Origin: Phycisphaerae bacterium
GTDB lineage: Bacteria; Planctomycetota; Phycisphaerae; Phycisphaerales; SM1A02
Length of the DNA: 64,000 bases
Assembly (NCBI GenBank): GCA_002705085.1
Contig: PAHO01000052.1
Span: 1 to 64,000, forward strand
Reading direction: 5' to 3'
Made by a program: the position numbers and the translations under genes. Below, piece by piece: positions 1 to 64,000 of this stretch. Below the pieces are notes generated by a model, which saw only the letters and a list, made by a program, of their open reading frames with translations, did no database searches and was not told the DNA's origin. Within the stretch, counting starts at the first letter, position 1. Each line of letters opens with the position of its first letter.

Positions 1-1
1 C

Positions 2-154
2 GTCGGTGTGCCGTGTGTCTTGGGTGCAGGTGGCATGGAGAAAGTCATTGAGATCGAGCTCGACGGCGACGAGAAGCAGCTGATGAATGAATCCATCAGC
101 CACGTCAAAGACTTGGTTGAGACCGTGAAGACTACGTTCCCTGATTTGGCTTGA
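2..154 (+). CDS. mdh: Malate dehydrogenase, C-terminal fragment
   Basis: Only the last 50 residues are in the window; the gene enters from the left edge. The frame begins VGVPCVLGAGGMEKV and ends FPDLA. The GVPCVLG...GMEKVIEIELDGDEKQ pattern is the conserved C-terminal part of the lactate/malate dehydrogenase family, and the tail fits the malate (LDH-like MDH) branch. The enzyme interconverts malate and oxaloacetate with NAD in the TCA cycle. It runs convergently into gap, with a bidirectional hairpin terminator between them. The identity rests on a short stretch, so a lactate dehydrogenase cannot be fully excluded. Confidence 0.8.
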   Translation, partial: VGVPCVLGAGGMEKVIEIELDGDEKQLMNESISHVKDLVETVKTTFPDLA

Positions 155-175
155 AGTCAGCCGATGAACCAACAA

Positions 176-204
176 AAAAGCGGGCCCGATTTGGGCCCGC
201 TTTT
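176..204. terminator. Bidirectional rho-independent terminator between mdh and gap
   Basis: A perfect 12-bp inverted repeat (AAAAGCGGGCCC, loop GATTT, GGGCCCGCTTTT) lies between the convergent mdh and gap stops. A T-run follows on the plus side and an A-run precedes it, so it should end transcription from both sides. Confidence 0.9.
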
Positions 205-224
205 GTTTGATGTTTGCTTTGGCT

Positions 225-1238
225 TCAACCGTTGGCGTGCATGTGGGCCAACATGTCGAGGCAGCGTGTGGCGTATCCCATTTCGTTGTCGTACCACGAC
301 ACGATCTTGAAAAAGTTGCCGTTGAGTTCGATGCCAGCACCGGCGTCGTAGATTGAAGAGCGGGGGTCGCCAATGAAGTCGCTGCTGACCACTTCGTCTT
401 CGGTATATCCGAGCACGCCAGACATGGCGCCTTCAGCCGCGGACTTCATGGCGGCGTTGATGTCGGCCATGGTGGTGCTCTTGCTGGTGCGGAAGGTCAA
501 GTCGACACACGACACGTCCGCGGTTGGGACGCGGAAAGCCATACCGGTCAGTTTGCCTTTGGTTTCGGGCAAGCACAGGGCAACCGCCTTGGCCGCACCG
601 GTCGATGAAGGAATGATGTTGGTGTACGCGTTGCGACCGCCACGCCAGTCCTTCTTGGAAGGGCCGTCTTGGGTGGGTTGGGTCGCGGTGGCCGCGTGCA
701 CGGTGGTCATGAGGCCTTCTTCGAGACCAAACTCATCCATGATGACTTTGACGACGGGGGCCAAGCAGTTGGTGGTGCACGATGCGTTGGAGACCACGGT
801 GTGCTTGCCACCATCGAACGTTTCGTGGTTGACTTTGTACACCAGCGTGGGCACTTCTTCGGGGCTCTTGGTGGGCGCCGAAATCAACACCCGCTTCGCA
901 CCGCCTTCGAGGTGCTTGGAGGCATCGGCAAAGGTCGTGAACAGCCCGGTGGACTCGATGACGTAGTCGCAGCCATGGTCGCCCCACGGCAACTTCGCTG
1001 GATCACGTTCGCTCATGCAGGTGGTCTTCTTTCCGTTGATCGAGAAGCCATCGTCGTGCGTTTCCACGTCGCCTTCGAAAACACCGTGCGTGGAGTCGTA
1101 CTTCATCAAGTACGCCAAGTTGTCGGAGGGCACCAAGTCGTTGACCAGCGCGATTTCAAAGTCACCGCGGCGGGTGGCTTGACGTTGAACAAGACGGCCG
1201 ATGCGGCCAAAACCGTTGATACCAATACGAGTGGTCAT
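225..1238 (-). CDS. gap: Glyceraldehyde-3-phosphate dehydrogenase
   Basis: Glycolytic GAPDH of 337 residues, the usual family length. The N-terminus [14 protein letters not shown] is the Rossmann NAD-binding loop. An Asp in VNDL near residue 34 fits NAD rather than NADP preference. SNASCTTNC places the catalytic cysteine near residue 154, and the C-terminus has WYDNEMGYA. The frame stays open upstream, but the family-typical start MTTRIGING is the ATG at 1236-1238, and it has GGAG (1246-1249) seven bases upstream. A TACACT hexamer at 1280-1285 is a plausible -10 box, giving a leader of about 35 bases. The gene ends at the shared terminator with mdh and lies downstream of the cobalamin adenosyltransferase gene on the same strand. 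Confidence 0.97.
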
Positions 1239-1279
1239 GGATGGACTCCGGGTCGGATAAGGGAAAAGTTTGGGCGACC

Positions 1280-1285
1280 AGTGTA
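1280..1285 (-). promoter_or_regulatory. Candidate -10 box for gap
   Basis: TACACT on the minus strand, 41 bases before the gap ATG. It lies outside the upstream coding region and is compatible with a leadered mRNA using the GGAG site. No convincing -35 element is seen. Confidence 0.35.
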
Positions 1286-1306
1286 GCGAGCGGACGCCCG
1301 GATCCC

Positions 1307-1879
1307 TCAATCCTTCTTCGGAAGCCAGGGGATGTCTTCGATCTGCAATTCTCGATTGGCCCGCCGGGCCATGGCAAAGAGCAGATCCGACAGGCGGTTG
1401 ACCCAGGCGACGACATTCGGGCTGACCGTTTCGGTATGCGCCAACTCCACGATCTTTCGCTCGGCCCGCCGCGCGACCGTTCTGGCCAAATGCAGCCGGG
1501 CCGCGACTTCGGAGCCCCCGGGAAGCACGAACGTGGTCATGGGCACGTTACCCGATTCCACTTCATCGATGAACTGTTCCATCTCGGCGACGGCTGCGTC
1601 GGGGAGGCGAACCGTCTTTTCTTCGTGGGCGGTGCCCTCGGGGGTGGCCAGGTCGGCGCCGATGTCGAACAGACGACTTTGACACAGGTGCAATATGGAG
1701 TGCATCCGGCCCAAGAAGCCTTCGTCTTCAGCGGGAAGCGCGCTCATCGCCAAGCCGATGGTGGCATTGGTTTCATCAACCGTGCCATACGCTGTCACCC
1801 GTGGATGATCTTTGGAGACTCGCCCGCCGCCAAAGAGCCCGGTGGACCCATCATCGCCCGATCGTGTGTAGAGCTTCAT
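1307..1879 (-). CDS. Cob(I)alamin adenosyltransferase, PduO type
   Basis: Transfers adenosyl from ATP to cob(I)alamin to make coenzyme B12. The 190-residue protein has the PduO-type N-terminus [20 protein letters not shown], which forms the ATP-binding loop. It then has [32 protein letters not shown] with its conserved arginines, and [14 protein letters not shown], in family order. The ATG at 1877-1879 has no clear Shine-Dalgarno; a TAGACT hexamer (1888-1893) lies eight bases before it. The gene sits between gap and a dockerin protein on the same strand, with no B12-dependent enzyme nearby in the window. Confidence 0.92.
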
Positions 1880-1898
1880 TGCAAAAGAGTCTAGGCAC

Positions 1899-2924
1899 TC
1901 ATCCGGTGCAAGGTCCCCAGACCGCCAGCACGGCGATCACATCGTCAAACCCGGTCGTGCCGTTGCCATCCACATCGCTGCTGCAGCCGGCGCATCCCCA
2001 GTCTGAAAGAATCATCAACACATCGCTCAGGCCAACTTGTCCGTCCGTATCGAGGTCGCCATCACAACTGGGGGGTGGACCGCTGAAGATGGCGATGGTT
2101 CCGGATAGCCGAGCGGCGAAGGCCAGGTCAAAGGTCACATTGGGATGTTCGCGGCAGTAATACGAGGGGTAGTCAGCACCCTCGCCGCCTTCAACCACTT
2201 CGGTCATCGAGGTAAGCATGAGGGCGAGTTTGCCATCAGTACATCCCGCGGAAAGGAGGGTGTTGTTGGCTTCACTGATTGTGGTCAAATCGAAAACGAT
2301 CGTGGAATCGGCCGGGATCAAATCGCCCGGGATGGTGCCGGGACTGGTGCCGATCGCCAGTGGGTCGGCTGCGAATCCCTCGGTGGGCTGATTGCTGGCA
2401 TCTTGCCAAGTGCCACTGGGGTCGCTGGTCAGGGGATAGGCATTCCGGATGCCGCGCCCAAAGCTGCTGCCGTCGGCGGAATAAGGCCCATCCTCGGGGA
2501 ATGTGCCAGCGGTCCAGCCGTTGCGCCACCCCACCGCCCACAATTCCAGAGGCCGACCGTCATCCAGATCTGGTGCACCGGTGGATCCAAAAGTGGAGGG
2601 GGCGTCGATGGTGTCGTCGTACACCACCGGGTTGGTGCCTTCGTAATTCACCTCAAGCCGCAATGCTTCGAACGTGATTTGACTGGGATCAATGGGGGTC
2701 GTGATGCCCAGTTCAGTGAGGTCAAAAGTCAACAAGAACTGACCATCTCGATCATCGAAGACGGTGTAGATGTCCTGTCCGAAGGTCGAGGCCAGAATGC
2801 GGTCACCGGGCGTGGCATTGAAGGGATAGAACCAACGATCCGTCGCCACTTCAAGATCAGCGAACTCGAAGATTTCACCCGAAGAAAGGGCCAGCAGTCC
2901 GGCAGCGGCGCTAATTGAGAACAT
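1899..2924 (-). CDS. Secreted protein with C-terminal dockerin repeats
   Basis: Exported protein of 341 residues and unknown function. The start MFSISAAAGLLALSSG looks like a short signal peptide without a positive n-region; an in-frame TTG two codons upstream would add Arg. The body is rich in Asp, Gly and aromatic residues, contains LTFDLTEL and FDLTTIS segments, and looks all-beta, possibly like DNRLRE/CBM-type modules (inference). The last 60 residues hold two EF-hand dockerin repeats, DLDTDGQVGLSDVLMILSDWG and DVDGNGTTGFDDVIAVLAVWG, typical of Planctomycetota and probably calcium binding. The start codon overlaps the divergent pseudopilin promoter region. TAGCAT (2931-2936) lies six bases before the ATG. 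Confidence 0.8.
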   Translation of the reverse strand: MFSISAAAGLLALSSGEIFEFADLEVATDRWFYPFNATPGDRILASTFGQDIYTVFDDRDGQFLLTFDLTELGITTPIDPSQITFEALRLEVNYEGTNPVVYDDTIDAPSTFGSTGAPDLDDGRPLELWAVGWRNGWTAGTFPEDGPYSADGSSFGRGIRNAYPLTSDPSGTWQDASNQPTEGFAADPLAIGTSPGTIPGDLIPADSTIVFDLTTISEANNTLLSAGCTDGKLALMLTSMTEVVEGGEGADYPSYYCREHPNVTFDLAFAARLSGTIAIFSGPPPSCDGDLDTDGQVGLSDVLMILSDWGCAGCSSDVDGNGTTGFDDVIAVLAVWGPCTG

Positions 2925-2930
2925 GTCTCA

Positions 2931-2940
2931 ATGCTATACT
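2931..2940. promoter_or_regulatory. Overlapping divergent -10 boxes
   Basis: TAGCAT on the minus strand (2931-2936) lies six bases before the dockerin gene ATG. TATACT on the plus strand (2935-2940) lies twelve bases before the pseudopilin ATG. The two hexamers overlap by two bases, so the genes may be transcribed back to back from one small region, both nearly leaderless. Confidence 0.45.
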
Positions 2941-2952
2941 GTGAACCCTCCC

Positions 2953-3807
2953 ATGAGACGGAAAATCCTCCCATGTCGCGGTGGTTTCACCATTGTGGAA
3001 CTGCTTGTTGTGATGGCGGTGATCGCGGTTTTGGTGAGTTTGTTGCTCCCGGCGGTCCAAAAAGCTCGTTTGGCTGCGACTCGAACCGACGAAATGTCCT
3101 CGGCCCGTCAATTGATGCTCGCATGGGATGCCTACGCCGTCCAGTACAAAGAATCGGTCTTGCCTGGTTACAAACTGGGGCTTCGCGCGTTCACCGAGGA
3201 TGGTGATGAAGTGGGGGAGGTCGCCAACACCATCGCGGCCGCTCGGTACCCATGGCGCTTGGCTCCATTTTTGGATTACGACTTTCGAACGCTCTATCGG
3301 GGCATCAATGCTCGAGCGTTGGAGGGCATGCAGCAGCAAGATCCAGAATCGTATGTGTACGTCGTTTCGGTTTCTCCCAGCCTGGGGTTGAACACCACTT
3401 GGGTTGGCGGTGATCAAAACGAACTTGGATTCAGCGCGCCAGCGTTGTCGAATTTTGGCAAGTTCTACGTTCAGAAACTCGGCGACATTCGAAAGGCCGG
3501 TGACTTGATGGTCTTCGCCTCGGCCAAGGGGGCCGATCCCGCTGAGCCAGAATCAGACCCCTATGAGGGGTTCTTTCGGGTTCGTTCTCCACGGCTGGCC
3601 ATGGGCCAAGAGGAGCGATGGGCCGCAGACATCACTTCGAGCACTGCTCCCGAAGATTCGGGGCATGTTGATTTTCGATATGGAGGTTCTGCGGTGATTG
3701 CCTGTGCCGACGGGCATGTCGAGACCCAAGGCGCAGAGGCCATGCGTGATATGCGGCGCTGGGCCAACCGCGCTGGGTCTGCGGATTACGGTCTTTCTCC
3801 GCAGTAG
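2953..3807 (+). CDS. Type II secretion-like pseudopilin (prepilin-type cleavage motif)
   Basis: A 284-residue protein with an N-terminal class III prepilin signal: a short basic leader MRRKILPCRGG, then FTIVELLVVMAVIAVLVSLLLPAV. A prepilin peptidase should cut after the second Gly and methylate the Phe. The C-terminus has HVDFRYGG...ACADGHVE, close to the H-X9-DG motif common in planctomycete pseudopilins. The family is greatly expanded in Planctomycetes and most members have no known role; they are presumed to be assembled in the envelope. The ATG at 2953 is chosen because it gives the normal short leader and avoids overlapping the divergent gene; an ATG at 2923 is the alternative. No secretion-machinery genes are adjacent. 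Confidence 0.88.
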   Translation: MRRKILPCRGGFTIVELLVVMAVIAVLVSLLLPAVQKARLAATRTDEMSSARQLMLAWDAYAVQYKESVLPGYKLGLRAFTEDGDEVGEVANTIAAARYPWRLAPFLDYDFRTLYRGINARALEGMQQQDPESYVYVVSVSPSLGLNTTWVGGDQNELGFSAPALSNFGKFYVQKLGDIRKAGDLMVFASAKGADPAEPESDPYEGFFRVRSPRLAMGQEERWAADITSSTAPEDSGHVDFRYGGSAVIACADGHVETQGAEAMRDMRRWANRAGSADYGLSPQ

Positions 3808-3835
3808 AGCCGGCAAAATCGGCTAGGCTCAAAGC

Positions 3836-4819
3836 ATGAGTGATCCATCATCCTTTACCAAAGATTGGGACGCGGTTCGATCCGCGGTGGGTTCGGTTTT
3901 GGTGGGGCAAGATGATGTGGTGGAAGGGGTGCTTACCGCTCTGTTTGCGGGTGGGCATGTTCTTCTGGAAGGGGTTCCCGGGTTGGGCAAGACCCTCTTG
4001 GTTCGAACCTTGGGGGCAGCGCTTGGTTTGGACTTCCGCCGGATCCAATTCACCCCCGACCTGATGCCCGCGGATGTCACGGGGACCACGGTGGTGGAAG
4101 AAACCGAGCAAGGGCGATCTTTGGTGTTCCGCCGAGGCCCCGTCTTTACCCAGTTGTTGTTGGCCGATGAAATCAACCGAGCCACACCCAAGACCCAGTC
4201 GGCGATGTTGGAAGCGATGCAAGAACGGTCGGTCACGGTCGGTGGGGTGACCCACGAGTTGCCCGCGCCATTCATGGTGATGGCCACCCAAAACCCTGTC
4301 GAGCAGGAGGGGACCTACCCCTTGCCTGAGGCCCAGCTCGATCGCTTCCTGTTCAAATTGATTGTGCCCACCACCGGCCGTGAAGATCTCGTTGAAATTC
4401 TGCGGCGGACCACCGGGACCCCTCAGCCTGATCCAGCACCAGTGCTTGATGGTGAGCGTCTGCTGGCCCATCAGCAGGCGGTGCGTTCGGTGTCGGCGAG
4501 TGATGAGACACACGATTACGCCGCTCGCTTGGTCTTGGCCACGCATCCCGGGCATGAACTGGCCTCCCCCGAAGCGGAGCGTTGGCTGCGCTTTGGGGCA
4601 TCTCCCCGCGCGGCGCAGGCTTTGCTGCTTGCGGGGAAGGTGCGGGCCTTGCGTGAAGGGCGAACCACCGTTCACGCCGAAGATTTGATCCCAGCCGCAT
4701 TGCCAGCCCTTCGACACCGGCTTCACCGTGGCTTTGAGGCTGAAGCGGAGGGGGTTGATACCGATCGGGTGGTGAAGGCGGTGCTGGAGACCGTCCCGCA
4801 GCATTCCGCCAGCGCTTGA
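3836..4819 (+). CDS. MoxR family AAA+ ATPase
   Basis: A 327-residue AAA+ ATPase of the MoxR/RavA group, thought to act as a chaperone in assembly of enzyme complexes or the cell envelope. Walker A is GVPGLGKT (46-53), Walker B LLLADE (107-112), sensor 1 ATQNP (150-154), with QLDRF near 169. Such genes usually precede a DUF58 and von Willebrand-domain cluster, but here the next gene is a putative outer-membrane barrel, so this looks like an orphan MoxR. No Shine-Dalgarno is seen. A TAGGCT hexamer at 3824-3829 ends six bases before the ATG, suggesting a leaderless mRNA. Confidence 0.95.
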   Translation: MSDPSSFTKDWDAVRSAVGSVLVGQDDVVEGVLTALFAGGHVLLEGVPGLGKTLLVRTLGAALGLDFRRIQFTPDLMPADVTGTTVVEETEQGRSLVFRRGPVFTQLLLADEINRATPKTQSAMLEAMQERSVTVGGVTHELPAPFMVMATQNPVEQEGTYPLPEAQLDRFLFKLIVPTTGREDLVEILRRTTGTPQPDPAPVLDGERLLAHQQAVRSVSASDETHDYAARLVLATHPGHELASPEAERWLRFGASPRAAQALLLAGKVRALREGRTTVHAEDLIPAALPALRHRLHRGFEAEAEGVDTDRVVKAVLETVPQHSASA

Positions 4820-4829
4820 ACGGCTGCCG

Positions 4830-4835
4830 TACACT
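4830..4835 (+). promoter_or_regulatory. Candidate -10 box for the barrel protein gene
   Basis: TACACT in the MoxR-barrel intergenic space, followed by AGGAG (4846-4850) and the ATG at 4859. The spacing fits a short-leader mRNA with a normal ribosome-binding site. No -35 consensus is seen. Confidence 0.35.
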
Positions 4836-4858
4836 CTGCACAAGCAGGAGTTTGTCTG

Positions 4859-5860
4859 ATGCCTCTGACCCCATTTATTGCCTGTCACATTCTCGCGGTG
4901 GCTGATGTCCCCGGACGCCGTGAAGAGTTGCCCCCGCCTCCATTGTCCCAAGCCTTCGTGAGCTTGATTTTTGACGGTGGCTTTATGAACAACACCGAAG
5001 TTGGGGAGTTTGGCAATCTCTCCAAGCGGACCGCGGGGCTAGAAGTGCTCGCTGAAGGTCGGCTCACGCGGAACTTCCATTGGGATCTTCGTCTTGAGCA
5101 TCGCTTTGACGACTATGACTTCTCTGGCACTGGTGTATTGGATGGGGGCGATCCCAATGACCCTGCGGGTGATGACTTTGATCCCAGTGATCAACCTTGG
5201 CGAAATATTTACACCACCACCTTTGCCTTGGAGTTCTCTCAGAAGCAAGGTGCGAACACGACCTTCGGTGGAGTCGGCATGCAGGCGGCTCGCCAGCGTT
5301 CCGCAGACTTCGGCGATGGCCGCGCCTTCTCCGGGCACTGGGGCATCACCACTCGATACAGCGATGATCTTGCGTTTGGTTGGGGACTTTCCATCCGTGA
5401 GCAAATCGATGGCCCCACCCAATACCTTCCGGTCTTGGCCTTGGATTGGTCCCTGACCAATGACCTTTCGGTTGAGGGATGGTTTGGCCCTTGGGAAATT
5501 CGTGAGCCACGTGTCGATATCGTCTGGGAGGCTTTTTCTGAGTGGGATCTGTTCGCGGGATTTGGTTACCGCAGAGATCGGTTCCGACTCGACGATTTTT
5601 CCGGCATTGACATCGACGTTGACGGTGACATTGACAACGAAACCATTGAAGAGTGGTACCAGGGTGTCGGCCAAGACAGTGCTTTCCCAATCTGGGTGGG
5701 CGCTCGGTACGTGCCAAGCCTGTATCAATCCTTTGAAGTTCGGGTGGGCCGCGACATCCAAGGTGAGTTGCAACTTCGCGACCGGGAGGGCGCGTCCTTG
5801 TTGAACAGCGATTACGACGGCGGGCTCGCGGTCTCGCTTCGTTGGCAGCTGCGCTACTGA
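4859..5860 (+). CDS. Putative outer-membrane beta-barrel protein
   Basis: A 333-residue protein with alternating-pattern strands throughout, such as TTFALEFSQKQG, GHWGITTRYSDDLAFGWGLSIREQ and IWVGARYVPSLYQSFEVRVGRD. It ends in an aromatic strand, LAVSLRWQLRY, as expected for a barrel inserted by BAM. This resembles the planctomycete DUF6268-like barrel group (inference). Acidic loops DGGDPNDPAGDDFDPSD and DIDVDGDIDNE may bind calcium. The N-terminus MPLTPFIACHILAVADV is a weak signal peptide. AGGAG eight bases upstream supports the ATG. Its last codons overlap the convergent unknown gene by 7 bases. Confidence 0.7.
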   Translation: MPLTPFIACHILAVADVPGRREELPPPPLSQAFVSLIFDGGFMNNTEVGEFGNLSKRTAGLEVLAEGRLTRNFHWDLRLEHRFDDYDFSGTGVLDGGDPNDPAGDDFDPSDQPWRNIYTTTFALEFSQKQGANTTFGGVGMQAARQRSADFGDGRAFSGHWGITTRYSDDLAFGWGLSIREQIDGPTQYLPVLALDWSLTNDLSVEGWFGPWEIREPRVDIVWEAFSEWDLFAGFGYRRDRFRLDDFSGIDIDVDGDIDNETIEEWYQGVGQDSAFPIWVGARYVPSLYQSFEVRVGRDIQGELQLRDREGASLLNSDYDGGLAVSLRWQLRY

Positions 5861-7302
5861 GCCGAACCGATGGTATTGGAGGGTGTGTCGCCCTCGGGAT
5901 TCCATGCGTTCCAGTTGAGCTTGAGCTTTGGGTCATTCAGCCCAAAAGCGTCGGCCGGTCCGGGAACCGCGATGGGGCCGCCGCCGTCGTGGGTGCGTCG
6001 AATTGAGAGTGAAGAGGGGGGGGATTGGCATTCAATTCGAACCTGCCATCGATCCTCCCAAATTCGTCGATGGATGATCAGGCCGTCCACGCTTGGGACA
6101 GGTCCATTGGCTGACACCCATACCCCTTGGTCATCCACTTGGAACCACAAGGCGTCCCGTTGCAGAAGAGTGCCCGGTTCCGTGGCACAGGTCACAAAAA
6201 TTTCAGGCACTTCGTTGTGAATGCGGCATTCGGCGGCAAAGGGCAAGCCCGAAGATTGCACACCAAAGAGTCGTGGGGCGGGTCGCGGTGGGTTGAACCG
6301 GTATGCCGGAGGGGTGATGTGCCCAATCGCTTTGGGGAATTGAACAGTGCGGACTCCAGCGCTGGCCCGCAGTGTGGTTTGCTGCCCGCCGAGTGTCACG
6401 GGCAGTGGCACTTCAAAATGGCACCTTCGAGGGATCTCGATTCGTTCCGGAAGCCCGTCGATCTCAAGCAGCCTCTTTTCCCAACCGCCATGCCAGCCCG
6501 CCAAACGTGGCAAGCCGTCACGACCGACGGTGGTCCAGCATCCCAAAGGGATCCAAGCATCCAATGCTTCCAGGGCCACTTGAGACACCCGGTCGGTCAT
6601 GGTTGGGTCAAGCAACTTGGGCAACAACGAGGTGCCATCCAGCCAAGCGGCACGGACCCGTCCGTGCGTGTCACGGACAGAATTGGTCAACGCACTTCGC
6701 AAGCTGGCGGCGATCCCGGGATCTTCTGTAGCCACCAACACCAGCGCCGCCCGCCATCGTGCTGCGAGGGCTTGTGCAGCTTGTTTGGCTTCGGGAGTCC
6801 AGTTCGAAGGCACTTGAGCGGTGGTGTCGGCTTGGTCGGCCATCAGAGCCAAGCGCCACCAGGCCAACGGGTCCTGAGGGTCAGGGCCACCAGCGCACGT
6901 GGCCAAGTCGAGCGGGGGGCGAGGGACATCAGGGCGTGGAATACGACTCCAGCGCGCCGGCTTGGGGAAGCGCAACGGTTCGATGATGGTGTCCCCCACC
7001 TGCAACTTCCCGGACTCAGGCACCGTCAACAGCAACAGTCGGGGCAGCAGTGGGTCATCATCGGGAGATGCGGGACGGACTCGGGTGGGTTGGAGTTCGC
7101 TTTCCCAGGCGGCGTCAGGCACCGGTACGACCGTGGCCAATCGGTAGGGCCAGGGGACGCCATCCACCAAGACGTTTGGTTGCGGCGCGCTGGGGTCATC
7201 GGTTTGGACCGCGAGCGCCGTTGGGGCGCCCCCCACCACGATGGGGTTGGACTCAAGCACGGTCCAAGCCGAAAGCAGCAGGCCAGTAAGGGTTAGGGGC
7301 AC
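5854..7302 (-). CDS. Unknown exported protein, last gene of the oxoacid dehydrogenase operon
   Basis: I do not recognise this 482-residue protein. The N-terminus MPLTLTGLLLSAWTVLES looks like a signal peptide. The rest is rich in Pro, Trp and Arg, with a helical middle (about 130-260, including KQAAQALAARWRAALVLVATED). A beta-rich C-terminal half includes CHFEVPLPVTLGGQQTTL and WVSANGPVPSVDGLIIHRR. No catalytic motif stands out. Its start overlaps the end of the metallo-hydrolase gene by 10 bases, so translation is probably coupled. It is the sixth and last gene of the operon and may be an envelope protein that is only co-transcribed. It overlaps the convergent barrel gene by 7 bases. Confidence 0.7.
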   Translation of the reverse strand: MPLTLTGLLLSAWTVLESNPIVVGGAPTALAVQTDDPSAPQPNVLVDGVPWPYRLATVVPVPDAAWESELQPTRVRPASPDDDPLLPRLLLLTVPESGKLQVGDTIIEPLRFPKPARWSRIPRPDVPRPPLDLATCAGGPDPQDPLAWWRLALMADQADTTAQVPSNWTPEAKQAAQALAARWRAALVLVATEDPGIAASLRSALTNSVRDTHGRVRAAWLDGTSLLPKLLDPTMTDRVSQVALEALDAWIPLGCWTTVGRDGLPRLAGWHGGWEKRLLEIDGLPERIEIPRRCHFEVPLPVTLGGQQTTLRASAGVRTVQFPKAIGHITPPAYRFNPPRPAPRLFGVQSSGLPFAAECRIHNEVPEIFVTCATEPGTLLQRDALWFQVDDQGVWVSANGPVPSVDGLIIHRRIWEDRWQVRIECQSPPSSLSIRRTHDGGGPIAVPGPADAFGLNDPKLKLNWNAWNPEGDTPSNTIGSAQ

Positions 7303-8117
7303 GGGATCAGCCGCCGGCGTTCGGGCCGTTCTGGGTCTGACTCGGCCCGCACCAAGACGGGGCCTGGTTCATGCCCCAACGCAATGGTCCAGCCCTCTTC
7401 CACGGCTCGAGACAACACATTCATTTTGGTGTGCATGGCGGTGAAGGGCTCGATGTCGTACGCCATCACAAATGCGGGTGGGGCATGATTGATGGTTGGC
7501 ACCACATCGGCTGGGAATACCACCTGACCGTCTGCGGAAGCGATGTGAACGGATTGCTGCCCCCAAGTGTGTCCGGGAGCCAACTCGACGCTGAGTCCCT
7601 CCAAAACAGAGGATTGACCAGAGTGGGTTTTGATTTGTGAGGCAACTGGTTCGAGGTGGGTCGGCAGATAGGTACGCGTCATCACCGCTCGGTTTTCGTT
7701 GGCGTCTTTCCACTCTTGTTCTTGGACGTGGACGGTCGCGTTGGGAAAGCACGAGACGGGGCATCCGTCGACCATCCGGGTGAGGCCACCGGCATGATCA
7801 AAATGCAGGTGCGAAATCACGACGTGGTCGATCTCTGCCGGGTCAACATTTTGTTCTTGCAACGCATCCACAACCGTACGTTGTTCGATGGCGTAGATCC
7901 CTCGCTCCTTGGCTGACCACTTGTCGCCGCAGCCCGCCTCTACCAGAACTTTGGTTCCACTTTGCTCCAGCAGCAAGCAGTTGGTTTGGAGCAGGATGCG
8001 GTTTTGGTCGTCGGGAGGAGAAAGCCTTTCCCACATGGTTTTGGGCACAACCCCAAACATGCCACCACCATCCAAGCGCATGGTTCCCGCTCGAAGAATC
8101 TTGATGGACCAAGTCAT
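7293..8117 (-). CDS. MBL-fold metallo-hydrolase
   Basis: A 274-residue metallo-beta-lactamase-fold hydrolase. The zinc motif SHLHFDHAGG puts ligands at His103, His105, Asp107 and His108; later metal ligands are likely in APGHTWGQQ and FPADVV. The HFDHAGG form resembles the lactonase (AiiA-like) and Ydj/UlaG-like branches, but the substrate cannot be read from sequence. It starts 4 bases after the E2 gene ends and overlaps the next gene by 10 bases. A thioester or lactone hydrolase in acyl-group metabolism would fit the operon, but that is inference. It has no signal peptide and should be cytoplasmic. Confidence 0.88.
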   Translation of the reverse strand: MTWSIKILRAGTMRLDGGGMFGVVPKTMWERLSPPDDQNRILLQTNCLLLEQSGTKVLVEAGCGDKWSAKERGIYAIEQRTVVDALQEQNVDPAEIDHVVISHLHFDHAGGLTRMVDGCPVSCFPNATVHVQEQEWKDANENRAVMTRTYLPTHLEPVASQIKTHSGQSSVLEGLSVELAPGHTWGQQSVHIASADGQVVFPADVVPTINHAPPAFVMAYDIEPFTAMHTKMNVLSRAVEEGWTIALGHEPGPVLVRAESDPERPERRRLIPCP

Positions 8118-8121
8118 GGCA

Positions 8122-9516
8122 TCAGCCTAGCAAGGCGTTGGGATCTTCAAGCAATCGTTTCACGGTGTTGAGGAAGCGAGCCCCTTCGGCCCCATCAACT
8201 ACGCGGTGGTCACAAGACAACGACATGGGCAGAGAAAGTCCGGCATAGATTCGACCATCTTTGGCCAGCACTTTTTCGTAACCACGTCCGACCGCCAAAA
8301 TGGCCACTTCGGGGTGATTGATCACGGGGGTGGCGAAGCGTCCGCCGTAGGACCCAACATTGGAAATGGTGAACGACGATCCGGTGAGCTCTTCGCGGGG
8401 GATGCTTCGATCTCGGCAGCCGGCTGCGAGTCGGGCCACCCCTTCGGCGGCCTCAACAATGGCGAGCTTCTCCGCGTTGCGAAGAACTGGAACCATCAAC
8501 CCTGCGTCGGAGTCCACGGCAATGCCGAGGTTCAAATTGCCTTTGCGATGGATTTCCGATTTTGCTTCGTCCACCACTGCATTGAGAGCTGGGTGCTCGC
8601 GAAGTCCGTGGGCCACCGCACGAATGACAAACGGCAAAAAGGACAACTTGCGACCGGTGATGGCCGAGTACTCCTTGCGCTTTCGGTCGAGATCGGTGAT
8701 GTCAGCTTCATCCACCACGGTGAAGTGCACCGCGGTCTTGACCGATCGATCGAGGGCCTCGGCAATCTTCCGCCGAACGCCCCGGAACGGGATGACTTCG
8801 GTGGTTCCTGAGGGGTCAACCGGGACAGGGGGAAGGGTTGATTCGCCGACAACGGCGGGCGCTGCGGCAGGGTTGGAGTGTTCCGGAATGTCCGCAACCG
8901 TCACTCGGGTGTTTGCTTGGTGGGAAGAGGCCTCCCCGGTGGCTCCATGCTGTGCGAATCGTTCCACATCGCTGGCGGTGACACGACCTCCACGGCCGGT
9001 GCCGAGCACACGATTGATGTCGACACCAAGTTGTTTGGCGATCCCTCGAACTGCTGGGGTCGCCAGCGCTCGGGCTTGCTCGGCCGGGGCTTCGGTTGCT
9101 TCCGTCCTTCGGCGGGTCAATGCCGACGGTGCAGCGCCGTCGTTGTTGACGCTTCCCACCACGGTGCCAGCGTCTTCCCGTTCTTCATTGGCCGGGCTTT
9201 CGGCCTCTGTGGTTTGGGTTGGCTCGGGGGTGATTGCGGTCTCGCCAGCGGTTTCGGCTTCTCCGTAACGAACCAGCACGGCGCCAACATTGATGATGTC
9301 CCCTTCAGCCCCGCACAGTTCGGTGACCACGCCCGCCCAAGGGCTCGGCACCTCGACCAGCGCTTTGTCCGTTTCCATCTCGGCCAGAGTTTGGTGTTCG
9401 GCGACGCGATCGCCCGCCGAAACCCGCCATTTGATGAGTTCGGCTTCGTGAACACCTTCACCAAGGTCTGGCAGGATGAAATGAGATTTGTCTGCGGGTT
9501 GTTTGACCTGGGCCAT
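8122..9516 (-). CDS. pdhC: 2-oxo acid dehydrogenase E2 (dihydrolipoyl acyltransferase)
   Basis: E2 core of a pyruvate or branched-chain oxoacid dehydrogenase complex, 464 residues. It has one lipoyl domain (about 12-87, METDKA with the lipoyl Lys51). A Pro/Ala/Glu-rich linker follows, then a peripheral subunit-binding domain (about 152-189, TPAVRGIAKQLGVDINRVLGTG). The catalytic domain (about 240-464) carries SCDHRVVDG with catalytic His437. The gene follows the E1 beta gene by 14 bases in the same operon. No E3 gene is in the window. Pyruvate is the default substrate, but the neighbouring acyl-CoA dehydrogenase leaves branched-chain oxoacids possible. Confidence 0.93.
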   Translation of the reverse strand: MAQVKQPADKSHFILPDLGEGVHEAELIKWRVSAGDRVAEHQTLAEMETDKALVEVPSPWAGVVTELCGAEGDIINVGAVLVRYGEAETAGETAITPEPTQTTEAESPANEEREDAGTVVGSVNNDGAAPSALTRRRTEATEAPAEQARALATPAVRGIAKQLGVDINRVLGTGRGGRVTASDVERFAQHGATGEASSHQANTRVTVADIPEHSNPAAAPAVVGESTLPPVPVDPSGTTEVIPFRGVRRKIAEALDRSVKTAVHFTVVDEADITDLDRKRKEYSAITGRKLSFLPFVIRAVAHGLREHPALNAVVDEAKSEIHRKGNLNLGIAVDSDAGLMVPVLRNAEKLAIVEAAEGVARLAAGCRDRSIPREELTGSSFTISNVGSYGGRFATPVINHPEVAILAVGRGYEKVLAKDGRIYAGLSLPMSLSCDHRVVDGAEGARFLNTVKRLLEDPNALLG

Positions 9517-9530
9517 AGGGAATTGTTCCG

Positions 9531-10517
9531 TCAGTAGCGAAGGGTTTCATTGATGGCTGCGATGATCCGATCGGGACCAGGAAGATATTCCATCTCAAGT
9601 TTGTAATAGGGCATGATGGTGTCGAAGCCGGCAACGCGTTGCACTGGTGCTTCCAAGTGCAAGAAGCATCGCTCGGTGACCAAAGATGAAATTTCTGAAG
9701 CCAAGCCGAGTGTCAGCGGGGCTTCTTGGCACACCACGCAGCGACCGGTTTTTTCAACCGACGCCAAGATGGTGTCTTCATCAAGTGGGCTGATGGTTCG
9801 AAGGTCGATCAGTTCGATTGAAGCATCGCTCTGCTCGGCGGCCTTGGCGGCTTCGACCACCATGGCGCCCCAAGCCACCACCGTGAGGTCGGTGCCTTCG
9901 GTGACCACTCGGGCTTTGCCGATGGGCAGGGTGTACGCCTCGTTGGGAACCGGTTCGCGGAAGGCACGATAAATACGCTTGGGTTCGAAGAAAATCACCG
10001 GGTCGGGATCGCGAATGGATGCAATCAAGAGCCCCTTGGCGTCATACGGTGTGGCGGGCATCACCACTTTGAGTCCAGGTTGGTGGGCGTAGATGGCTTC
10101 GGGTGCATCGGAGTGAAGCTCCGGAGCGTGGATGCCACCACCGTGCGGGACGCGTACGGTCATCGGGACGGTGAACCGACCTCGGGTCCGGGTGCGGAAC
10201 CGTGCGGCATGTGAGCAGAGCTGGTCGTAAGCCGGTCCCATGAATCCTTCAAACTGAAGTTCGGGAACCGGCCGCATGCCGTTCATCGCCAGCCCGATCG
10301 AACTGCCGATGATGCCCGATTCAGCCAGTGGAGAATCCACGACCCGGTCCGCGCCGAATTCAGCTTGCAAGCCTTCGGTGGCTCGGAACACGCCCCCGTT
10401 CAGCCCGACGTCTTCGCCCAGAATGATGACTCGGTCGTCCAGCCGCATCTCGCACGCCAGAGCATCGGTGACGGCTTGGACGAGCGTCATTTCGGTTTCA
10501 TTGGCAGCGGTGGTCAT
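9531..10517 (-). CDS. pdhB: 2-oxo acid dehydrogenase E1 beta subunit
   Basis: Beta subunit of the thiamine-diphosphate E1 component, 328 residues, the normal length for the separate-subunit type. Landmarks are ILGEDVG, VVDSPLAESGIIGSSIGLAMNG, the active-site-region PHGGGIHAPELHSDAPEA, and the C-terminal transketolase domain with IDLRTISPLDEDTI. It overlaps the alpha gene by 4 bases (ATGA) and is 14 bases from E2, so the three subunits are made from one message. The overall form is that of Gram-positive and mitochondrial-type heterotetrameric E1. Confidence 0.94.
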   Translation of the reverse strand: MTTAANETEMTLVQAVTDALACEMRLDDRVIILGEDVGLNGGVFRATEGLQAEFGADRVVDSPLAESGIIGSSIGLAMNGMRPVPELQFEGFMGPAYDQLCSHAARFRTRTRGRFTVPMTVRVPHGGGIHAPELHSDAPEAIYAHQPGLKVVMPATPYDAKGLLIASIRDPDPVIFFEPKRIYRAFREPVPNEAYTLPIGKARVVTEGTDLTVVAWGAMVVEAAKAAEQSDASIELIDLRTISPLDEDTILASVEKTGRCVVCQEAPLTLGLASEISSLVTERCFLHLEAPVQRVAGFDTIMPYYKLEMEYLPGPDRIIAAINETLRY

Positions 10518-11611
10518 GCGAGATCCTCCGGGAATTGACCCAGACTGGTGGTTCGTTTGCTGTCGCGTTGACGCTTGAGTGACTCGGGCAAGTCGGCGTA
10601 CATGTGGTCAAAGAATTCACTGCGGTCGGGTGCGGCGATGCCTTCGGCGTTGCTGATGATCTCGGCGACCCGTTCTTCACCCGACTTCATGGCCTTCTCA
10701 TGCTGACTCTTGTCCCAGAGGCCTTTCGCTTCCATCCAGCGTTGCAGTCTGGGAAGGGGATCACGGGCTTCCCAGGTTTCCAACTCTCCGGCATCGCGAT
10801 AGCGTCGGGCATCGTCGGCGGTGGTGTGGTCCCGCAACCGATAGGTCACCGCTTCGATGAAGGTGGGGCCTTCGCCCGCCCGGGCTCGTGCGACCGCGTC
10901 CTTCATGACTTTGGTCATGGCAAAGAGGTCGTTGCCATCCGCTCGAACGCAAGGCATGCCATAGGAAATGCCTCGTTGGGCAAATGTTTCACCAGCGGAT
11001 TGGACGCTTGAGGGGACCGAAATGGCCCATCCGTTGTTCTGGCAACAGAACACAACCGGAAGCTTCAAACTGGCGGCAAAGTTGGCGGCTTCGTGGAAGT
11101 CGCCTTCACTGGTGGCCCCATCGCCAAAGAACGTGACCGCGATCGCGCCGGTTTTCTTGGCTTTTTCAGCCCAAGCCAGCCCCGCGGCATGCAGCATTTG
11201 GGTGCCGATGGGAATGGCAATGGGTGTGGCGTTGACGCCGGCGGGAATGTGGTTGCCGCGTTCATCGCCCATCCAGTGCAACAAGATGCATTCTGGGGGC
11301 AACCCATGCCAGAACAAGCCCGTGTTCTCTCGGTAACAGGTGACAAGCCAGTCGGCTTTGTCGATAGCCAAAGCGGCGGCCAGTGATGGCATTTCTTGCC
11401 CGGTGTTTTGGGGATATGTACCCATACGTCCAGATCGCTGGAGCTTGAATGCGGTTTCATCAAGTTGTCGGCAGAAGACCAGGTGCTCCATGATGGCGGG
11501 CAGTTGATCCTCAGGGATCAAACCTTGCCCTAGAGATTCATCAAAGGCGCCGTGCTCATCAAGGATGGACACGTGGTCGATCCGGGTTTCATAGGCAGTC
11601 GTAATGGGCAT
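10514..11611 (-). CDS. pdhA: 2-oxo acid dehydrogenase E1 alpha subunit
   Basis: Alpha subunit of E1, 365 residues. It carries the thiamine-diphosphate motif FFGDGATSEGDFHEA...QNNGWA and the regulatory-loop region RLRDHTTADDARRYR. Near the N-terminus, RMGTYPQNTGQE matches the PdhA/BkdA family. E1 catalyses decarboxylation and reductive acylation of the lipoyl arm. It lies 24 bases downstream of the acyl-CoA dehydrogenase gene and overlaps pdhB by ATGA. Family resemblance is nearest to Bacillus-like PdhA, but the operon context also fits a branched-chain enzyme. Confidence 0.93.
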   Translation of the reverse strand: MPITTAYETRIDHVSILDEHGAFDESLGQGLIPEDQLPAIMEHLVFCRQLDETAFKLQRSGRMGTYPQNTGQEMPSLAAALAIDKADWLVTCYRENTGLFWHGLPPECILLHWMGDERGNHIPAGVNATPIAIPIGTQMLHAAGLAWAEKAKKTGAIAVTFFGDGATSEGDFHEAANFAASLKLPVVFCCQNNGWAISVPSSVQSAGETFAQRGISYGMPCVRADGNDLFAMTKVMKDAVARARAGEGPTFIEAVTYRLRDHTTADDARRYRDAGELETWEARDPLPRLQRWMEAKGLWDKSQHEKAMKSGEERVAEIISNAEGIAAPDRSEFFDHMYADLPESLKRQRDSKRTTSLGQFPEDLA

Positions 11612-11635
11612 GTGTGTTGATCCTAACTTCGCGGC

Positions 11636-13591
11636 TTATGCGTCGGAGGTCAGCTTCTGGACGGGCTCGCCGGAGTACTGGGAGCCATCGCCAAACTGTG
11701 TGATGCCATCTTGCTTCAAGGGACGGCCCTTGCCGAACGCATCTGGGTCGGGTGTGGATTCTGGCATGGCGTAGTGGGCTTGTGGTCGGCGGCTGGATTC
11801 TGCCAACGCCACTTTTGCACATTCTCGCATGGCCTCATCGCTGTTCCGGTTCATCCCTAAGAACTCCGCATCAACAGCTTCAAACGCCAGCGAGCAGAAG
11901 TAGCGGGCGACGGTGGTCTCTTCTTTGATGCGCGGGGCATCTTTGCTGGTCTCCATCGTTTGTTGCAAGCGTGAGAGGGTGCAGAACACCGCGTGCAGCC
12001 AGATGGCGGCCCAAGAGAATCGCCGTTGCACCATCTGGTTTGACACCATGCCCTCCTTGTGTTCCCAACTCATTTGAACAAGTTGGTGGGAGAGCTCTTG
12101 CACTCGAGCTTCAGCCCGCCCGGCAATGTCTCGGAGTTCAGGCTTCACCATCCGCATGCGTGGTTTGGCCCGCCGAATACCCCCAAAGAGTTCAGTGGCC
12201 AATCGCAAGCCGGAGAGAGGGAAGGCCCAAGGTTTTTCTTTCATGGCCAACAAGCGTTCTGAGAACTGCTTTGCCCCGTAAGCAAAGACGAACGAGTGCA
12301 TGACTTCGTTGGCTCCCTCCACCACCGTGTTGATCCGGCTGTCCCGCCAAACCCGCTCGAGTTCATTTTCGGTCATGAAGCCTTCACCACCCATGACTTG
12401 AATGGCGGCGTCGGGGCCTTCGAAGCCGAAGTGGGAGCAGAAGATTTTGCAAATCGCGGTTTCCAGCATGATGTCTTCATCACCTCGATCCACCATCCCG
12501 GTTGTGTAGGTCAGCATCGATTCCATGGCGTAGACCCATGCTCGCTGTTTGGCAATGTTGTCTTGGACGAGATCAAACTCGCCAATCGGCCGGTCAAATT
12601 GGTGTCGGTACTGCGCCCATTTGGAACTTTGAGCGAGGGCGGTCCGTGCCGCACCAACCATGCCGGCCGAAAGGGTGCATCGGCCGTAATTCAAACATGT
12701 CAAGGCGACGTTCAAGCCTCGTCCTTCGTGGTGGAGCAGATGGGCCTTCGGAACTTTGACGTCTTTGAACTCCATCCGTGCTTGCCAGGTCCCACGAATA
12801 CAACTCTTGGAGCGGTTGCATGAGGTGATTTTGACACCCTCCATGTCTGGCGTGCAGATCAATGCAGTGACCTTGTCTTTGGCTTTGCCGGTCTTGGGAT
12901 CGACAATCTTTTGTTTGCCCATGACGGTGAAGATGCCGGACAACGCGCCACTGGTGGCCCATTTCTTTTCTCCAGAACGGATAATGAAATCGCCATTTTC
13001 ATCCTTCTCGATCCGCGTTTCTTGGCCTCCCGCATCGCATCCCACATTCGGTTCGGAGAGGCAGAACGCCGAGAGGGTGTCTTTGCAGATCCGGGGCAGG
13101 AAGGTGGTCTTTTGGGCTTCGGTGCCAAAGAGCATGATGGCGCCGCACCCAATGGATTGGTGGGCCGAGACGACGACCGCAGTGGAGCCGCAGGTTTCGC
13201 CAAGCCGGGCCAGCACTCGGTTGTAGGACGTGATCCCGAAGCCGCCTCCGCCGTACTTCTGCGGCGCGATCATCCCCATGACGCCCAAGTCAAAAAGGCG
13301 GGTGATCACCCAGTCGGGGATGTTCTGTGTTTGGTCGATTTCAACCGTCGGATGCTCTGTTTGGAGATAAACATCGAGCTTTGCGAGCAGTTCGTCACAT
13401 CTGGCGCGTTCCTCGTCGCTTTCCACCGGCATCGGGAAAATCAATTCCTCGCGGATCCGTCCCCAGAACAAATTCTTGATGAACCCCATGGTGGAGGGGT
13501 CGGGGCCCAGCATTTCCTGAGCTTGCTCGATTTGCTTGCGGTCTTTGGCGGAGACGTTCTTCAGGCTCTTTGCCAGATCAGGTTGCGACAT
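11636..13591 (-). CDS. Acyl-CoA dehydrogenase with C-terminal extension
   Basis: A 651-residue FAD-dependent acyl-CoA dehydrogenase catalysing the first oxidation of beta-oxidation. CLSEPNVGCDAGG and KKWATSGALSG are the FAD/substrate-binding signatures; VVEGANEVM contains the likely catalytic Glu. About 150 residues follow the usual C-terminus, as in the larger FadE/VLCAD/ACAD9-like members. The ATG at 13589-13591 is chosen because AAGGAG (13599-13604) lies seven bases upstream; an open frame to 13651 is not used. It is the first gene of the operon with E1/E2. Its promoter region holds a perfect palindrome, suggesting control by a transcription factor. The chain-length or branched-chain preference cannot be read. 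Confidence 0.93.
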   Translation of the reverse strand: MSQPDLAKSLKNVSAKDRKQIEQAQEMLGPDPSTMGFIKNLFWGRIREELIFPMPVESDEERARCDELLAKLDVYLQTEHPTVEIDQTQNIPDWVITRLFDLGVMGMIAPQKYGGGGFGITSYNRVLARLGETCGSTAVVVSAHQSIGCGAIMLFGTEAQKTTFLPRICKDTLSAFCLSEPNVGCDAGGQETRIEKDENGDFIIRSGEKKWATSGALSGIFTVMGKQKIVDPKTGKAKDKVTALICTPDMEGVKITSCNRSKSCIRGTWQARMEFKDVKVPKAHLLHHEGRGLNVALTCLNYGRCTLSAGMVGAARTALAQSSKWAQYRHQFDRPIGEFDLVQDNIAKQRAWVYAMESMLTYTTGMVDRGDEDIMLETAICKIFCSHFGFEGPDAAIQVMGGEGFMTENELERVWRDSRINTVVEGANEVMHSFVFAYGAKQFSERLLAMKEKPWAFPLSGLRLATELFGGIRRAKPRMRMVKPELRDIAGRAEARVQELSHQLVQMSWEHKEGMVSNQMVQRRFSWAAIWLHAVFCTLSRLQQTMETSKDAPRIKEETTVARYFCSLAFEAVDAEFLGMNRNSDEAMRECAKVALAESSRRPQAHYAMPESTPDPDAFGKGRPLKQDGITQFGDGSQYSGEPVQKLTSDA

Positions 13592-13603
13592 CGGTAGACT
13601 CCT

Positions 13604-13620
13604 TAGGATGCAGCATCCTA
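13604..13620. promoter_or_regulatory. Perfect 17-base palindrome, candidate operator
   Basis: TAGGATGC-A-GCATCCTA, two exact 8-base arms around a single base. It lies 13 bases upstream of the acyl-CoA dehydrogenase ATG and partly overlaps its Shine-Dalgarno. The outer TAGGAT (13615-13620, minus strand) could itself serve as the -10 box, so a bound dimer would block transcription. A hairpin covering the ribosome-binding site is an alternative role. Confidence 0.55.
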
Positions 13621-13672
13621 TGTCGCAAAGCATCGGTTCGGCTTGTCGCAATATGAGAAAGATGTGCCCTCA

Positions 13673-14197
13673 ATGAGTCGAAGAGTGATCCTCATTGCCG
13701 CCCATGCTCGAAATCGGGTGATTGGTCAGGCTGGTGACATGCCTTGGCATCTGCCGGATGATCTCAAGCACTTCATGCAAGCCACGCTGGGCGGCGTGGT
13801 GGTGATGGGCCGCAAGACCTTTGAGAGTTTGAAGGGCCCTCTGCCTCGGCGTCGCAACATCGTGATCACGCGAAATTCCGAGTGGCAGCACGAAGGGGTT
13901 GAGCAAGCTTCATCATTGGAAGAAGCACTGGCCATGGCGGGTGGGGATGCGGTTCACATTGCGGGAGGCGGTGAGATCTACCGAGCTGCTTTACCGATCG
14001 CCACCCATTTGGACCTGACGGAGATTGATGCTGATCCAGTGGGGGATACGTTTTTCCCTGAGTTCGATCGGTCTGAATGGCGCGAGGTTGCCTCCGAGCA
14101 TCATCCTGCGGATGAACGGCATGCTCATGCGTTTACGTTCCGCATGTACGAGCGGGTGGAGGATTTAATCGCGGACCGAGACCACGGCGCGCCATAG
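13673..14197 (+). CDS. folA: Dihydrofolate reductase
   Basis: Reduces dihydrofolate to tetrahydrofolate with NADPH. The 174-residue protein has the classic order: SRRVILIAAHARNRVIGQAGDMPWHLPDDL with the active-site loop and catalytic Asp, then VVVMGRKTFESL, RRRNIVITRN and HIAGGGEIYRAAL. The ATG at 13673 gives the normal N-terminus; the open frame ten codons upstream is not needed. The 3' end overlaps the convergent lipoprotein gene by 33 bases. It is divergent from the acyl-CoA dehydrogenase operon, and the palindrome lies between them. No thyA is nearby in the window. Confidence 0.95.
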   Translation: MSRRVILIAAHARNRVIGQAGDMPWHLPDDLKHFMQATLGGVVVMGRKTFESLKGPLPRRRNIVITRNSEWQHEGVEQASSLEEALAMAGGDAVHIAGGGEIYRAALPIATHLDLTEIDADPVGDTFFPEFDRSEWREVASEHHPADERHAHAFTFRMYERVEDLIADRDHGAP

Positions 14198-14554
14198 GGT
14201 CCCGTCTGATTCCAAGAGACCGCTGACCAGCCGGGTCACACGATCCGAGCGCCAGAAGTCATCTGGCACTGGTCGTTCGCCGAATTTATCTCGAAAATCA
14301 CGCAGATTCAGACGCTTGGGCTGGTTGGCTTGAAGTGGTCCTGCGTCCAGGACGAATCGTTCGTTGAGCCAAACGGAAGCGCCTTGGGGGAAGTCCCGGT
14401 CGCTCTGAACAATGAGGTCTCCTGCAGCAACGATGATGGTGCTGTTGCTGGAGCTCTTTGGCAGTTCGGGAAACGCTCGGGTGGCAAACGCGGGAACCAT
14501 CCGAGGGCTTTGGCAGGCCAGAAGCAACAACGAGAACAACATGGTGGTACGCAC
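14165..14554 (-). CDS. Small putative lipoprotein
   Basis: A 129-residue protein of unknown function with a lipoprotein signal. From the GTG at 14552-14554 it reads MRTTMLFSLLLLACQS, with lipobox LLAC and a basic residue before the hydrophobic run; the ATG at 14542 would lose that charge. TACGCT (14562-14567, minus) lies seven bases before the GTG. The mature part has STIIVAAGDLIVQSDRDFP, FVLDAGPLQANQPKRLNLRDFRDKFG and RVTRLVSGLLESDGTLWRAVVSVRD, which looks like a small alpha/beta or beta-sandwich domain. Its last 33 bases overlap the end of folA on the other strand. A much longer frame runs upstream to 15250 but is antisense to the dihydrouridine synthase gene. Confidence 0.65.
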   Translation of the reverse strand: MRTTMLFSLLLLACQSPRMVPAFATRAFPELPKSSSNSTIIVAAGDLIVQSDRDFPQGASVWLNERFVLDAGPLQANQPKRLNLRDFRDKFGERPVPDDFWRSDRVTRLVSGLLESDGTLWRAVVSVRD

Positions 14555-14561
14555 GAATCCG

Positions 14562-14571
14562 AGCGTAGCAT
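14562..14571. promoter_or_regulatory. Overlapping divergent -10 boxes
   Basis: TACGCT on the minus strand (14562-14567) lies seven bases before the lipoprotein GTG. TAGCAT on the plus strand (14566-14571) lies ten bases before the dihydrouridine synthase ATG at 14582. The overlap geometry matches that at 2931-2940 and 36242-36251. Confidence 0.4.
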
Positions 14572-14581
14572 GGTGGGTCAG

Positions 14582-15724
14582 ATGACGACTGTTGACGAGC
14601 CTGATGGTCCACTCCCAGATCGGGTGCTGTCGCGCCCCTTGGCCGACATTGCTCGAGAAACCACCATTGATCCGCGGGTGCCGGCCTTGGTCCCGGGCTT
14701 CGATGCGCCCTTTTTTCAGGCGGGTTTGGCGGGGTACTCCGATGCCCCGATGCGCTTGATGGCGCGTCGCCACGGCTGTCCTTTTTGTGTGACCGAAGCA
14801 CTGTTGGATCGCACGTTGATTTCCGGGGGCAAAGGTCGTACGAGGGAAGACCCGGACCTGCTGGCGGAACAATGTGGCACCGGTGACTTGGAAGAAAATC
14901 GTGCCGCTGGCCTCGAGGACCATCCCATTGCAGGACAGTTGATGGGCACCCAGCCAGAGGAAATGGCACGGGGCGCAGAAATCCTGCTTGATTTTGGGTA
15001 CGAAGTGGTGGATTTGAACTTCGCCTGCCCGGTGAAGAAAGTGAAGCGCCGCAACCGAGGAGGTCATTTTCTCGCTCATCCAGAGGAAGCCATTGCGGTG
15101 TTCAAAGCCGTCCGGCAGGTTGTTCCCGACAAGGTCCCGATTACCGTCAAACTCCGAAGGGCTTGGGATGACACGGATGCCATGACCGCTGCATTCCATG
15201 AAGTCTTCGATGCGATCTACGACATGGGGGCGGCGTGGGCCACCGTCCACTGCCGCACGGTCGAACAGCGATACAAAGGACCGGGGCGATGGTCATTTTT
15301 GACCGAACTTCGCGCGCAGCATCCGGACCGCTTGTTTTTTGGTTCGGGTGACATCTGGACCGCTCAGGATGTGTTTGCGATGCTCGATGTCACCGGGGTG
15401 ACCGGTGTCTCCGTGGCCCGGGGTTGCATCGGAAATCCTTGGATCTTCCGCCAGTGCAGGCAAATGATGGCCGGGGAAGCCCCCACCGAACCAACTTTGG
15501 CCGAGCAACGCGACGTCCTGTTGGAGCACCTTCGACTTTCCACCGAACTGCACGGGGAGCGGGGGGCCTCCAAGATGATGCGGAAGTTTGGTATTCGGTT
15601 CGCCAAGCACCACCCCGAGGGCAACCGCGTCAAAGCCGATTTCATCGCTTGTGATTCAAGAGCCGCGTGGCACCGTGTGCTCGAGGCCCATTACCCCACC
15701 GATCAAATCAGCATTCCCACATAA
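14582..15724 (+). CDS. tRNA-dihydrouridine synthase
   Basis: Flavoenzyme of the Dus family that reduces uridines in the tRNA D-loop, about 380 residues. FFQAGLAGYSDAPMR is the N-terminal FMN-binding pattern. GQLMGTQPEEM and VDLNFACPVKKV give the conserved CP with catalytic Cys near residue 149. VPITVKLRRAWDD and VARGCIGNPWIFRQ complete the TIM-barrel FMN site. The start is uncertain: ATG at 14570 is four codons upstream; 14582 is preferred because TAGCAT ends ten bases before it. It is divergent from the lipoprotein gene and ends 10 bases before the dienelactone hydrolase-like gene. Confidence 0.93.
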   Translation: MTTVDEPDGPLPDRVLSRPLADIARETTIDPRVPALVPGFDAPFFQAGLAGYSDAPMRLMARRHGCPFCVTEALLDRTLISGGKGRTREDPDLLAEQCGTGDLEENRAAGLEDHPIAGQLMGTQPEEMARGAEILLDFGYEVVDLNFACPVKKVKRRNRGGHFLAHPEEAIAVFKAVRQVVPDKVPITVKLRRAWDDTDAMTAAFHEVFDAIYDMGAAWATVHCRTVEQRYKGPGRWSFLTELRAQHPDRLFFGSGDIWTAQDVFAMLDVTGVTGVSVARGCIGNPWIFRQCRQMMAGEAPTEPTLAEQRDVLLEHLRLSTELHGERGASKMMRKFGIRFAKHHPEGNRVKADFIACDSRAAWHRVLEAHYPTDQISIPT

Positions 15725-15734
15725 GATCAGCGCC

Positions 15735-16469
15735 ATGAGTACCCATGATTTTGAATACGAGTGTGCAGGGACCATGGCCCGTGGCTTGTTGGCCTTGCCA
15801 GAAGTTCGAGAAGGGGAAGAAGATCTTGCCCCTCCCTATCCCGGTGTTGTGGTGTGCCACGCATGGAAAGGGCCGGGTTCTTTTGAACGTGAGCGTGCTG
15901 AAGAATTGGCCGAGATGGGCTTTGCGGTCCTGGTTGCCGATGTGTATGGCGGACAACGGGCCAACGACAACGATGAGGCCGCTGCCTTGATGAACCCGCT
16001 CATGGAAGATCGCGGTGGAGTGTTGAAGGACCGGCTGCATGCTTCGGTGGCGGCACTTCAAAGTCATGAACTTGTGGACGCCTCCCGTTGTGCGGCCATC
16101 GGCTACTGCTTCGGTGGTTTGTGCGTGTTGGACTTGGCCCGTTCGGGGGCTGACTTGCGTGCGGTCGTCTCCTTTCATGGATTGCTGGCTGGTCACGAAT
16201 TTGAAGCGACGCCGCTGGCTTCGGTGTTGGCCTGCCATGGGTGGGATGATCCAATGGCCACGCCAGAAGCCGTGGTTGAGTTTGGCGCTGAGATGACCAA
16301 GATCGGTGCCGATTGGCAGTTGCATGGGTATGGCAACGCCATGCATGCGTTTACCAACCCTGAGGCCAATGACCCATCTTTCGGAACGGTCTACGACGTC
16401 ACTGCTGACGCAAGATCGTTCCGTTCCATGGTCGACTTCCTCTTTGAGCGTTTGGAAGCCGACGAGTAA
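15735..16469 (+). CDS. Dienelactone hydrolase family protein
   Basis: Alpha/beta hydrolase of 244 residues. GYCFGG carries a Cys nucleophile near residue 125, as in dienelactone hydrolase. The downstream Asp (ACHGWDDPM) and His (YGNAMHAFTNP) complete the triad. PGVVVCHAWKGPGSFERERAEELAEMGFAVLVADVYG is the first part of the fold. Cytoplasmic, no signal peptide. The ATG at 15735 fits; a longer open frame upstream overlaps the dihydrouridine synthase gene. The natural substrate is unknown, as for most family members outside aromatic-degradation clusters, and no such cluster is present. Confidence 0.88.
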   Translation: MSTHDFEYECAGTMARGLLALPEVREGEEDLAPPYPGVVVCHAWKGPGSFERERAEELAEMGFAVLVADVYGGQRANDNDEAAALMNPLMEDRGGVLKDRLHASVAALQSHELVDASRCAAIGYCFGGLCVLDLARSGADLRAVVSFHGLLAGHEFEATPLASVLACHGWDDPMATPEAVVEFGAEMTKIGADWQLHGYGNAMHAFTNPEANDPSFGTVYDVTADARSFRSMVDFLFERLEADE

Positions 16470-16478
16470 CCGAACTCC

Positions 16479-19400
16479 TTATTGGTCTTCAGGTGCGGCG
16501 CCACTGCCGGATCGATCCGGTGCGACGGGTCGTGGAGGATTTTGCGGTGGGTTGGTTCGCAGCGCCTCCAACATGGCATTGATTCCAGCTTCAAGCTGGA
16601 GGTCTTGCCCGTTCCAAAGGGCAACCGGATCGTCGATCACTTCGATATCGGGAGCGACGCCATGACCCTCCACCGCCCACGTGCCATCGGCCTCGTAAAT
16701 ACCAAACGTTGGTACCGCCACCGCAGCGCCATCGAGCAAGGCGGGGCCCCCGGTAATGCCAACCAGACCACCCCACGTTCGTGTCCCAATGAGGGGACCA
16801 AGATCAGCTCGACGGAACAGCCAGGGGAACATGTCACCGCCAGAACCGGCCAGGCCATTGATCAACATGCATTTGGGTCCGAAGTGACCATCGGAGGGTG
16901 ATCGCCAGTCGTCGCCATGCCGGCGCGCCCACCAGGACACAGGTTGCCGGTTCAGCAACTCAATAAATCGGGTTGGGATTTGCCCGCCGCCGTTCCATCG
17001 TTCGTCGATGATCAATGCTTCGCGGTGCATTTCGGCAAAGAACTGGGACACCAAGTCGGTTTGACCTTCGACCCCTGTGTCCCGCACGTAGATGTAACCC
17101 ACCCGGCCGTCGGTGGCTTCGTGCACCTTTCTTCGGTTGGCGTCGATCCATGCGTCATGCCGAAGTTCTGCTTCACTGTCGATGGGGGTCACCAAGATGT
17201 CGAAAGTGGTGCCGTTGCGTTCGAAGGTGGCCTCGATGCCAAGGCCAACGGTGCCCACCAAGGCGGCCCAGGGGCTTCGGTCCGCACTGAGCGGTCGACC
17301 GTCCACCGCGAGGAGTCGGTCACCCACTTGGACGCTGGCTTCGGCATCTTCAAGGGGGTGGTGCTGCGCCCGGAATCCAGATTCGGGCTGCACCACGCTT
17401 TCAACGGTCCAGTGTTCATTTTCGTAAATCCAGTCGACGCCCAAGAACCCGACTGCGTCGGGAGCGGGCTCTTGGTCTCCGTCGTCGAACATGCTCCAAC
17501 CGCCAGGCAAGTAGTACGCGTGACCCACATTGAGTTCGGCGATCATCTCCCGAATCACTCGGGCAACATCCTCACGATCGCCGCAGTCTTCCAACATGAT
17601 CAGGGCCTCATCCAAGGCGGCATCCCAGTCCACGGCGTGCATGTTTTTCACGTAGAACGTGTCCCGGAACAAACGCCAAGCGTCAATGACCATCTGTCGC
17701 CATGCTTCGCGTGGCTCAAGATCCAAGAACAATCCCTCGACCAAGACGGGCTCCGCCTGCATGCTCATGGCATCGAACAGATCCCATCCTTCAAGGGTGG
17801 TGCGCAGCACACCAGATCCATCCGCCAAAGGATCAAGGAGGAATGCCGGGCCGTAAAAATTCGCTTCCGCGTTCATGTCGTACGGATCGATGGCGACATG
17901 CAAAGGTGGTTGTTCAGGATCAACTGCAGTTGACCACACCAAGTGGATGTGGTCCCCAGCCTCGACGAGCATGCTGATGTTTCCCGCCGGTACGTTGAGG
18001 AACCGGGCGCGACGCAGTGCACCTTCGAGATCCACCTTCATCTCATCGGAGGCGCCTTCGGACGCATCCACGGTCATGGCTTCCGACGGCGCGGCATCGT
18101 CCTCGGACTGCGGTGGCCGGCTGCCAAAGAACTCGCCTTCGGCGACCTCTGGAATGATCCATGTCCCTTCAGCTTCATTACCGAAGAGGTTCGCTTCCAA
18201 TAGGATTTCCATGCCGGTGGCCATCACCGTGCCTTCGAGAATGCCGTCTTCGTAGCGCAGATCCTCGACCTTTGCGTTTCGGCCCATCGCCATGAATGAT
18301 GCTCCCAGGATGGAGCCATCCGCGATGACTTCGAGCGCTACTGGCGCTTCGTCGGTGGCAAAGCCCATGGCGCTCAACCCTTGGAGGGTGAGATTCCAGA
18401 CCCCGGCGGCTGGATGCCGTTCGCTGGCTGGTTCCGATTGTTCTTCTGCAATCGTGGACCATTGACCGCCGATCCCCATGCCAGTGACTTCCCAATCGCC
18501 TGACAGTTGCCCTTCGACCAACTGCCCCTCTACGACAATTTCGATGTCACGGAAGGCATAAGAAGTTCGCATCTGACCGGTGGTCGGGTCGAACTCCACT
18601 TGCGGCAGTGCCACGTCTTGCATTGGGTTGCGCATGGTTCCAGTGAGGGTGCCATTTTCATCACGCCAAAGCTGCAGCTCCAGGGGGCCTTCGTCTTCGG
18701 ACAATCCTGCACCGAGCAGTCCGGTGAGGGTGCCTTCCCAGATGCCTGTGGGGTCAAGTTCCCCCGCCTCGGCTTCCCAAGATTCTCGATCAATCTGGGG
18801 CGCGGTCAGGGGGGAGTGGTCTGAGGTGAGTGTGGTCAACATCAGGACTTCTCGATCGGGATAGATCCAAGTGCTGTCAGAGGTCCCGCCGGCGTACACC
18901 GGGGCAAAAGCATGACTGGCCACGAACGCGAGTTGCCACCCTCCATCCACAAAACAAGGCGCGTGCTCATCCCGGTCACCAGAGGTCAAGGGTTGGGTCA
19001 CACCAGTATCGAGATCATGGAAGGCGATGGCGCGGCGAAGTCGATTGGGCTGGAAGCACGACCACGCCAAGTGCTGACCGTTGGGTGAGAACGCCACCTC
19101 GGGGGTGTTGGCTTGAGCATCGGTGCCCAGCAGGGTGGAGGTTCCATTTTCGATGTCGAACAGGATCAATTCACCCATATGGTTGGCCGCGGCCAGATGG
19201 GTGCTCTCAGGATGCCACCAAAGACCAGTCCACCACCCAAAAGAGCCTTGGCTGAGTCGACGAATCTCTGAACCATCTGGTCGAATCAATTCCAACTCGT
19301 ACTCACCACTCTGATCGCTGGCGTGGGCGATCCAGGCGCCATTGGGGCTCCAAGCTCCACTCCGCTCTGCCGCATGGCTGGTGTTGGTGAGATTTTGGGG

Positions 19401-20375
19401 GACGCCATCGCCCAGCGGGACGGTGAACAAATCCCCGTAGGCTTCGGCAACGACTTCCCGGCCGGTCGGTCCGGGCCGAACTTGGACCAAGTATGGCGTG
19501 GCATCGATCCGCCGCGCCGCAAGTGCTGGCCGAGCGCCGGTCAATGTGATCTCGATGGTTTCGATGTCATCGTTGTCATTCAGAATTTTCAGTTTTGAAC
19601 CTTCGCGAAAGATGATGCCACCGGGTCCTGCGGAAGGTTCTCGAAGGTCATACAGGTCAGAGGCGTACCGGAGCGTTTGTTCGTCTTCTTCCAGTCGAAA
19701 CAAACCAAGCCGGTGGTTGTCTGTGTTGTCTGAAAGAAAGTGCACCGCACCGTTGTGCCACATGGGCGCGGTGTCGGTGCCACTGAATGTGGTGAGCCGG
19801 GATGCCGTTTCACCGTCACTGAGCCAGAGGTCGGTGGCCATTCCTCCGCGGTAGCGTTTCCAACTCCGGTGATCTCGGGTCCATGGGGTGTAGATGAGTT
19901 GTCCTGAGTTGTTGATGTCGGCCCAAGTCCCGTAGGGGACCGGGAACTGTTGCATTGGGCCACCTTCAGGGCTGACGGTGAACAGTTGGGAGCCTTTGGG
20001 GTGGCCTTTGATGCCGCGGGCAAAAAACAACACATCGCCTTTTGGCGTCCAGCCGCACAACGTTTCCCGAGTGGGATGATCCGTCAAACGGGTGGGTATG
20101 CCACCGTGGGCGGGCATGGTCCAAAGATCGTGCCCGTCCCCAAAATCTGCTTCAAACGCGAGCATCTGGCCATCTGAAGAAAATCGAGGTCGGTTGGCGC
20201 CCCCTGCGGCTTGCACCAATGGGGTGGCCGCGCCACCAGCACGCGGTGCCGACCAAATGCCGCCGGCATGGGCGAAGGCGATCTTCGATTTGGAAAAATC
20301 AGGCCAGCCCAGCAGTCCGGCGTGGGCAGGATCTTGACCAAAGGCAACGATTGACGCCAGAAGGGAAATGCTCAT
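16479..20375 (-). CDS. Tricorn-type S41 protease with duplicated inserted domain
   Basis: A 1298-residue protein built like tricorn core protease but longer than the roughly 1070-residue archaeal enzyme. After a short signal-like start (MSISLLASIVAFGQ) come two beta-propeller regions of about 20-530 residues, with repeats such as RFSSDGQMLAFEAD and AFSPNGQHLAWSCF. Two related modules of about 110 residues follow (about 540-650 and 655-765), then an acidic linker. Next are a PDZ domain (about 970-1065) and the S41 core. GLAGSGGD places the nucleophile Ser at 1178, followed by GTRTWGGLVGI and EGHGVAPDIEV. Archaeal tricorn has Asp right after the Ser; here it is Gly. The ATG at 20375 is chosen; TACATT (20382-20387) lies six bases upstream. 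Probably periplasmic peptide degradation. Confidence 0.9.
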   Translation of the reverse strand: MSISLLASIVAFGQDPAHAGLLGWPDFSKSKIAFAHAGGIWSAPRAGGAATPLVQAAGGANRPRFSSDGQMLAFEADFGDGHDLWTMPAHGGIPTRLTDHPTRETLCGWTPKGDVLFFARGIKGHPKGSQLFTVSPEGGPMQQFPVPYGTWADINNSGQLIYTPWTRDHRSWKRYRGGMATDLWLSDGETASRLTTFSGTDTAPMWHNGAVHFLSDNTDNHRLGLFRLEEDEQTLRYASDLYDLREPSAGPGGIIFREGSKLKILNDNDDIETIEITLTGARPALAARRIDATPYLVQVRPGPTGREVVAEAYGDLFTVPLGDGVPQNLTNTSHAAERSGAWSPNGAWIAHASDQSGEYELELIRPDGSEIRRLSQGSFGWWTGLWWHPESTHLAAANHMGELILFDIENGTSTLLGTDAQANTPEVAFSPNGQHLAWSCFQPNRLRRAIAFHDLDTGVTQPLTSGDRDEHAPCFVDGGWQLAFVASHAFAPVYAGGTSDSTWIYPDREVLMLTTLTSDHSPLTAPQIDRESWEAEAGELDPTGIWEGTLTGLLGAGLSEDEGPLELQLWRDENGTLTGTMRNPMQDVALPQVEFDPTTGQMRTSYAFRDIEIVVEGQLVEGQLSGDWEVTGMGIGGQWSTIAEEQSEPASERHPAAGVWNLTLQGLSAMGFATDEAPVALEVIADGSILGASFMAMGRNAKVEDLRYEDGILEGTVMATGMEILLEANLFGNEAEGTWIIPEVAEGEFFGSRPPQSEDDAAPSEAMTVDASEGASDEMKVDLEGALRRARFLNVPAGNISMLVEAGDHIHLVWSTAVDPEQPPLHVAIDPYDMNAEANFYGPAFLLDPLADGSGVLRTTLEGWDLFDAMSMQAEPVLVEGLFLDLEPREAWRQMVIDAWRLFRDTFYVKNMHAVDWDAALDEALIMLEDCGDREDVARVIREMIAELNVGHAYYLPGGWSMFDDGDQEPAPDAVGFLGVDWIYENEHWTVESVVQPESGFRAQHHPLEDAEASVQVGDRLLAVDGRPLSADRSPWAALVGTVGLGIEATFERNGTTFDILVTPIDSEAELRHDAWIDANRRKVHEATDGRVGYIYVRDTGVEGQTDLVSQFFAEMHREALIIDERWNGGGQIPTRFIELLNRQPVSWWARRHGDDWRSPSDGHFGPKCMLINGLAGSGGDMFPWLFRRADLGPLIGTRTWGGLVGITGGPALLDGAAVAVPTFGIYEADGTWAVEGHGVAPDIEVIDDPVALWNGQDLQLEAGINAMLEALRTNPPQNPPRPVAPDRSGSGAAPEDQ

Positions 20376-20381
20376 GCGATC

Positions 20382-20387
20382 AATGTA
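20382..20387 (-). promoter_or_regulatory. Candidate leaderless -10 box for the tricorn-type gene
   Basis: TACATT on the minus strand, six bases before the ATG, with no Shine-Dalgarno in between. It shares the 94-base divergent region with the purM promoter. Confidence 0.35.
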
Positions 20388-20455
20388 GATCGTGAATCCA
20401 ATTTTTCGAGCCTCTGAACTCAAAGTTCCGCCCGTTCCGAGGGGGCGGCTCGCGG

Positions 20456-20461
20456 TAGAAT
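20456..20461 (+). promoter_or_regulatory. Candidate leaderless -10 box for purM
   Basis: TAGAAT, eight bases before the purM ATG, with no Shine-Dalgarno between. Initiation about seven bases downstream of the box would place the first transcribed base at or next to the start codon. Confidence 0.4.
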
Positions 20462-20469
20462 TTGGCCTC

Positions 20470-21546
20470 ATGGCTTCTCGTGGATTGACATATGCCGATG
20501 CCGGGGTGGATATCGAAGCCGGTGATGCCGCCGTTGAGCGGTTCGCTAAAGCGGTCCGTGCCACCCACGGCCCTCGGGTCATTGGCGCTTATGGCGCGTT
20601 CGCGGGCATGTTCCGCCTCGATTTCAACGAACGCTTGTTCCGGCGGAACTATCGGGATCCAGTCTTGGTTGCTTGCACCGATGGGGTAGGCACCAAGGTG
20701 CGTTTGGCCATTGACTTGGGCGTGCACCACACGGTCGGCATCGACTGCGTGGCCATGAACGTCAATGACATGATCTGCCAAGGCGCGGAGCCACTGTTCT
20801 TCCTGGACTACTTGGGATTGCACCGTCAAGACCCCGACCGCACGGCCGAATTGGTGGCTGGTGTTGCCGAGGGTTGTCGACTTGCCGATTGCGCGTTGTT
20901 GGGCGGAGAGTGTGCCGAGATGCCCGACATTTACCGCAAGGGCGATTACGACATCGCGGGTTTTGCCGTCGGAGTGGCCGAGCTGTCACGGGTGGTCGAT
21001 GCCGAGCGTGTTCGCCCCGGTGATGTGATCCTTGGTTTGACTTCCAGCGGCATCCATTCCAACGGATATACCTTGGTTCGAAAGATTGTGGAAAAAGCCA
21101 ACATTGACTTGGAGGCCGAACACCCACGGTCGGATGGTCAAGGGCGAACCTTCGGTGAGCAATTGTTGGAGCCCACTCGGATTTATGTTCGGTCCGTCAT
21201 TTCGATGCTGCGGTCCTACAAAGTGAAGCGTCCGGTCAGTGGTATGGCCCACATCACTGGGGGAGGCATCCCGGGAAATCTGGTTCGAGCGTTGCCCAAG
21301 GGCTGTCGGGCCGTGGTCTCCAAATCAGCGTGCGAGGTGCCGGCTTTGTTCCGGGTCCTGCAGCGAGCGGGTCGAATTTCTGAGGCGGAAATGTGGAAAG
21401 TCTTCAATATGGGGATTGGCTACTGCGTCATTGTTCGCCCCACCTTCGCCGAAGGCGTGACGGCAAAATTGGAAGCCGCGGGCGAGATCGTCCGCAAGAT
21501 TGGTGTGATTCGGAAGGGCCGAACTGGAGTTGAGCTGACCGCTTGA
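20470..21546 (+). CDS. purM: Phosphoribosylformylglycinamidine cyclo-ligase
   Basis: AIR synthetase, the ATP-dependent fifth step of purine synthesis, 358 residues. It begins SRGLTYADAGVDIEAGDAAVERF, the typical PurM N-terminus. It continues with LVACTDGVGTKVRLA, CVAMNVNDMICQGAEPLFFLDY, LGGECAEMPDIY and HITGGGIPGNLVRALP in family order. The ATG at 20470 is taken; the open frame 26 codons upstream would cross the promoter box. It is divergent from the tricorn-type gene and convergent with the ArfB-like gene. No other pur gene is adjacent. Confidence 0.97.
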   Translation: MASRGLTYADAGVDIEAGDAAVERFAKAVRATHGPRVIGAYGAFAGMFRLDFNERLFRRNYRDPVLVACTDGVGTKVRLAIDLGVHHTVGIDCVAMNVNDMICQGAEPLFFLDYLGLHRQDPDRTAELVAGVAEGCRLADCALLGGECAEMPDIYRKGDYDIAGFAVGVAELSRVVDAERVRPGDVILGLTSSGIHSNGYTLVRKIVEKANIDLEAEHPRSDGQGRTFGEQLLEPTRIYVRSVISMLRSYKVKRPVSGMAHITGGGIPGNLVRALPKGCRAVVSKSACEVPALFRVLQRAGRISEAEMWKVFNMGIGYCVIVRPTFAEGVTAKLEAAGEIVRKIGVIRKGRTGVELTA

Positions 21547-21569
21547 ATCCAGTGGCATCCGTCCACGGA

Positions 21570-22004
21570 CTAGTTTTCGAAATCACGTTCCCCACGTTGT
21601 CTCTTCTTCGCGCTGTGGTGCTTTTTGTCCGAAAGCCTTTTGCGCACCGAAGATCGAGTGGGTGTGGTTGGCTTCCGTTCGGCTGGGGGCGATGCGGCGG
21701 CGTGGACCAGATCCGCAAAGCGCTTGATCGCGGTGCGTCGATTGGTCTGCGGCGACCGTGAGGCCCCCGATCGAAGCATCGCAATCCCCTCTTTTTCACG
21801 CCTCCCCAGCAGGGCAATGAGCCGTTGTCGGGACTCGGTGTTCAGTCCTTTGACATGCTCAAGCACCACCCGCATTCGCACCGCGGTGGCCACTTTGTTG
21901 ACGTGTTGCCCCCCGGGTCCTGATGCACGGATGGCTTCAAAGCTGATGGCGTGTTTGGGGATCCAGCGACCGTGGCCCAGTTCAACGCAGTCGGGGGGCT
22001 TCAT
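21570..22004 (-). CDS. arfB: ArfB-like peptidyl-tRNA hydrolase (ribosome rescue)
   Basis: A 144-residue stand-alone GGQ protein of the YaeJ/ArfB/ICT1 type, which enters stalled ribosomes and releases the peptide without needing a stop codon. RASGPGGQHVNKVATAV puts the catalytic GGQ at 31-33. The C-terminal third is strongly basic (RKRLSDKKHHSAKKRQRGER), as expected for the tail that occupies the empty mRNA channel. There is no codon-recognition domain. The gene overlaps the metallo-hydrolase stop by ATGA, so it is co-translated with it, and is last in the tkt-MBL-arfB unit. Confidence 0.88.
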   Translation of the reverse strand: MKPPDCVELGHGRWIPKHAISFEAIRASGPGGQHVNKVATAVRMRVVLEHVKGLNTESRQRLIALLGRREKEGIAMLRSGASRSPQTNRRTAIKRFADLVHAAASPPAERKPTTPTRSSVRKRLSDKKHHSAKKRQRGERDFEN

Positions 22005-22888
22005 CTGCTGCCCTTTCGTTCGGCATGCTGCACCCCCGAAATGTTCATCTCAACTGCCGCCTGCCGCAGGTGCATGCATTCTGGATCATCCATTCTGGCC
22101 GCAATTGCTTCCATCTCCAGCATGTGGCGGTAGTCCTGGAAGGGATCTGAGGCCTGGCGGATGCAGTGGTATTGCCGGTGCAAGGAGTCTCGCAAACGAT
22201 GCAGATGTGCCTTGGGGTCTGCACACGCGCCAAAATGAGCGACCAGCAGTTGGTCTGCTTCAAGGTGTTCCATGAGGTCAATACTGTTGCACCACGCCAT
22301 CAAGTCCAGGTCGGGCGGGGGCAATTGGGCGGGCGCAAAAGTTGGGGCTTCGGCGACAAATCCACCCGCGGCATCTCCGGTGGCCAAGTATCGCGTGTCG
22401 TCGTGTTGAAACTCGTAGGCCACATGATGCTTGGCGTGGCCCAACGTCTCATGGACTTTGAAAGAGACGCCCCCAATGGTGAAGGTTGCCGAGAGTTTCA
22501 ACACGTGCAGCAGATTCTCGGGCACCGGTCGCATGGTGCCAAAGAGATAAGGGAGCTGATCCCCATAGATTTTGTGGGCCGAGGCCATCAGTCGCGATGG
22601 GTCGACCAGATGGCGTTGACCAACCGGATGCACATGAACCGGGATGTTCAGGGCCGCAAGATCTCCGGCCGCGGCCGCATGATCCAAATGGATGTGGGTC
22701 AAGAGAACCCCAGCCAGTTCTTCTACCCCCCAGCCCAAGTCGTTCAGGCCTTGTCGCAAAGCGGGGAGGGTCGATGCCGGTCCAGGATCGATCAAGACTG
22801 GACCTTGTTGGGTCGGAATCACCCATGACGAAATGGCGCCCGGCCGGTCAAGCCAGTGCAAGTCGATGGGGGAGACGCCCGCAGTCAT
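22001..22888 (-). CDS. MBL-fold metallo-hydrolase
   Basis: A 295-residue metallo-beta-lactamase-fold enzyme. THIHLDHAAAAGD gives zinc ligands His65, His67, Asp69 and His70; ETLGHAKHHVAYEF and ATGDAAGGF supply likely additional ligands, and VAHFGACAD follows. The C-terminal helical tail of about 80 residues resembles the LACTB2/glyoxalase II-like group (inference); the substrate is unknown. It begins 9 bases after the transketolase stop and overlaps the ArfB-like gene by 4 bases. An RNase or thioesterase role is possible. Confidence 0.85.
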   Translation of the reverse strand: MTAGVSPIDLHWLDRPGAISSWVIPTQQGPVLIDPGPASTLPALRQGLNDLGWGVEELAGVLLTHIHLDHAAAAGDLAALNIPVHVHPVGQRHLVDPSRLMASAHKIYGDQLPYLFGTMRPVPENLLHVLKLSATFTIGGVSFKVHETLGHAKHHVAYEFQHDDTRYLATGDAAGGFVAEAPTFAPAQLPPPDLDLMAWCNSIDLMEHLEADQLLVAHFGACADPKAHLHRLRDSLHRQYHCIRQASDPFQDYRHMLEMEAIAARMDDPECMHLRQAAVEMNISGVQHAERKGSR

Positions 22889-22897
22889 GGGACTCGA

Positions 22898-24862
22898 TCA
22901 GGAACGAACAGCAACGCCCACCATGGAGCCTGCCTTCTTGGCGATGCTGGCCGCATCCAGTCCGCATTGGGCCAAGACGTCGTCTTCGCTGCGGCTGCTC
23001 TTGGGGACTTTGCGCACGTGCATTTGTTCGATGGTGAATGGGTCGCCCGAGGCGGTGCAAGCATCGGCCACGGCCGAGCCGATGGCTGCGCCGAAGTTGT
23101 CTTCGACCACCAAGATGTTGCCACCGTTGGCATTGGCCAAATCCAACAGTGCGTCTTCGTCGAAGGGGATGGAATACAAGTCCACCAGCGTGGCGTCGAT
23201 GCCAGCTTTGTCCAACAAATCGATGGCTCGGTTGCACTCGTGCACCATGTATCCAGCCGAGACAATCAGAAGGTCTCGACCTTCGGTCAAAACTTCAAAC
23301 AAGCCGAGATTGAACACGGTGCTGTCGTCGTAAAGATGCTCCACGTCGGGACGGTGGGTGCGCAAAAGGCACGGGCCATTGTGCTCGGCCATGGCCATCG
23401 TGAGTCCGTAGGCGGCGTAAGCATCAGAGGGTTGGAGCAGCCAGCACAAAGGCTCTCCGTCCTCGGTCTTGGCAGTGGTGAAGCTTCGGAACCACGCCAT
23501 ATCGGGGAGGGACATTTGACTTGGCCCGTCCGCGGCCAAAGAGATTCCCGAGTGCGACCCAACGATCTTGATGTTGGCTCTTGAAATGATGGCCATTTCA
23601 ATTTGGTCGTAGGCGCGGGTCAGGAATTTTGAAAAGGAGGCGCAGAAGGGAACCTTCTCGGCGGCCGCCAATCCTGCGGCCACGGACACCATGTTTTGCT
23701 CAGCAATCTTGCACTCGGCAAACCGATCGGTTGCTTCTGGTTCTGCCAGGAAGTCCTGAGTGAAAGTGGAGTTCCGGGTGTCGGCATCCAGTGCCCAAAC
23801 GCGTTTGTCGTTCCGGGCCAACATTCGAAGGGCCATGCCAAATGCTTTTCGCGTGGCCAACTTCCCGCTTTTCAGGACCAGCCCTTTGTCGATGCTGTTC
23901 ATGGCTTCGGTGAGGGTGGGCATGTTTTCCGGGCCAAATTGCTCATCGGGCGTCGAGGCGGGTGGTTCAATTCGAAGAACCGCGTCGCCGGAGATGGCAC
24001 TGGTGAGCTTCATGGAGGTCAGCCCCAGTTCTTCGCGAACCTGTTCGAGCTGGGTTCCGGTGGCGACTTTGCCGTGCCAGCCTTGCCCTTGCAGACAGGG
24101 AGCGCCCCAACCTTTGACGGTCCTGGCCACGATGGCCATCGGCTGTTCGGGTCCAGCTTTGAATGCGTCGATCGCTTCCACAATGGCCACGGGGTCATGT
24201 CCATCGATGTCCAAGACCGTGAAGCCAATCGCTTGCAATTTTGCCACCATGCGTTCAGGTGATTGCTGACCGCTGGTTGCATCGGCTTGTCCGTACCCGT
24301 TGCAGTTGAAGATTGGGAGGACGTTGGTGATGTTGTGATCGATGATGAAGTCCAACGCTTCCGTGACTTGTCCTTCTCGGGCTTCACCATCGCCCAAGAT
24401 GCAGTACACCTTGCGATCCATTTCATCCTTCAAGGCCGCCAACGCAATACCCGCTGCGACCGAAAGGCCCTGCCCCAGTGAGCCGGTGGCTGCGTCAAAG
24501 AACGGCATACCTTCGGCGGGATTGGGGTGTCCATCGAGGACTGAGTCGGTGTCCCGCAGCGTCAACAAGTGGTCGCGGGTCAGATTGAACTCGCTGCCTT
24601 CTTTGCCAACAACCGCGCCAAGATCGGCAAGGGCGGCATACACGGCGGGGACGGCATGGCCTTCGGAGAGCACCAGTCGGTCGGACCCAGGATGCCAAGG
24701 TTCAGATGGCACCCAACGCATGGCGTGATGGGTCAGCACCGCGGTGATATGAGAAATGCTCATGGCAGTCGTGGGGTGACCGCTCCCGGCGGCGGCGCAC
24801 ATCTCAACGGCATCGCCGCAAAACTGAATGGCTTTGTCGTGAATCGCGGCTTCGATGGTCAT
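22898..24862 (-). CDS. tkt: Transketolase
   Basis: Thiamine-diphosphate enzyme moving two-carbon units in the pentose phosphate pathway, 654 residues in one chain. AGSGHPTTAMS and ATGSLGQGLSVAAG lead to GDGEAREGQVTEAL...NCNGYGQ, the thiamine-diphosphate motif. HSGISLAADGPSQMS and a C-terminal domain (LIVSAGYMVHECNRAID) follow. The sequence looks closer to the animal/archaeal-type transketolases than to the E. coli TktA form (inference). The ATG at 24862 has GGAG seven bases upstream; the open frame twenty codons further is ignored. It heads a unit with the metallo-hydrolase and ArfB-like genes. rpiB and tpiA elsewhere in the window belong to the same metabolism. Confidence 0.95.
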   Translation of the reverse strand: MTIEAAIHDKAIQFCGDAVEMCAAAGSGHPTTAMSISHITAVLTHHAMRWVPSEPWHPGSDRLVLSEGHAVPAVYAALADLGAVVGKEGSEFNLTRDHLLTLRDTDSVLDGHPNPAEGMPFFDAATGSLGQGLSVAAGIALAALKDEMDRKVYCILGDGEAREGQVTEALDFIIDHNITNVLPIFNCNGYGQADATSGQQSPERMVAKLQAIGFTVLDIDGHDPVAIVEAIDAFKAGPEQPMAIVARTVKGWGAPCLQGQGWHGKVATGTQLEQVREELGLTSMKLTSAISGDAVLRIEPPASTPDEQFGPENMPTLTEAMNSIDKGLVLKSGKLATRKAFGMALRMLARNDKRVWALDADTRNSTFTQDFLAEPEATDRFAECKIAEQNMVSVAAGLAAAEKVPFCASFSKFLTRAYDQIEMAIISRANIKIVGSHSGISLAADGPSQMSLPDMAWFRSFTTAKTEDGEPLCWLLQPSDAYAAYGLTMAMAEHNGPCLLRTHRPDVEHLYDDSTVFNLGLFEVLTEGRDLLIVSAGYMVHECNRAIDLLDKAGIDATLVDLYSIPFDEDALLDLANANGGNILVVEDNFGAAIGSAVADACTASGDPFTIEQMHVRKVPKSSRSEDDVLAQCGLDAASIAKKAGSMVGVAVRS

Positions 24863-24977
24863 GCAGTGCTCCAGAGTGGGGGGATGAGGACGAAGTATCC
24901 CCGCTCGCATGCATTCCGGCAAGCGATGGAGGGCCTGTGGAGGACCCGGATTTCGAGCGGTCTGGGAGCAGATCAGC

Positions 24978-26117
24978 TCAGTCGAGCGAGACCGGCATCA
25001 CCACGTAGATGAACTCACCATCTGCTTTCACAACCCCCGGTTTTTGGGGGCCTTTGAGGCTCAGGGTGATTTCTGGTGAATCGATGATCTTGAGGGCATC
25101 GGTGAGGTACCCCGGGTTGAACCCAATGGCCAAATCGTCCCCGTCGTAGTTGCAATCCACGCGGATTTCAGCCTCTCCAGTGTCTGGAGCCCGGGACGTG
25201 ATGACCAAACTTCCGGCTGAGAACGTCAATTTGACCCCTCGTGATTCCTGGCTTGTCAGCAGGGCCGCTCGGCGTACTGCTCCGGCCAGTGAACTGGTAT
25301 CCATCGTGATGTGGATGTCGTTGTCTTTTGGCACAACATCAGACCATGGAGGGAAGGATCCTTCCACCAAAGTGGTGGTGATGGTGGCGTTGCGTGATCC
25401 GTGACCAATCCCGAAATGGGCCCGTCCTTCTCGAATGGAGACCCGCACTTCGCCTTGGGCTCGGGCGTCCAACAACTTGCCCAGGAGTTGAAGGGCTTTT
25501 GAAGGGATGATGGTGTTGCCGTCTTTGTCGGTGGTTTTTTCGCATGCACAAGAAGACAGCGCCAGCCGGCGGCCATCGGTGGCCACACAGCGGAGGGTTT
25601 GTCCGCTTCGTTCAAAAAGCACGCCGTTGATGGCGTAACGGGACTGTTCGTTGGCGGCGGCAAACAGGGTGCGTTGGATTTGTTTGCGAAGAATCACCGC
25701 GGGGACTTCATAATCGGCCGTGATGGATTCATCAAAATCCTCAACTTCGGGCGCTTCCGAAACAGGGAAGCCATGCAGGGACCAGTTGGAGCCGAGGCCT
25801 CGGATGCGAAGTCGGTCTCCATCAGCTTCCAGGGTGAGGGTCGGGTCGTCGCTTGCTTTGACGATCTGGGACAACTTGTCCGCCGGGACCAAGACTTCGC
25901 CTTCCTGCTGAACATCCACTTCGTCGATGGACTGGGCCACGCCGATTTCCAAATCGGTCGCCGACAAACGCAGTTGGCCATGGCCCGCGGTCAATCTCAG
26001 GCATTGAAGGACCGGGGAAGGGCTTCGGGCGGCCACCACTCCAGAAACCAACGACACAGCGTCGGCCAGAGCGGTTCGGTCGCAGACAATTTTCATCGCA
26101 GTTGCAGTACTTGGCAT
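24978..26117 (-). CDS. dnaN: DNA polymerase III beta subunit (sliding clamp)
   Basis: The replication clamp, 379 residues, with the three repeated domains. Landmarks are LQCLRLTAGHGQLRLSATDLEIGV, QIQRTLFAAANEQSRYAINGVLFE, CVATDGRRLALSSC, and the C-terminal EFIYVVMPVSLD; VVMPV matches the conserved MPM/VRL-type end. Two starts are possible: MPSTATAMKIV at 26117, with GGAA upstream and a TACAAT box at 26149-26154, or MKIV at 26096. The longer one is preferred because only it has a ribosome-binding site. dnaA and recF are not adjacent in the window, and the downstream neighbour is tkt. Two DnaA-box-like 9-mers lie just upstream. Confidence 0.96.
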   Translation of the reverse strand: MPSTATAMKIVCDRTALADAVSLVSGVVAARSPSPVLQCLRLTAGHGQLRLSATDLEIGVAQSIDEVDVQQEGEVLVPADKLSQIVKASDDPTLTLEADGDRLRIRGLGSNWSLHGFPVSEAPEVEDFDESITADYEVPAVILRKQIQRTLFAAANEQSRYAINGVLFERSGQTLRCVATDGRRLALSSCACEKTTDKDGNTIIPSKALQLLGKLLDARAQGEVRVSIREGRAHFGIGHGSRNATITTTLVEGSFPPWSDVVPKDNDIHITMDTSSLAGAVRRAALLTSQESRGVKLTFSAGSLVITSRAPDTGEAEIRVDCNYDGDDLAIGFNPGYLTDALKIIDSPEITLSLKGPQKPGVVKADGEFIYVVMPVSLD

Positions 26118-26121
26118 GGTT

Positions 26122-26225
26122 GTTTCCACAGGCAAAATCGGGCGGTTCATTGTACCCCTTGTGGTTCGTGCCCCGGAAAACATCGAAATCTTGTGATTTT
26201 TCTGAACGTGACCGGCTTGTCCACC
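26122..26225. promoter_or_regulatory. dnaN upstream region with TACAAT box and DnaA-box-like 9-mers
   Basis: The 141 bases between dnaN and the zinc-ribbon gene hold TACAAT (26149-26154, minus strand) as a probable -10 box. GTTTCCACA (26122-26130) and TTGTCCACC (26217-26225) each differ from the DnaA box TTATCCACA at two positions. An A/T-rich stretch lies at 26185-26205. DnaA control of dnaN, or a remnant origin, is possible, but two degenerate boxes are weak evidence. Confidence 0.3.
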
Positions 26226-26258
26226 AGCTGTCCCCATGGAGAGGAGATGCACCCGGCG

Positions 26259-26597
26259 TTATCGGTCTTTTGGGGGGAGCGGCGCGCCGGAGATCTCCAC
26301 GCCCTTGGCCAAGGTTCTGGCTAGAGGAAGCATGATTGCGAAGCCAACAAAGAGCAGCCCTGAAATCAACACGTCCCGCTGCGGGGCGTCCCAGAGCATG
26401 AGCAACAACGTGCCTAGAGCCAGGATGCTCATGCAGATGGCGATTGCTCGGCGCAGTCGGCGAAAAAAAACCCGTTCCAAACGTGCTGCTGCGGCATCCG
26501 CTTCACTGGGGAGGCCACACTCTGGGCAACGCGATCCGGCGGGTCTTGGTTGACCGCAGTCAGGGCACGGGATGTCGCTGTTCAACGTGGATGCCAT
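26259..26597 (-). CDS. Small zinc-ribbon membrane protein, unknown function
   Basis: A 112-residue protein. Residues 11-27 contain CPDCG...CPECG, a zinc-ribbon knuckle. A basic stretch (RLERVFFRRLRRA) is followed by two membrane segments, about 48-67 (ICMSILALGTLLLMLW) and 74-93 (DVLISGLLFVGFAIMLPL). The topology suggests a cytoplasmic zinc ribbon anchored to the inner membrane. Similar zinc-ribbon two-helix proteins are common in Planctomycetes without assigned roles. It lies between dnaN and gltA on the same strand; the ATG has GGGGAA upstream and a TAGGAT hexamer eleven bases away. Confidence 0.75.
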   Translation of the reverse strand: MASTLNSDIPCPDCGQPRPAGSRCPECGLPSEADAAAARLERVFFRRLRRAIAICMSILALGTLLLMLWDAPQRDVLISGLLFVGFAIMLPLARTLAKGVEISGAPLPPKDR

Positions 26598-26652
26598 ACC
26601 GTTCCCCGATCCTAGGAAGGGTGGGGGCCCAGAGTGGCATCCTTGGGCCTCG

Positions 26653-27804
26653 TTAAGCGTTCCAGTCGGTCAATTCTGGGCCCACGTATTCCGCCAAAGG
26701 TCGAATGATTCGATTGTTGGCGTGTTGTTCCATGATGTGAGCGCACCACCCAGTGATTCGGCTGGCTACGAAGATGGGGGTGTATTGCGGAACGGGGATG
26801 CCCATGGAGAAATAGGTCATTCCGCAGGGGAAATCAACGTTGGGATGGATGTTCTTGTCGCGGAGCATGATCCCTTGCACGGCGTCTCCCAAGTCGAACA
26901 ATGGCATGGCCGATGGTTTTTCGGCTTCCGCGAATTTCCGTCCCCATTCACGAAGGATGCCGGCTCGGTGGTCTCCATTTTTGTACACCCGGTGTCCAAA
27001 GCCCATCAGCTTTCGTTTTTCCTCGAATGCTCTTTGCATCCAAGCGTCCACATCCATGGCGTCATCTTGGGTGTCCGCCATGATTTCATTCAGCATGTCC
27101 ATCGCGGCTTCGTTGGCGCCACCATGAAGGTTGCCTTTCAAGGCGCCAATCGCTGCGCATACTGAGGAGTGCAAGTCGGAATTGGTTGAAGCCACCACGC
27201 GACTGGTAAAGGTTGATGCGTTGAAGTCATGTTCGGCGTAGAGGACCAGCGATACATCCATCACTTTGGTGGCCAACTCTCCAGGCTTTTCTCCCGTCAT
27301 GCACCACAGCAGATTGCCAGCATGGCTGAGTTCGGGATCAGGTTGCACCTCATCCTTGCCGTCCAGCGCCGTTTGGTGGGCCCCAATCAAAGTGGGAATC
27401 ATTGCGGTGAGACGGATCGACTTGGCCAGTTCGGCTTGTGGTCCGTTGTCTTCGCATTCGGCGTCCAAGTGTCCCGCCATGGATACCGCCGTGCGGAGTG
27501 CAGACATGGGGTGGGTGTCGGGGGCGGTCTTGGCGATGTCTCGAATCAGTGCAGTGGCCGCGGGGGGTGGGGTGCGGGCGGCTTTGAGACGCGCATCGAA
27601 GTCCTCGAGTTCCTGTGGGCTGGGTTTGTGTCCCACCAACAGCAGAAAGGCCACTTCTTCGAAGGAGGCATTTGCCGCGAGATCGGCGATTTCGTATCCG
27701 CGATAGATCAGCTGGGTTTGGTTGACGGAGCAAATCGAAGTTTCTCCAGCGGTCAGACCCGCCAGACCTCGATTGTCAGAAGCTTTGGTTCCAGATTCAG
27801 TCAT
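26653..27804 (-). CDS. gltA: Citrate synthase
   Basis: Condenses acetyl-CoA and oxaloacetate, 383 residues, the short (type I, Gram-positive/archaeal size) form. DFNASTFTSRVVAST, ALKGNLHGGANEA with a catalytic His, GFGHRVYKNGDHRA with the second His, and NVDFPCGMTYFSMGIP with the catalytic Asp region are all present. A 2-methylcitrate synthase is hard to exclude by eye, but no prp genes are nearby. The ATG at 27804 is used; a more upstream ATG would run through the terminator at 27827-27852. TACACT (27811-27816) ends six bases before the ATG, directly after that terminator's T-run, so the message is probably leaderless. Confidence 0.94.
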   Translation of the reverse strand: MTESGTKASDNRGLAGLTAGETSICSVNQTQLIYRGYEIADLAANASFEEVAFLLLVGHKPSPQELEDFDARLKAARTPPPAATALIRDIAKTAPDTHPMSALRTAVSMAGHLDAECEDNGPQAELAKSIRLTAMIPTLIGAHQTALDGKDEVQPDPELSHAGNLLWCMTGEKPGELATKVMDVSLVLYAEHDFNASTFTSRVVASTNSDLHSSVCAAIGALKGNLHGGANEAAMDMLNEIMADTQDDAMDVDAWMQRAFEEKRKLMGFGHRVYKNGDHRAGILREWGRKFAEAEKPSAMPLFDLGDAVQGIMLRDKNIHPNVDFPCGMTYFSMGIPVPQYTPIFVASRITGWCAHIMEQHANNRIIRPLAEYVGPELTDWNA

Positions 27805-27810
27805 GCTGCA

Positions 27811-27816
27811 AGTGTA
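27811..27816 (-). promoter_or_regulatory. Candidate leaderless -10 box for gltA
   Basis: TACACT, six bases before the ATG, squeezed between the start codon and the T-run of the upstream terminator (27821-27829). There is no room for both a leader and a Shine-Dalgarno, which makes this one of the clearest leaderless candidates. Confidence 0.5.
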
Positions 27817-27820
27817 GGGC

Positions 27821-27852
27821 AAAAAAAAAGGCCCCCGGTTTTGGGGGCCTTT
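27821..27852 (-). terminator. Rho-independent terminator after the dockerin gene
   Basis: AAAGGCCCCC, loop, GGGGGCCTTT: a perfect 10-bp stem (27827-27836 with 27843-27852). On the minus strand it is followed by nine T residues (27821-27829). It ends transcription of the dockerin gene before gltA. Confidence 0.92.
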
Positions 27853-27873
27853 GGCGGGTTTGATGTTGGTCAA

Positions 27874-29301
27874 TCAGCAATCGCCGAAGGCCGAGAGCAA
27901 CGCCAAAAGGTCGTTGAACTCCACCGTGCCGCTTCCGTCCAAATCGGCTTCGGGGTTGTTGGTCCCCCAGGCCGAAAGAAGGTTCAGAAGGTCTTCAAAA
28001 TCCACACTGCCATTGTTGTTGATGTCACCAATGCATTCCTCCGTGACGTCGGGGACATCGACGAGGGCAAAGCGATTTGGCTCGGAGGTTTCTTTGAAGA
28101 AGCCCAGCTCAACTTGACCGTTGACCGGGGGGTAAGGCGAGGTGAACCTAAAGTTGTAGGTTGTTCCCCAGCGGATGGCATTTGCGTTGGCGTTCGTATC
28201 GAACGATTCGGTGGCAAAAACCACACCGTCGGCACTGTTGGAAGCATCCCAAGGCGTTGGCTCGTACGGCTCGCCGGAGTGATACTCCGGACAAGCAAAG
28301 CCAAAAGACGTGGCCATGGGATCGCCATTGGTTGGGATGATCAGCTGGCCGATGGAAGCATCAATGTTTTGGTTGTACACCGCGTATTCGTAGTCCCACG
28401 TTCCATCTCCATTGTCGTAGGCTCGTGAGGCAACAATCATTTGTCCCATGCCCGGCACCCCAAGTCGGCGATATTTCACAGCGGGGTCGGCAACTTTCCA
28501 AGCTGACAGTGCGGGCAGAGCCACTTGGGTGTCGGTGGTGAACCCGACGATGTTGCCGCCATTGTTGAGATCCACTCCGCGATAGGACATGTTGTTGTCA
28601 CCATTCCCACCTTGGGTGGGGTTGTCGTCTGGGCAGACGTATTGCCCTTCAACAAAGAAAGTCGAACCTGAAGGGACGTTGGTCACCATGCTCTGAGGCA
28701 CCCGGAGCCGTCGAGCCGTGGATCCGCTGTACACCGGATTCGCCGGGGGATAGGGGTAAACACCAGTGGTGGCGTTCACTTCGTACTTGGGACCCAGGGT
28801 GCTTTGGGATCCATTGCGGCTTGCGGTGTAAGGATCGGAGCAGTTGACCCCGAGGGTTGAACATGAGGTGGCTTGGCATGGCCCACATTCACTCTGGCTC
28901 AGAGCGCAGAAGCCATGCTTCAGCCATGACTGTCCGATCATTTCCATGCGCGGGTGACCATTCGGCCCGGGCGCTAAGCGGTACATCGACTGACCAATGA
29001 CCGGATGTTGGTTGTTGTTGGAAATCCAAAGCAGCGGTTCATCGCCAACATTGCAACTCACGGTCCCAATGCTGTACGCGTCGTACCCACCAGAAGCGCT
29101 GTAGTTGGTGTAACTCTGTAAGTTCCAAACCACCACATCGGGACCAACCGCGCCAAGTGGTTCTGCGTTGAGGGCAGCGCTGTTGGCGGCCGAGGGCGTG
29201 GACGACTGGCCCAACTCCACGTCAGATGCGTTGGTCATGGAGCCGATCAGGATCAAACCAGCCGAGAGGGCTGAGACGCTAAGGATGAAAGTGTTTCGCA
29301 T
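27874..29301 (-). CDS. Secreted protein with C-terminal dockerin repeats
   Basis: A 475-residue exported protein of unknown role. The signal peptide is MRNTFILSVSALSAGLILIG, with cleavage probably near MTNAS. The body has many Asn, Gly, Tyr and Pro residues. A cysteine cluster (CALSQSECGPCQATSCSTLGVNC) may form disulfides. The beta-rich part contains WDYEYAVYNQNIDASIGQLIIP. Two dockerin-type EF-hands end the chain: DINNNGSVDFEDLLNLLSAWG and DLDGSGTVEFNDLLALLSAFG. GGGGAA upstream supports the ATG at 29301; an earlier open frame is not used. It ends at a strong terminator and is likely an abundant or independently expressed surface protein. Confidence 0.82.
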   Translation of the reverse strand: MRNTFILSVSALSAGLILIGSMTNASDVELGQSSTPSAANSAALNAEPLGAVGPDVVVWNLQSYTNYSASGGYDAYSIGTVSCNVGDEPLLWISNNNQHPVIGQSMYRLAPGPNGHPRMEMIGQSWLKHGFCALSQSECGPCQATSCSTLGVNCSDPYTASRNGSQSTLGPKYEVNATTGVYPYPPANPVYSGSTARRLRVPQSMVTNVPSGSTFFVEGQYVCPDDNPTQGGNGDNNMSYRGVDLNNGGNIVGFTTDTQVALPALSAWKVADPAVKYRRLGVPGMGQMIVASRAYDNGDGTWDYEYAVYNQNIDASIGQLIIPTNGDPMATSFGFACPEYHSGEPYEPTPWDASNSADGVVFATESFDTNANANAIRWGTTYNFRFTSPYPPVNGQVELGFFKETSEPNRFALVDVPDVTEECIGDINNNGSVDFEDLLNLLSAWGTNNPEADLDGSGTVEFNDLLALLSAFGDC

Positions 29302-29420
29302 AAGAATTCCCCGATGAAGAATACGACGCATCGTTGTGCAGACGGATGACTTTTTACCGTTTTCCGAGGCTTTCTCGGACGGTGGTGTGGCTTGAGCCAT
29401 TCTCGGACGTCAGAGGATGC

Positions 29421-31145
29421 TCAATCGTTCAATTGGCTTAACAAAGGAATAGGCTCCAAAGCGCAATGCAGGCCGCCATCTCGTTCCAGGATGGCTCGAG
29501 CAGGACGACCGATGACTTCTCGGCCCAGTTCCTTGTACGACATGGCGGCTTCGGCTTCGGCGGGCTCACTTCCTGCTCCAAATTGAGGCCAGTAGACATG
29601 GCTGCTGGTCACCAACGCATTGGCAGGGCCCCACAGTCGTCCGATGGAGACAAAGCTTGGGATCCGTCGCACCTCGTAGCCCTTGGATTGCAGAGTTTGC
29701 ACCATGGCCTCTCGGCGTTCGGCCATCCGAACCAACGCGGCAAAAGCGGCTTGAATTTCGGGGCTCATGCGTTCTGATTCATTGGCCAGAAGTGCATCGG
29801 CCAGAAGCACGTCGCACGCATGTTGCAAACGAGCGCTCATGGGATTGGGGGGATTGCGGTCCATGATGCCTCGGTACTCGGTGATTTGTTCAGGATTCTC
29901 GGCGGGGGCCCCAAAAGCATTCTTCAACAACAGTTCTGCAGCCGCTTTGGGATCGGCCACAAACATCACTGGTCCTTCAGGCGATTGGACCACGGACAGT
30001 TCGACGTCCAGATGAAATCCGGAAGGGGTCAGGGCCGTCACCTGGTCCGCGCCAAATGTGCGTTGGAGCGCTTGAGCCGCTTCCTCTGCGCTCAGTCCGA
30101 GTCTTTGGTTGCGTGCTAGCGTCGTGCTGGAAACCAAAAGGTGCGACTGGCCATCGCGTTCCCGAAACAGCAAGATGTTTCCGCCTTGCCAAAGCAATCC
30201 CGTTGCGCGCGAGACGGCATGTCCAGCTCGGACATAGCTCTCGGCGGCGAATTCCGCGGGGGGCCACCATTCGGTTCCGGTGTCCCCTCTGGACGCCCAC
30301 CGCGGACGCAAGAGGTAATGCGTTTGACCGTCGGTGGCCAAGCGACCGTTGTCGCGGGCCCATTGGTCGGGTCGGCCTATGGTGCGCACTCCGGTGGTTC
30401 CAGAGATGGTTTGGTTTTCGGCGATCGCAATCGTTCCGGAGAATCGTGGCAACAGATCCGCTGCACTTCCATCGTTGCGTCCGTCGATCAGACGGAGATC
30501 CGGCAAGTGGGCCCGCCAACCTGAAGAGGGGTCACTGCCATCGTCATGACAGAATTGGAGATTGGTGGTTGGCCATTCGAGCCGGAGGTCTGAGGGGGCC
30601 AGTTTCGGGTTCGGCGTAGCGGCAAGAATTCTTTCAAAAACGGGGACCCCTTCGGGACCCGTGAGGAGGCTGGCCACGTCGACTGGGACGCCAAGGTCCA
30701 ACAATCGGTCGACATTGGTGGACTCTTTGCAATGCGTGAAAAGGGTGGACACAAGACCCTCGGTCGACAATTGGCGCACGACCAAAGCTTGCTCGGCTGT
30801 CCCTTCCGATGGAAGGTCATTCCCAAAGAAGTTCGCATGTGCGGGACGACCGGCGTCGGTCCAGGTACTTCTTGATGCCCGTTCTTGGGGGGGCCAGGGG
30901 TCACTTGATTCGCTGGTTTGCTCAGGCCCCAGTCCCCGTGATTGGCGCAAAGGATGTTGGGTCGATGTCCGCCAACTTTGCCCAATGATTCGATCGACGA
31001 GTGCGTCCAAGACATGATCTGGCCATGCCAAATCGTCAATGGTTCCTTGCCCGACGGGAAGCGCTTCGATCCTTGCTTTGACTTCCGCCTCGATGGGCCC
31101 CGGCGGAACGAACGACCAGCATACGGCGCAGGTCCAAAGAATCAA
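29421..31145 (-). CDS. Agmatine-deiminase-like (pentein superfamily) protein, possibly exported
   Basis: A 574-residue protein that keeps the catalytic landmarks of agmatine/peptidyl-arginine deiminases in order. These are WARDNG (262-267, the substrate-binding WxRDxG), WQGGN (319-323, the EGGN loop with Gln for Glu), FHLDVE (His378, Asp380) and GGLHCALEP (Cys561, fourteen residues from the end). These enzymes hydrolyse guanidino groups. About 250 N-terminal residues have no match I recognise. TTG at 31145 is chosen as start: GAGGAG lies seven bases upstream and TTGA overlaps the antiporter stop. The first residues, ILWTCAVCWSFV, could be a signal or anchor segment. A catalytically altered relative is possible. 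Confidence 0.75.
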   Translation of the reverse strand: MILWTCAVCWSFVPPGPIEAEVKARIEALPVGQGTIDDLAWPDHVLDALVDRIIGQSWRTSTQHPLRQSRGLGPEQTSESSDPWPPQERASRSTWTDAGRPAHANFFGNDLPSEGTAEQALVVRQLSTEGLVSTLFTHCKESTNVDRLLDLGVPVDVASLLTGPEGVPVFERILAATPNPKLAPSDLRLEWPTTNLQFCHDDGSDPSSGWRAHLPDLRLIDGRNDGSAADLLPRFSGTIAIAENQTISGTTGVRTIGRPDQWARDNGRLATDGQTHYLLRPRWASRGDTGTEWWPPAEFAAESYVRAGHAVSRATGLLWQGGNILLFRERDGQSHLLVSSTTLARNQRLGLSAEEAAQALQRTFGADQVTALTPSGFHLDVELSVVQSPEGPVMFVADPKAAAELLLKNAFGAPAENPEQITEYRGIMDRNPPNPMSARLQHACDVLLADALLANESERMSPEIQAAFAALVRMAERREAMVQTLQSKGYEVRRIPSFVSIGRLWGPANALVTSSHVYWPQFGAGSEPAEAEAAMSYKELGREVIGRPARAILERDGGLHCALEPIPLLSQLND

Positions 31146-33310
31146 GCGTGGGCTCCTCGGATCACTTTCAACGCTTCGATTCCCGATTGAGAGTCCATCA
31201 GCGCACGGCGAATGGATGGGTCCAAACAAGTTCGGCCGATTTCAGCCAGTGTGGCCAGATGAGATTCGGGATCCCCGGTGGGGGAGATCAGCAAGAACAC
31301 CAAGCGCACTTGATGTGGCCCGTAGCGTGTGCCTTCAGGCGCAAGGCCAAGAACACAAACCCGTTCATCAAGCCCGCGGGCATGCGTATGCGGGATGCAA
31401 ACACCATCACCCACGAACGTGGGGTTCAGTTGCTCGCGAGACAGCAAGTCGGCCAAGATTTGATCGCGATCGATGTCCGGTCGGGCACGAACCAATCGGT
31501 CCATCAGTTCGTTCAAGATGCCATCGATCCCATCGGAGTGCAGGGGGCCGAATCCTTCCGGCAGAAAGGCTTGCCGGAAATAATCAGCTTCGCGGATCAA
31601 ATGCAGACCAAGCGGTGAGGGGCCTTCAGGTGGAGCAAGGTCCATCACATCGTCATTGATCGAAGCCAAGCGATACACCCCGGATCCGTGCTCGTCAGGA
31701 TCCACCACGAATTTTGCATCGCCGCGTTCCATTTCGGCGGAAATGAGTCCTGGTCTCGGCAAACCTTGAGCAAAGCGGCTCCCGCTGTCGGCTTCTTCTC
31801 CGCCCCAACGCCAGACATTCGTGTCGCCAAGCATGTCGGCCCAAATGTCGCAGAGGCGAACGTTCAGATCTTCGTTGTCGGTGAGCGCCAAAAGATTTCC
31901 GAAGCGGGCAAAATCAGCACGTTCAGCCAATTCGGGGCGCCGGGCATCTTGCTCGATCGCCTTCAAACCTTCGGCTCTCGCTTCTCGAATGGCCCGTTTG
32001 TTTTGGTCGATCAACAAGACGGGCACGTTGGCTTGGTTGGTGGCGAAGTGCGCGATGCGTCGTCCCAAGCTGTGCGCGCCAACGATGATCCAACCTTTGG
32101 GGTGCTTGCGCCGGAGACCAAGCAGGCCGGCCAAGGGCCCCGCGGTGGTCGCTTGCAGCAAGATCGTGGCCAAGATCACCGACCATGTGAACGTCTCAAC
32201 AAAGCCGACATCATCAGGATTGGCTCTTTCTAGGGCCAAGGCAAACAGCGACGCCATGGAAGCAGCAACAATGCCGCGTGGAGCGACCCAAGCCAAGAAC
32301 GTCCGCTCGTTCCATCCCAGTTCGCTGCCCCACGTGCACAGCACAATGGACAGTGGTCGGGCGACGAACATCATGGCCAGGACCGCGAGCAAGCCGCTCA
32401 TGCCAAACGATTCGAAGCGTTCGAAGTCCAAACGGCCGGCAAGCAGAATGAACAGAGCTCCAATCAACAGGAACACGATTTCTTCTTTGAACGCTCGAAG
32501 GTGACGGAGCCTTTCGGGGCGTTGGAAGCCGAGGGTGTAGCCCGCCACGGTTGCCGCCAGAACTCCCGCTTCGCTGCGAATCGATTCGGCCACCGTGAAT
32601 ACGCCCACCGCCACAGAGAGCGTGAAGACGTTGGTGAGGTCGGCGGGCACAAGGTCTCGGCGGTGCAGCCACAGCAGGAAGCGACCACCAATGATGCCAA
32701 TGATGGAGCCACCCAAGACGCGAACTACCAAATCAATGATCGGGGTTGCGGATTCCTCCGGAACCGCGATTTGGAAGCACAACAAGGCCACAAAAACACC
32801 AATTGGGTCGATCACCACTCCTTCCCAATGCAAGATGCCGTGCAACCTTTCGTTGAGCCTGACTCTTTTCAGCAAAGGTCCAATGACGGTCGGCCCGGTG
32901 ACGACGACCAGGGAGGCGCCGAGGAGCGCTTCCTGCCAAGGTCGATTTGCAAGAAAGACCAAAGCCAATGTGCCCACCAGAAGCGTGACAAAGACGCCAA
33001 GCGTCAACAATCTGGTGATGACCACGGGGGCTTCACGAAGGACGCCGCGATCGAGGGTCAAACCCCCTTCGAACAGAATGAGACCCACCGCAAGTGCCAC
33101 GAGGACTTCAAGACCACGTCCCAAGTTGGCCGGGTCCACCAGTGCGGCATCTCCCAAGACCCCGGGGCCCATCAGTACTCCGGCCGCAGTCAACAGCAAG
33201 ATGGGAGGCAGCCCAATGCGGCGGGCGATGGTGACCAATGGGATCCCCGCCGCGAAGGCCAAGCCAACGCTGAGCAGCATGTCGTGAACGTGGGAATCCG
33301 GTTGAGCCAC
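31142..33310 (-). CDS. CPA-type cation:proton antiporter fused to RCK and PTS EIIA-like domains
   Basis: A 722-residue fusion. Residues about 10-400 are a multi-helix Na+/H+ exchanger domain (VALAVGLILFEGGLTLDRG, HWEGVVIDPIGVFVALL, AWVAPRGIVAASMASL). About 405-525 is an RCK/TrkA-N Rossmann domain (GWIIVGAHSLGRRIAHFA...VLLIDQNK), whose glycine motif is GAHSLG rather than GxGxxG. About 590-715 resembles PTS EIIA type 2, with GVCIPHTHA supplying a possible phospho-His at 641. The protein would expel Na+ or K+ in the inner membrane under nucleotide and possibly phosphorylation control. The GTG start has TAGACT (33317-33322) six bases upstream. It is coupled to the pentein gene through TTGA. Confidence 0.88.
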   Translation of the reverse strand: MAQPDSHVHDMLLSVGLAFAAGIPLVTIARRIGLPPILLLTAAGVLMGPGVLGDAALVDPANLGRGLEVLVALAVGLILFEGGLTLDRGVLREAPVVITRLLTLGVFVTLLVGTLALVFLANRPWQEALLGASLVVVTGPTVIGPLLKRVRLNERLHGILHWEGVVIDPIGVFVALLCFQIAVPEESATPIIDLVVRVLGGSIIGIIGGRFLLWLHRRDLVPADLTNVFTLSVAVGVFTVAESIRSEAGVLAATVAGYTLGFQRPERLRHLRAFKEEIVFLLIGALFILLAGRLDFERFESFGMSGLLAVLAMMFVARPLSIVLCTWGSELGWNERTFLAWVAPRGIVAASMASLFALALERANPDDVGFVETFTWSVILATILLQATTAGPLAGLLGLRRKHPKGWIIVGAHSLGRRIAHFATNQANVPVLLIDQNKRAIREARAEGLKAIEQDARRPELAERADFARFGNLLALTDNEDLNVRLCDIWADMLGDTNVWRWGGEEADSGSRFAQGLPRPGLISAEMERGDAKFVVDPDEHGSGVYRLASINDDVMDLAPPEGPSPLGLHLIREADYFRQAFLPEGFGPLHSDGIDGILNELMDRLVRARPDIDRDQILADLLSREQLNPTFVGDGVCIPHTHARGLDERVCVLGLAPEGTRYGPHQVRLVFLLISPTGDPESHLATLAEIGRTCLDPSIRRALMDSQSGIEALKVIRGAHA

Positions 33311-33316
33311 CCCGAG

Positions 33317-33339
33317 AGTCTACGCGTCCGACCTATGAT
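33317..33339. promoter_or_regulatory. Divergent -10 boxes between antiporter and asparaginase genes
   Basis: TAGACT on the minus strand (33317-33322) lies six bases before the antiporter GTG. TATGAT on the plus strand (33334-33339) lies seven bases before the ATG at 33347. The intergenic gap is so short that both transcripts would be leaderless. Confidence 0.4.
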
Positions 33340-33346
33340 TCTGGCA

Positions 33347-34273
33347 ATGTCACTCTTGCTGAGCACCTGGTCTTTTTCTCGCCCGGAACATGAGTCAGCT
33401 TTTGCGCGGTTGGGGCCTGGCGCCGACCCACTGGATGCCGCCATGCATGTGGCTGAGGCCGTTGAGGCTGATCCGGAGGTGGATTCAGTGGGGTATGGAG
33501 GCCTTCCGGATGCCAGCGGCGGTGTTTCGCTTGATGCATTGGTCATGCGATCGCCGGCGGAACATGGCAGTGCCATTGCCCTGACCCAGGTTCGGCGGGC
33601 GGCAGCGGCCGCTCGGTTGGTGATGGAAAAGAGTCCCCACCGCATCTTGGCGGGACCTGGAGCGGACACCTTCGCCATGCAACATGGCCTACCAGCCGAA
33701 GAAATGTTGGCCCCGGCGGCACGTGAGCGATGGGAGGCTTGGCGCAACGATCCCAATCAAGACCCTGGACAACGCCCTTGGGATTCTGGATTGGGACGTT
33801 TGTATCGCAACGAAGGAGGGCACGACACCGTTTGTGTGCTGGCGCAGAACGATCAGGGCCTCGCCGGAGTGTGCACCACCAGTGGGATGCCTTGGAAGGC
33901 ACCGGGTCGCGTTGGTGATTCTCCAATTCCCGGGGCAGGTTTGTACGTGCATCCTCGATATGGGGCGGCAACAATTACGGGGACGGGGGAGTTGGTCATC
34001 GGAAATTGTGCTTCGTTCTCGGTTGTGGAGTCCATGCGGCAAGGGGCTGAGCCTTCGCGGGCCATTGCCCATTTGTTGGAACTGGTGCTCGCAGAACAAC
34101 CGGTCAAGCCGGAAGATCAACTTGGGGTGATCGCCATTTCACCCGACGGTCATTGGGCGGCGGGGTCCCTTCGTCCGGGGTTCAAGTACGTCGTGACCGA
34201 TGAGCAAGGCACACGAGTGGATTCACCGGAATTGGTGATTGTGGATGAGCCGATTCCCGAGACGGCGTCCTGA
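33347..34273 (+). CDS. Asparaginase, family T2 (N-terminal nucleophile hydrolase)
   Basis: An Ntn hydrolase of 308 residues like glycosylasparaginase and isoaspartyl peptidase. GGHDTVCVLAQNDQGLAGVCTTSG marks the autocleavage site; Thr161 after HD becomes the N-terminal nucleophile. APGRVGDSPIPGAGLYV is the substrate-binding motif. The N-terminal segment (SLLLSTWSF) may be a weak signal peptide. The ATG at 33347 is preferred over 33335 because TATGAT ends seven bases before it. The gene overlaps the next start (TGATG). The substrate could be N-glycosyl-asparagine or an isoaspartyl peptide; I cannot distinguish them. Confidence 0.88.
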   Translation: MSLLLSTWSFSRPEHESAFARLGPGADPLDAAMHVAEAVEADPEVDSVGYGGLPDASGGVSLDALVMRSPAEHGSAIALTQVRRAAAAARLVMEKSPHRILAGPGADTFAMQHGLPAEEMLAPAARERWEAWRNDPNQDPGQRPWDSGLGRLYRNEGGHDTVCVLAQNDQGLAGVCTTSGMPWKAPGRVGDSPIPGAGLYVHPRYGAATITGTGELVIGNCASFSVVESMRQGAEPSRAIAHLLELVLAEQPVKPEDQLGVIAISPDGHWAAGSLRPGFKYVVTDEQGTRVDSPELVIVDEPIPETAS

Positions 34274-35064
34274 TGTTGTGCGCAGCTTTGGTGTTGGGCC
34301 TTTCGGCCAGTGTTGCCGACGAGTCCATGCCTTCGAGCATCACCGAGGTGTGCCAGGTGGAGACTTTCGTTGTGGCGGGTGCGCCAGCGGTGGGTCGGAT
34401 GACCGATCGAGATTTGACTTTGGTGGTTGAGCTGAAGCTCGAAAAAGATTGGCACACGTACTGGTGGGATGCGGGTTCATGGGGCGCTCCGCCAAGGCTC
34501 ACAATCAACGCGCCGAAGGGTTGGCAGACCGGCCCCATCATTTTGCCTGCGCCAGAGTGTTTTTCGACCGACCTTGGAGAGGTATACGGCTACCACCACT
34601 CGGTCCGATTTCAAGTCCCGATGCGTCGACCAGACGCCTCACCCGCCGAATTGACGTATGCGTTGGATTGGCTGGTGTGCAAAGAAGCATGTTTATTGGG
34701 GAGGGCATCCAAAACGTTGAACGTGCCAGCAATCTTGCCGAACAGCGGCTTCCCTGATCTGAGCCAAGACGCGGTCTATTTGGCTCCGGAGCGCCGTTTG
34801 CGCTCGCAATTGGTCGGGGATGCCCTGTGGGTGGAGCACCCTGAAAGTTGTTTGGGCCAGCCAAAACTCGTCTTTCGGCCACTTGATGCGGTTTCTTTGC
34901 CCCAAGCTGGCCCCACCAAGCAAAATGATGGGTGGGTTTTCCCCCTCGATATTCGTCGTCAAGATTTTCCTTCGGCAGGCACAGTCACTCTGCACGGTTT
35001 GCTCATTTTTTCGGATAACGGCGCCCGTGAGACTTATGCTTTTTCAACCACGTTGAACAATTAA
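34273..35064 (+). CDS. DsbD N-terminal-domain-like secreted protein
   Basis: A 263-residue exported protein resembling the periplasmic N-terminal domain of thiol:disulfide interchange protein DsbD. It has KLEKDWHTYWWDAGSWGAPPRLTINAPKGW, YGYHHSVRFQVPM and LDWLVCKEACLLG, where two cysteines sit in CKEAC. Full DsbD continues with a membrane domain and thioredoxin; this protein stops without them. The signal peptide MLCAALVLGLSASVADES starts at the ATG overlapping the asparaginase stop. The redoxin gene follows by 25 bases, and the resB-ccsA system is a few genes on, so a role in periplasmic thiol redox is plausible. Confidence 0.78.
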   Translation: MLCAALVLGLSASVADESMPSSITEVCQVETFVVAGAPAVGRMTDRDLTLVVELKLEKDWHTYWWDAGSWGAPPRLTINAPKGWQTGPIILPAPECFSTDLGEVYGYHHSVRFQVPMRRPDASPAELTYALDWLVCKEACLLGRASKTLNVPAILPNSGFPDLSQDAVYLAPERRLRSQLVGDALWVEHPESCLGQPKLVFRPLDAVSLPQAGPTKQNDGWVFPLDIRRQDFPSAGTVTLHGLLIFSDNGARETYAFSTTLNN

Positions 35065-35089
35065 CTACCAATCCCATGGAGATTTTGTT

Positions 35090-35770
35090 GTGTTTTCAGT
35101 AACCACTTTGTGCACCGCGTGTGCTCTTACATTCATCGCCGTACCCCCCAAAGGTGAAGGATCATCCAGCGAAGGCGGCAAGTGTCCGGTCACCGGTCTC
35201 TTCACCTCTTCAAAAACGAAAGTTGCTGAGGCGGCAATTCCCGCCGAAGTGGGCAAAATTGCGCCCCCGTTTGAATTGATGGACACCAATGGCAAGTCTC
35301 ACAAGTTGTCCGACTTCAAGGGCAAAACCGTGGTGCTGGAGTGGTTCTGTGCCCGTTGCCCGTTTTCTGGAAAGGCGTCGGGCCGCTCGGTTCACTCCAC
35401 TGGCAAGGTGAAGAAGTTGATCGAAGACCTGAAGAAAGTGGACGAAAACATCGTCTACCTGTTGATTGATTCTTCATCGAAGTGGAGCAAGGAAGATGTC
35501 ATCAAGGAGGCCAAAGCTTGTGCAGAAGCCATGGACATCAAGGCGCCCATGTTGATCGACCACGGTGGCAAGGTTGGCAAAGAGTATGGCGCGCGAACCA
35601 CGCCGCACATGTATGTCATCGATGCTGAAGGCAAGCTTCGGTACGACGGTGCATTTTCAGAGCAAACTGGCCGTGAGAATTTTGTGCTGAACGCGGTCAA
35701 GGCCATCAAGAAGGGCGAAGACCCCAAGCCATCCAAGACTCGGTCTTGGGGCTGTGGCGTCAAGTACTGA
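35090..35770 (+). CDS. Secreted redoxin/thioredoxin-like protein
   Basis: A 226-residue AhpC/TSA-Redoxin family protein. After a signal peptide (MFSVTTLCTACALTFIA) comes APPFELMDTNGKSHKLSDFKGKTVVLEWFCARCPF, with a CxxC-like CARC pair in the thioredoxin position. ARTTPHMYVIDAEGKLRYDGAF contains the cis-Pro, and the C-terminus is WGCGVKY. Many planctomycete redoxins share the terminal GC-VK pattern. The start is GTG at 35090, supported by GGAG (35078-35081) eight bases before. It follows the DsbD-like gene and probably shares its mRNA. Reduction of disulfides in the periplasm is the likely role; the electron donor is unknown. Confidence 0.87.
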   Translation: MFSVTTLCTACALTFIAVPPKGEGSSSEGGKCPVTGLFTSSKTKVAEAAIPAEVGKIAPPFELMDTNGKSHKLSDFKGKTVVLEWFCARCPFSGKASGRSVHSTGKVKKLIEDLKKVDENIVYLLIDSSSKWSKEDVIKEAKACAEAMDIKAPMLIDHGGKVGKEYGARTTPHMYVIDAEGKLRYDGAFSEQTGRENFVLNAVKAIKKGEDPKPSKTRSWGCGVKY

Positions 35771-35790
35771 ACTGCCCATTGATCCTAGAT

Positions 35791-36234
35791 TCAATCCGCG
35801 GGGTCGCCATCTGGCGGCCCCGCGGTCGTTTCCTTCATGAGTTCAAGAAGGGCCTGTTCGAGGGTGGCCCGTTCGCCATCATCCAGTCCATTCGGCGCAT
35901 ACAACACCCGGAAGGCTGGCCCCTGTTCGGTTTCCCGGACCCCAATCCAGGCTGGCGGGCCCATGGGGACGGCCCCCACCGAAAGGGTCTGGGGTGCGCT
36001 GGAGGCCGCCTCAATCTGGATTTCTAGAGCAGCGGGGGGCTGATCTTGGGTCGCCCCCAGCGATTCCAGCCGTTCCTTCAGTTGAAAAATGGTTGGGTTG
36101 ATGTGTTCTGCGAAAAAAGTTCGGGGAAGCGGCAGCCTCTCCGGTGCGGGGGGTGGGGCCTGCGGGCCAGTCGGGGTTGGCTTCGGGGACGCGGAACATC
36201 CCATCAGAATCAAAGCCAGTGCCCTTCGTATCAC
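35791..36234 (-). CDS. Small lipoprotein, unknown function
   Basis: A 147-residue predicted lipoprotein: from the GTG at 36232-36234 it reads MIRRALALILMGCSASPKP, with lipobox LMGC and two Arg before the hydrophobic core. A Pro-rich linker (TPTGPQAPPPAPERLPLP) is followed by a globular part with LEIQIEAASSAPQTLSVG, FRVLYAPNGLDDGERATLEQALLELM. TAGGTT (36242-36247, minus) ends seven bases before the GTG. A more upstream ATG is in frame but would spoil the signal. Its last codons lie inside a strong hairpin shared with the convergent redoxin gene. Confidence 0.65.
   Translation of the reverse strand: MIRRALALILMGCSASPKPTPTGPQAPPPAPERLPLPRTFFAEHINPTIFQLKERLESLGATQDQPPAALEIQIEAASSAPQTLSVGAVPMGPPAWIGVRETEQGPAFRVLYAPNGLDDGERATLEQALLELMKETTAGPPDGDPAD
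35796..35825. terminator. Strong hairpin at the convergent redoxin/lipoprotein junction
   Basis: CCGCGGGGTCGCCA and TGGCGGCCCCGCGG form a 14-bp stem (one G-T pair) with a 2-base gap, just after the redoxin stop and within the last codons of the lipoprotein gene. There is no T-run, so it may be a rho-dependent or 3'-stabilising structure rather than a classical terminator. Confidence 0.45.
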
Positions 36235-36241
36235 GTGGGGA

Positions 36242-36251
36242 AACCTACAAT
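36242..36251. promoter_or_regulatory. Overlapping divergent -10 boxes
   Basis: TAGGTT on the minus strand (36242-36247) lies seven bases before the lipoprotein GTG. TACAAT on the plus strand (36246-36251) lies 42 bases before the 3-hydroxyacyl-CoA dehydrogenase ATG, which has its own GAGGAAA site. One side looks leaderless and the other leadered. Confidence 0.45.
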
Positions 36252-36293
36252 TGCCATCACATCCCTGCTTTCCATTTTGTGAGGAAATCCAAC

Positions 36294-37157
36294 ATGTCTC
36301 GCTCAAATTCAATCGCTGTCGTTGGTGCCGGAACCATGGGGGCGGGCATTGCCCTGGTGGGCGCGACCAGTGGCATGAAATCCGTCCAGATCGATGTCAG
36401 TGAAGAGGCGTTGTCCAAAGCCCGAGCCTTGCACGCCAAGACCCTTGCTAGAAATGTGCAAAAGGGCCGCATGACCCAAGAGGAAGCGGACGCCGCGGCC
36501 GCACGGATCGAATATGTCGATTCGCTCGATGCTGCCGCAGGCGCGAGCTTCGCCATCGAAGCGGCCAGCGAACGGCTCGATTTGAAAAAGTCCATTTTCG
36601 CTGACTTGCGCTCACGGCTGTCCGAGGATGCGATTCTGGCCACCAACACTTCCAGCATCTCCATCACCGAGATTGCCACTGCGGTCCCCGGTGCGGAAGA
36701 CCGAGTGATTGGGATGCATTTCTTCAACCCAGTTCCGGTGATGAAATTGGTGGAGGTCATTCGTGGACTGGCCACCAGCGACGCCACGTTGGAAGCAACG
36801 TTGCGGTTGGCCGAATCCATGGGCAAAACACCGGTGCCAGCGAATGATCGTGCGGGATTCGTGTCGAATCGTGTCTTGATGCCTTTGATCAATGAAGCTT
36901 TTTTTGCCTGGATGGAAGGCGTGGCGGAGCCCGAGCACATCGATGAAATCATGAAGCTTGGTTGTGCGCATCCAATGGGCCCGCTCCGTTTGGCCGATTT
37001 CATAGGCTTGGATGTCTGCCATGACATCATGATGGTTCTTTATCGCGAATTGGGCGATTCGAAATTCTTCCCGTGTCCGCTGCTCCGTCAACTGGTGACC
37101 GCTGGGCGACTCGGCGACAAAACTGGACAGGGCGTTTACAGCTACGGCGAGGGCTAA
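36294..37157 (+). CDS. 3-hydroxyacyl-CoA (3-hydroxybutyryl-CoA) dehydrogenase
   Basis: NAD-dependent oxidation of 3-hydroxyacyl-CoA, 287 residues, the size of stand-alone 3-hydroxybutyryl-CoA dehydrogenase. GAGTMGAGIA (11-20) is the Rossmann loop. ILATNTSSISITEIA and VIGMHFFNPVPVMKLVEVI carry the catalytic His and Asn-Pro motif. The C-terminal domain has DRAGFVSNRVLMPLINEAF, GCAHPMGPLRLADFIGLDV and GDKTGQGVYSY. The ATG at 36294 has GAGGAAA upstream. No thiolase or crotonase is adjacent, but the acyl-CoA dehydrogenase operon at 11636-13591 is functionally related. Confidence 0.93.
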   Translation: MSRSNSIAVVGAGTMGAGIALVGATSGMKSVQIDVSEEALSKARALHAKTLARNVQKGRMTQEEADAAAARIEYVDSLDAAAGASFAIEAASERLDLKKSIFADLRSRLSEDAILATNTSSISITEIATAVPGAEDRVIGMHFFNPVPVMKLVEVIRGLATSDATLEATLRLAESMGKTPVPANDRAGFVSNRVLMPLINEAFFAWMEGVAEPEHIDEIMKLGCAHPMGPLRLADFIGLDVCHDIMMVLYRELGDSKFFPCPLLRQLVTAGRLGDKTGQGVYSYGEG

Positions 37158-37184
37158 TCCGTCGCCTACAGTCGTCACTTAGGA

Positions 37185-39461
37185 ATGCCATTGTTGCGAG
37201 CACTACTCAATCTGTTCTCTTCGGTCCGGCTGGGGATCACCTTGATGGTGCTGATCTTTTTGTACAGCGCTGTGGGTTCGGCAGGCCTTCCGGTGCATTG
37301 GAATGTGTTGCGACCGGACGCTTGGTTGCCCCTTCGTGAAGCGTTTGATCTTTCTGAATTTCGCTGGTTTAACTGGTGGCCTTTTGCGGTATTGATGGGT
37401 TTGTTCTGTCTCAATCTTTCCGTGACCACCATCCGCCGGATTCCTTTCAACCGAATCAACCTCGGCGTGTGGATGATTCACTCTGGACTGATCATCTTGT
37501 CGGTGGGGAGTGTTTGGTACTTCGGGATCAAAGTCGAAGGTGACACTTTGGTCCATCGCCGTGCGCTCTCCGTGACATGGGCCGGTGAGACGCAAACCAT
37601 TGCGGCTGTGCCAGGGAAGCGCATGACCCTGCAAAGTGCTGATGGGCGGAGGGCGGATGTTCGAGTGGCCGCCATCGACCCTGAAGCCACTCTGGAAGAC
37701 GGCACTCGGTCGGTGAAATTGACCCTTCTCGCGAGAGTTGATGGCCAAGATCTCCTTCGCGAAATGCAAGCAGGATTCCCAGAGTCCACCCAAGACTTCA
37801 CCCCCCGCGTTGACAACTCGGGCTGGTCTCCGGTTGATGGCACGGCGGTGGATGGGTTTGAAACAACTTTGTCCTTCGCCCCCGAGCCCCACTTTTACTT
37901 GATGGAGTCCCGGGCGGTGTACTTGCGCGAAGTGCAGGCCGATGGAACCCGTGGGCCTTGGGTAGAACGTCCCATCAACAATCTCCCCATGTTCACGGAT
38001 CGCTTGAACGATCGCTCTCGGGTTTGGCCCGAAGGTGGCGCCAAAGCAAGCTCCCAAAAAAGCATGTCCGCCATCGGTTTGGAAGCGATCCATGACAACG
38101 ACCCATTGCCTGAGGTGCGGCTGGAAGTGACTGACACTCTTCGATACGCCTTGCCCGAAGTCAGGCGAACCGATGGTGGCCCCGCCGTTGACCCCACGGC
38201 CACTGTGGAACTGTCGCGGTCCGATGATCCTGAAACCCGGTCTTTTGACCTCCGAGCGTTAGATCCCGCGGCCCGTTCTGCACTTGGTGGTGCTCTCGAA
38301 ATGAGATGGGTGCTTGATGAAAGTGAACTGGATTCCCTGCGACAGATCCGCTCGGGAGAACTTCTGGTCGATGGGGTGTCTTACCCGCTTACCCCCGGGA
38401 CCCAAGCTCCCTTTGGTTCGGGCACCTTGACTGTGGAGTCTGTGTCAGACGATCTGGTGATTGGTGGTGAACGCATTTCAGTGGCGATTGTGAATCTGAA
38501 GCAAGGTGATGACGAATGGGTTCGTTGGATCATTGACGATCCCGCATTGACCCGTGATTTGGACGCCCAAGGTCAGCCCATCCAGGGCGGCTTGCGCCAA
38601 GCAGACATCGCGACCGAATACCGTCCGGGTTCCGAATCTTCGGTCCGGCTCATCGCGGGTCCCGGCGAGCAGGACTTGCGGTTGCTGATCCCCGGAGATG
38701 ATGGGGGCCTCGTTCAAGACGTTCGCAATGGTAATTGGGTCGAACTTGGCGCTGGATTGCAGCTTCGCGTGGTTCGATATGCATTGCGAAGCCAAGCCGA
38801 GCGTCGGCCACTCGTGATTCCGCAAGACCAGCGTGATCGTGATGTTGGCTTCTTGGCTTCCACGGTTCGCGTGACGTGTCCAGAGGGTGTGGTTCGCCGC
38901 CGCGGCCTGAAAGATTCGTGGCTGCTCTACCACTTGTATGCGTTTGATGGTGAGGCTGACTTGCCACGTCGATATCGGTTTGAGCCCAGTGAGCTGGTCC
39001 TGAACGACGGACGACGCTTCGAACTGTTGTACAGCCGACGCAGAATGCAGATGCCTGAACCCGTGGTTCTGGATGATTTCGAAGTTCGGAGCCGTATTGG
39101 TGGGTTTACCGGTGAGACCAGCAGTATCCGTGACTGGACCAGCCAGTTGCGATTTGTCAAAGCTGATGGTGGTGTTTCCGATCCTTATCGAGTTCATATG
39201 AACAACCCTGCGGAGCATCAGGGACTGTGGTATTTCCAATCCCAATGGGATCCGCCCGATCCGGCTCGACGTGACGATGAGGTCGATAGTCTTGGCTTGA
39301 ACCACACCGTTTTGGGAGTGGCCAACCGTGAAGGCGTGTACGTGCAATTGCTCGGCACCATCTTGACGGTGGTTGGTTTGGTGTACGCGTTCTATGTGAA
39401 GCCCGTGATCAAGCGGCGTCGTATGCAAGCGGCGAAGTCGGCAGTAGGAGGGCAAGCATGA
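37185..39461 (+). CDS. resB: Cytochrome c biogenesis protein ResB-like
   Basis: System II (ResB/Ccs1) component that, with CcsA, carries haem to the periplasm and ligates it to apocytochrome c. The 758-residue protein has N-terminal membrane helices (about 13-32, 67-83, 92-112). A large periplasmic part follows to about residue 705, then a last helix (about 712-732, YVQLLGTILTVVGLVYAFYV) and a basic tail. SSVRLGITLMVLIFLYSAVGS and NPAEHQGLWYFQSQWD match the ResB family. The periplasmic domain is much longer than in Bacillus ResB, as seen in Planctomycetes. TACAGT ends twelve bases before the ATG. It overlaps ccsA by 4 bases. Confidence 0.88.
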   Translation: MPLLRALLNLFSSVRLGITLMVLIFLYSAVGSAGLPVHWNVLRPDAWLPLREAFDLSEFRWFNWWPFAVLMGLFCLNLSVTTIRRIPFNRINLGVWMIHSGLIILSVGSVWYFGIKVEGDTLVHRRALSVTWAGETQTIAAVPGKRMTLQSADGRRADVRVAAIDPEATLEDGTRSVKLTLLARVDGQDLLREMQAGFPESTQDFTPRVDNSGWSPVDGTAVDGFETTLSFAPEPHFYLMESRAVYLREVQADGTRGPWVERPINNLPMFTDRLNDRSRVWPEGGAKASSQKSMSAIGLEAIHDNDPLPEVRLEVTDTLRYALPEVRRTDGGPAVDPTATVELSRSDDPETRSFDLRALDPAARSALGGALEMRWVLDESELDSLRQIRSGELLVDGVSYPLTPGTQAPFGSGTLTVESVSDDLVIGGERISVAIVNLKQGDDEWVRWIIDDPALTRDLDAQGQPIQGGLRQADIATEYRPGSESSVRLIAGPGEQDLRLLIPGDDGGLVQDVRNGNWVELGAGLQLRVVRYALRSQAERRPLVIPQDQRDRDVGFLASTVRVTCPEGVVRRRGLKDSWLLYHLYAFDGEADLPRRYRFEPSELVLNDGRRFELLYSRRRMQMPEPVVLDDFEVRSRIGGFTGETSSIRDWTSQLRFVKADGGVSDPYRVHMNNPAEHQGLWYFQSQWDPPDPARRDDEVDSLGLNHTVLGVANREGVYVQLLGTILTVVGLVYAFYVKPVIKRRRMQAAKSAVGGQA

Positions 39462-41122
39462 TCCGTTCCATTCTTCTGTTGTTGGTTCTGGCCTTACCCG
39501 CTTCTGCGAATGACTTGTTCCTCAGTCAGTTGCAACTTGAACGGCTCGGAACGGTGGCCGCGTTTGATCAAGGCCGGGTCAAGAGTCTTGACTCACTTGC
39601 GGCATCGGTGATGAAGCGAATCACAGGCGCTCGAAAGCCAACCGGAACCTCCAACCTGACTGAGATGTTGGATTTGGCTTTCCGCCCAGAGGCCTGGGCT
39701 GATCGCCCCACCATCTATGTCAAAAATAAGCTGGTACGGGCCGAGTTGGCGGCCTCGATGGCCAAGGCCGGTGCGTCCAATGGGGATCAAGAGTCGTTGG
39801 TGGAGACCGGCCTGGTTGCGAGTCGACATTTAGAAACCCCAGAAGCCTCAGCCACTCTCGATCGTTTGTCTCGAGATCTGATGCGGACGGCGAGGCCCGT
39901 TGAGGAGATTCGTAGTGCGTTGTCGTGGGTTCGCCCCCAAGTTCTCCGATCTCTGTTTACGGTGGTGGCCCCTCCCGATGGCGGCTTTGAATCACGTTGG
40001 TTCACTCTGGATGAACTCACCATGGGGGGGATGACGGCTCCGATCTTTTCGGGGATCGACAGCGAGGTTCGTCGCAAAAGCATTGGTCACTGGGAAGCGT
40101 TGACCAGCGCTTGGTCAGAAGGCGATGCTGATGCCGTCAACGCTTCCGCGGCTGCGTTGGCGGATTTGCTGCCACTGGTCAACCCGGACCCCGAGATCTA
40201 TCCGTCTTCGGCCCGGTTGTCTTGGGAGAGTTGGTACTTCCGGAATGGCAACTTGACTTTGTTCTGGCTGGCTTACGGCTTTGCTTTGGCTCCTTTGCTG
40301 ATGGCCGTGGTCTTTCAGTGGCGAGGCGCGATGCGGCTCGGGCTTGGCATGTTCCTGGTGGCGGTTTTGCTGCACACTTTTTCCGTTGGTCTGCGTTGGT
40401 GGGTGAGTGGCCGCTGGCCAAACTCGAACATGTTTGAAGCAGTAACCACCGCGGCCTGGTTTGGAGCGTTCTTCGCACTGCTTTTTGAAATGCTTTTGCC
40501 TCGTTCGCCGATCCGGGGGATTGTTGCCTTGGGTGGTGCTGGCACGGGCATGGTGGCGTTGATGTGCGCTCACTTCATGCCATTGTCTCTGGACCCCACG
40601 ATTTCAAACATGATGCCGGTCTTGCATGATGTTTGGCTTTACATCCACACGAACGTCATCATTTTCAGTTACGCCCTAATTTTTATGGCTTCGGTGACCG
40701 CGGGCATCTATCTGCTGTGGCGGGGCGCGCTGCTCCTGCGGGGTCAATCCCAGGGAACCATTTTGCACGCTGGTGGAGGGGGGACAAGCATGATGTTGGC
40801 TGGTCGTTCTCGTTCATTGGGCGAAGTTATGGATGGCGCCACCATGATCTTGGTGGAGCTTTCATTCATCTTGTTGTGGGCGGGCATCGTGATGGGTGCC
40901 ATCTGGGCTGATCACTCTTGGGGTCGACCTTGGGGCTGGGATCCCAAAGAAGTCTTTGCCCTCAACACTTTCCTTGTTTTTGCGGTGCTTGTACACGTCC
41001 GGTGGCGGGTTCGTGACAAAGGATTGTGGACGGCCTTACTGGCGGTTGTGGGTTGTGCAGTGATGTTGTTTAATTGGGTGGTGATCAACTTCACCATCGC
41101 GGGGTTGCACTCGTACGCATGA
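39458..41122 (+). CDS. ccsA: Cytochrome c biogenesis protein CcsA/ResC
   Basis: The haem-handling partner of ResB, 554 residues. A signal peptide (MIRSILLLLVLALPASA) and a periplasmic N-terminal region of about 250 residues precede eight or so membrane helices. WADHSWGRPWGWDPKEV near residue 490 is the tryptophan-rich haem-binding WWD motif. Conserved membrane His residues lie in LHTFSVGLRWW and LYIHTNVIIFSYALIF. The ATG overlaps the resB stop (ATGA), so the two are made together. The long N-terminal extension (LSQLQLERLGTVAAFDQGRVKSLDSLA) is a form found in Planctomycetes. Confidence 0.92.
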   Translation: MIRSILLLLVLALPASANDLFLSQLQLERLGTVAAFDQGRVKSLDSLAASVMKRITGARKPTGTSNLTEMLDLAFRPEAWADRPTIYVKNKLVRAELAASMAKAGASNGDQESLVETGLVASRHLETPEASATLDRLSRDLMRTARPVEEIRSALSWVRPQVLRSLFTVVAPPDGGFESRWFTLDELTMGGMTAPIFSGIDSEVRRKSIGHWEALTSAWSEGDADAVNASAAALADLLPLVNPDPEIYPSSARLSWESWYFRNGNLTLFWLAYGFALAPLLMAVVFQWRGAMRLGLGMFLVAVLLHTFSVGLRWWVSGRWPNSNMFEAVTTAAWFGAFFALLFEMLLPRSPIRGIVALGGAGTGMVALMCAHFMPLSLDPTISNMMPVLHDVWLYIHTNVIIFSYALIFMASVTAGIYLLWRGALLLRGQSQGTILHAGGGGTSMMLAGRSRSLGEVMDGATMILVELSFILLWAGIVMGAIWADHSWGRPWGWDPKEVFALNTFLVFAVLVHVRWRVRDKGLWTALLAVVGCAVMLFNWVVINFTIAGLHSYA

Positions 41123-42426
41123 TGGACCAGAACTTCGATCACTTTGGTGGTGCTTTGCCCCTTGGCGATGGTGATGCGTGGCCTGAGGTGGAGCTTGCCC
41201 CATTGAGCATCGCGGTGCCGTGGACGGAGCCGGGGCCTCCAGCTCCAGAAACCATTGCCGACGACATGCGGTCCCGGGCGGGTCGGACGGTGGAATTGCT
41301 CGGGGCAGAGATGGGCCCTGAGGACAGCGGCCTATTGTGGTCAGCAGTGTTTTCGATGGAGGGTCTGGCCGCGCCGATTTTTGTGTGGCTGGAAGAGACC
41401 GATCAGCCAACCGTCCAACATGCGGCCGACGCGGCGGGCGTACCCGAGCACCAATGGACGATGGTGTGGCAAACTCGACTTGAGGGCAAAGATGCGGTGG
41501 CGGACTGGGGGATGATCCTTCGGACCATCGGTTGGTCTTGGCCCGGAACCCCTGCGATCCACGATGTGGAGCTTTCGCGCTGGGTGATGCGCGAGGAGAT
41601 CGTGGAACCGTTGTTGGCCAACGAATCATTGGAGCCCGCGTTGGAATCCCTGTGGTGGGTTTCCGCTTCGCAACGTGAGTCTGGATCGCCGGCTTGGCTG
41701 AAGACCTCTGGACTGAATCGACTTGGCCTGCCGGAGCTGGAATTTTTGGAAGTGCCAGTTTCGTTGGTGCCAACCGCCGCACATTTGCTCGACGAGTTGG
41801 CCGCCCGCATTGCGGAGGATGGTCCGCCCCCACCTGGCACTCGCATGGCGGTGGGGCCAGAACTTGAACTCCGTGCGTTCCCGCCTCGTGAAGTGCTCTC
41901 GGTCTTGCCTCAGGACACGCCTGGACAATTGAGCGATCGGGAGCCGGATGCTCCACCTTCCATCGTTTTCACTGGTCCTGAAAAAATTGGTGCGACGAGG
42001 CCAACGTGGCCACCAGCCACCCGCGTGTTGCAGCGCCTTGCCGATGAGACTTGCGTGGTCTACCGAGCAACAAGGAGCACCAAGCGTCGAGCGCACCTTG
42101 CCCGTCAGACTTGGGATGAGCTCGGCATGATCTACGCCAAGATGACTCGCCTTGATGTCAAAGCATTGGTGGCTGTTAAGGCCGCTTTTGGCCCCGAAAG
42201 CGCTCGAGAGCACTGTTGGCTTCGCGTTGAGGCTCTTCAGGGCAATTGCGCTTCGGGGGTGCTTGATTCTGACGCTCACATGGTGCCGGGTCTGAACGAG
42301 GGAGACATCCACCAAGTGAATCGAGATGAAATCTCTGATTGGTGCGTTGTTCTGGAAGAGAAGCGCTTCGATCCTGAAAACGTTCCTGCACTCTGGCGCT
42401 TCATTGATGGGATTTCACCGAGTTAG
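41119..42426 (+). CDS. DUF2314-containing protein, unknown function
   Basis: A 435-residue soluble protein. The last 90 residues (ARQTWDELGMIYAKM...REHCWLRVEALQGNCASGVLDSD...GLNEGDIHQVNRDEISDWCVV) match the DUF2314 pattern, a small domain of unknown role. The N-terminal 330 residues are acidic and helical, with ELEFLEVPVSLVPTAAHLLDELAARI and no known motif. The ATG at 41119 overlaps the ccsA stop as ATGA, and another ATG follows immediately, so translation is probably coupled to cytochrome c assembly genes. It converges with the phosphotransferase gene, overlapping by 4 bases. Function cannot be assigned. Confidence 0.75.
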   Translation: MMDQNFDHFGGALPLGDGDAWPEVELAPLSIAVPWTEPGPPAPETIADDMRSRAGRTVELLGAEMGPEDSGLLWSAVFSMEGLAAPIFVWLEETDQPTVQHAADAAGVPEHQWTMVWQTRLEGKDAVADWGMILRTIGWSWPGTPAIHDVELSRWVMREEIVEPLLANESLEPALESLWWVSASQRESGSPAWLKTSGLNRLGLPELEFLEVPVSLVPTAAHLLDELAARIAEDGPPPPGTRMAVGPELELRAFPPREVLSVLPQDTPGQLSDREPDAPPSIVFTGPEKIGATRPTWPPATRVLQRLADETCVVYRATRSTKRRAHLARQTWDELGMIYAKMTRLDVKALVAVKAAFGPESAREHCWLRVEALQGNCASGVLDSDAHMVPGLNEGDIHQVNRDEISDWCVVLEEKRFDPENVPALWRFIDGISPS

Positions 42427-43442
42427 CGCTTTGGGGCGAGGCAGTCAGCGAGTGCTCGGCTTCGTTCTCGGATCCACTCTGCGGATTTGGCTCCAGCTTG
42501 AATCCAAGCTGCGGGATCGATGCCGGCGATCTCCCCGCGAACCGCGATCGGAAGAATGGTCTCGAAGGCCAAGGCTTCGATCATGAGCCAAGGCAGCATT
42601 CCCCAAGTGCCAAGACCAGGCTCTTGTCCAATGCGTGAGCGCCAGGCTGAGGTCAATCGTTGGCCAGCTTTGTACCGGAGGCCTTCGGGCCAGTGCTCTG
42701 TGGGTGTGTCACGGGAACGTCGAAGGGAAACATGGAGGACGGCTGTGGCCAGTTCTGTAGCGACCGCATCGGTACGAACGGCGTCGAGATCCAGAATGCC
42801 GCAGACTTGACCCTGAGCGTTGAACCTTAAGTTTCTTGGGTGCCAATCGCCGTGCAGGGCCTGCTTTCGATGCACCGCAATGCCGCGGTCCTGGACCTTG
42901 CTTCGGGCAACTTTGGCGATCGTAACCAGTGCGCACAGCGCGGATTCAGCTTGGGGTGCGTGAGACAGGGCCAGCCGGGCGAGCTTGTCGAGGTCTTGGC
43001 GATGGTGGTATCCCTTTTCGATGGGTCCTTGGCGTTGGCGGGTTGCTCGGTGAAACATCGCCAATGCAATTCCCGAGGAGATCGCATCATCGCTTGCTCG
43101 TCGTCCGTTTCGACCACTGATCCAACTCTGCAACTCCCACACAAAGCCGCCCCATTGAACATGCCTCTGGCCATCAGCTTGTGGCCGGAAATCGGCAACC
43201 GGGACTCCTGCTTCGATGCAGTCGGCAGTGACTTGCCGCATCAGTTCCAGTCGTTCCGGAGACAACGATCCAACGGGTCTTCCTTTCAGCAGGAATCGGC
43301 CTTCAGCAGAATCAATGACAAATTTTTGAGCGCCCGAGGATCCACCATCATGCGGTCGAACAGAATTGATTTGCCCCAGCATCCACCCTTCAAGAAGTTC
43401 CGGACTTTGGCTTGGGTCAAAGTTTTTTGCGGCTGGGATCAT
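42423..43442 (-). CDS. Aminoglycoside phosphotransferase-fold kinase
   Basis: A 339-residue protein of the APH/choline kinase fold. LHGDWHPRNLRF is the Brenner catalytic motif and GILDLDA the magnesium-binding DxD; KFVIDSAEGRFLLKGRP carries the ATP-binding Lys. The substrate is unknown: members phosphorylate antibiotics, homoserine, choline or sugars, and nothing here points to drug resistance. It overlaps the yicC gene by ATGA and is the last gene of tpiA-secG-yicC-kinase. Its end overlaps the DUF2314 gene by 4 bases. Confidence 0.85.
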   Translation of the reverse strand: MIPAAKNFDPSQSPELLEGWMLGQINSVRPHDGGSSGAQKFVIDSAEGRFLLKGRPVGSLSPERLELMRQVTADCIEAGVPVADFRPQADGQRHVQWGGFVWELQSWISGRNGRRASDDAISSGIALAMFHRATRQRQGPIEKGYHHRQDLDKLARLALSHAPQAESALCALVTIAKVARSKVQDRGIAVHRKQALHGDWHPRNLRFNAQGQVCGILDLDAVRTDAVATELATAVLHVSLRRSRDTPTEHWPEGLRYKAGQRLTSAWRSRIGQEPGLGTWGMLPWLMIEALAFETILPIAVRGEIAGIDPAAWIQAGAKSAEWIRERSRALADCLAPKR

Positions 43443-44317
43443 TCGACGTTCTGAACTTGTTCCTTCAGTCGGTCCACCGCACTTTTGATTTCAACGATGG
43501 CTCTTGAGATGTCGACTTGTTGAACTTTTGATCCAATTGTATTTGTTTCCCGGAGCATTTCCTGTGTGAGGAAATCAAGTGTCCGACCAATAGGTTCGTT
43601 GCCGGTGAGTAGATCCCGGAATTGAAGCAAGTGTGCGTCCATTCGAGTGATTTCTTCGGAGATATCGGATCGTTCGGCAAAGAACGCGACCTCTCGCACC
43701 AAATCTCTTGGGTCATCGGCCACATTGAGCGACTCCATCATTTCACGCATGCGCTGCAGCATCCGGTCTTCATGCAGCTTGCTGATGCTGGGCAGTGCGT
43801 CTCGGATGGTTTGAAGGCGTTCTTCGATCACGCCGCATTGAGCGGACAGGTCTTGCTCAAGGGCTTCGCCTTCGGTTTCTCGCATGTTCTGCAACTGTTC
43901 GCATGCGGCCTCTGCCGCTTGGCACGCCAGGGCACTCACCCGCTCAAGCCGTTGTTCTTCGTCAAAAATGATCACGCCCGGAAGATTCAAAATGCCCGCC
44001 AGATCAATTTTTGTTGCGGAATGATCGACCCCAGGCATCGCCAAGAGTTGGTTGAGGTAACTTTGAAAGGCTGTTTCGTCGATCCGGCCCGCTTGTTCGC
44101 CGGTGGCTTCCTGCACCCGCACGGAGACGGTCAAAGAGCCGCGATGAAAGTGTTTTGCGACGGTTTGCTCCAGTGGGCCTTCAAGAGGGAGAAACTCCTC
44201 TGGGAGGCGAACCAGACATTTTCGATGTCGATTGTTGACCGATCTGATCTCAACGCCGACCGTCATTCCACCTTGTGTAGAGGAGGCCGAACCAAACCCG
44301 GTCATCGATCGCAACAC
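43439..44317 (-). CDS. yicC: YicC-family endoribonuclease
   Basis: A 292-residue YicC/YloC protein. The N-terminal domain has MLRSMTGFGSAS and VEIRSVNNRHRKCLVRLPEE. The C-terminal DUF1732 part has ERSDISEEITRMDAHLLQF, GRTLDFLTQEMLRETNTIGSK and AIVEIKSAVDRLKEQVQNVE. Family members are reported as endoribonucleases acting on small RNAs and mRNAs. The GTG start has GAGG eight bases upstream and lies 3 bases after the secG stop. It overlaps the kinase gene by ATGA. In many bacteria yicC sits by gmk; here it follows secG instead. Confidence 0.93.
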   Translation of the reverse strand: MLRSMTGFGSASSTQGGMTVGVEIRSVNNRHRKCLVRLPEEFLPLEGPLEQTVAKHFHRGSLTVSVRVQEATGEQAGRIDETAFQSYLNQLLAMPGVDHSATKIDLAGILNLPGVIIFDEEQRLERVSALACQAAEAACEQLQNMRETEGEALEQDLSAQCGVIEERLQTIRDALPSISKLHEDRMLQRMREMMESLNVADDPRDLVREVAFFAERSDISEEITRMDAHLLQFRDLLTGNEPIGRTLDFLTQEMLRETNTIGSKVQQVDISRAIVEIKSAVDRLKEQVQNVE

Positions 44318-44320
44318 GAA

Positions 44321-44704
44321 TTAACCCTCTGGATCAACGTTGGTGTTGGAGGTCGTGGGGGTCGGTTCTACGGGTGCCACGGGAAGCGGATCGGTGGAGT
44401 TGTTTGCCTCGGTGGCCTCGATGGCTTCGGTTGGTTCCGCCGCATCGGCGTCGCCCGGACCGGCAGACATGTTCAATCCGATCGCCAAGCCCAAGTACAG
44501 CACAAACGCCACCACGGTGACCCAAGTCAAGGTGTCACCAACCCGTCCCCCAAGCAGAGAGTCGGCACTGCCAGCGCTGGAACCGCCAAATGCCGCCGAC
44601 AAGCCGCCGCCTTTGGGTCGTTGCATCAGGATCACCAGAATCATCACGGTGGAGACCACCATGAAGAGGCCGGTAAGGAGGTAGAAGCTGTTGAGATTGT
44701 TCAT
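44321..44704 (-). CDS. secG: Preprotein translocase subunit SecG
   Basis: A 127-residue SecG of the Sec translocon. Two helices (about 8-26 and 58-77) flank the conserved cytoplasmic loop LMQRPKGGGLSAAFGGSSAGSADSLLGGRVGDTLTW. A Glu/Pro/Thr-rich tail of about 45 residues (EATEANNSTDPLPVAPVEPTP) extends beyond the E. coli type. It overlaps tpiA by ATGA and precedes yicC by 3 bases. The tpiA-secG pairing is common in bacteria. Confidence 0.93.
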   Translation of the reverse strand: MNNLNSFYLLTGLFMVVSTVMILVILMQRPKGGGLSAAFGGSSAGSADSLLGGRVGDTLTWVTVVAFVLYLGLAIGLNMSAGPGDADAAEPTEAIEATEANNSTDPLPVAPVEPTPTTSNTNVDPEG

Positions 44705-45483
44705 GCTTGGCCCTCGGCCTTGGCGGCAGTCACCGCGTTGATGATGTCAAGGAAGTCCGCCGACTTCAATGAAGCGCCTCCGACCAGGAATCCGTCCACG
44801 TCGGGTTTGGCAAACAATTCCGCCGCGTTGGCGGGCTTGACCGAGCCGCCGTATTGGATACGAACAGCATCGGCCACGTCTTGATCATAGTGTTCCGCGA
44901 GGGCCGCTCGGAGATCAGCGTGGACCTCTTGGGCATCCTCGGGGGTCGCGGTCAACCCAGTACCGATGGCCCACACCGGCTCGTAGGCGATCACCAAACG
45001 GGACAGGGCCGCTGCGGGCAGACCGTCAAGGGCGTGGGCCAGTTGGGCCCGATTGACTTCGAGCTGGCGACCAGCTTCCCGTTCCTCTTTGAGTTCCCCG
45101 GTGCACAGGATCGCAGAGAACCCTGCGTTGAGCGTTGCATGCAGTTTTTCTCGGACGATGTCATTTGATTCGCCAATCACATGGCGCCGTTCGGAGTGTC
45201 CCACCAAGACCCACTCCACGCCGCAGTCTTCGAGCATGGGCAATGAGACTTCCCCGGTGAATGCTCCAGATGCCTCGTGGTGCGTGTCTTGGGCCCCCAA
45301 CATCGGTGGGGCCGATTCGACGACATCTGCGATCAGCGCGAGGTAAGGAAAGGCCGGGAACATCACCACTTCTGCCCCGAGGGGGCCACGGGCGAGTCCT
45401 TCCGCGATGGATTCGGCGAGGTCAGCACCGTCCCCGGCGTTGAGGTTCATTTTCCAGTTGCCGCCAATAATTGGGGTTCGCAC
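44701..45483 (-). CDS. tpiA: Triosephosphate isomerase
   Basis: Interconverts dihydroxyacetone phosphate and glyceraldehyde 3-phosphate, 260 residues. IIGGNWKMN with the catalytic Lys, VGHSERR with the catalytic His, AYEPVWAIGTG with the catalytic Glu, and IQYGGSVKPANA are all intact. The start is GTG at 45481-45483: AAGGA lies eight bases upstream and the family N-terminus is RTPIIGGNW; a longer frame to 45558 is unlikely. It heads the tpiA-secG-yicC-kinase operon and is divergent from alaS. Confidence 0.97.
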   Translation of the reverse strand: MRTPIIGGNWKMNLNAGDGADLAESIAEGLARGPLGAEVVMFPAFPYLALIADVVESAPPMLGAQDTHHEASGAFTGEVSLPMLEDCGVEWVLVGHSERRHVIGESNDIVREKLHATLNAGFSAILCTGELKEEREAGRQLEVNRAQLAHALDGLPAAALSRLVIAYEPVWAIGTGLTATPEDAQEVHADLRAALAEHYDQDVADAVRIQYGGSVKPANAAELFAKPDVDGFLVGGASLKSADFLDIINAVTAAKAEGQA

Positions 45484-45566
45484 AGCGCAGATCCTTTTTG
45501 GTGAGAAACGACACAGGTTAGCCGAGTCCTTGGTGTTCCGCACGCAGGAAATTGCCATGGAATCCG

Positions 45567-45572
45567 TACAAT
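45567..45572 (+). promoter_or_regulatory. Candidate -10 box for alaS
   Basis: TACAAT, followed by GGAG (45583-45586) and the ATG at 45594, giving a leader of about 15 bases. It lies in the 110-base divergent space with tpiA. No -35 consensus or T-box leader is present. Confidence 0.4.
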
Positions 45573-45593
45573 TGATCCCTCTGGAGTCCAGCC

Positions 45594-48380
<2,787 letters not shown>

Positions 48381-48409
48381 TAGGCTCGCTGCAACCCAAG
48401 GAGCTCACC

Positions 48410-49297
48410 ATGTCCCTCAATCGCCGAGAATTTACGGCACTCGCTGGAGCAACCATGACTGCACCTGTTTACGGAGCATTCCGCGCGAAACCAACTTTCG
48501 ACATTTCCTTGGCCCAGTGGTCACTCCACCGCACGATTTATGGCGGCAAGCTCGACAACATGGGGTTCCCCGAGTACACCAAAAAGGAATTTGGGATTGA
48601 GGCGGTGGAGTACGTCAATCAATTCTTCAAGGATAAAGCTGAAGACAAGTCGTACTTGCAGGAGCTCAAGAACCGATGCGATGATTTGGGCGTCAAGAGC
48701 CTGTTGATCATGTGCGATGGCGAAGGCCAACTGGGAGATGCCGATGAGGCCGCCCGAACCAAGGCCGTCGAAAACCATTACCGGTGGATCACCGCGGCCA
48801 AATTCCTAGGCTGCCATTCCATTCGCGTGAATGCATCCAGTTCGGGGAACTGGGCGGAACAAATGATGCGAGCCGCGGATGGTCTTCGACGGTTGTCAGA
48901 GTTTGGCGACCAGCATGGCATCAATGTTTTGGTGGAGAACCATGGCGGCCTTTCTTCCAATGGAATGTGGTTGCACGGCGTGATGCGGACGGTCAATCAT
49001 CCCCGTTGCGGCACCTTGCCTGATTTCGGTAACTTCAGGGTGAGCAGCTCTGAGAACTACGACCGGTACAAGGGTGTTGAAGAGTTGATGCCATATGCGA
49101 AAGCCGTCAGTGCGAAGAGTCGAAAATTTGACGCACAGGGCAACGAAGCCGAGACCGATTTCTTCCGCATGATGGGCATCGTGAAGAAGTTCGACTACCA
49201 CGGCTATGTTGGCATTGAGTGGGAGGGTGGCGATCCTTCAGAGCAAGAAGGTGTGATGGCAACCAAGAAGTTGCTGGAAAAGATTCGTTCAGCGTGA
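48410..49297 (+). CDS. Tat-exported sugar phosphate isomerase/epimerase-like protein
   Basis: A 295-residue AP-endonuclease-2-type TIM-barrel protein. The start [22 protein letters not shown] is a twin-arginine (RREF) signal peptide, so the folded protein is exported. [37 protein letters not shown] with probable metal ligands and [11 protein letters not shown] with the conserved Glu follow. The family is widespread in Planctomycetes with diverse or unknown sugar substrates. AAGGAG (48398-48403) precedes the ATG by six bases; TAGGCT at 48381-48386 is the likely -10. Its stop overlaps the tmk GTG. Confidence 0.87.
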
Positions 49298-49995
49298 GCC
49301 TCCCCGCAGCAAATATTCCGTGGTTGGCAGACTTGTCCGGCAAGTTTGTGGTGGTTGAAGGCCCAGATGGGTCAGGAAAATCCACGCAAGCGGCCCGCTT
49401 GGTTTCGATGTTGCGCGAAGCCGGGTTGGAAGTGGTTGAAGTTCGTGAGCCGGGTGGAACACCACTTGGGGAACGCCTCCGGGCGGTCTTGCTGGATCCA
49501 GAGACGGGCGAAATTGATGTACGCACCGAGATGTTGCTGTACATGGCCAGCCGGGCCGAGTTGGTGGCATCACGGATCCGTCCCGCCTTGGCACGAGGGG
49601 CTTGTGTCGTTGCGGACCGATTCGTGTCCTCAACCCTTGCTTACCAAGGTGCGGCCGGTGGGTTGGACCAATCGGCCATCCGCGATGCGGCACGAGCAGC
49701 ATGCGGTGACGTTACGCCCGACTTGGTGGCCATCTTTGACGTCGATGAAGCAACCGCGGCGGGTCGTATGGGCCTCTTACGAGATCGGATGGAGGCCCGA
49801 GGCTCGGCGTATCACGCGGCCGTGCGCCGTGGGTATCACGAACAAGCGGAAGTCGAGCCAGAAACACACGTGCTGATCGATGCGGCTCGAAGTCTTGATC
49901 ATGTGTTTGCAGACTTCTTAGGCGTGCTCGGAAGTCGATTTGGGAACCCGGACGCTCAATCGAATTCGTCACCGCGGAACGTTGAGGCCAAGTAA
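49294..49995 (+). CDS. tmk: Thymidylate kinase
   Basis: Phosphorylates dTMP to dTDP, 233 residues, slightly longer than usual because of about 15 N-terminal residues. [13 protein letters not shown] is the P-loop; [17 protein letters not shown] contains the DR/EPG motif; [17 protein letters not shown] is the substrate signature. The start is the GTG at 49294, overlapping the preceding stop as GTGA; a longer frame lies inside the previous gene. The last 40 bases overlap the convergent lptB end. holB, often next to tmk, is not adjacent here. Confidence 0.95.
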
Positions 49996-50690
49996 GCCTG
50001 ACGCACCACCGAATCGTTGATCAATTCTTTCGGGGCGCCTTCCGCCAAGTTGCGGCCCTCGTGGAGGATGTATGCACGGTCGCAAATCCGAAGGGTTTGC
50101 TGCACGTTGTGGTCGGTGACCAGGATGGCAATGCCACTCTTGGCTAGCCGGCGGACTTCCCCTTGCAGTTCTTCAACCGTGTGCGGATCCACCGCAGCAA
50201 ATGGTTCGTCGAGCAGCAGCAAGCGTGGCTTGCAGGCCATGGCTCGTGCAATTTCAAGTCGGCGGCGTTCCCCGCCTGAGCAAGTCTCAGCCAAATCCTC
50301 AGCTTTGTGTCGAAGGCCAAACCGTTCGATCAGTTCGCGGGCCTTGTTTTTGCGTCCTCCGGCGGTGGGCTCATGCAGTTCCAACACCGCCAGGAGGTTT
50401 TCCAAGACGGTCATCCCTCGAAAAACACTTGGTTCTTGTGCCAAATATCCCATGCCGAAGCGTGCGCGTCGGTGCATGGGCTGCGTGGTGACGTTTCGGC
50501 CATCAAAATGCACTTCGCCCTCGTCGGCTTCAAGCATTCCGATCGCCATCCGGAAACTGGTGGTTTTTCCTGCGCCGTTTCGCCCCAAGAGGCCCACGAT
50601 TTCACCCGGCTCAACCGTGAAGTTCACGCCATCAACCACCCGGCGAGCACCGAAGTTTTTGACAAGATTTCGGGCGTCGAGCAGCGGCAC
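49956..50690 (-). CDS. lptB: LPS export ABC transporter ATPase LptB
   Basis: ATPase that powers lipopolysaccharide extraction with LptFG, 244 residues. GLLGRNGAGKTT is Walker A. CSGGERRRLEIARAM is the signature, with Cys in place of the usual Leu. LLLLDEPFAAVDP is Walker B, and VTDHNVQQTL the H-loop with LptB-style DHNV. The GTG at 50688-50690 begins PLLDARNLVKNFGARRVV, the family start, with AGGA just upstream; a longer frame runs into the neighbour. It follows the membrane protein gene by one base. No lptA, lptC, lptF or lptG is in the window. It overlaps tmk by 40 bases. Confidence 0.94.
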   Translation of the reverse strand: MPLLDARNLVKNFGARRVVDGVNFTVEPGEIVGLLGRNGAGKTTSFRMAIGMLEADEGEVHFDGRNVTTQPMHRRARFGMGYLAQEPSVFRGMTVLENLLAVLELHEPTAGGRKNKARELIERFGLRHKAEDLAETCSGGERRRLEIARAMACKPRLLLLDEPFAAVDPHTVEELQGEVRRLAKSGIAILVTDHNVQQTLRICDRAYILHEGRNLAEGAPKELINDSVVRQAYLASTFRGDEFD

Positions 50691-50691
50691 C

Positions 50692-51636
50692 TTAATCCTG
50701 TTCTGGACCGCTGTTGGTGGAGTCGGCTTCTTCAGATTCAGTCGCTTGCTTTTCCTCAACCGCCTTGGCATGATCGGTCCACTCTTCTGGCCTCAGCCGG
50801 TGGGCGATGGCGCCGATGATTTGGTCTGCGTCTTGGTGCACATAATCATCAACTTTCACACTGTGACCGTCGGCGTGAATGATTCTGGCCACACTCTTGC
50901 TCATCCACCGGCTCATATCGATGTCAGTGATTTCCGCGGCAGCCCACGTCCCCTTCGGATGGTGGAATGCACCTTCATCGTCCACGCTGTAGTTCTTGCG
51001 GAGGCCCGTGGCCAGTTGAAGTCCGGCCACCAAGGCATATGGCCCACAGAGGATGAAGAGCCATTGCACCATGCGATTCCATTTGTTGGGTACTGGAAAA
51101 CTCTGATAGGCCGTGATCCCCGCCGAGACCCCTTCCACAAAGTTCGCAAACGATACGCTCCCGCGTGCCCATTTCCCCGTCGACACTTGCTGCAAGCCGG
51201 CGGCCAAACGTTCGATCTGCAAACTCCAACGAAGTCTTGCTCGGGCGACCTTTCCCAATTCGGGAGTGAAATTGAATTCCACGGAGACCAGTCCTTCATC
51301 CTTCGCTCTTTGCAACTCTTCATTGAACTGGGATTGCATTTCTTCGCGAACGGTTCGGAGTTCTTCGACTTCGCTGTCGGTCATGGCATCAGTCAGCCGT
51401 TTGGCGGCGGCTTGTACCGCGCTGGCGGCCTTCTGCAGGGCCCCGGCTTCTCCGTTGGCGTGCCCCTCCAAGCCAATTTTGACGTCCGTGAATGCGACTT
51501 GCTTTTGGTATCCCAACTCATCCATTGGGATCTTGACGGAGTAGTCGTACCAGCCCCAGACCCCAAAGACCGCGCACATCACGGTCATCAAACTCATTTG
51601 GATGACCCATCGGGTTCGTGGTCGGGTCTGGATCAT
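50692..51636 (-). CDS. Two-helix membrane protein with coiled coil, upstream of lptB
   Basis: I do not recognise this 314-residue protein. An N-terminal helix (about 10-28, WVIQMSLMTVMCAVFGVWGW) is followed by a Glu/Ala-rich coiled-coil stretch (about 62-118, QKAASAVQAAAKRLTDAM...VREEMQSQFNEELQRAKDE). A second helix lies near 190-212 (MVQWLFILCGPYALVAGLQLA). A C-terminal domain resembles bacterial PH-like domains (YSVDDEGAFHHPKGTW...SRWMSKSVARII) and ends in an acidic tail. It ends one base before lptB. It occupies the slot where LptC sits in many genomes but does not look like LptC. Function unknown. Confidence 0.7.
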   Translation of the reverse strand: MIQTRPRTRWVIQMSLMTVMCAVFGVWGWYDYSVKIPMDELGYQKQVAFTDVKIGLEGHANGEAGALQKAASAVQAAAKRLTDAMTDSEVEELRTVREEMQSQFNEELQRAKDEGLVSVEFNFTPELGKVARARLRWSLQIERLAAGLQQVSTGKWARGSVSFANFVEGVSAGITAYQSFPVPNKWNRMVQWLFILCGPYALVAGLQLATGLRKNYSVDDEGAFHHPKGTWAAAEITDIDMSRWMSKSVARIIHADGHSVKVDDYVHQDADQIIGAIAHRLRPEEWTDHAKAVEEKQATESEEADSTNSGPEQD

Positions 51637-51665
51637 GGGAAGCCTCCATCAAAAGGGTGTGACCC

Positions 51666-52289
51666 TCATTCTGACTTGATTGAAGCCAATTCGCGAGCAT
51701 CTTCAATCAAATCGGTACTCAATCCCGGAAGTCCGTCCAATCGGTCAAGCATGATCTCCAATCGGCGTTCTGGCGAAGCCGTGGGATCATCCGCTCGTTG
51801 GGCCGCTTGTACAAGGGCACAAAATGCCGTTTTCCACCACTCCAAACTTGGGCACTCAACATCATCTTCAGGCTTGATGCGAGTGCGAATCACCACGCCG
51901 CGACCCAAAACGGCTACCGGCCGCTCGCCCAATTTGGTCATGGGTTCGCGGGCCAGGGCCAAAACCGGGACCCCATGTTCCAGGCCGGCGGTGAGCAATC
52001 GGCGGGCATCTGCGCCCACTTGAGGTGCTGTAATCAGGTGGACTCCGGGCTGGGGCACGAATTCGTCGTCGTTGGGGACTTCCGTGCATTGGACCCCATG
52101 TTCGGTGGCATGCTCGAAAGCTGCATGGGCGCGGGCCGCCCATGCATCACGCAGTTGGGTGAGCGCGTTGCCGAGCAGAACTGGGTCACGCGGGCCACGG
52201 GCGGATTCGAGGGACCGGCGTGCTTCTCGTTCCGAGGCGCACCAGTCAGCGTTGGTGTTGGAGGATTGATTTTGTGCCGAGGGGTTCAT
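51666..52289 (-). CDS. Unknown soluble protein
   Basis: A 207-residue protein I do not recognise. The first 25 residues are Asn/Ser-rich and probably disordered. SEREARRSLESARGPRDPVLLGNALTQLRDAWAARAHAAFEHA looks like a helical hairpin. GVHLITAPQVGADARRLLTAGLEHGVPVLALAREP has the look of a Rossmann-like beta-alpha-beta segment. The C-terminus is helical (PERRLEIMLDRLDGLPGLSTDLIEDARELA). No signal peptide or catalytic motif is seen. It sits 12 bases downstream of the 174-residue unknown gene and 29 upstream of the membrane protein gene, in the unit ending with lptB. Confidence 0.6.
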   Translation of the reverse strand: MNPSAQNQSSNTNADWCASEREARRSLESARGPRDPVLLGNALTQLRDAWAARAHAAFEHATEHGVQCTEVPNDDEFVPQPGVHLITAPQVGADARRLLTAGLEHGVPVLALAREPMTKLGERPVAVLGRGVVIRTRIKPEDDVECPSLEWWKTAFCALVQAAQRADDPTASPERRLEIMLDRLDGLPGLSTDLIEDARELASIKSE

Positions 52290-52301
52290 GCGATTTGTCG
52301 G

Positions 52302-52826
52302 TCAACTGTTCAAAAGGTCCGACACCAAATCCACTCGGACTGGATCTGCGAAAGCAGCTCGGAATTGATCTGGGGGTGACACTTCCAAGACCATTCGGCT
52401 GGAAGGGGTCAGAACTTGGAGCGATTGTTCATCGCCTTCACCATCTCGGGCGAGGGTCTCAACCAAACGGCGCAGAAGTGGCAAATCTGCCGAATGGCAA
52501 AGTACGGGGTCTCTTCCGTTTCGGTGCACGGTGGCGACGTGATCAAACTCTTGCCACGCTTCGACCTCCGCCATCCCGAAAGCCACCGCATCCAGAATGT
52601 CGGACCATTTGCCGGTGGGCACAAGCAACAGTTGATCCAGTGAAAGTCGTCCAAGGATTTCATCCAACCGGGTGGCCATATCTTCCGGCGCCAGCTTGAG
52701 TTCATGGCGGGTCAGATCGGCTTGCTCGGCCAAATCGAGGCGACAGACGTGTTCATTCACGACTTCCGCTCCAATCTGGAGATTTCGCATGACTTCTTCG
52801 ACTTCGGTCGACTCAACGAATTCCAC
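52302..52826 (-). CDS. Unknown soluble protein, first gene of the lptB unit
   Basis: A 174-residue protein I do not recognise. It is acidic (Glu/Asp rich) with mixed alpha/beta segments such as GRLSLDQLLLVPTGKWSDILDAVAFGMAEVEAW and HNGRDPVLCHSADLPLLRRLVETLA. It has no signal peptide. The GTG start has GGAGG (52832-52836) five bases upstream, and TATGAT (52848-52853) is a good -10 box. It is the first of four closely spaced minus-strand genes ending with lptB and is divergent from the tyrosine phosphatase gene. Confidence 0.6.
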   Translation of the reverse strand: MEFVESTEVEEVMRNLQIGAEVVNEHVCRLDLAEQADLTRHELKLAPEDMATRLDEILGRLSLDQLLLVPTGKWSDILDAVAFGMAEVEAWQEFDHVATVHRNGRDPVLCHSADLPLLRRLVETLARDGEGDEQSLQVLTPSSRMVLEVSPPDQFRAAFADPVRVDLVSDLLNS

Positions 52827-52847
52827 AGAATCCTCCTATGGGTCACA

Positions 52848-52877
52848 ATCATATCGGTCCGGTCAAGGGGGTAGCAT
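52848..52877. promoter_or_regulatory. Divergent promoter region, unknown gene and tyrosine phosphatase
   Basis: TATGAT on the minus strand (52848-52853) serves the 174-residue gene, which has GGAGG and a short leader. TAGCAT on the plus strand (52872-52877) ends seven bases before the phosphatase ATG. The divergent genes share about 58 bases. Confidence 0.4.
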
Positions 52878-52884
52878 TGAGGAG

Positions 52885-53346
52885 ATGTCGCAGCACATTT
52901 TGTTCATTTGCACCGGGAACACCTGCCGAAGCCCCTTGGCCGAGGGGCTGGCTCGAGATTGGCTTCGCCAGCACGGTCTGGAGAGCAATTGGACTGTGGG
53001 CAGTGCTGGAGTGTTTGCCGTGGATGGCTCGGAGCCTTCGCCGGAAGTTGCCGCCTTGTTGGCCTCTCGAGGGATTTCCGAAGTTGGCCGATCGGCATCC
53101 CTGACCTCAGAAATGCTGCAGGAAGCTGCCGTGGTCTTTGCCATGACGGCCGCCCATGCTGAAGCCGCCCAGCGACTTTTGGGAGACGCTCAAGGCCCCC
53201 CAATTCAGACTCTGGATCCGGCAGGAGATGTCCCCGATCCCATTGGTCATGGTTTTGGGGTCTACGCCGATTTGGCGGATCGACTGGATGCCATTCTTGA
53301 TCAAGTTTTGAAGGAAGTGACACATGCAAATAACGATCTCGGGTGA
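52885..53346 (+). CDS. Low-molecular-weight protein-tyrosine phosphatase
   Basis: A 153-residue LMW-PTP. CTGNTCRS at residues 8-15 is the CX5RS phosphate-binding loop with the nucleophilic Cys. DPAGDVPDPIGHG supplies the general-acid Asp in DPIG. Family members dephosphorylate tyrosine or arginine residues; those next to rpiB resemble the YwlE-type arrangement in Bacillus, so protein-arginine phosphatase activity is worth considering (inference). It overlaps rpiB by 23 bases. The ATG at 52885 follows TAGCAT by seven bases. Confidence 0.9.
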   Translation: MSQHILFICTGNTCRSPLAEGLARDWLRQHGLESNWTVGSAGVFAVDGSEPSPEVAALLASRGISEVGRSASLTSEMLQEAAVVFAMTAAHAEAAQRLLGDAQGPPIQTLDPAGDVPDPIGHGFGVYADLADRLDAILDQVLKEVTHANNDLG

Positions 53347-53797
53347 CCACCGTGGCCACGATGCGGTGGAGGGTGTGGTCAACCATCTCAAGGCGCAGGG
53401 CCATCAGGTTGTGATCCAAGGGGCTTGTGATGGAGAGGCTTGTGATTACCCGGTCCGTTCGCTGGCTGTGGCTAAGGACATTGCCGAAGGTCGATCTGAA
53501 CTTGGCATTCTGATTTGTGGCTCTGGCATCGGTGTCTCCATTGCCGCCAACAAGGTTGATGGGGTTCGGGCCGCATTGGTGGTGGACGCGGCCCACGCCA
53601 AAGGTTCACGGGAGCACAACCACGCCAATGTTTTGTGCTTTTCCGCGGACCGGACACCTGTTGATGAGATGTGCCAGGCGGTTGAAGCGTGGATGACGGC
53701 CGAGCCTCAGCCGGACCGTCATGCTCGTCGCGTCGCGCAGATGACAGATATTGAGCGTGGGGCAAGCCTTCAAGATCAAGCGTCGAGTTCGGCGTAG
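53324..53797 (+). CDS. rpiB: Ribose-5-phosphate isomerase B
   Basis: Interconverts ribose 5-phosphate and ribulose 5-phosphate, 157 residues, RpiB/LacAB family. The N-terminus has SGDHRGHDAVEGVVNHL. CGSGIGVSIAANKVDGVRAALV carries the catalytic Cys and anion-hole loop, and REHNHANVLCF the catalytic His. GGAA upstream supports the ATG at 53324, inside the phosphatase gene. It overlaps the convergent pepA end by 22 bases. Together with tkt and tpiA it supports the non-oxidative pentose phosphate route. Confidence 0.95.
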   Translation: MQITISGDHRGHDAVEGVVNHLKAQGHQVVIQGACDGEACDYPVRSLAVAKDIAEGRSELGILICGSGIGVSIAANKVDGVRAALVVDAAHAKGSREHNHANVLCFSADRTPVDEMCQAVEAWMTAEPQPDRHARRVAQMTDIERGASLQDQASSSA

Positions 53798-55245
53798 CCT
53801 TCGGCCAAATCGGCAAGCAATCTCACGCCGAAGCCAGTGGGTCCTTCACAGAATTGAGCGTTGCCTTCGCTCCGCGCGACTCCAGCGATGTCCAAATGCG
53901 CCCAAGGCATGTCCTCAGGCACAAAGTGGGAAAGGAACGCTGCCCCTTGGATGGGGTGCCCGTCTCGCTTTGGTCCACTGTTCCAAAGGTCGGCGTGTCG
54001 TGCTCTCATGAAGTCACGATGGCATTCCCACACTGGCATGGGCCAGACTTTTTCTTCGGTTTCATCCGCGGAGAGTTCCAGCCGGTGGCGCAGTGATTCG
54101 TCTCCGCAGAACATCCCCGCGCACCACGAACCCAGAGCCACCACGATCCCTCCAGTCAGAGTGGCCATGTCAACGATGGCGGTTGGTTCCAGCTTGGTGC
54201 AGGCGTACGTCAATGCATCGGCCATGATCAGGCGACCTTCAGCATCGGTATTGGTTACTTCGACGGTGGCGCCATTCATCATGGTGATGATGTCGTCCGG
54301 ACGGTACGCGGCGGAGTCCACCATGTTTTCCGCACAAGGCAGCAAGGCGCTGACCCGAACCGGCAGGTCTCTTTGCGCGATCAACAGCATCGCACCCAAC
54401 ACGCCAAAGCCTCCACACCCGTCGTACTTCATGCCGAGCATGCCATTGTTCACTTTGAGCGAGTATCCACCCGAATCGTAGGTCATGGTCTTGCCCACAA
54501 AGACCAAGTGTTCATCCTCTGGCGCATCCTCATGGTCGTGCTCCAGAACCACCATGCATGATGGTGTTTCAGAGCCTTGGCCCACCCCCACAAGACCGCC
54601 CATGCCAAGGTTCTCCGCTTGGCGGGCGGTGACGACTTTGACCTTGAGTCCGACCGCTTTGGCCAAGCGCTTGGCTTCGCTGGCGAACCAAGCCGGATTG
54701 CATTCGTTGGGAGGACTGGCCGCCAGGCGGCGGGCTTCGTTGACGCACTCCGCCGCGATCAATCCATCGTGGAGCCCTTCGCGGAATCCGGCATCGTCGG
54801 GGTCAAGCCGCAAGCCGCGCCGAGAAGGCTCTCTTTTGGTGGCCGTGCCATCGTGGGCGTCCGGTCGCCAAGCCGCCAGCCCCAATCCTTCTCCAAAAGA
54901 CTGGCCTGCATCTTCAGCTTCGTTGGCCCGCAGGACATGGGCGGTGTGGATTCGGAGAGCGCTCAGTTGCAACCCAAACGCTTTGGTCACCAGTGCGGCA
55001 CCAGCGGCTCGAAAGCGCTCCACAGTGCTTTGGTCATCGTTGCCCAAGCCCACCAGCAACATCCCTTCGGTCCAAACCACCACTTCGCCGGTTTTTCCCC
55101 GAAAAGCGCCGGTGGCTCGAGCTTCGCGGACGGCACTGGCAAGTCCGCCGGTCAGTCGGTCTCCCGAGGCCTCTTCGGTGAGCAGGATCACCTCTCGAGC
55201 TTGACTGGCACGGCTGGTTCGCTGAATTTTGAATTGTTCGTACAC
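53776..55245 (-). CDS. pepA: Leucyl aminopeptidase (M17)
   Basis: Two-metal aminopeptidase of 489 residues. The metal- and catalysis-bearing sequences are present: FVGKTMTYDSGGYSLK with Lys and Asp ligands, KYDGCGGFGVLGAM and NTDAEGRLIMADAL, the family signature. The N-terminal regulatory domain (about 1-160) is divergent. The start is the GTG at 55243-55245 because GGAGG (55251-55255) lies five bases upstream; a TTG at 55257 would put the Shine-Dalgarno inside the gene. It is divergent from thiE and convergent with rpiB. Confidence 0.93.
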   Translation of the reverse strand: MYEQFKIQRTSRASQAREVILLTEEASGDRLTGGLASAVREARATGAFRGKTGEVVVWTEGMLLVGLGNDDQSTVERFRAAGAALVTKAFGLQLSALRIHTAHVLRANEAEDAGQSFGEGLGLAAWRPDAHDGTATKREPSRRGLRLDPDDAGFREGLHDGLIAAECVNEARRLAASPPNECNPAWFASEAKRLAKAVGLKVKVVTARQAENLGMGGLVGVGQGSETPSCMVVLEHDHEDAPEDEHLVFVGKTMTYDSGGYSLKVNNGMLGMKYDGCGGFGVLGAMLLIAQRDLPVRVSALLPCAENMVDSAAYRPDDIITMMNGATVEVTNTDAEGRLIMADALTYACTKLEPTAIVDMATLTGGIVVALGSWCAGMFCGDESLRHRLELSADETEEKVWPMPVWECHRDFMRARHADLWNSGPKRDGHPIQGAAFLSHFVPEDMPWAHLDIAGVARSEGNAQFCEGPTGFGVRLLADLAEGYAELDA

Positions 55246-55303
55246 ATGGGCCTCCAAGGGCCTACATCGGGCAAGACGGCAGATTCACACCACCCGGGCG
55301 GGC

Positions 55304-55309
55304 TATGCT
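55304..55309 (+). promoter_or_regulatory. Candidate leaderless -10 box for thiE
   Basis: TATGCT, five bases before the GTG at 55315, in the 69-base space divergent to pepA. It helps choose the GTG over an ATG at 55246 that would abut the pepA start. Confidence 0.35.
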
Positions 55310-55314
55310 CCGTT

Positions 55315-56352
55315 GTGCGCGCCGAACGACTCTTGGATGCCAATCTCAACCGAGCCCGGGAGGGGTTGCGCACCCTGGAAGAGTTGGCAAGGTTGATCCT
55401 TGAAGATGCCGATCTCGCCGAGTCTTTTCGATCGCGGCGGCGGCAGTTGGGCGAGTTGGGTGAAGAGCAACTGCCCGATGTGCTGTGTGATCGAAGTGCG
55501 GGAACCGATCCGGGTTTGGCTCCAGAAGTTGCGGCGGGTCCTCGGAACGATCTTGCCGGTGTTGCGGCCGCGGCCGCGGGTCGGGTGGGAGAATCTTTGC
55601 GGGTCTTGGAAGAGGTTGGCTCGACTGTTTCTCCCACCTTTTCCGCGGGCATTCAGGGTATTCGGCACGGTTGGTATGACCTTGACCGGGACCTTCGCTT
55701 GCGATTGGGGACGCGAAAGTCTGTGTCCCAACCCCGATTGTGTGTGTTGCTGACGTGCGAACTGTGTCCTGGCGGTGATTGGGCTCGGGTGGTGGATGCC
55801 CTGGCCGAGGCGGGGGTGGACATGGTGCAAATTCGTGAGAAATCCTGGCCGGATGGCCCGTTGCTGCGGCATGCCGAAGCGGTTCGGGCGCGCTTGCCCT
55901 CTTCGACTCGGCTGGTGATCAACGATCGGGTGGCGGTTGCGGCCACCCTGGGCCTGGATGTGCACTTGGGTCAACAGGATCTCCCCACCCTGGAGGCCCG
56001 GAAACTTCTCGGGCGAGATGTTCAGATCGGCCGGAGCACCTCGGGATTGGCCGAGGCCCAGCAAGCCATCGCGGCGGGCGCTGATTTGGTTGGGGTTGGT
56101 CCCATGTTTGTCAGTGCCACCAAAGACAAGCCGCCGGTCGGGCCCGCCGCCGCTGGTGCGGTCGCCGCCGCTGGGATCCCTCATCTGGCCATTGGGGGGG
56201 TCGATCTGGAGAACCTTGATCTGCTCTGTGAACAGGGCGTATCGGGGGTGGCGATCTGCCGCGGCGTGCTGGAAGCCAAGGATGTGGCGGAAACAGTCCA
56301 AGCCATCCAGTCACGCCTAGGGATGGTGGCCAAGGATTGTCCATGCCCCTGA
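55315..56352 (+). CDS. thiE: Thiamine phosphate synthase with extra N-terminal domain
   Basis: Joins the pyrimidine and thiazole halves of thiamine. The 345-residue protein has a C-terminal ThiE domain (about 140-340): QIREKSWPDGP, LVINDRVAVA, DVHLGQQDLP, IGRSTSG, LVGVGPMFVSATKDKPP and LAIGGVDLEN. GRSTSG lacks the usual His of GxSTH. The first 130 residues, beginning RAERLLDANLNRAREGLRTLEELARLIL, form the extra helical domain found in cyanobacterial and planctomycete ThiE. A GTG start at 55315 is used; an ATG at 55246 is in frame. It overlaps the PhnP-like gene by 10 bases. Confidence 0.92.
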   Translation: MRAERLLDANLNRAREGLRTLEELARLILEDADLAESFRSRRRQLGELGEEQLPDVLCDRSAGTDPGLAPEVAAGPRNDLAGVAAAAAGRVGESLRVLEEVGSTVSPTFSAGIQGIRHGWYDLDRDLRLRLGTRKSVSQPRLCVLLTCELCPGGDWARVVDALAEAGVDMVQIREKSWPDGPLLRHAEAVRARLPSSTRLVINDRVAVAATLGLDVHLGQQDLPTLEARKLLGRDVQIGRSTSGLAEAQQAIAAGADLVGVGPMFVSATKDKPPVGPAAAGAVAAAGIPHLAIGGVDLENLDLLCEQGVSGVAICRGVLEAKDVAETVQAIQSRLGMVAKDCPCP

Positions 56353-57191
56353 GCGAAGCATCGGTGATTTTGTTGGGGACCGGGACCAGTTCGGGCGTGC
56401 CCGTGCTCGGCTGCGATTGCTCAGTCTGCACCAGCAGTGATCCCCGAGACCAGCGCCTTCGCACCTCGGCGGCCTTGCGTTTCCAGGACCCCGACGGACA
56501 TTTTCGAGAAATGTTGATCGACTGCGGGCCAGATTTGCGGCACCAAGCGTTGCGGGCCGGTTTACGACGCTGTGATGGCATTTTTGTGACCCACCACCAC
56601 GTGGATCACATTTATGGGTTGGATGAGGTCCGCCGCTTCAACGCCTTGATGCAGGAGCCTGTTGACCTCTTTGCTGAAGAACGCACGTTGGATGCCATCC
56701 ATCGCGTGTATCGCCACATTTTCGATGCGGCCAAAAATCTCAATCCATCTTTTGTCGCCCATGTGCGTACCCATCGGGTGACCACCGACGGCTCGATTTC
56801 ACGAATGGGGATTCGGGCCACACCCATTCGGTTGTTGCACGGCAAAATGCCCATTCTGGGATGGCGGTTTGACGCGGTGGATGCCGCTGGGGCGGCTTTG
56901 AACGATCTGCCAGGGCCGTTTCCTTTCGCGTGGTGCACCGACTGTTCGGCCATTCCGCCAGAGTCCTGGCCCCGGTTGGAGGGTCTGCGGCATCTCTTTT
57001 TGGACATGCTCCGGCCCCGCCGCCACCCCACCCACTTCTGTTTGGATGAATCTCTGGCCGTGGCAGAGCAGGTGGCTGCCAAGCAGACATGGTTCATTCA
57101 CATGAGCCACGACGTCGCTCATGCCGCATTGGAGGCCAGTCTGCCGACGGGTGTGGCTCCGGGCCACGACGGATTGGTGGTTTCGGGCTGA
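56343..57191 (+). CDS. MBL-fold metallo-hydrolase, PhnP-like
   Basis: A 282-residue enzyme of the PhnP/RNase Z-like metallo-beta-lactamase group. LGTGTSSGVPVLGCDCSVC opens the fold and carries the cysteines that bind a structural zinc in PhnP. THHHVDHIYGLDE gives His84, His86, Asp88 and His89. SHDVAHAALEASLPTGVAPGHDGL closes the active site. PhnP is a cyclic ribose phosphodiesterase; whether this protein has that substrate is unknown, as no phn genes are nearby. The ATG at 56343 has AGGA seven bases upstream and overlaps the thiE stop by 10 bases. Confidence 0.87.
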   Translation: MPLSEASVILLGTGTSSGVPVLGCDCSVCTSSDPRDQRLRTSAALRFQDPDGHFREMLIDCGPDLRHQALRAGLRRCDGIFVTHHHVDHIYGLDEVRRFNALMQEPVDLFAEERTLDAIHRVYRHIFDAAKNLNPSFVAHVRTHRVTTDGSISRMGIRATPIRLLHGKMPILGWRFDAVDAAGAALNDLPGPFPFAWCTDCSAIPPESWPRLEGLRHLFLDMLRPRRHPTHFCLDESLAVAEQVAAKQTWFIHMSHDVAHAALEASLPTGVAPGHDGLVVSG

Positions 57192-57222
57192 CCGGGGGCC
57201 TGCTTCCGAAGCCGCTCGGATC

Positions 57223-57228
57223 TATACT
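57223..57228 (+). promoter_or_regulatory. Candidate leaderless -10 box for atpG
   Basis: TATACT, a near-consensus hexamer, nine bases before the atpG ATG with no Shine-Dalgarno between. No -35 element is evident. This suggests atpG has its own promoter. Confidence 0.5.
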
Positions 57229-57237
57229 CTTCAACCC

Positions 57238-58116
57238 ATGGCCCGTACCCGTGAAATCAAGCGTCGGATGACGGCAGTCGGCACGATTGCCCGCATCACC
57301 AAGACCATGCAAATGATCGCCACGGCGAAGTTCACCGCAGCCCTGCAAAGAGCTTCGGCAACCAAGCCTTACACCGAAACGCTCTCGGACATGGTCGCCG
57401 AGTTGGCTTCTACGGTTTCTCCTGAGGAATCAGGCTCACCGCTGTTGAATGCTCCGACCCCGCCCCGCAAGCGAGAATTGTTGCTGGTGGTCAGTTCCGA
57501 TCGTGGTCTGTGTGGTGCATACAACGCCAATGTGCTTCGTCTTGCGGCTCGATACTTGCGTGACCAGAAGGCGGCTGGTGTTGACACGGTGGTTGAGACC
57601 GTTGGCAAGAAAGCCGTTGGCTTCTTCCAGTTCCAAGGCACCGAGATTGCCAACCGGTACGAACTGGGGGACAAGCCCGCGTACGAAGCGGTTGAGGCCA
57701 TCGCCTCGGGTTACATGGATCGGTTCGCCGCAGGTGAATTTGATGCCGTGCGTGTGGCCTTCATGAAGTTTGTATCCAATGCTCGTCAAACGCCGGAAAT
57801 TGTTCAGGTTCTTCCTTTGGAGGCCGACACCGCCGGCGAAGACGCATCCAGTGGGAACGCAGGATGTGAATTCTCTCCGGAGCCCGCAGAGTTGCTTGCT
57901 GATTTGATCCCTTTGGCCGTCAAGAGTCGTTTGTTCCAGTGCGTGAACGATGGTGCGGTTTCCGAACAAATCATGCGAATGATTGCGATGAAGGCGGCAA
58001 CAGAAAACGCTCGTGATTTGCGAAAGACCCTTTCCCGCGACTTCAACCGGGCTCGACAAGGTCAAATCACAACCGAACTGACCGAGATCATCTCAGGGGT
58101 TGCCGCGCTCGAATAG
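57238..58116 (+). CDS. atpG: ATP synthase F1 gamma subunit
   Basis: The rotor shaft of F1-ATPase, 292 residues. The N-terminal helix is TREIKRRMTAVGTIARITKTMQMIATAKF; the Rossmann-like domain has LLLVVSSDRGLCGAYNANV; the C-terminal helix is EQIMRMIAMKAATENARDLRKTLSRDFNRARQGQITTELTEIISG. It normally sits between atpA and atpD, but here it stands alone after a PhnP-like gene and before two terminators. No other ATP synthase genes are in the window. It carries its own TATACT box. Confidence 0.96.
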   Translation: MARTREIKRRMTAVGTIARITKTMQMIATAKFTAALQRASATKPYTETLSDMVAELASTVSPEESGSPLLNAPTPPRKRELLLVVSSDRGLCGAYNANVLRLAARYLRDQKAAGVDTVVETVGKKAVGFFQFQGTEIANRYELGDKPAYEAVEAIASGYMDRFAAGEFDAVRVAFMKFVSNARQTPEIVQVLPLEADTAGEDASSGNAGCEFSPEPAELLADLIPLAVKSRLFQCVNDGAVSEQIMRMIAMKAATENARDLRKTLSRDFNRARQGQITTELTEIISGVAALE

Positions 58117-58148
58117 GGCCCAAATCGCGGTGTATTGATTCAATCGAC

Positions 58149-58173
58149 GCCTCCCTTTGGGGAGGCTTTTTTT
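58149..58173 (+). terminator. Rho-independent terminator after atpG
   Basis: GCCTCCC, loop TTTG, GGGAGGC, then seven T residues (58167-58173), 33 bases after the atpG stop. Confidence 0.92.
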
Positions 58174-58219
58174 GAACAACTGGGCCCCCTGATTCGCCAA
58201 CACCTCCCATCTCCTTTGA

Positions 58220-58254
58220 AGGCCCCCCTTGCGGGGGGGCTTCATTTTTTTTTT
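58220..58254 (+). terminator. Second rho-independent terminator in tandem
   Basis: GCCCCCC, short loop, GGGGGGC (58222-58228 with 58234-58240), then a run of ten T residues. It backs up the first terminator and insulates the dockerin gene from atpG. The whole 234-base intergenic region shows no ORF. Confidence 0.88.
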
Positions 58255-58350
58255 AGGAAAGCTGGCGGGGTTCTTCGTGCTTCTTCGCTGTGTTTATTGA
58301 GCCCACCAGGGGCATGAATCAATCACACAACATTGCAAAGGAAAATCACC

Positions 58351-59016
58351 ATGCATCCCATCACTTCTTCCGTTCTGTTCTTCTCCGCCGCCTTGAGTTC
58401 CGCTGCTGCCGCTGGTCCGGTGGTCTGCCTGGATTTCGAAGATCTCGCGCCCGGGTCGGTGTACCACATCGGTGACACCTTCACGACCGGCGGAATCAAT
58501 GCCGAAGTCTTTCCACATGCGGGGGACGCACAAGCCAACATCGATGTCTACGGTCTCGCCGGAACCGGCAATGAGATGTACCCGAACAACGTCGCCGTGG
58601 AATTTGATGCGACCACTCCTGGTTACGGCCACGCGATCCGCGCCAAGTTTGATTACTGGGAAGGCGGCGGCATCAATGTCATGGAAGTCAACGGGAGTGT
58701 GATCAGCTTTCCCAACTTCTTTGACTTTGGCCCCCTCAATGGCACCACGTGGACGACGGCCTTGGGTTCTGTGACGATCAATGTCACCGAACTCGCCACC
58801 ACCGGCGCTTTCGAAGGCACGGTCGAACTCGTGGGGGACATCAAGAGTCTCCGCGTCGGTGGACAGGAACTGTTGATCGACAACGTGTGCTTCGAATTCG
58901 AGGATTCTGGCAATGGCAATGGCGATTGCTGTGAAGGCGACGCCAACCAAGACGGTCAGGTGAACTTCCAAGACTTGATCTCGGTCATCAACAACTGGGG
59001 CAGCCAGTGCCCGTGA
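58351..59016 (+). CDS. Small secreted protein with a single dockerin EF-hand
   Basis: A 221-residue exported protein. MHPITSSVLFFSAALSSAAAAG is the signal peptide, cut near AAA-G. The body is beta-rich (VCLDFEDLAPGSVYHIGDTF, NNVAVEFDATTP, LGSVTINVTELATTGAF, LRVGGQELLIDNVCFEF), suggesting a jelly-roll binding domain. It ends with one EF-hand, GDANQDGQVNFQDLISVINNWG, whereas the other two dockerin proteins here have two. AAGGAAA (58338-58344) supports the ATG. It is bounded by terminators on both sides and is therefore transcribed alone. Function unknown. Confidence 0.8.
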   Translation: MHPITSSVLFFSAALSSAAAAGPVVCLDFEDLAPGSVYHIGDTFTTGGINAEVFPHAGDAQANIDVYGLAGTGNEMYPNNVAVEFDATTPGYGHAIRAKFDYWEGGGINVMEVNGSVISFPNFFDFGPLNGTTWTTALGSVTINVTELATTGAFEGTVELVGDIKSLRVGGQELLIDNVCFEFEDSGNGNGDCCEGDANQDGQVNFQDLISVINNWGSQCP

Positions 59017-59052
59017 GTGGTCGAGTTCTCTCGAACAGTCAAGAATCAAGCT

Positions 59053-59076
59053 GCGGCTCCTCTTGAGAGGAGCCGC
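59053..59076. terminator. Hairpin terminator between convergent dockerin and PiT-like genes
   Basis: GCGGCTCCTC, loop TTGA, GAGGAGCCGC: a perfect 10-bp stem midway between the two convergent stops. A short T-rich tail lies only on the plus side. Confidence 0.7.
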
Positions 59077-59082
59077 GGTTGT

Positions 59083-60147
59083 TTATCCCACTCCAAACAG
59101 GCCTTGCAGATCTCGTCCTTCGATGACGTACAGCAGCACCACCAGGGCGACGGAGATCACCAGTCCCAATGTTGCTTTACCCAAGTCAGAGAACACCATG
59201 GGCCAGACCCGGTTGTGATCGGTCTCTTTGAGTCGAATGCGGAATGCCACTTCCCGACCGGCCAGCATGCCCAGAAAGACCCACGTGGTGCTCATAGGGA
59301 CTTTGGCCCCGATCCCGAAGGTGTCAAACTTGAAGACCAACAGAACAATGCCGTAGAAGAGGTCAATGAAAGTGGCGGACCGTATGTCGGAGGTGTTCGT
59401 TTTAACGCGAACGATTTCCTGAATTTTGCCACCTTTTTGATAAAAGATGAAAGCAAGCATGGCCAACAGGACAGTCAGCGCAAAAGCAAAGGATCCGACT
59501 GACACCTCATTCGGGTCTCCCAAGTACACCATGATGTTGACGAGGTCCTGAGTCAGCCATTGTGACCACAAAAACCCAGTGGACAGCCATTGGGCAGTGG
59601 TCCAGAAAACACGGTTCCCCAAGATCCCGGTGGCTTGGTTCATGGGCTGTTTCAGGAACAATCGTTCGGTCAATCGACTCAGCAAGAGGTACATGATGAT
59701 TGAAGCGAGAAAGGCCACGCCGTAGCCGCCCAGACTTTTCACCAGCATTTGTGGCAGTGCTTTTGGGGCAAAAAAAGTAAGCACCAAGAATGTTGTGCTG
59801 ACCGGAATCCCAAACCGGGTGACAAACAGAAGGGTGATCGGGGGAAGCAGGTACCAAAAGGAGATGGTGGGGAACGCTGTACTGCCATCATCAGCGGTAG
59901 GGAAGAGGCTTCCAAACTTCCCGAAGGTCAGGTCATCGCCTTTTCCACCAAGCATTTCACCATGGCCCAAATAGCCCATAGTGACGGTGAAGGCCATGAT
60001 CGATCCGGCAAACAACCACAACACCCACCACGGCTTGTTCTCGTTGGAATGTAGGAAGGTGCCCAACGTCTGGATGGAGTCGTTGCCTACGACGGAATAT
60101 GCGGCGAAGGTGAATCCGAGAAGCGCAAAAAAGGTGCTCGTGTCCAT
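59083..60147 (-). CDS. PiT-like (PHO4) transporter with degenerate signature
   Basis: A 354-residue membrane protein with about nine helices. The two halves each carry a PiT-style turn: GNDSIQTLGTF near residue 22 and VPMSTTWVFLGMLAGREVAF near 290, with GIPVSTTFLVLTFF near 113. In phosphate transporters of this family the first motif is GANDVANAFG; here it is VVGNDSIQTLG, so the fold is likely but phosphate as substrate is not certain. It has no Shine-Dalgarno; TAGGTT (60157-60162) lies nine bases before the ATG. It follows nuoF on the same strand. Confidence 0.75.
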   Translation of the reverse strand: MDTSTFFALLGFTFAAYSVVGNDSIQTLGTFLHSNENKPWWVLWLFAGSIMAFTVTMGYLGHGEMLGGKGDDLTFGKFGSLFPTADDGSTAFPTISFWYLLPPITLLFVTRFGIPVSTTFLVLTFFAPKALPQMLVKSLGGYGVAFLASIIMYLLLSRLTERLFLKQPMNQATGILGNRVFWTTAQWLSTGFLWSQWLTQDLVNIMVYLGDPNEVSVGSFAFALTVLLAMLAFIFYQKGGKIQEIVRVKTNTSDIRSATFIDLFYGIVLLVFKFDTFGIGAKVPMSTTWVFLGMLAGREVAFRIRLKETDHNRVWPMVFSDLGKATLGLVISVALVVLLYVIEGRDLQGLFGVG

Positions 60148-60195
60148 GGGACACGGAACCTACCAGCCCGACCGCATTGGGGGGTGCGGCTTGGT

Positions 60196-61572
60196 TCAGG
60201 TTGCGTTGGCCGAAGAGGTGAGGGCCACCCCTTGCAGCGCTGTCTTGGCGGGTCGAACCCGGGCTTCAAACTCGCCGCGGAACTTGTTGACCACGGTGCG
60301 AACCGCCCAGTTGTGTCCGTCGGCCAGTCCGCAAATGGTGGTTCCCGGCATGATGCCCATGCTGCCGGCCAATTCCAAGAGCATGTCGAGGTCGTTCGAG
60401 TCGGCTTCACCGGCCTCGATCCGTGAGAGCAGTTTGAACATCCACTGCGCGCCTTCGCGGCAGGGGGTGCATTGTCCGCAAGATTCGTTCTTGAAGAATC
60501 GTGAGAGATTTCTGGCCACGGCGACCATGTCGGTGTCTTCGTCGAAGACGGTGGGGCACGCGGTGCCAAGCCCCATCAAGTCGTACTTGCGACCGATGTC
60601 GAAATCCATCTCGGCTTCGTATTGGTCGGTGGACAAGATGCCCATCGAAGCGCCGCCGGCAATGGCCGCCTTGAAGCCTTTGCCGCCACGCATGCCCCCG
60701 CAGTAATCCTCAACCAAGCACTTCAATGAAACGCCCAACGGAGCCTCATAGACGCCAGGCTTTTCCACGTGGCCGGAGACGCCCATCAATTTGGTGCCGT
60801 ACGACGGAGGGCCACCGATGGAAGATTCCACCCCAATGCCTTGCCACCAAGAAGCACCTTTTTCCATGATGGGCACGGCGGCGGCCAACGTTTCAACATT
60901 GTTGACGATGGTGGGGCGACCAAAGAGCCCTTTGACGGCAGGGAACGGGGGCTTCAGCCGGGGCCATCCTCGTCGTCCTTCGATGGCCTCCAGCAGGCCT
61001 GTCTCTTCTCCGCAGATGTAGGCGCCAGCGCCACGGTGCAGCGTGCAGTCGACTTTGAAATCGCACTTGCCCAGAAGGCCAGTGCCTCCAAAGACGCCCA
61101 TTTCGTAGGCCTCATCGATCGCCCGTTGCATGGTGATGGCTTGGCTGGGGTATTCCCCGCGGATGAAGAAATACGCGTGGTCCAGTTTGCAGGCCCAGCA
61201 GGCAATGGCAATACCTTCCAGAACCAAATGTGGATCAAAGTCCACCAGCAGCCGGTCCTTGAAAGTTCCGGGTTCTGCTTCGTCGCAGTTGATGGCCAAG
61301 TACCGAGGTTGCCCATCCTCTGGTGGCAAGAAACTCCACTTCATCCCCGCGGGGAAGCCAGCGCCTCCGCGACCGCGAAGAATGGCGTTTTTCACTTCAT
61401 CGATGATGGCTGATGGCTCCATGCCCAAGCACTTTTCGAGGGCGGTGTAGCCGCCGCGATCTCGGTAGGTCTTCCCCGTGGTGACGGTGCGATCTTCTGC
61501 GTTGCCCCAAGTGTTCTGGAGGGGGCCGCAGCCGGGAATGTTCTTGGTTAGGACAGGTTCGTCAAGAAACAT
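60196..61572 (-). CDS. nuoF: NADH-quinone oxidoreductase subunit F
   Basis: The NADH-binding, FMN-containing subunit of respiratory complex I, 458 residues. GRGGAGFPAGMKW is the FMN/NADH loop, followed by NCDEAEPGTFKDR and AYICGEETGLLEAIEG. The N3 4Fe-4S ligands are in ESCGQCTPCREG plus a distal Cys in TTICGLADG. The ATG at 61572 fits FLDEPVLTKNI; an open frame fifty codons upstream covers the small ORF. It is the last of the nuoD-nuoE-ORF66-nuoF run, and nuoG does not follow. Confidence 0.96.
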   Translation of the reverse strand: MFLDEPVLTKNIPGCGPLQNTWGNAEDRTVTTGKTYRDRGGYTALEKCLGMEPSAIIDEVKNAILRGRGGAGFPAGMKWSFLPPEDGQPRYLAINCDEAEPGTFKDRLLVDFDPHLVLEGIAIACWACKLDHAYFFIRGEYPSQAITMQRAIDEAYEMGVFGGTGLLGKCDFKVDCTLHRGAGAYICGEETGLLEAIEGRRGWPRLKPPFPAVKGLFGRPTIVNNVETLAAAVPIMEKGASWWQGIGVESSIGGPPSYGTKLMGVSGHVEKPGVYEAPLGVSLKCLVEDYCGGMRGGKGFKAAIAGGASMGILSTDQYEAEMDFDIGRKYDLMGLGTACPTVFDEDTDMVAVARNLSRFFKNESCGQCTPCREGAQWMFKLLSRIEAGEADSNDLDMLLELAGSMGIMPGTTICGLADGHNWAVRTVVNKFRGEFEARVRPAKTALQGVALTSSANAT

Positions 61573-61583
61573 GGTGTTGACTT

Positions 61584-61784
61584 TCAGCGTTGGGTTCGCT
61601 TGGGAGGAAGTTCGATTTCTTCGATGGTGGTTCGCCGAAGAGTGGCTCCACGGCGGACGGTGGTTTCGGTTTTTCGATTGACTTCGATGCGTCTGGGGGT
61701 CGGACGGGTGGCGGCGGACCACAGCATGCCCAAGAAGGCACCAACGCCATGCATGCGGGTTGGACTGGTCCGTTTGGGGGTCAT
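61584..61784 (-). CDS. 66-residue basic ORF between nuoE and nuoF
   Basis: A small protein whose ATG overlaps the nuoE stop (ATGA at 61781-61784) and which ends 11 bases before nuoF. The sequence begins MTPKRTSPTRMHGVGAFLGM, has a possible short hydrophobic patch (VGAFLGMLWSAA) and then an Arg/Thr-rich tail (PRRIEVNRKTETTVRRG...IEEIELPPKRTQR). It is strongly basic. I know no family. The position and coupling suggest it is translated, perhaps as a complex I assembly or accessory factor. The frame could be chance, but an ATGA junction at the right place argues otherwise. Confidence 0.5.
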   Translation of the reverse strand: MTPKRTSPTRMHGVGAFLGMLWSAATRPTPRRIEVNRKTETTVRRGATLRRTTIEEIELPPKRTQR

Positions 61785-62305
61785 TCCAGTTCGTCCACCA
61801 AACGCGCGGCCTGATCGGGGGTCAGAGGTCCAATCAACTCGTTGTTTCGCAGCATGCACGGCGCTTTCTCACATGCCCCAAGACACTCGAGCGCCAGCAA
61901 AGTCACTTTGCCGTCGGATGTGGTTTCGTGCTCTTCAATGCCCAGTTTGTCCTTCAGGTGATCCAGCACGGCCGCGTGGCCACAGGCTTCACAAGCCACA
62001 GATTGGCATACGGCCACGATGTGTCGTCCGACGGGTTCCACATGGAATTCTTCGTAGAACGACACGGTGTCAAGCACTTCACCGGGCGTGAGGTTGAGAA
62101 ATTGTGCGACTTCCACCATGGCTTGATGGGGGATGCATCGTTCATGGTGTTGAAGGTCATGCAAGATGGGCAAGAGGGCGCCGCGGCGTTCGGGGTATCG
62201 CGGGATGAGATCTTTTTCGTACTTCGCCTTGGCCTCTTCACTGAGGTAAGGCTCGGTTCGCTTCGCGATCTCTTGGGTGCGGCTGGGTTTGACGGTCCAT
62301 GACAT
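61781..62305 (-). CDS. nuoE: NADH-quinone oxidoreductase subunit E
   Basis: The 24-kDa subunit of complex I, 174 residues, carrying the N1a 2Fe-2S cluster. Its ligands are in CQSVAC and CLGAC. RYPERRGALLPILHDLQHHERCIP, FLNLTPGEVLDTVSFYEEF and LRNNELIGPLTPDQAARLVDELE match the family. It lies 9 bases after nuoD and overlaps ORF66 by ATGA. It feeds electrons from NuoF towards NuoG. Confidence 0.95.
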   Translation of the reverse strand: MSWTVKPSRTQEIAKRTEPYLSEEAKAKYEKDLIPRYPERRGALLPILHDLQHHERCIPHQAMVEVAQFLNLTPGEVLDTVSFYEEFHVEPVGRHIVAVCQSVACEACGHAAVLDHLKDKLGIEEHETTSDGKVTLLALECLGACEKAPCMLRNNELIGPLTPDQAARLVDELE

Positions 62306-62314
62306 GGCAGTTCC

Positions 62315-63604
62315 TCAGCGATCCAGTTCGGCGGCAATGATGTTCAGTGAACCCAACACGGCCACGAAGTCAGCCAGTTGGTGTCCTTCCAACATCTTGG
62401 CAAAGGCCGAGAAGTTGAAGAAGCAAGGGGGGCGAACCGAGACCCGCCACGGGGTGCGGTCGCCATCACCCACGAGGTAGTAGCCGAGCTCGCCGTTGGG
62501 GCCTTCGATGGATCCGTAGGCCTCGCCGATCGGCGCGTCAAAGCCCCGGTTGTGCATCACCAGTTCAAATTGCTGGATGGTGGCTTCGATAGACCCGTAC
62601 ACCTGCCCCTTTTCGGGAAGGGTGCCTTTGCCTTCGGGCGAGGCGTTCACCGAACCTCCAGGGATGGTGTCGATGAGTTGTTCGATGATGCGAATGGACT
62701 GTTTGATTTCTTCGATGCGTACCAGGTAGCGGGCGTAACAGTCGCCGGTCGTGGCGATGGGCACATCGAATTCGACGGCTTTGGCACCTTGGCCATCCCA
62801 GTCGTCGGCGTAGCACAAGTATGGGCGGTCTTTGCGAAGGTCGCGCCGAACGCCAGAGGCACGTGCCAAAGGACCACTCAATCCCCAATCGATGGCTTCT
62901 TCTTTGGTCATCACGCCGACGCCCTGCAATCGGTCGATGAAAATCCGGTTGCGGTTGAGCATGGTTTCCAGATCACCGACCGCTTTGGGCAGGCGTTTGT
63001 GGATGAAATCTTTGACCATGGTTTTGAACGTCTCTTCGCAGGGAAGATCGTTCTTCAGGCCGCCCACCCGGGTGTAATCAGGGTGGAAGCGTTGCCCTGA
63101 GACAAAATCAAGAATGTCATACACGAATTCACGCTCGTTGAATCCGTAGATGAACGAGGTGATTCCGCCCAAGTCCAGTGCGGCCGCGCCCACGCACAGC
63201 AAGTGGTTTTGGATGCGCCCCAACTCGCACAAAATCGTGCGGATGGACTTGCAGCGAGGTGTGCAGTCGATGTCGAACAACGATTCCACCGCGGTATGCC
63301 ACGCGATGTCATTGACGATGGGGGAGATGTAGTCCATCCGACTGATCGTGCAGACGTACTGGTTCCAATCGTGGTGCTCGCCCAACTTCTCAAAGCCAGA
63401 GTGCAAGTAGCCAATATGCGGCGTCGCTCGGGAGACCCGTTCGCCATCCAACTCCAGTACCACACGAAGCGTGGTGTGGGTGGCGGGGTGCTGGGGGCCG
63501 AGGTTGAGCACCCACCGTTCGGGGGCATCTTTCCGGTCGTCCAGATACGAGGTGTCCTCGACGTCAACGTCGAATTCAGTTGCGGGGCTTAGGGTGAATG
63601 GCAT
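62315..63604 (-). CDS. nuoD: NADH-quinone oxidoreductase subunit D
   Basis: The 49-kDa quinone-site subunit of complex I, 429 residues, without a fused NuoC domain. NLGPQHPATHTTLRVVLELDGE is the N-terminal signature with the conserved His pair region. IGYLHSGFEKLGEHHDWNQYV, GLSGPLARASGVRRDLRK and NRGFDAPIGEAYGSIEGPNGELGYYLVGDG follow. It is the first gene of the unit; nuoA, nuoB and nuoC do not precede it. TACAAT (63614-63619, minus) lies nine bases before the ATG, so the unit probably starts here with a leaderless message. Confidence 0.97.
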   Translation of the reverse strand: MPFTLSPATEFDVDVEDTSYLDDRKDAPERWVLNLGPQHPATHTTLRVVLELDGERVSRATPHIGYLHSGFEKLGEHHDWNQYVCTISRMDYISPIVNDIAWHTAVESLFDIDCTPRCKSIRTILCELGRIQNHLLCVGAAALDLGGITSFIYGFNEREFVYDILDFVSGQRFHPDYTRVGGLKNDLPCEETFKTMVKDFIHKRLPKAVGDLETMLNRNRIFIDRLQGVGVMTKEEAIDWGLSGPLARASGVRRDLRKDRPYLCYADDWDGQGAKAVEFDVPIATTGDCYARYLVRIEEIKQSIRIIEQLIDTIPGGSVNASPEGKGTLPEKGQVYGSIEATIQQFELVMHNRGFDAPIGEAYGSIEGPNGELGYYLVGDGDRTPWRVSVRPPCFFNFSAFAKMLEGHQLADFVAVLGSLNIIAAELDR

Positions 63605-63613
63605 GCCGTTCAG

Positions 63614-63619
63614 ATTGTA
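63614..63619 (-). promoter_or_regulatory. Candidate leaderless -10 box for the nuoD unit
   Basis: TACAAT, nine bases before the nuoD ATG in the 42-base gap after the ABC permease gene. It suggests the nuo cluster is transcribed separately from the permease gene. Confidence 0.45.
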
Positions 63620-63646
63620 GGTGCCAAGCGGCCCAATGCCGCCCCC

Positions 63647-64000
63647 TTAGGCGCGGAAGATGGCGCCAAGTCGACTTCCCAAGATTCGGGAGGCCATGAA
63701 GAGGGCCAAAGCGAGCAGCAGCATCCCCCAAGCGCCCATCGCCGCGGCCACCGAAGGCCCATCTCCTAAACGTTCCGAGAGGGCCGCGATGGCTTTGGTC
63801 ACTGGGTAGTGGGCTTCACGCTGTGCCAAGACAATGGAATCGGAGACTTCCAGCATGGCGAAGGCGAACGCCAGAAGGGCTCCGGCCGCCAAGTTGGCGG
63901 TGATCAGCGGAAGCGTGATCAATCGAGTCACGGTGATCCGATTGGCGCCCAGGCCAAAGGCCGCTTCTTCGAGTTCGCCGCCAGTTTGCTGCAGTCCCGC
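63647..64000 (-). CDS. ABC transporter permease, C-terminal fragment
   Basis: The last 117 residues of an integral-membrane ABC permease that continues beyond the right edge. GGELEEAAFGLGANRITVTRLITLPLI is the EAA loop that contacts the ATPase, followed by helices NLAAGALLAFAFAMLEVSDSIVLAQ and AAMGAWGMLLLALALFMASRIL. The last part resembles iron(III)/thiosulfate-type (BPD_transp_1, FbpB-like) permeases; the substrate cannot be read. It runs in the same direction as the nuo genes and ends 42 bases before nuoD. Confidence 0.85.
   Translation of the reverse strand, partial: AGLQQTGGELEEAAFGLGANRITVTRLITLPLITANLAAGALLAFAFAMLEVSDSIVLAQREAHYPVTKAIAALSERLGDGPSVAAAMGAWGMLLLALALFMASRILGSRLGAIFRA

Follow-up and report, generated by a model that had tools for sequence, protein, structure and literature searches.

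An arginine in secreted dockerin-tailed proteins of planctomycetes covaries with a pentein deiminase predicted to modify it

To our knowledge, hardly any bacterial protein citrullination has been described outside one oral bacterium. The enzyme of P. gingivalis has been studied mostly for its action on host peptides, and a literature search for work on citrullination or peptidylarginine deiminases in planctomycetes yielded no paper. In a paper from 2015, P. gingivalis is described as the sole prokaryote in which expression of a peptidylarginine deiminase (PAD) is known (PMC4585897). The catalytic set of this enzyme, PPAD, consists of Asp130, His236, Asp238, Asn297 and Cys351, and an Ig-like domain follows the catalytic one; PPAD, the closest characterised protein deiminase, prefers a C-terminal arginine, the carboxylate of which is bound by an arginine of an NRP motif (Arg152/Arg154) (PMC4893104).

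The window analyzed here is a stretch of 64,000 nucleotides from a Phycisphaerae bacterium (contig PAHO01000052.1, assembly GCA_002705085.1), and the features discussed below are listed in Table 1. The reading frame of the deiminase-like gene is open from a TTG codon that lies behind GAGGAG, as stated in a preliminary description of this DNA. This TTG overlaps the TGA of a cation antiporter gene by 4 nt; the TTG, the overlap and the purine-rich site are kept in 3 of 3 genus-mates examined. The proteins are 71-80% identical within the genus with dN/dS of about 0.09-0.15, and the gene is therefore under purifying selection; a decayed pseudogene is rejected at dN/dS of about 0.1. This is a real conserved gene.

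Table 1. Features of the deiminase-dock locus (window coordinates)
Feature	Position	Strand	Remarks
Cation/proton antiporter-TrkA_N-EIIA gene	31142..33310	-	overlaps the deiminase start; adjacency limited to the window genus
Pentein (PAD_porph-type) deiminase-like gene	29421..31145	-	574 aa, TTG start
N-terminal module, about residues 15-68	30942..31103	-	family-only; part of the deiminase here; elsewhere encoded just upstream as a small membrane protein of its own
Predicted pentein catalytic domain, residues 192-573	29427..30572	-	Foldseek and structural alignment of the model
W262-x-x-D265	30351..30362	-	W202/D205 in the PPAD-type yardstick by alignment
H378-x-D380	30006..30014	-	aligned with yardstick H311/D313; PPAD His236/Asp238
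Helical stretch, residues 399-487, between HxD and Asn509	29685..29951	-	family-specific insertion
N509, PPAD Asn297 equivalent	29619..29621	-	invariant
C561, putative nucleophile, PPAD Cys351 equivalent	29463..29465	-	invariant
'Dock', secreted beta-rich protein, conserved partner, proposed substrate	27874..29400	-	signal-peptide-bearing start probably 29301
Codon CGC of dock Arg195, the proposed target	28816..28818	-	Arg confined to genomes with the deiminase
GC-type dockerin domain of dock, residues 456-505	27886..28035	-	NF041540
Intrinsic-terminator-like hairpin, 10 pairs and T run	27827..27852	-	just after dock, before gltA

A Pfam search with the encoded protein identifies PAD_porph (PF04371) with 46.4 bits, against a gathering cut-off of 25, and no other family; of 34 relatives, 17 are matched at E <= 0.001, likewise by PAD_porph alone, and neither the window protein nor any of the 34 matches an NCBIfam family. 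Searches of PDB sequences started with the protein or with the family profile give no match, the placement being by structure search alone. The AlphaFold2 model, built on the 34 family sequences (identity with the window protein 22-30% outside the window genus), has pLDDT of 77 and pTM of 0.85. A pentein fold, for which the preliminary description had proposed a structural check, is recovered in this predicted model across residues 192-573: the first 42 Foldseek matches in the PDB are all agmatine deiminases, PPAD, PADs or a DDAH, and VIA-align superimposes the model on agmatine deiminase 6b10 with Z of 22.1, the highest value (288 residues, 3.0 A), on PPAD with Z of 20.3 and on PAD4 with Z of 18.9. 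The first blade is modeled with low confidence, and the window genus forms a long branch in which this blade is shortened. The domain begins near residue 192, so that the N-terminal extension comprises about 190 residues, not the approximately 250 first suggested.

W262, D265, Q320-G321-G322, H378, D380, N509 and C561 are invariant across the 34 relatives; all except N509 had been named beforehand at these same positions, including the Gln that replaces Glu in the EGG motif. In a profile comparison, W262, D265, H378, D380, N509 and C561 align with their counterparts in classical PPAD-type proteins of the same class. In the model, W262-D265, Q320-G322, H378-D380 and C561 sit at short helices directly before inner strands, an arrangement that has been described for the pentein active-site channel (PMC6447857). 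Together, the fold matches and the family-wide invariance of the catalytic residues support the earlier prediction of a guanidino-modifying enzyme of the pentein fold.

Comparison with the described families places the protein, as judged from its sequence and predicted fold, in the PAD_porph/agmatine deiminase branch, where it is neither AguA nor PPAD. With AguA and other PAD_porph proteins it shares the pentein fold, the order of the catalytic Asp, His, Asp, Asn and Cys and the above-threshold Pfam match; unlike them, it belongs to a family in which Gln always takes the place of the Glu of EGG and mostly, though not in the window genus, that of the Arg of WxRDxG, and in which the pentein domain is preceded by the N-terminal region and interrupted by a helical insertion, the spacing from HxD to Asn being 131 residues in the window protein, as against 61 in the classical relative L022. 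The NCBIfam equivalog for AguA (TIGR03380) is not matched, and a full agmatine route was not found in the window genome (about 90% complete), in which SpeA has no match and AguB homologs score well below the cut-off; on these grounds an agmatine role is unlikely, and agmatine catabolism was set aside. PPAD is likewise bacterial and predicted to be exported, and all five of its catalytic residues have aligned equivalents, but the window protein ends at residue 574, 13 residues after Cys561, with no domain after the catalytic one; it also belongs to another clade with other neighbors and its own N-terminal module, and the proposed target is an internal residue of a dedicated partner. The animal and cyanobacterial PADI proteins share the pentein catalytic domain and, by the present proposal, a protein substrate; in contrast to these, the window protein matches PF04371 only, with no match to a PADI model, PAD_N or PAD_M. 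The window enzyme would work like a protein-arginine deiminase.

The same class also contains secreted deiminases of the classical PPAD type (L022:6966-8756, L050-L052, L081, L082) with WxRDxG, NRPRP-like, HxDMW and GxxHC motifs and Ig-like and/or dockerin-like tails. These proteins resemble PPAD, an enzyme for which uniqueness to P. gingivalis has been claimed. Those of L022 and L050-L052 are dockerin-tailed and share with the window family the superfamily, the bacterial class and the exported type; they differ from it in keeping the WxRDYG-type, NRPRP and HGGGN motifs, in carrying the dockerin on the enzyme itself and in having no N-terminal module.

The possible signal peptide of the preliminary description is only partly upheld: residues 2-13 form a short hydrophobic stretch, but it has no basic residues and is plausible only beside the relatives, most of which have a clear hydrophobic leader or anchor where that of the window protein is weak. 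By this comparison, the window deiminase would be exported as well. The N-terminal module occurs only with this deiminase family, fused or separate. Among 298 genomes it was found 25 times, 24 of them within or directly upstream of a family deiminase gene, and the remaining copy (G300) sits at the edge of a contig, which also truncates the deiminase gene of this genome. In many genomes the module is a separate protein whose hydrophobic N-terminus is joined by a linker to a second, C-terminal hydrophobic stretch, followed by a basic tail. The deiminase family is present outside the class Phycisphaerae as well. In two genomes a deiminase is fused to a polyferredoxin-plus-TPR membrane protein, which in a third is encoded directly upstream (L018:4361-8443, L092:2632-6447, L070:6973-8901). 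A separate paralogous clade (L065, L071, L074, L076) has its own shared neighbors and no dock nearby; the four genomes involved also carry another member of the family.

The preliminary description missed the gene downstream of the deiminase, here denoted dock, which is the conserved partner. Its product consists of a hydrophobic N-terminus, a beta-rich body and a GC-type dockerin tail (NF041540, 31.4 bits against a cut-off of 29). A dock homolog lies within 1.2 kb of 28 of 44 deiminases, on the same strand in 27 of the 28 and with a gap of 0-757 nt, and the other 16 have no dock next door; since a genome contains only 2-8 docks (12 genomes), adjacency by chance is expected at well under 1%. 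All-against-all clustering of nearby open reading frames reveals no other equally widespread family, overlapping and antisense frames of the two genes themselves aside. Docks are present in 27 of 27 enzyme-positive genomes, compared with 125 of 397 overall. The body has no convincing structural relative in the PDB (best Z of 5.3), the dock set shares no Pfam family beyond the dockerin/EF-hand tail, and the PDB sequence matches of the dock profile are dockerins or EF-hand proteins. Secreted dockerin-bearing planctomycete proteins with no role in cellulose use also feature in the hypothesized 'planctosome', cohesin/dockerin assemblies of freshwater planctomycetes; these are, however, proposed to be a peptidase complex, and the passages that describe them mention no deiminase (PMC6461901).

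If dock is the substrate of the deiminase, its target arginine should follow the presence of the enzyme. On this rationale, docks adjacent to a deiminase were compared with docks from genomes of the class that have no deiminase. All 30 adjacent docks, with six from outside the discovery set among them, have Arg as residue 195 (CSDPYTAS-R-NG), and none of the 60 docks from enzyme-negative genomes does (59 have Leu and one has Gln). Column 195 is alone in separating the two sets, with a total-variation score of 1.00 as against 0.72 for the next best column. The negatives are mostly the copies that score best in their genome against the Arg-type dock profile, and their selection is therefore biased against this result. 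After this comparison, the first guess that dock is merely a general neighbor was dropped.

The association extends beyond adjacent genes. With a deiminase match at E < 1e-100 as the definition, 27 of 397 genomes are enzyme-positive and 370 negative, a status that rests on draft genomes. A DNA pattern for CxDPYxxxRNG, scanned across all 397 whole genomes, matches 25, of which 24 are enzyme-positive, and the Arg-type docks often lie far from the deiminase gene; the 25th match (G219, enzyme-negative) is not a dock. When an Arg-Asn-Ala variant (G112 and G327), sought among the fetched docks only, is included, an Arg-type dock is present in 26 of 27 positive and 0 of 370 negative genomes (Fisher test, 7e-40 ignoring phylogeny and 5e-26 among dock-bearing genomes only), and the same association recurs under the family labels f1, f2, f8, f19 and f22. 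Among docks of the positive genomes that lie far from the enzyme, both kinds occur, and 57 of all 90 docks in these genomes are Arg-type. For three positive genomes with no known Arg-type dock one was predicted: G127 and G327 had one, and none is among the docks found in G220. An alignment row from G220 (L251.2) that appeared to be an Arg-dock was judged a wrong-frame piece, given that another frame of this locus yields the full motif with Leu, and was excluded from the counts. The deiminase of G220 (L077) has no detected N-terminal module or dock neighbor and may have another substrate or be losing its function. Related genomes do not count as independent cases: the dock tree requires 13-14 changes of the Arg state, with Arg-type docks clustering; phylogenetically independent contrasts all point in the expected direction, at most 5:0, and are not significant alone. 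Arg195 and the enzyme covary between genomes.

These observations are best compatible with the window gene encoding an exported, membrane-tethered protein-arginine deiminase dedicated to a single arginine, Arg195, of the co-encoded secreted dockerin-tailed docks, a reading that we consider probable. After export, the enzyme would be held at the membrane via its N-terminal module; Asp265 and Asp380 would hold the guanidinium of Arg195, Cys561 would attack, and His378 would serve as the acid/base. Ammonia would leave and Arg195 would become citrulline by the Cys/His/Asp/Asp mechanism known for the pentein fold, with the positive side chain turned neutral. Lineages that lack the enzyme have Leu at this position, which suggests a need for an uncharged mature residue, and citrulline would be uncharged. 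Modification of Arg195, with citrulline as the product, and any benefit that the cell would draw from it are predictions from comparative sequence analysis. Against this reading, Arg195 is an internal residue unless dock is cut there, as opposed to the C-terminal arginine preferred by PPAD.

Covariation as such speaks for interaction or dependence and not for chemistry, so Arg195 could instead sit in the pentein pocket merely to dock, inhibit or anchor the enzyme, all the more as dockerin-tailed docks may be scaffolds. The catalytic residues, including Cys561, His378 and Asn509, are nevertheless invariant in the 34 relatives, beyond what binding would need, and binding with no modification appears unlikely. 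A still less probable scenario is that an exported pentein frees ammonia from free arginine, agmatine or a peptide C-terminal arginine, with dock a mere neighbor and Arg or Leu marking dock subfamilies of different history. The nearest folds are indeed agmatine deiminases and PPAD, and the Arg-type docks do cluster on the tree. Furthermore, Arg282 is invariant in the family and aligns with the first arginine of the NRP(R) motif of PPAD-type proteins, the register being uncertain by two residues, so that it may or may not match the arginine that binds carboxylate in PPAD. Such a scenario leaves unexplained why Arg-type docks, many of which lie far from the enzyme gene, are absent from the 370 enzyme-negative genomes, and the results for SpeA and AguB also count against it.

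The preliminary description had linked the deiminase to the antiporter and to pH or ion homeostasis, and the overlap of 4 nt is present in 4 of 4 genomes of the genus. This adjacency, however, is limited to the window genus: at other deiminase loci the antiporter is absent nearby or more than 6 kb away (L061), and G022, from a sister genus, retains an asparaginase-dock-deiminase-dock-gltA block that has no antiporter. Because of this restriction, the antiporter is not part of the conserved system, and a joint role of the two genes in pH or cation homeostasis is highly improbable. Within the window, the genes from the antiporter through dock may form one transcription unit, and the hairpin after dock is consistent with this. 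On the opposite strand, the Asparaginase_2 gene (33335-34270, +) evolves much faster than its neighbors (40-64% identity within the genus) and has its homolog in G022 beside the dock-deiminase block; the adjoining gene (34273-35064, +) encodes a DsbD N-terminal domain protein, a hint that disulfides may be handled close to dock, which is exported and bears Cys.

Taken more broadly, the comparison leads us to favor, with some reservation, the view that free-living bacteria here possess an endogenous system dedicated to protein citrullination, in which a pentein, exported and obligately combined with a membrane-anchored module, would modify one fixed arginine in the cell's own family of secreted dockerin-tailed proteins, the enzyme and the target residue being gained and lost together. 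The family, in Phycisphaerae and related planctomycetes, seems to modify its bearers' own secreted proteins at one site, and the probable substrate residue is named by genome comparison alone. The system lends itself to direct testing, since a single enzyme and a single residue are involved and nature provides both a Leu control and an enzyme-negative background.
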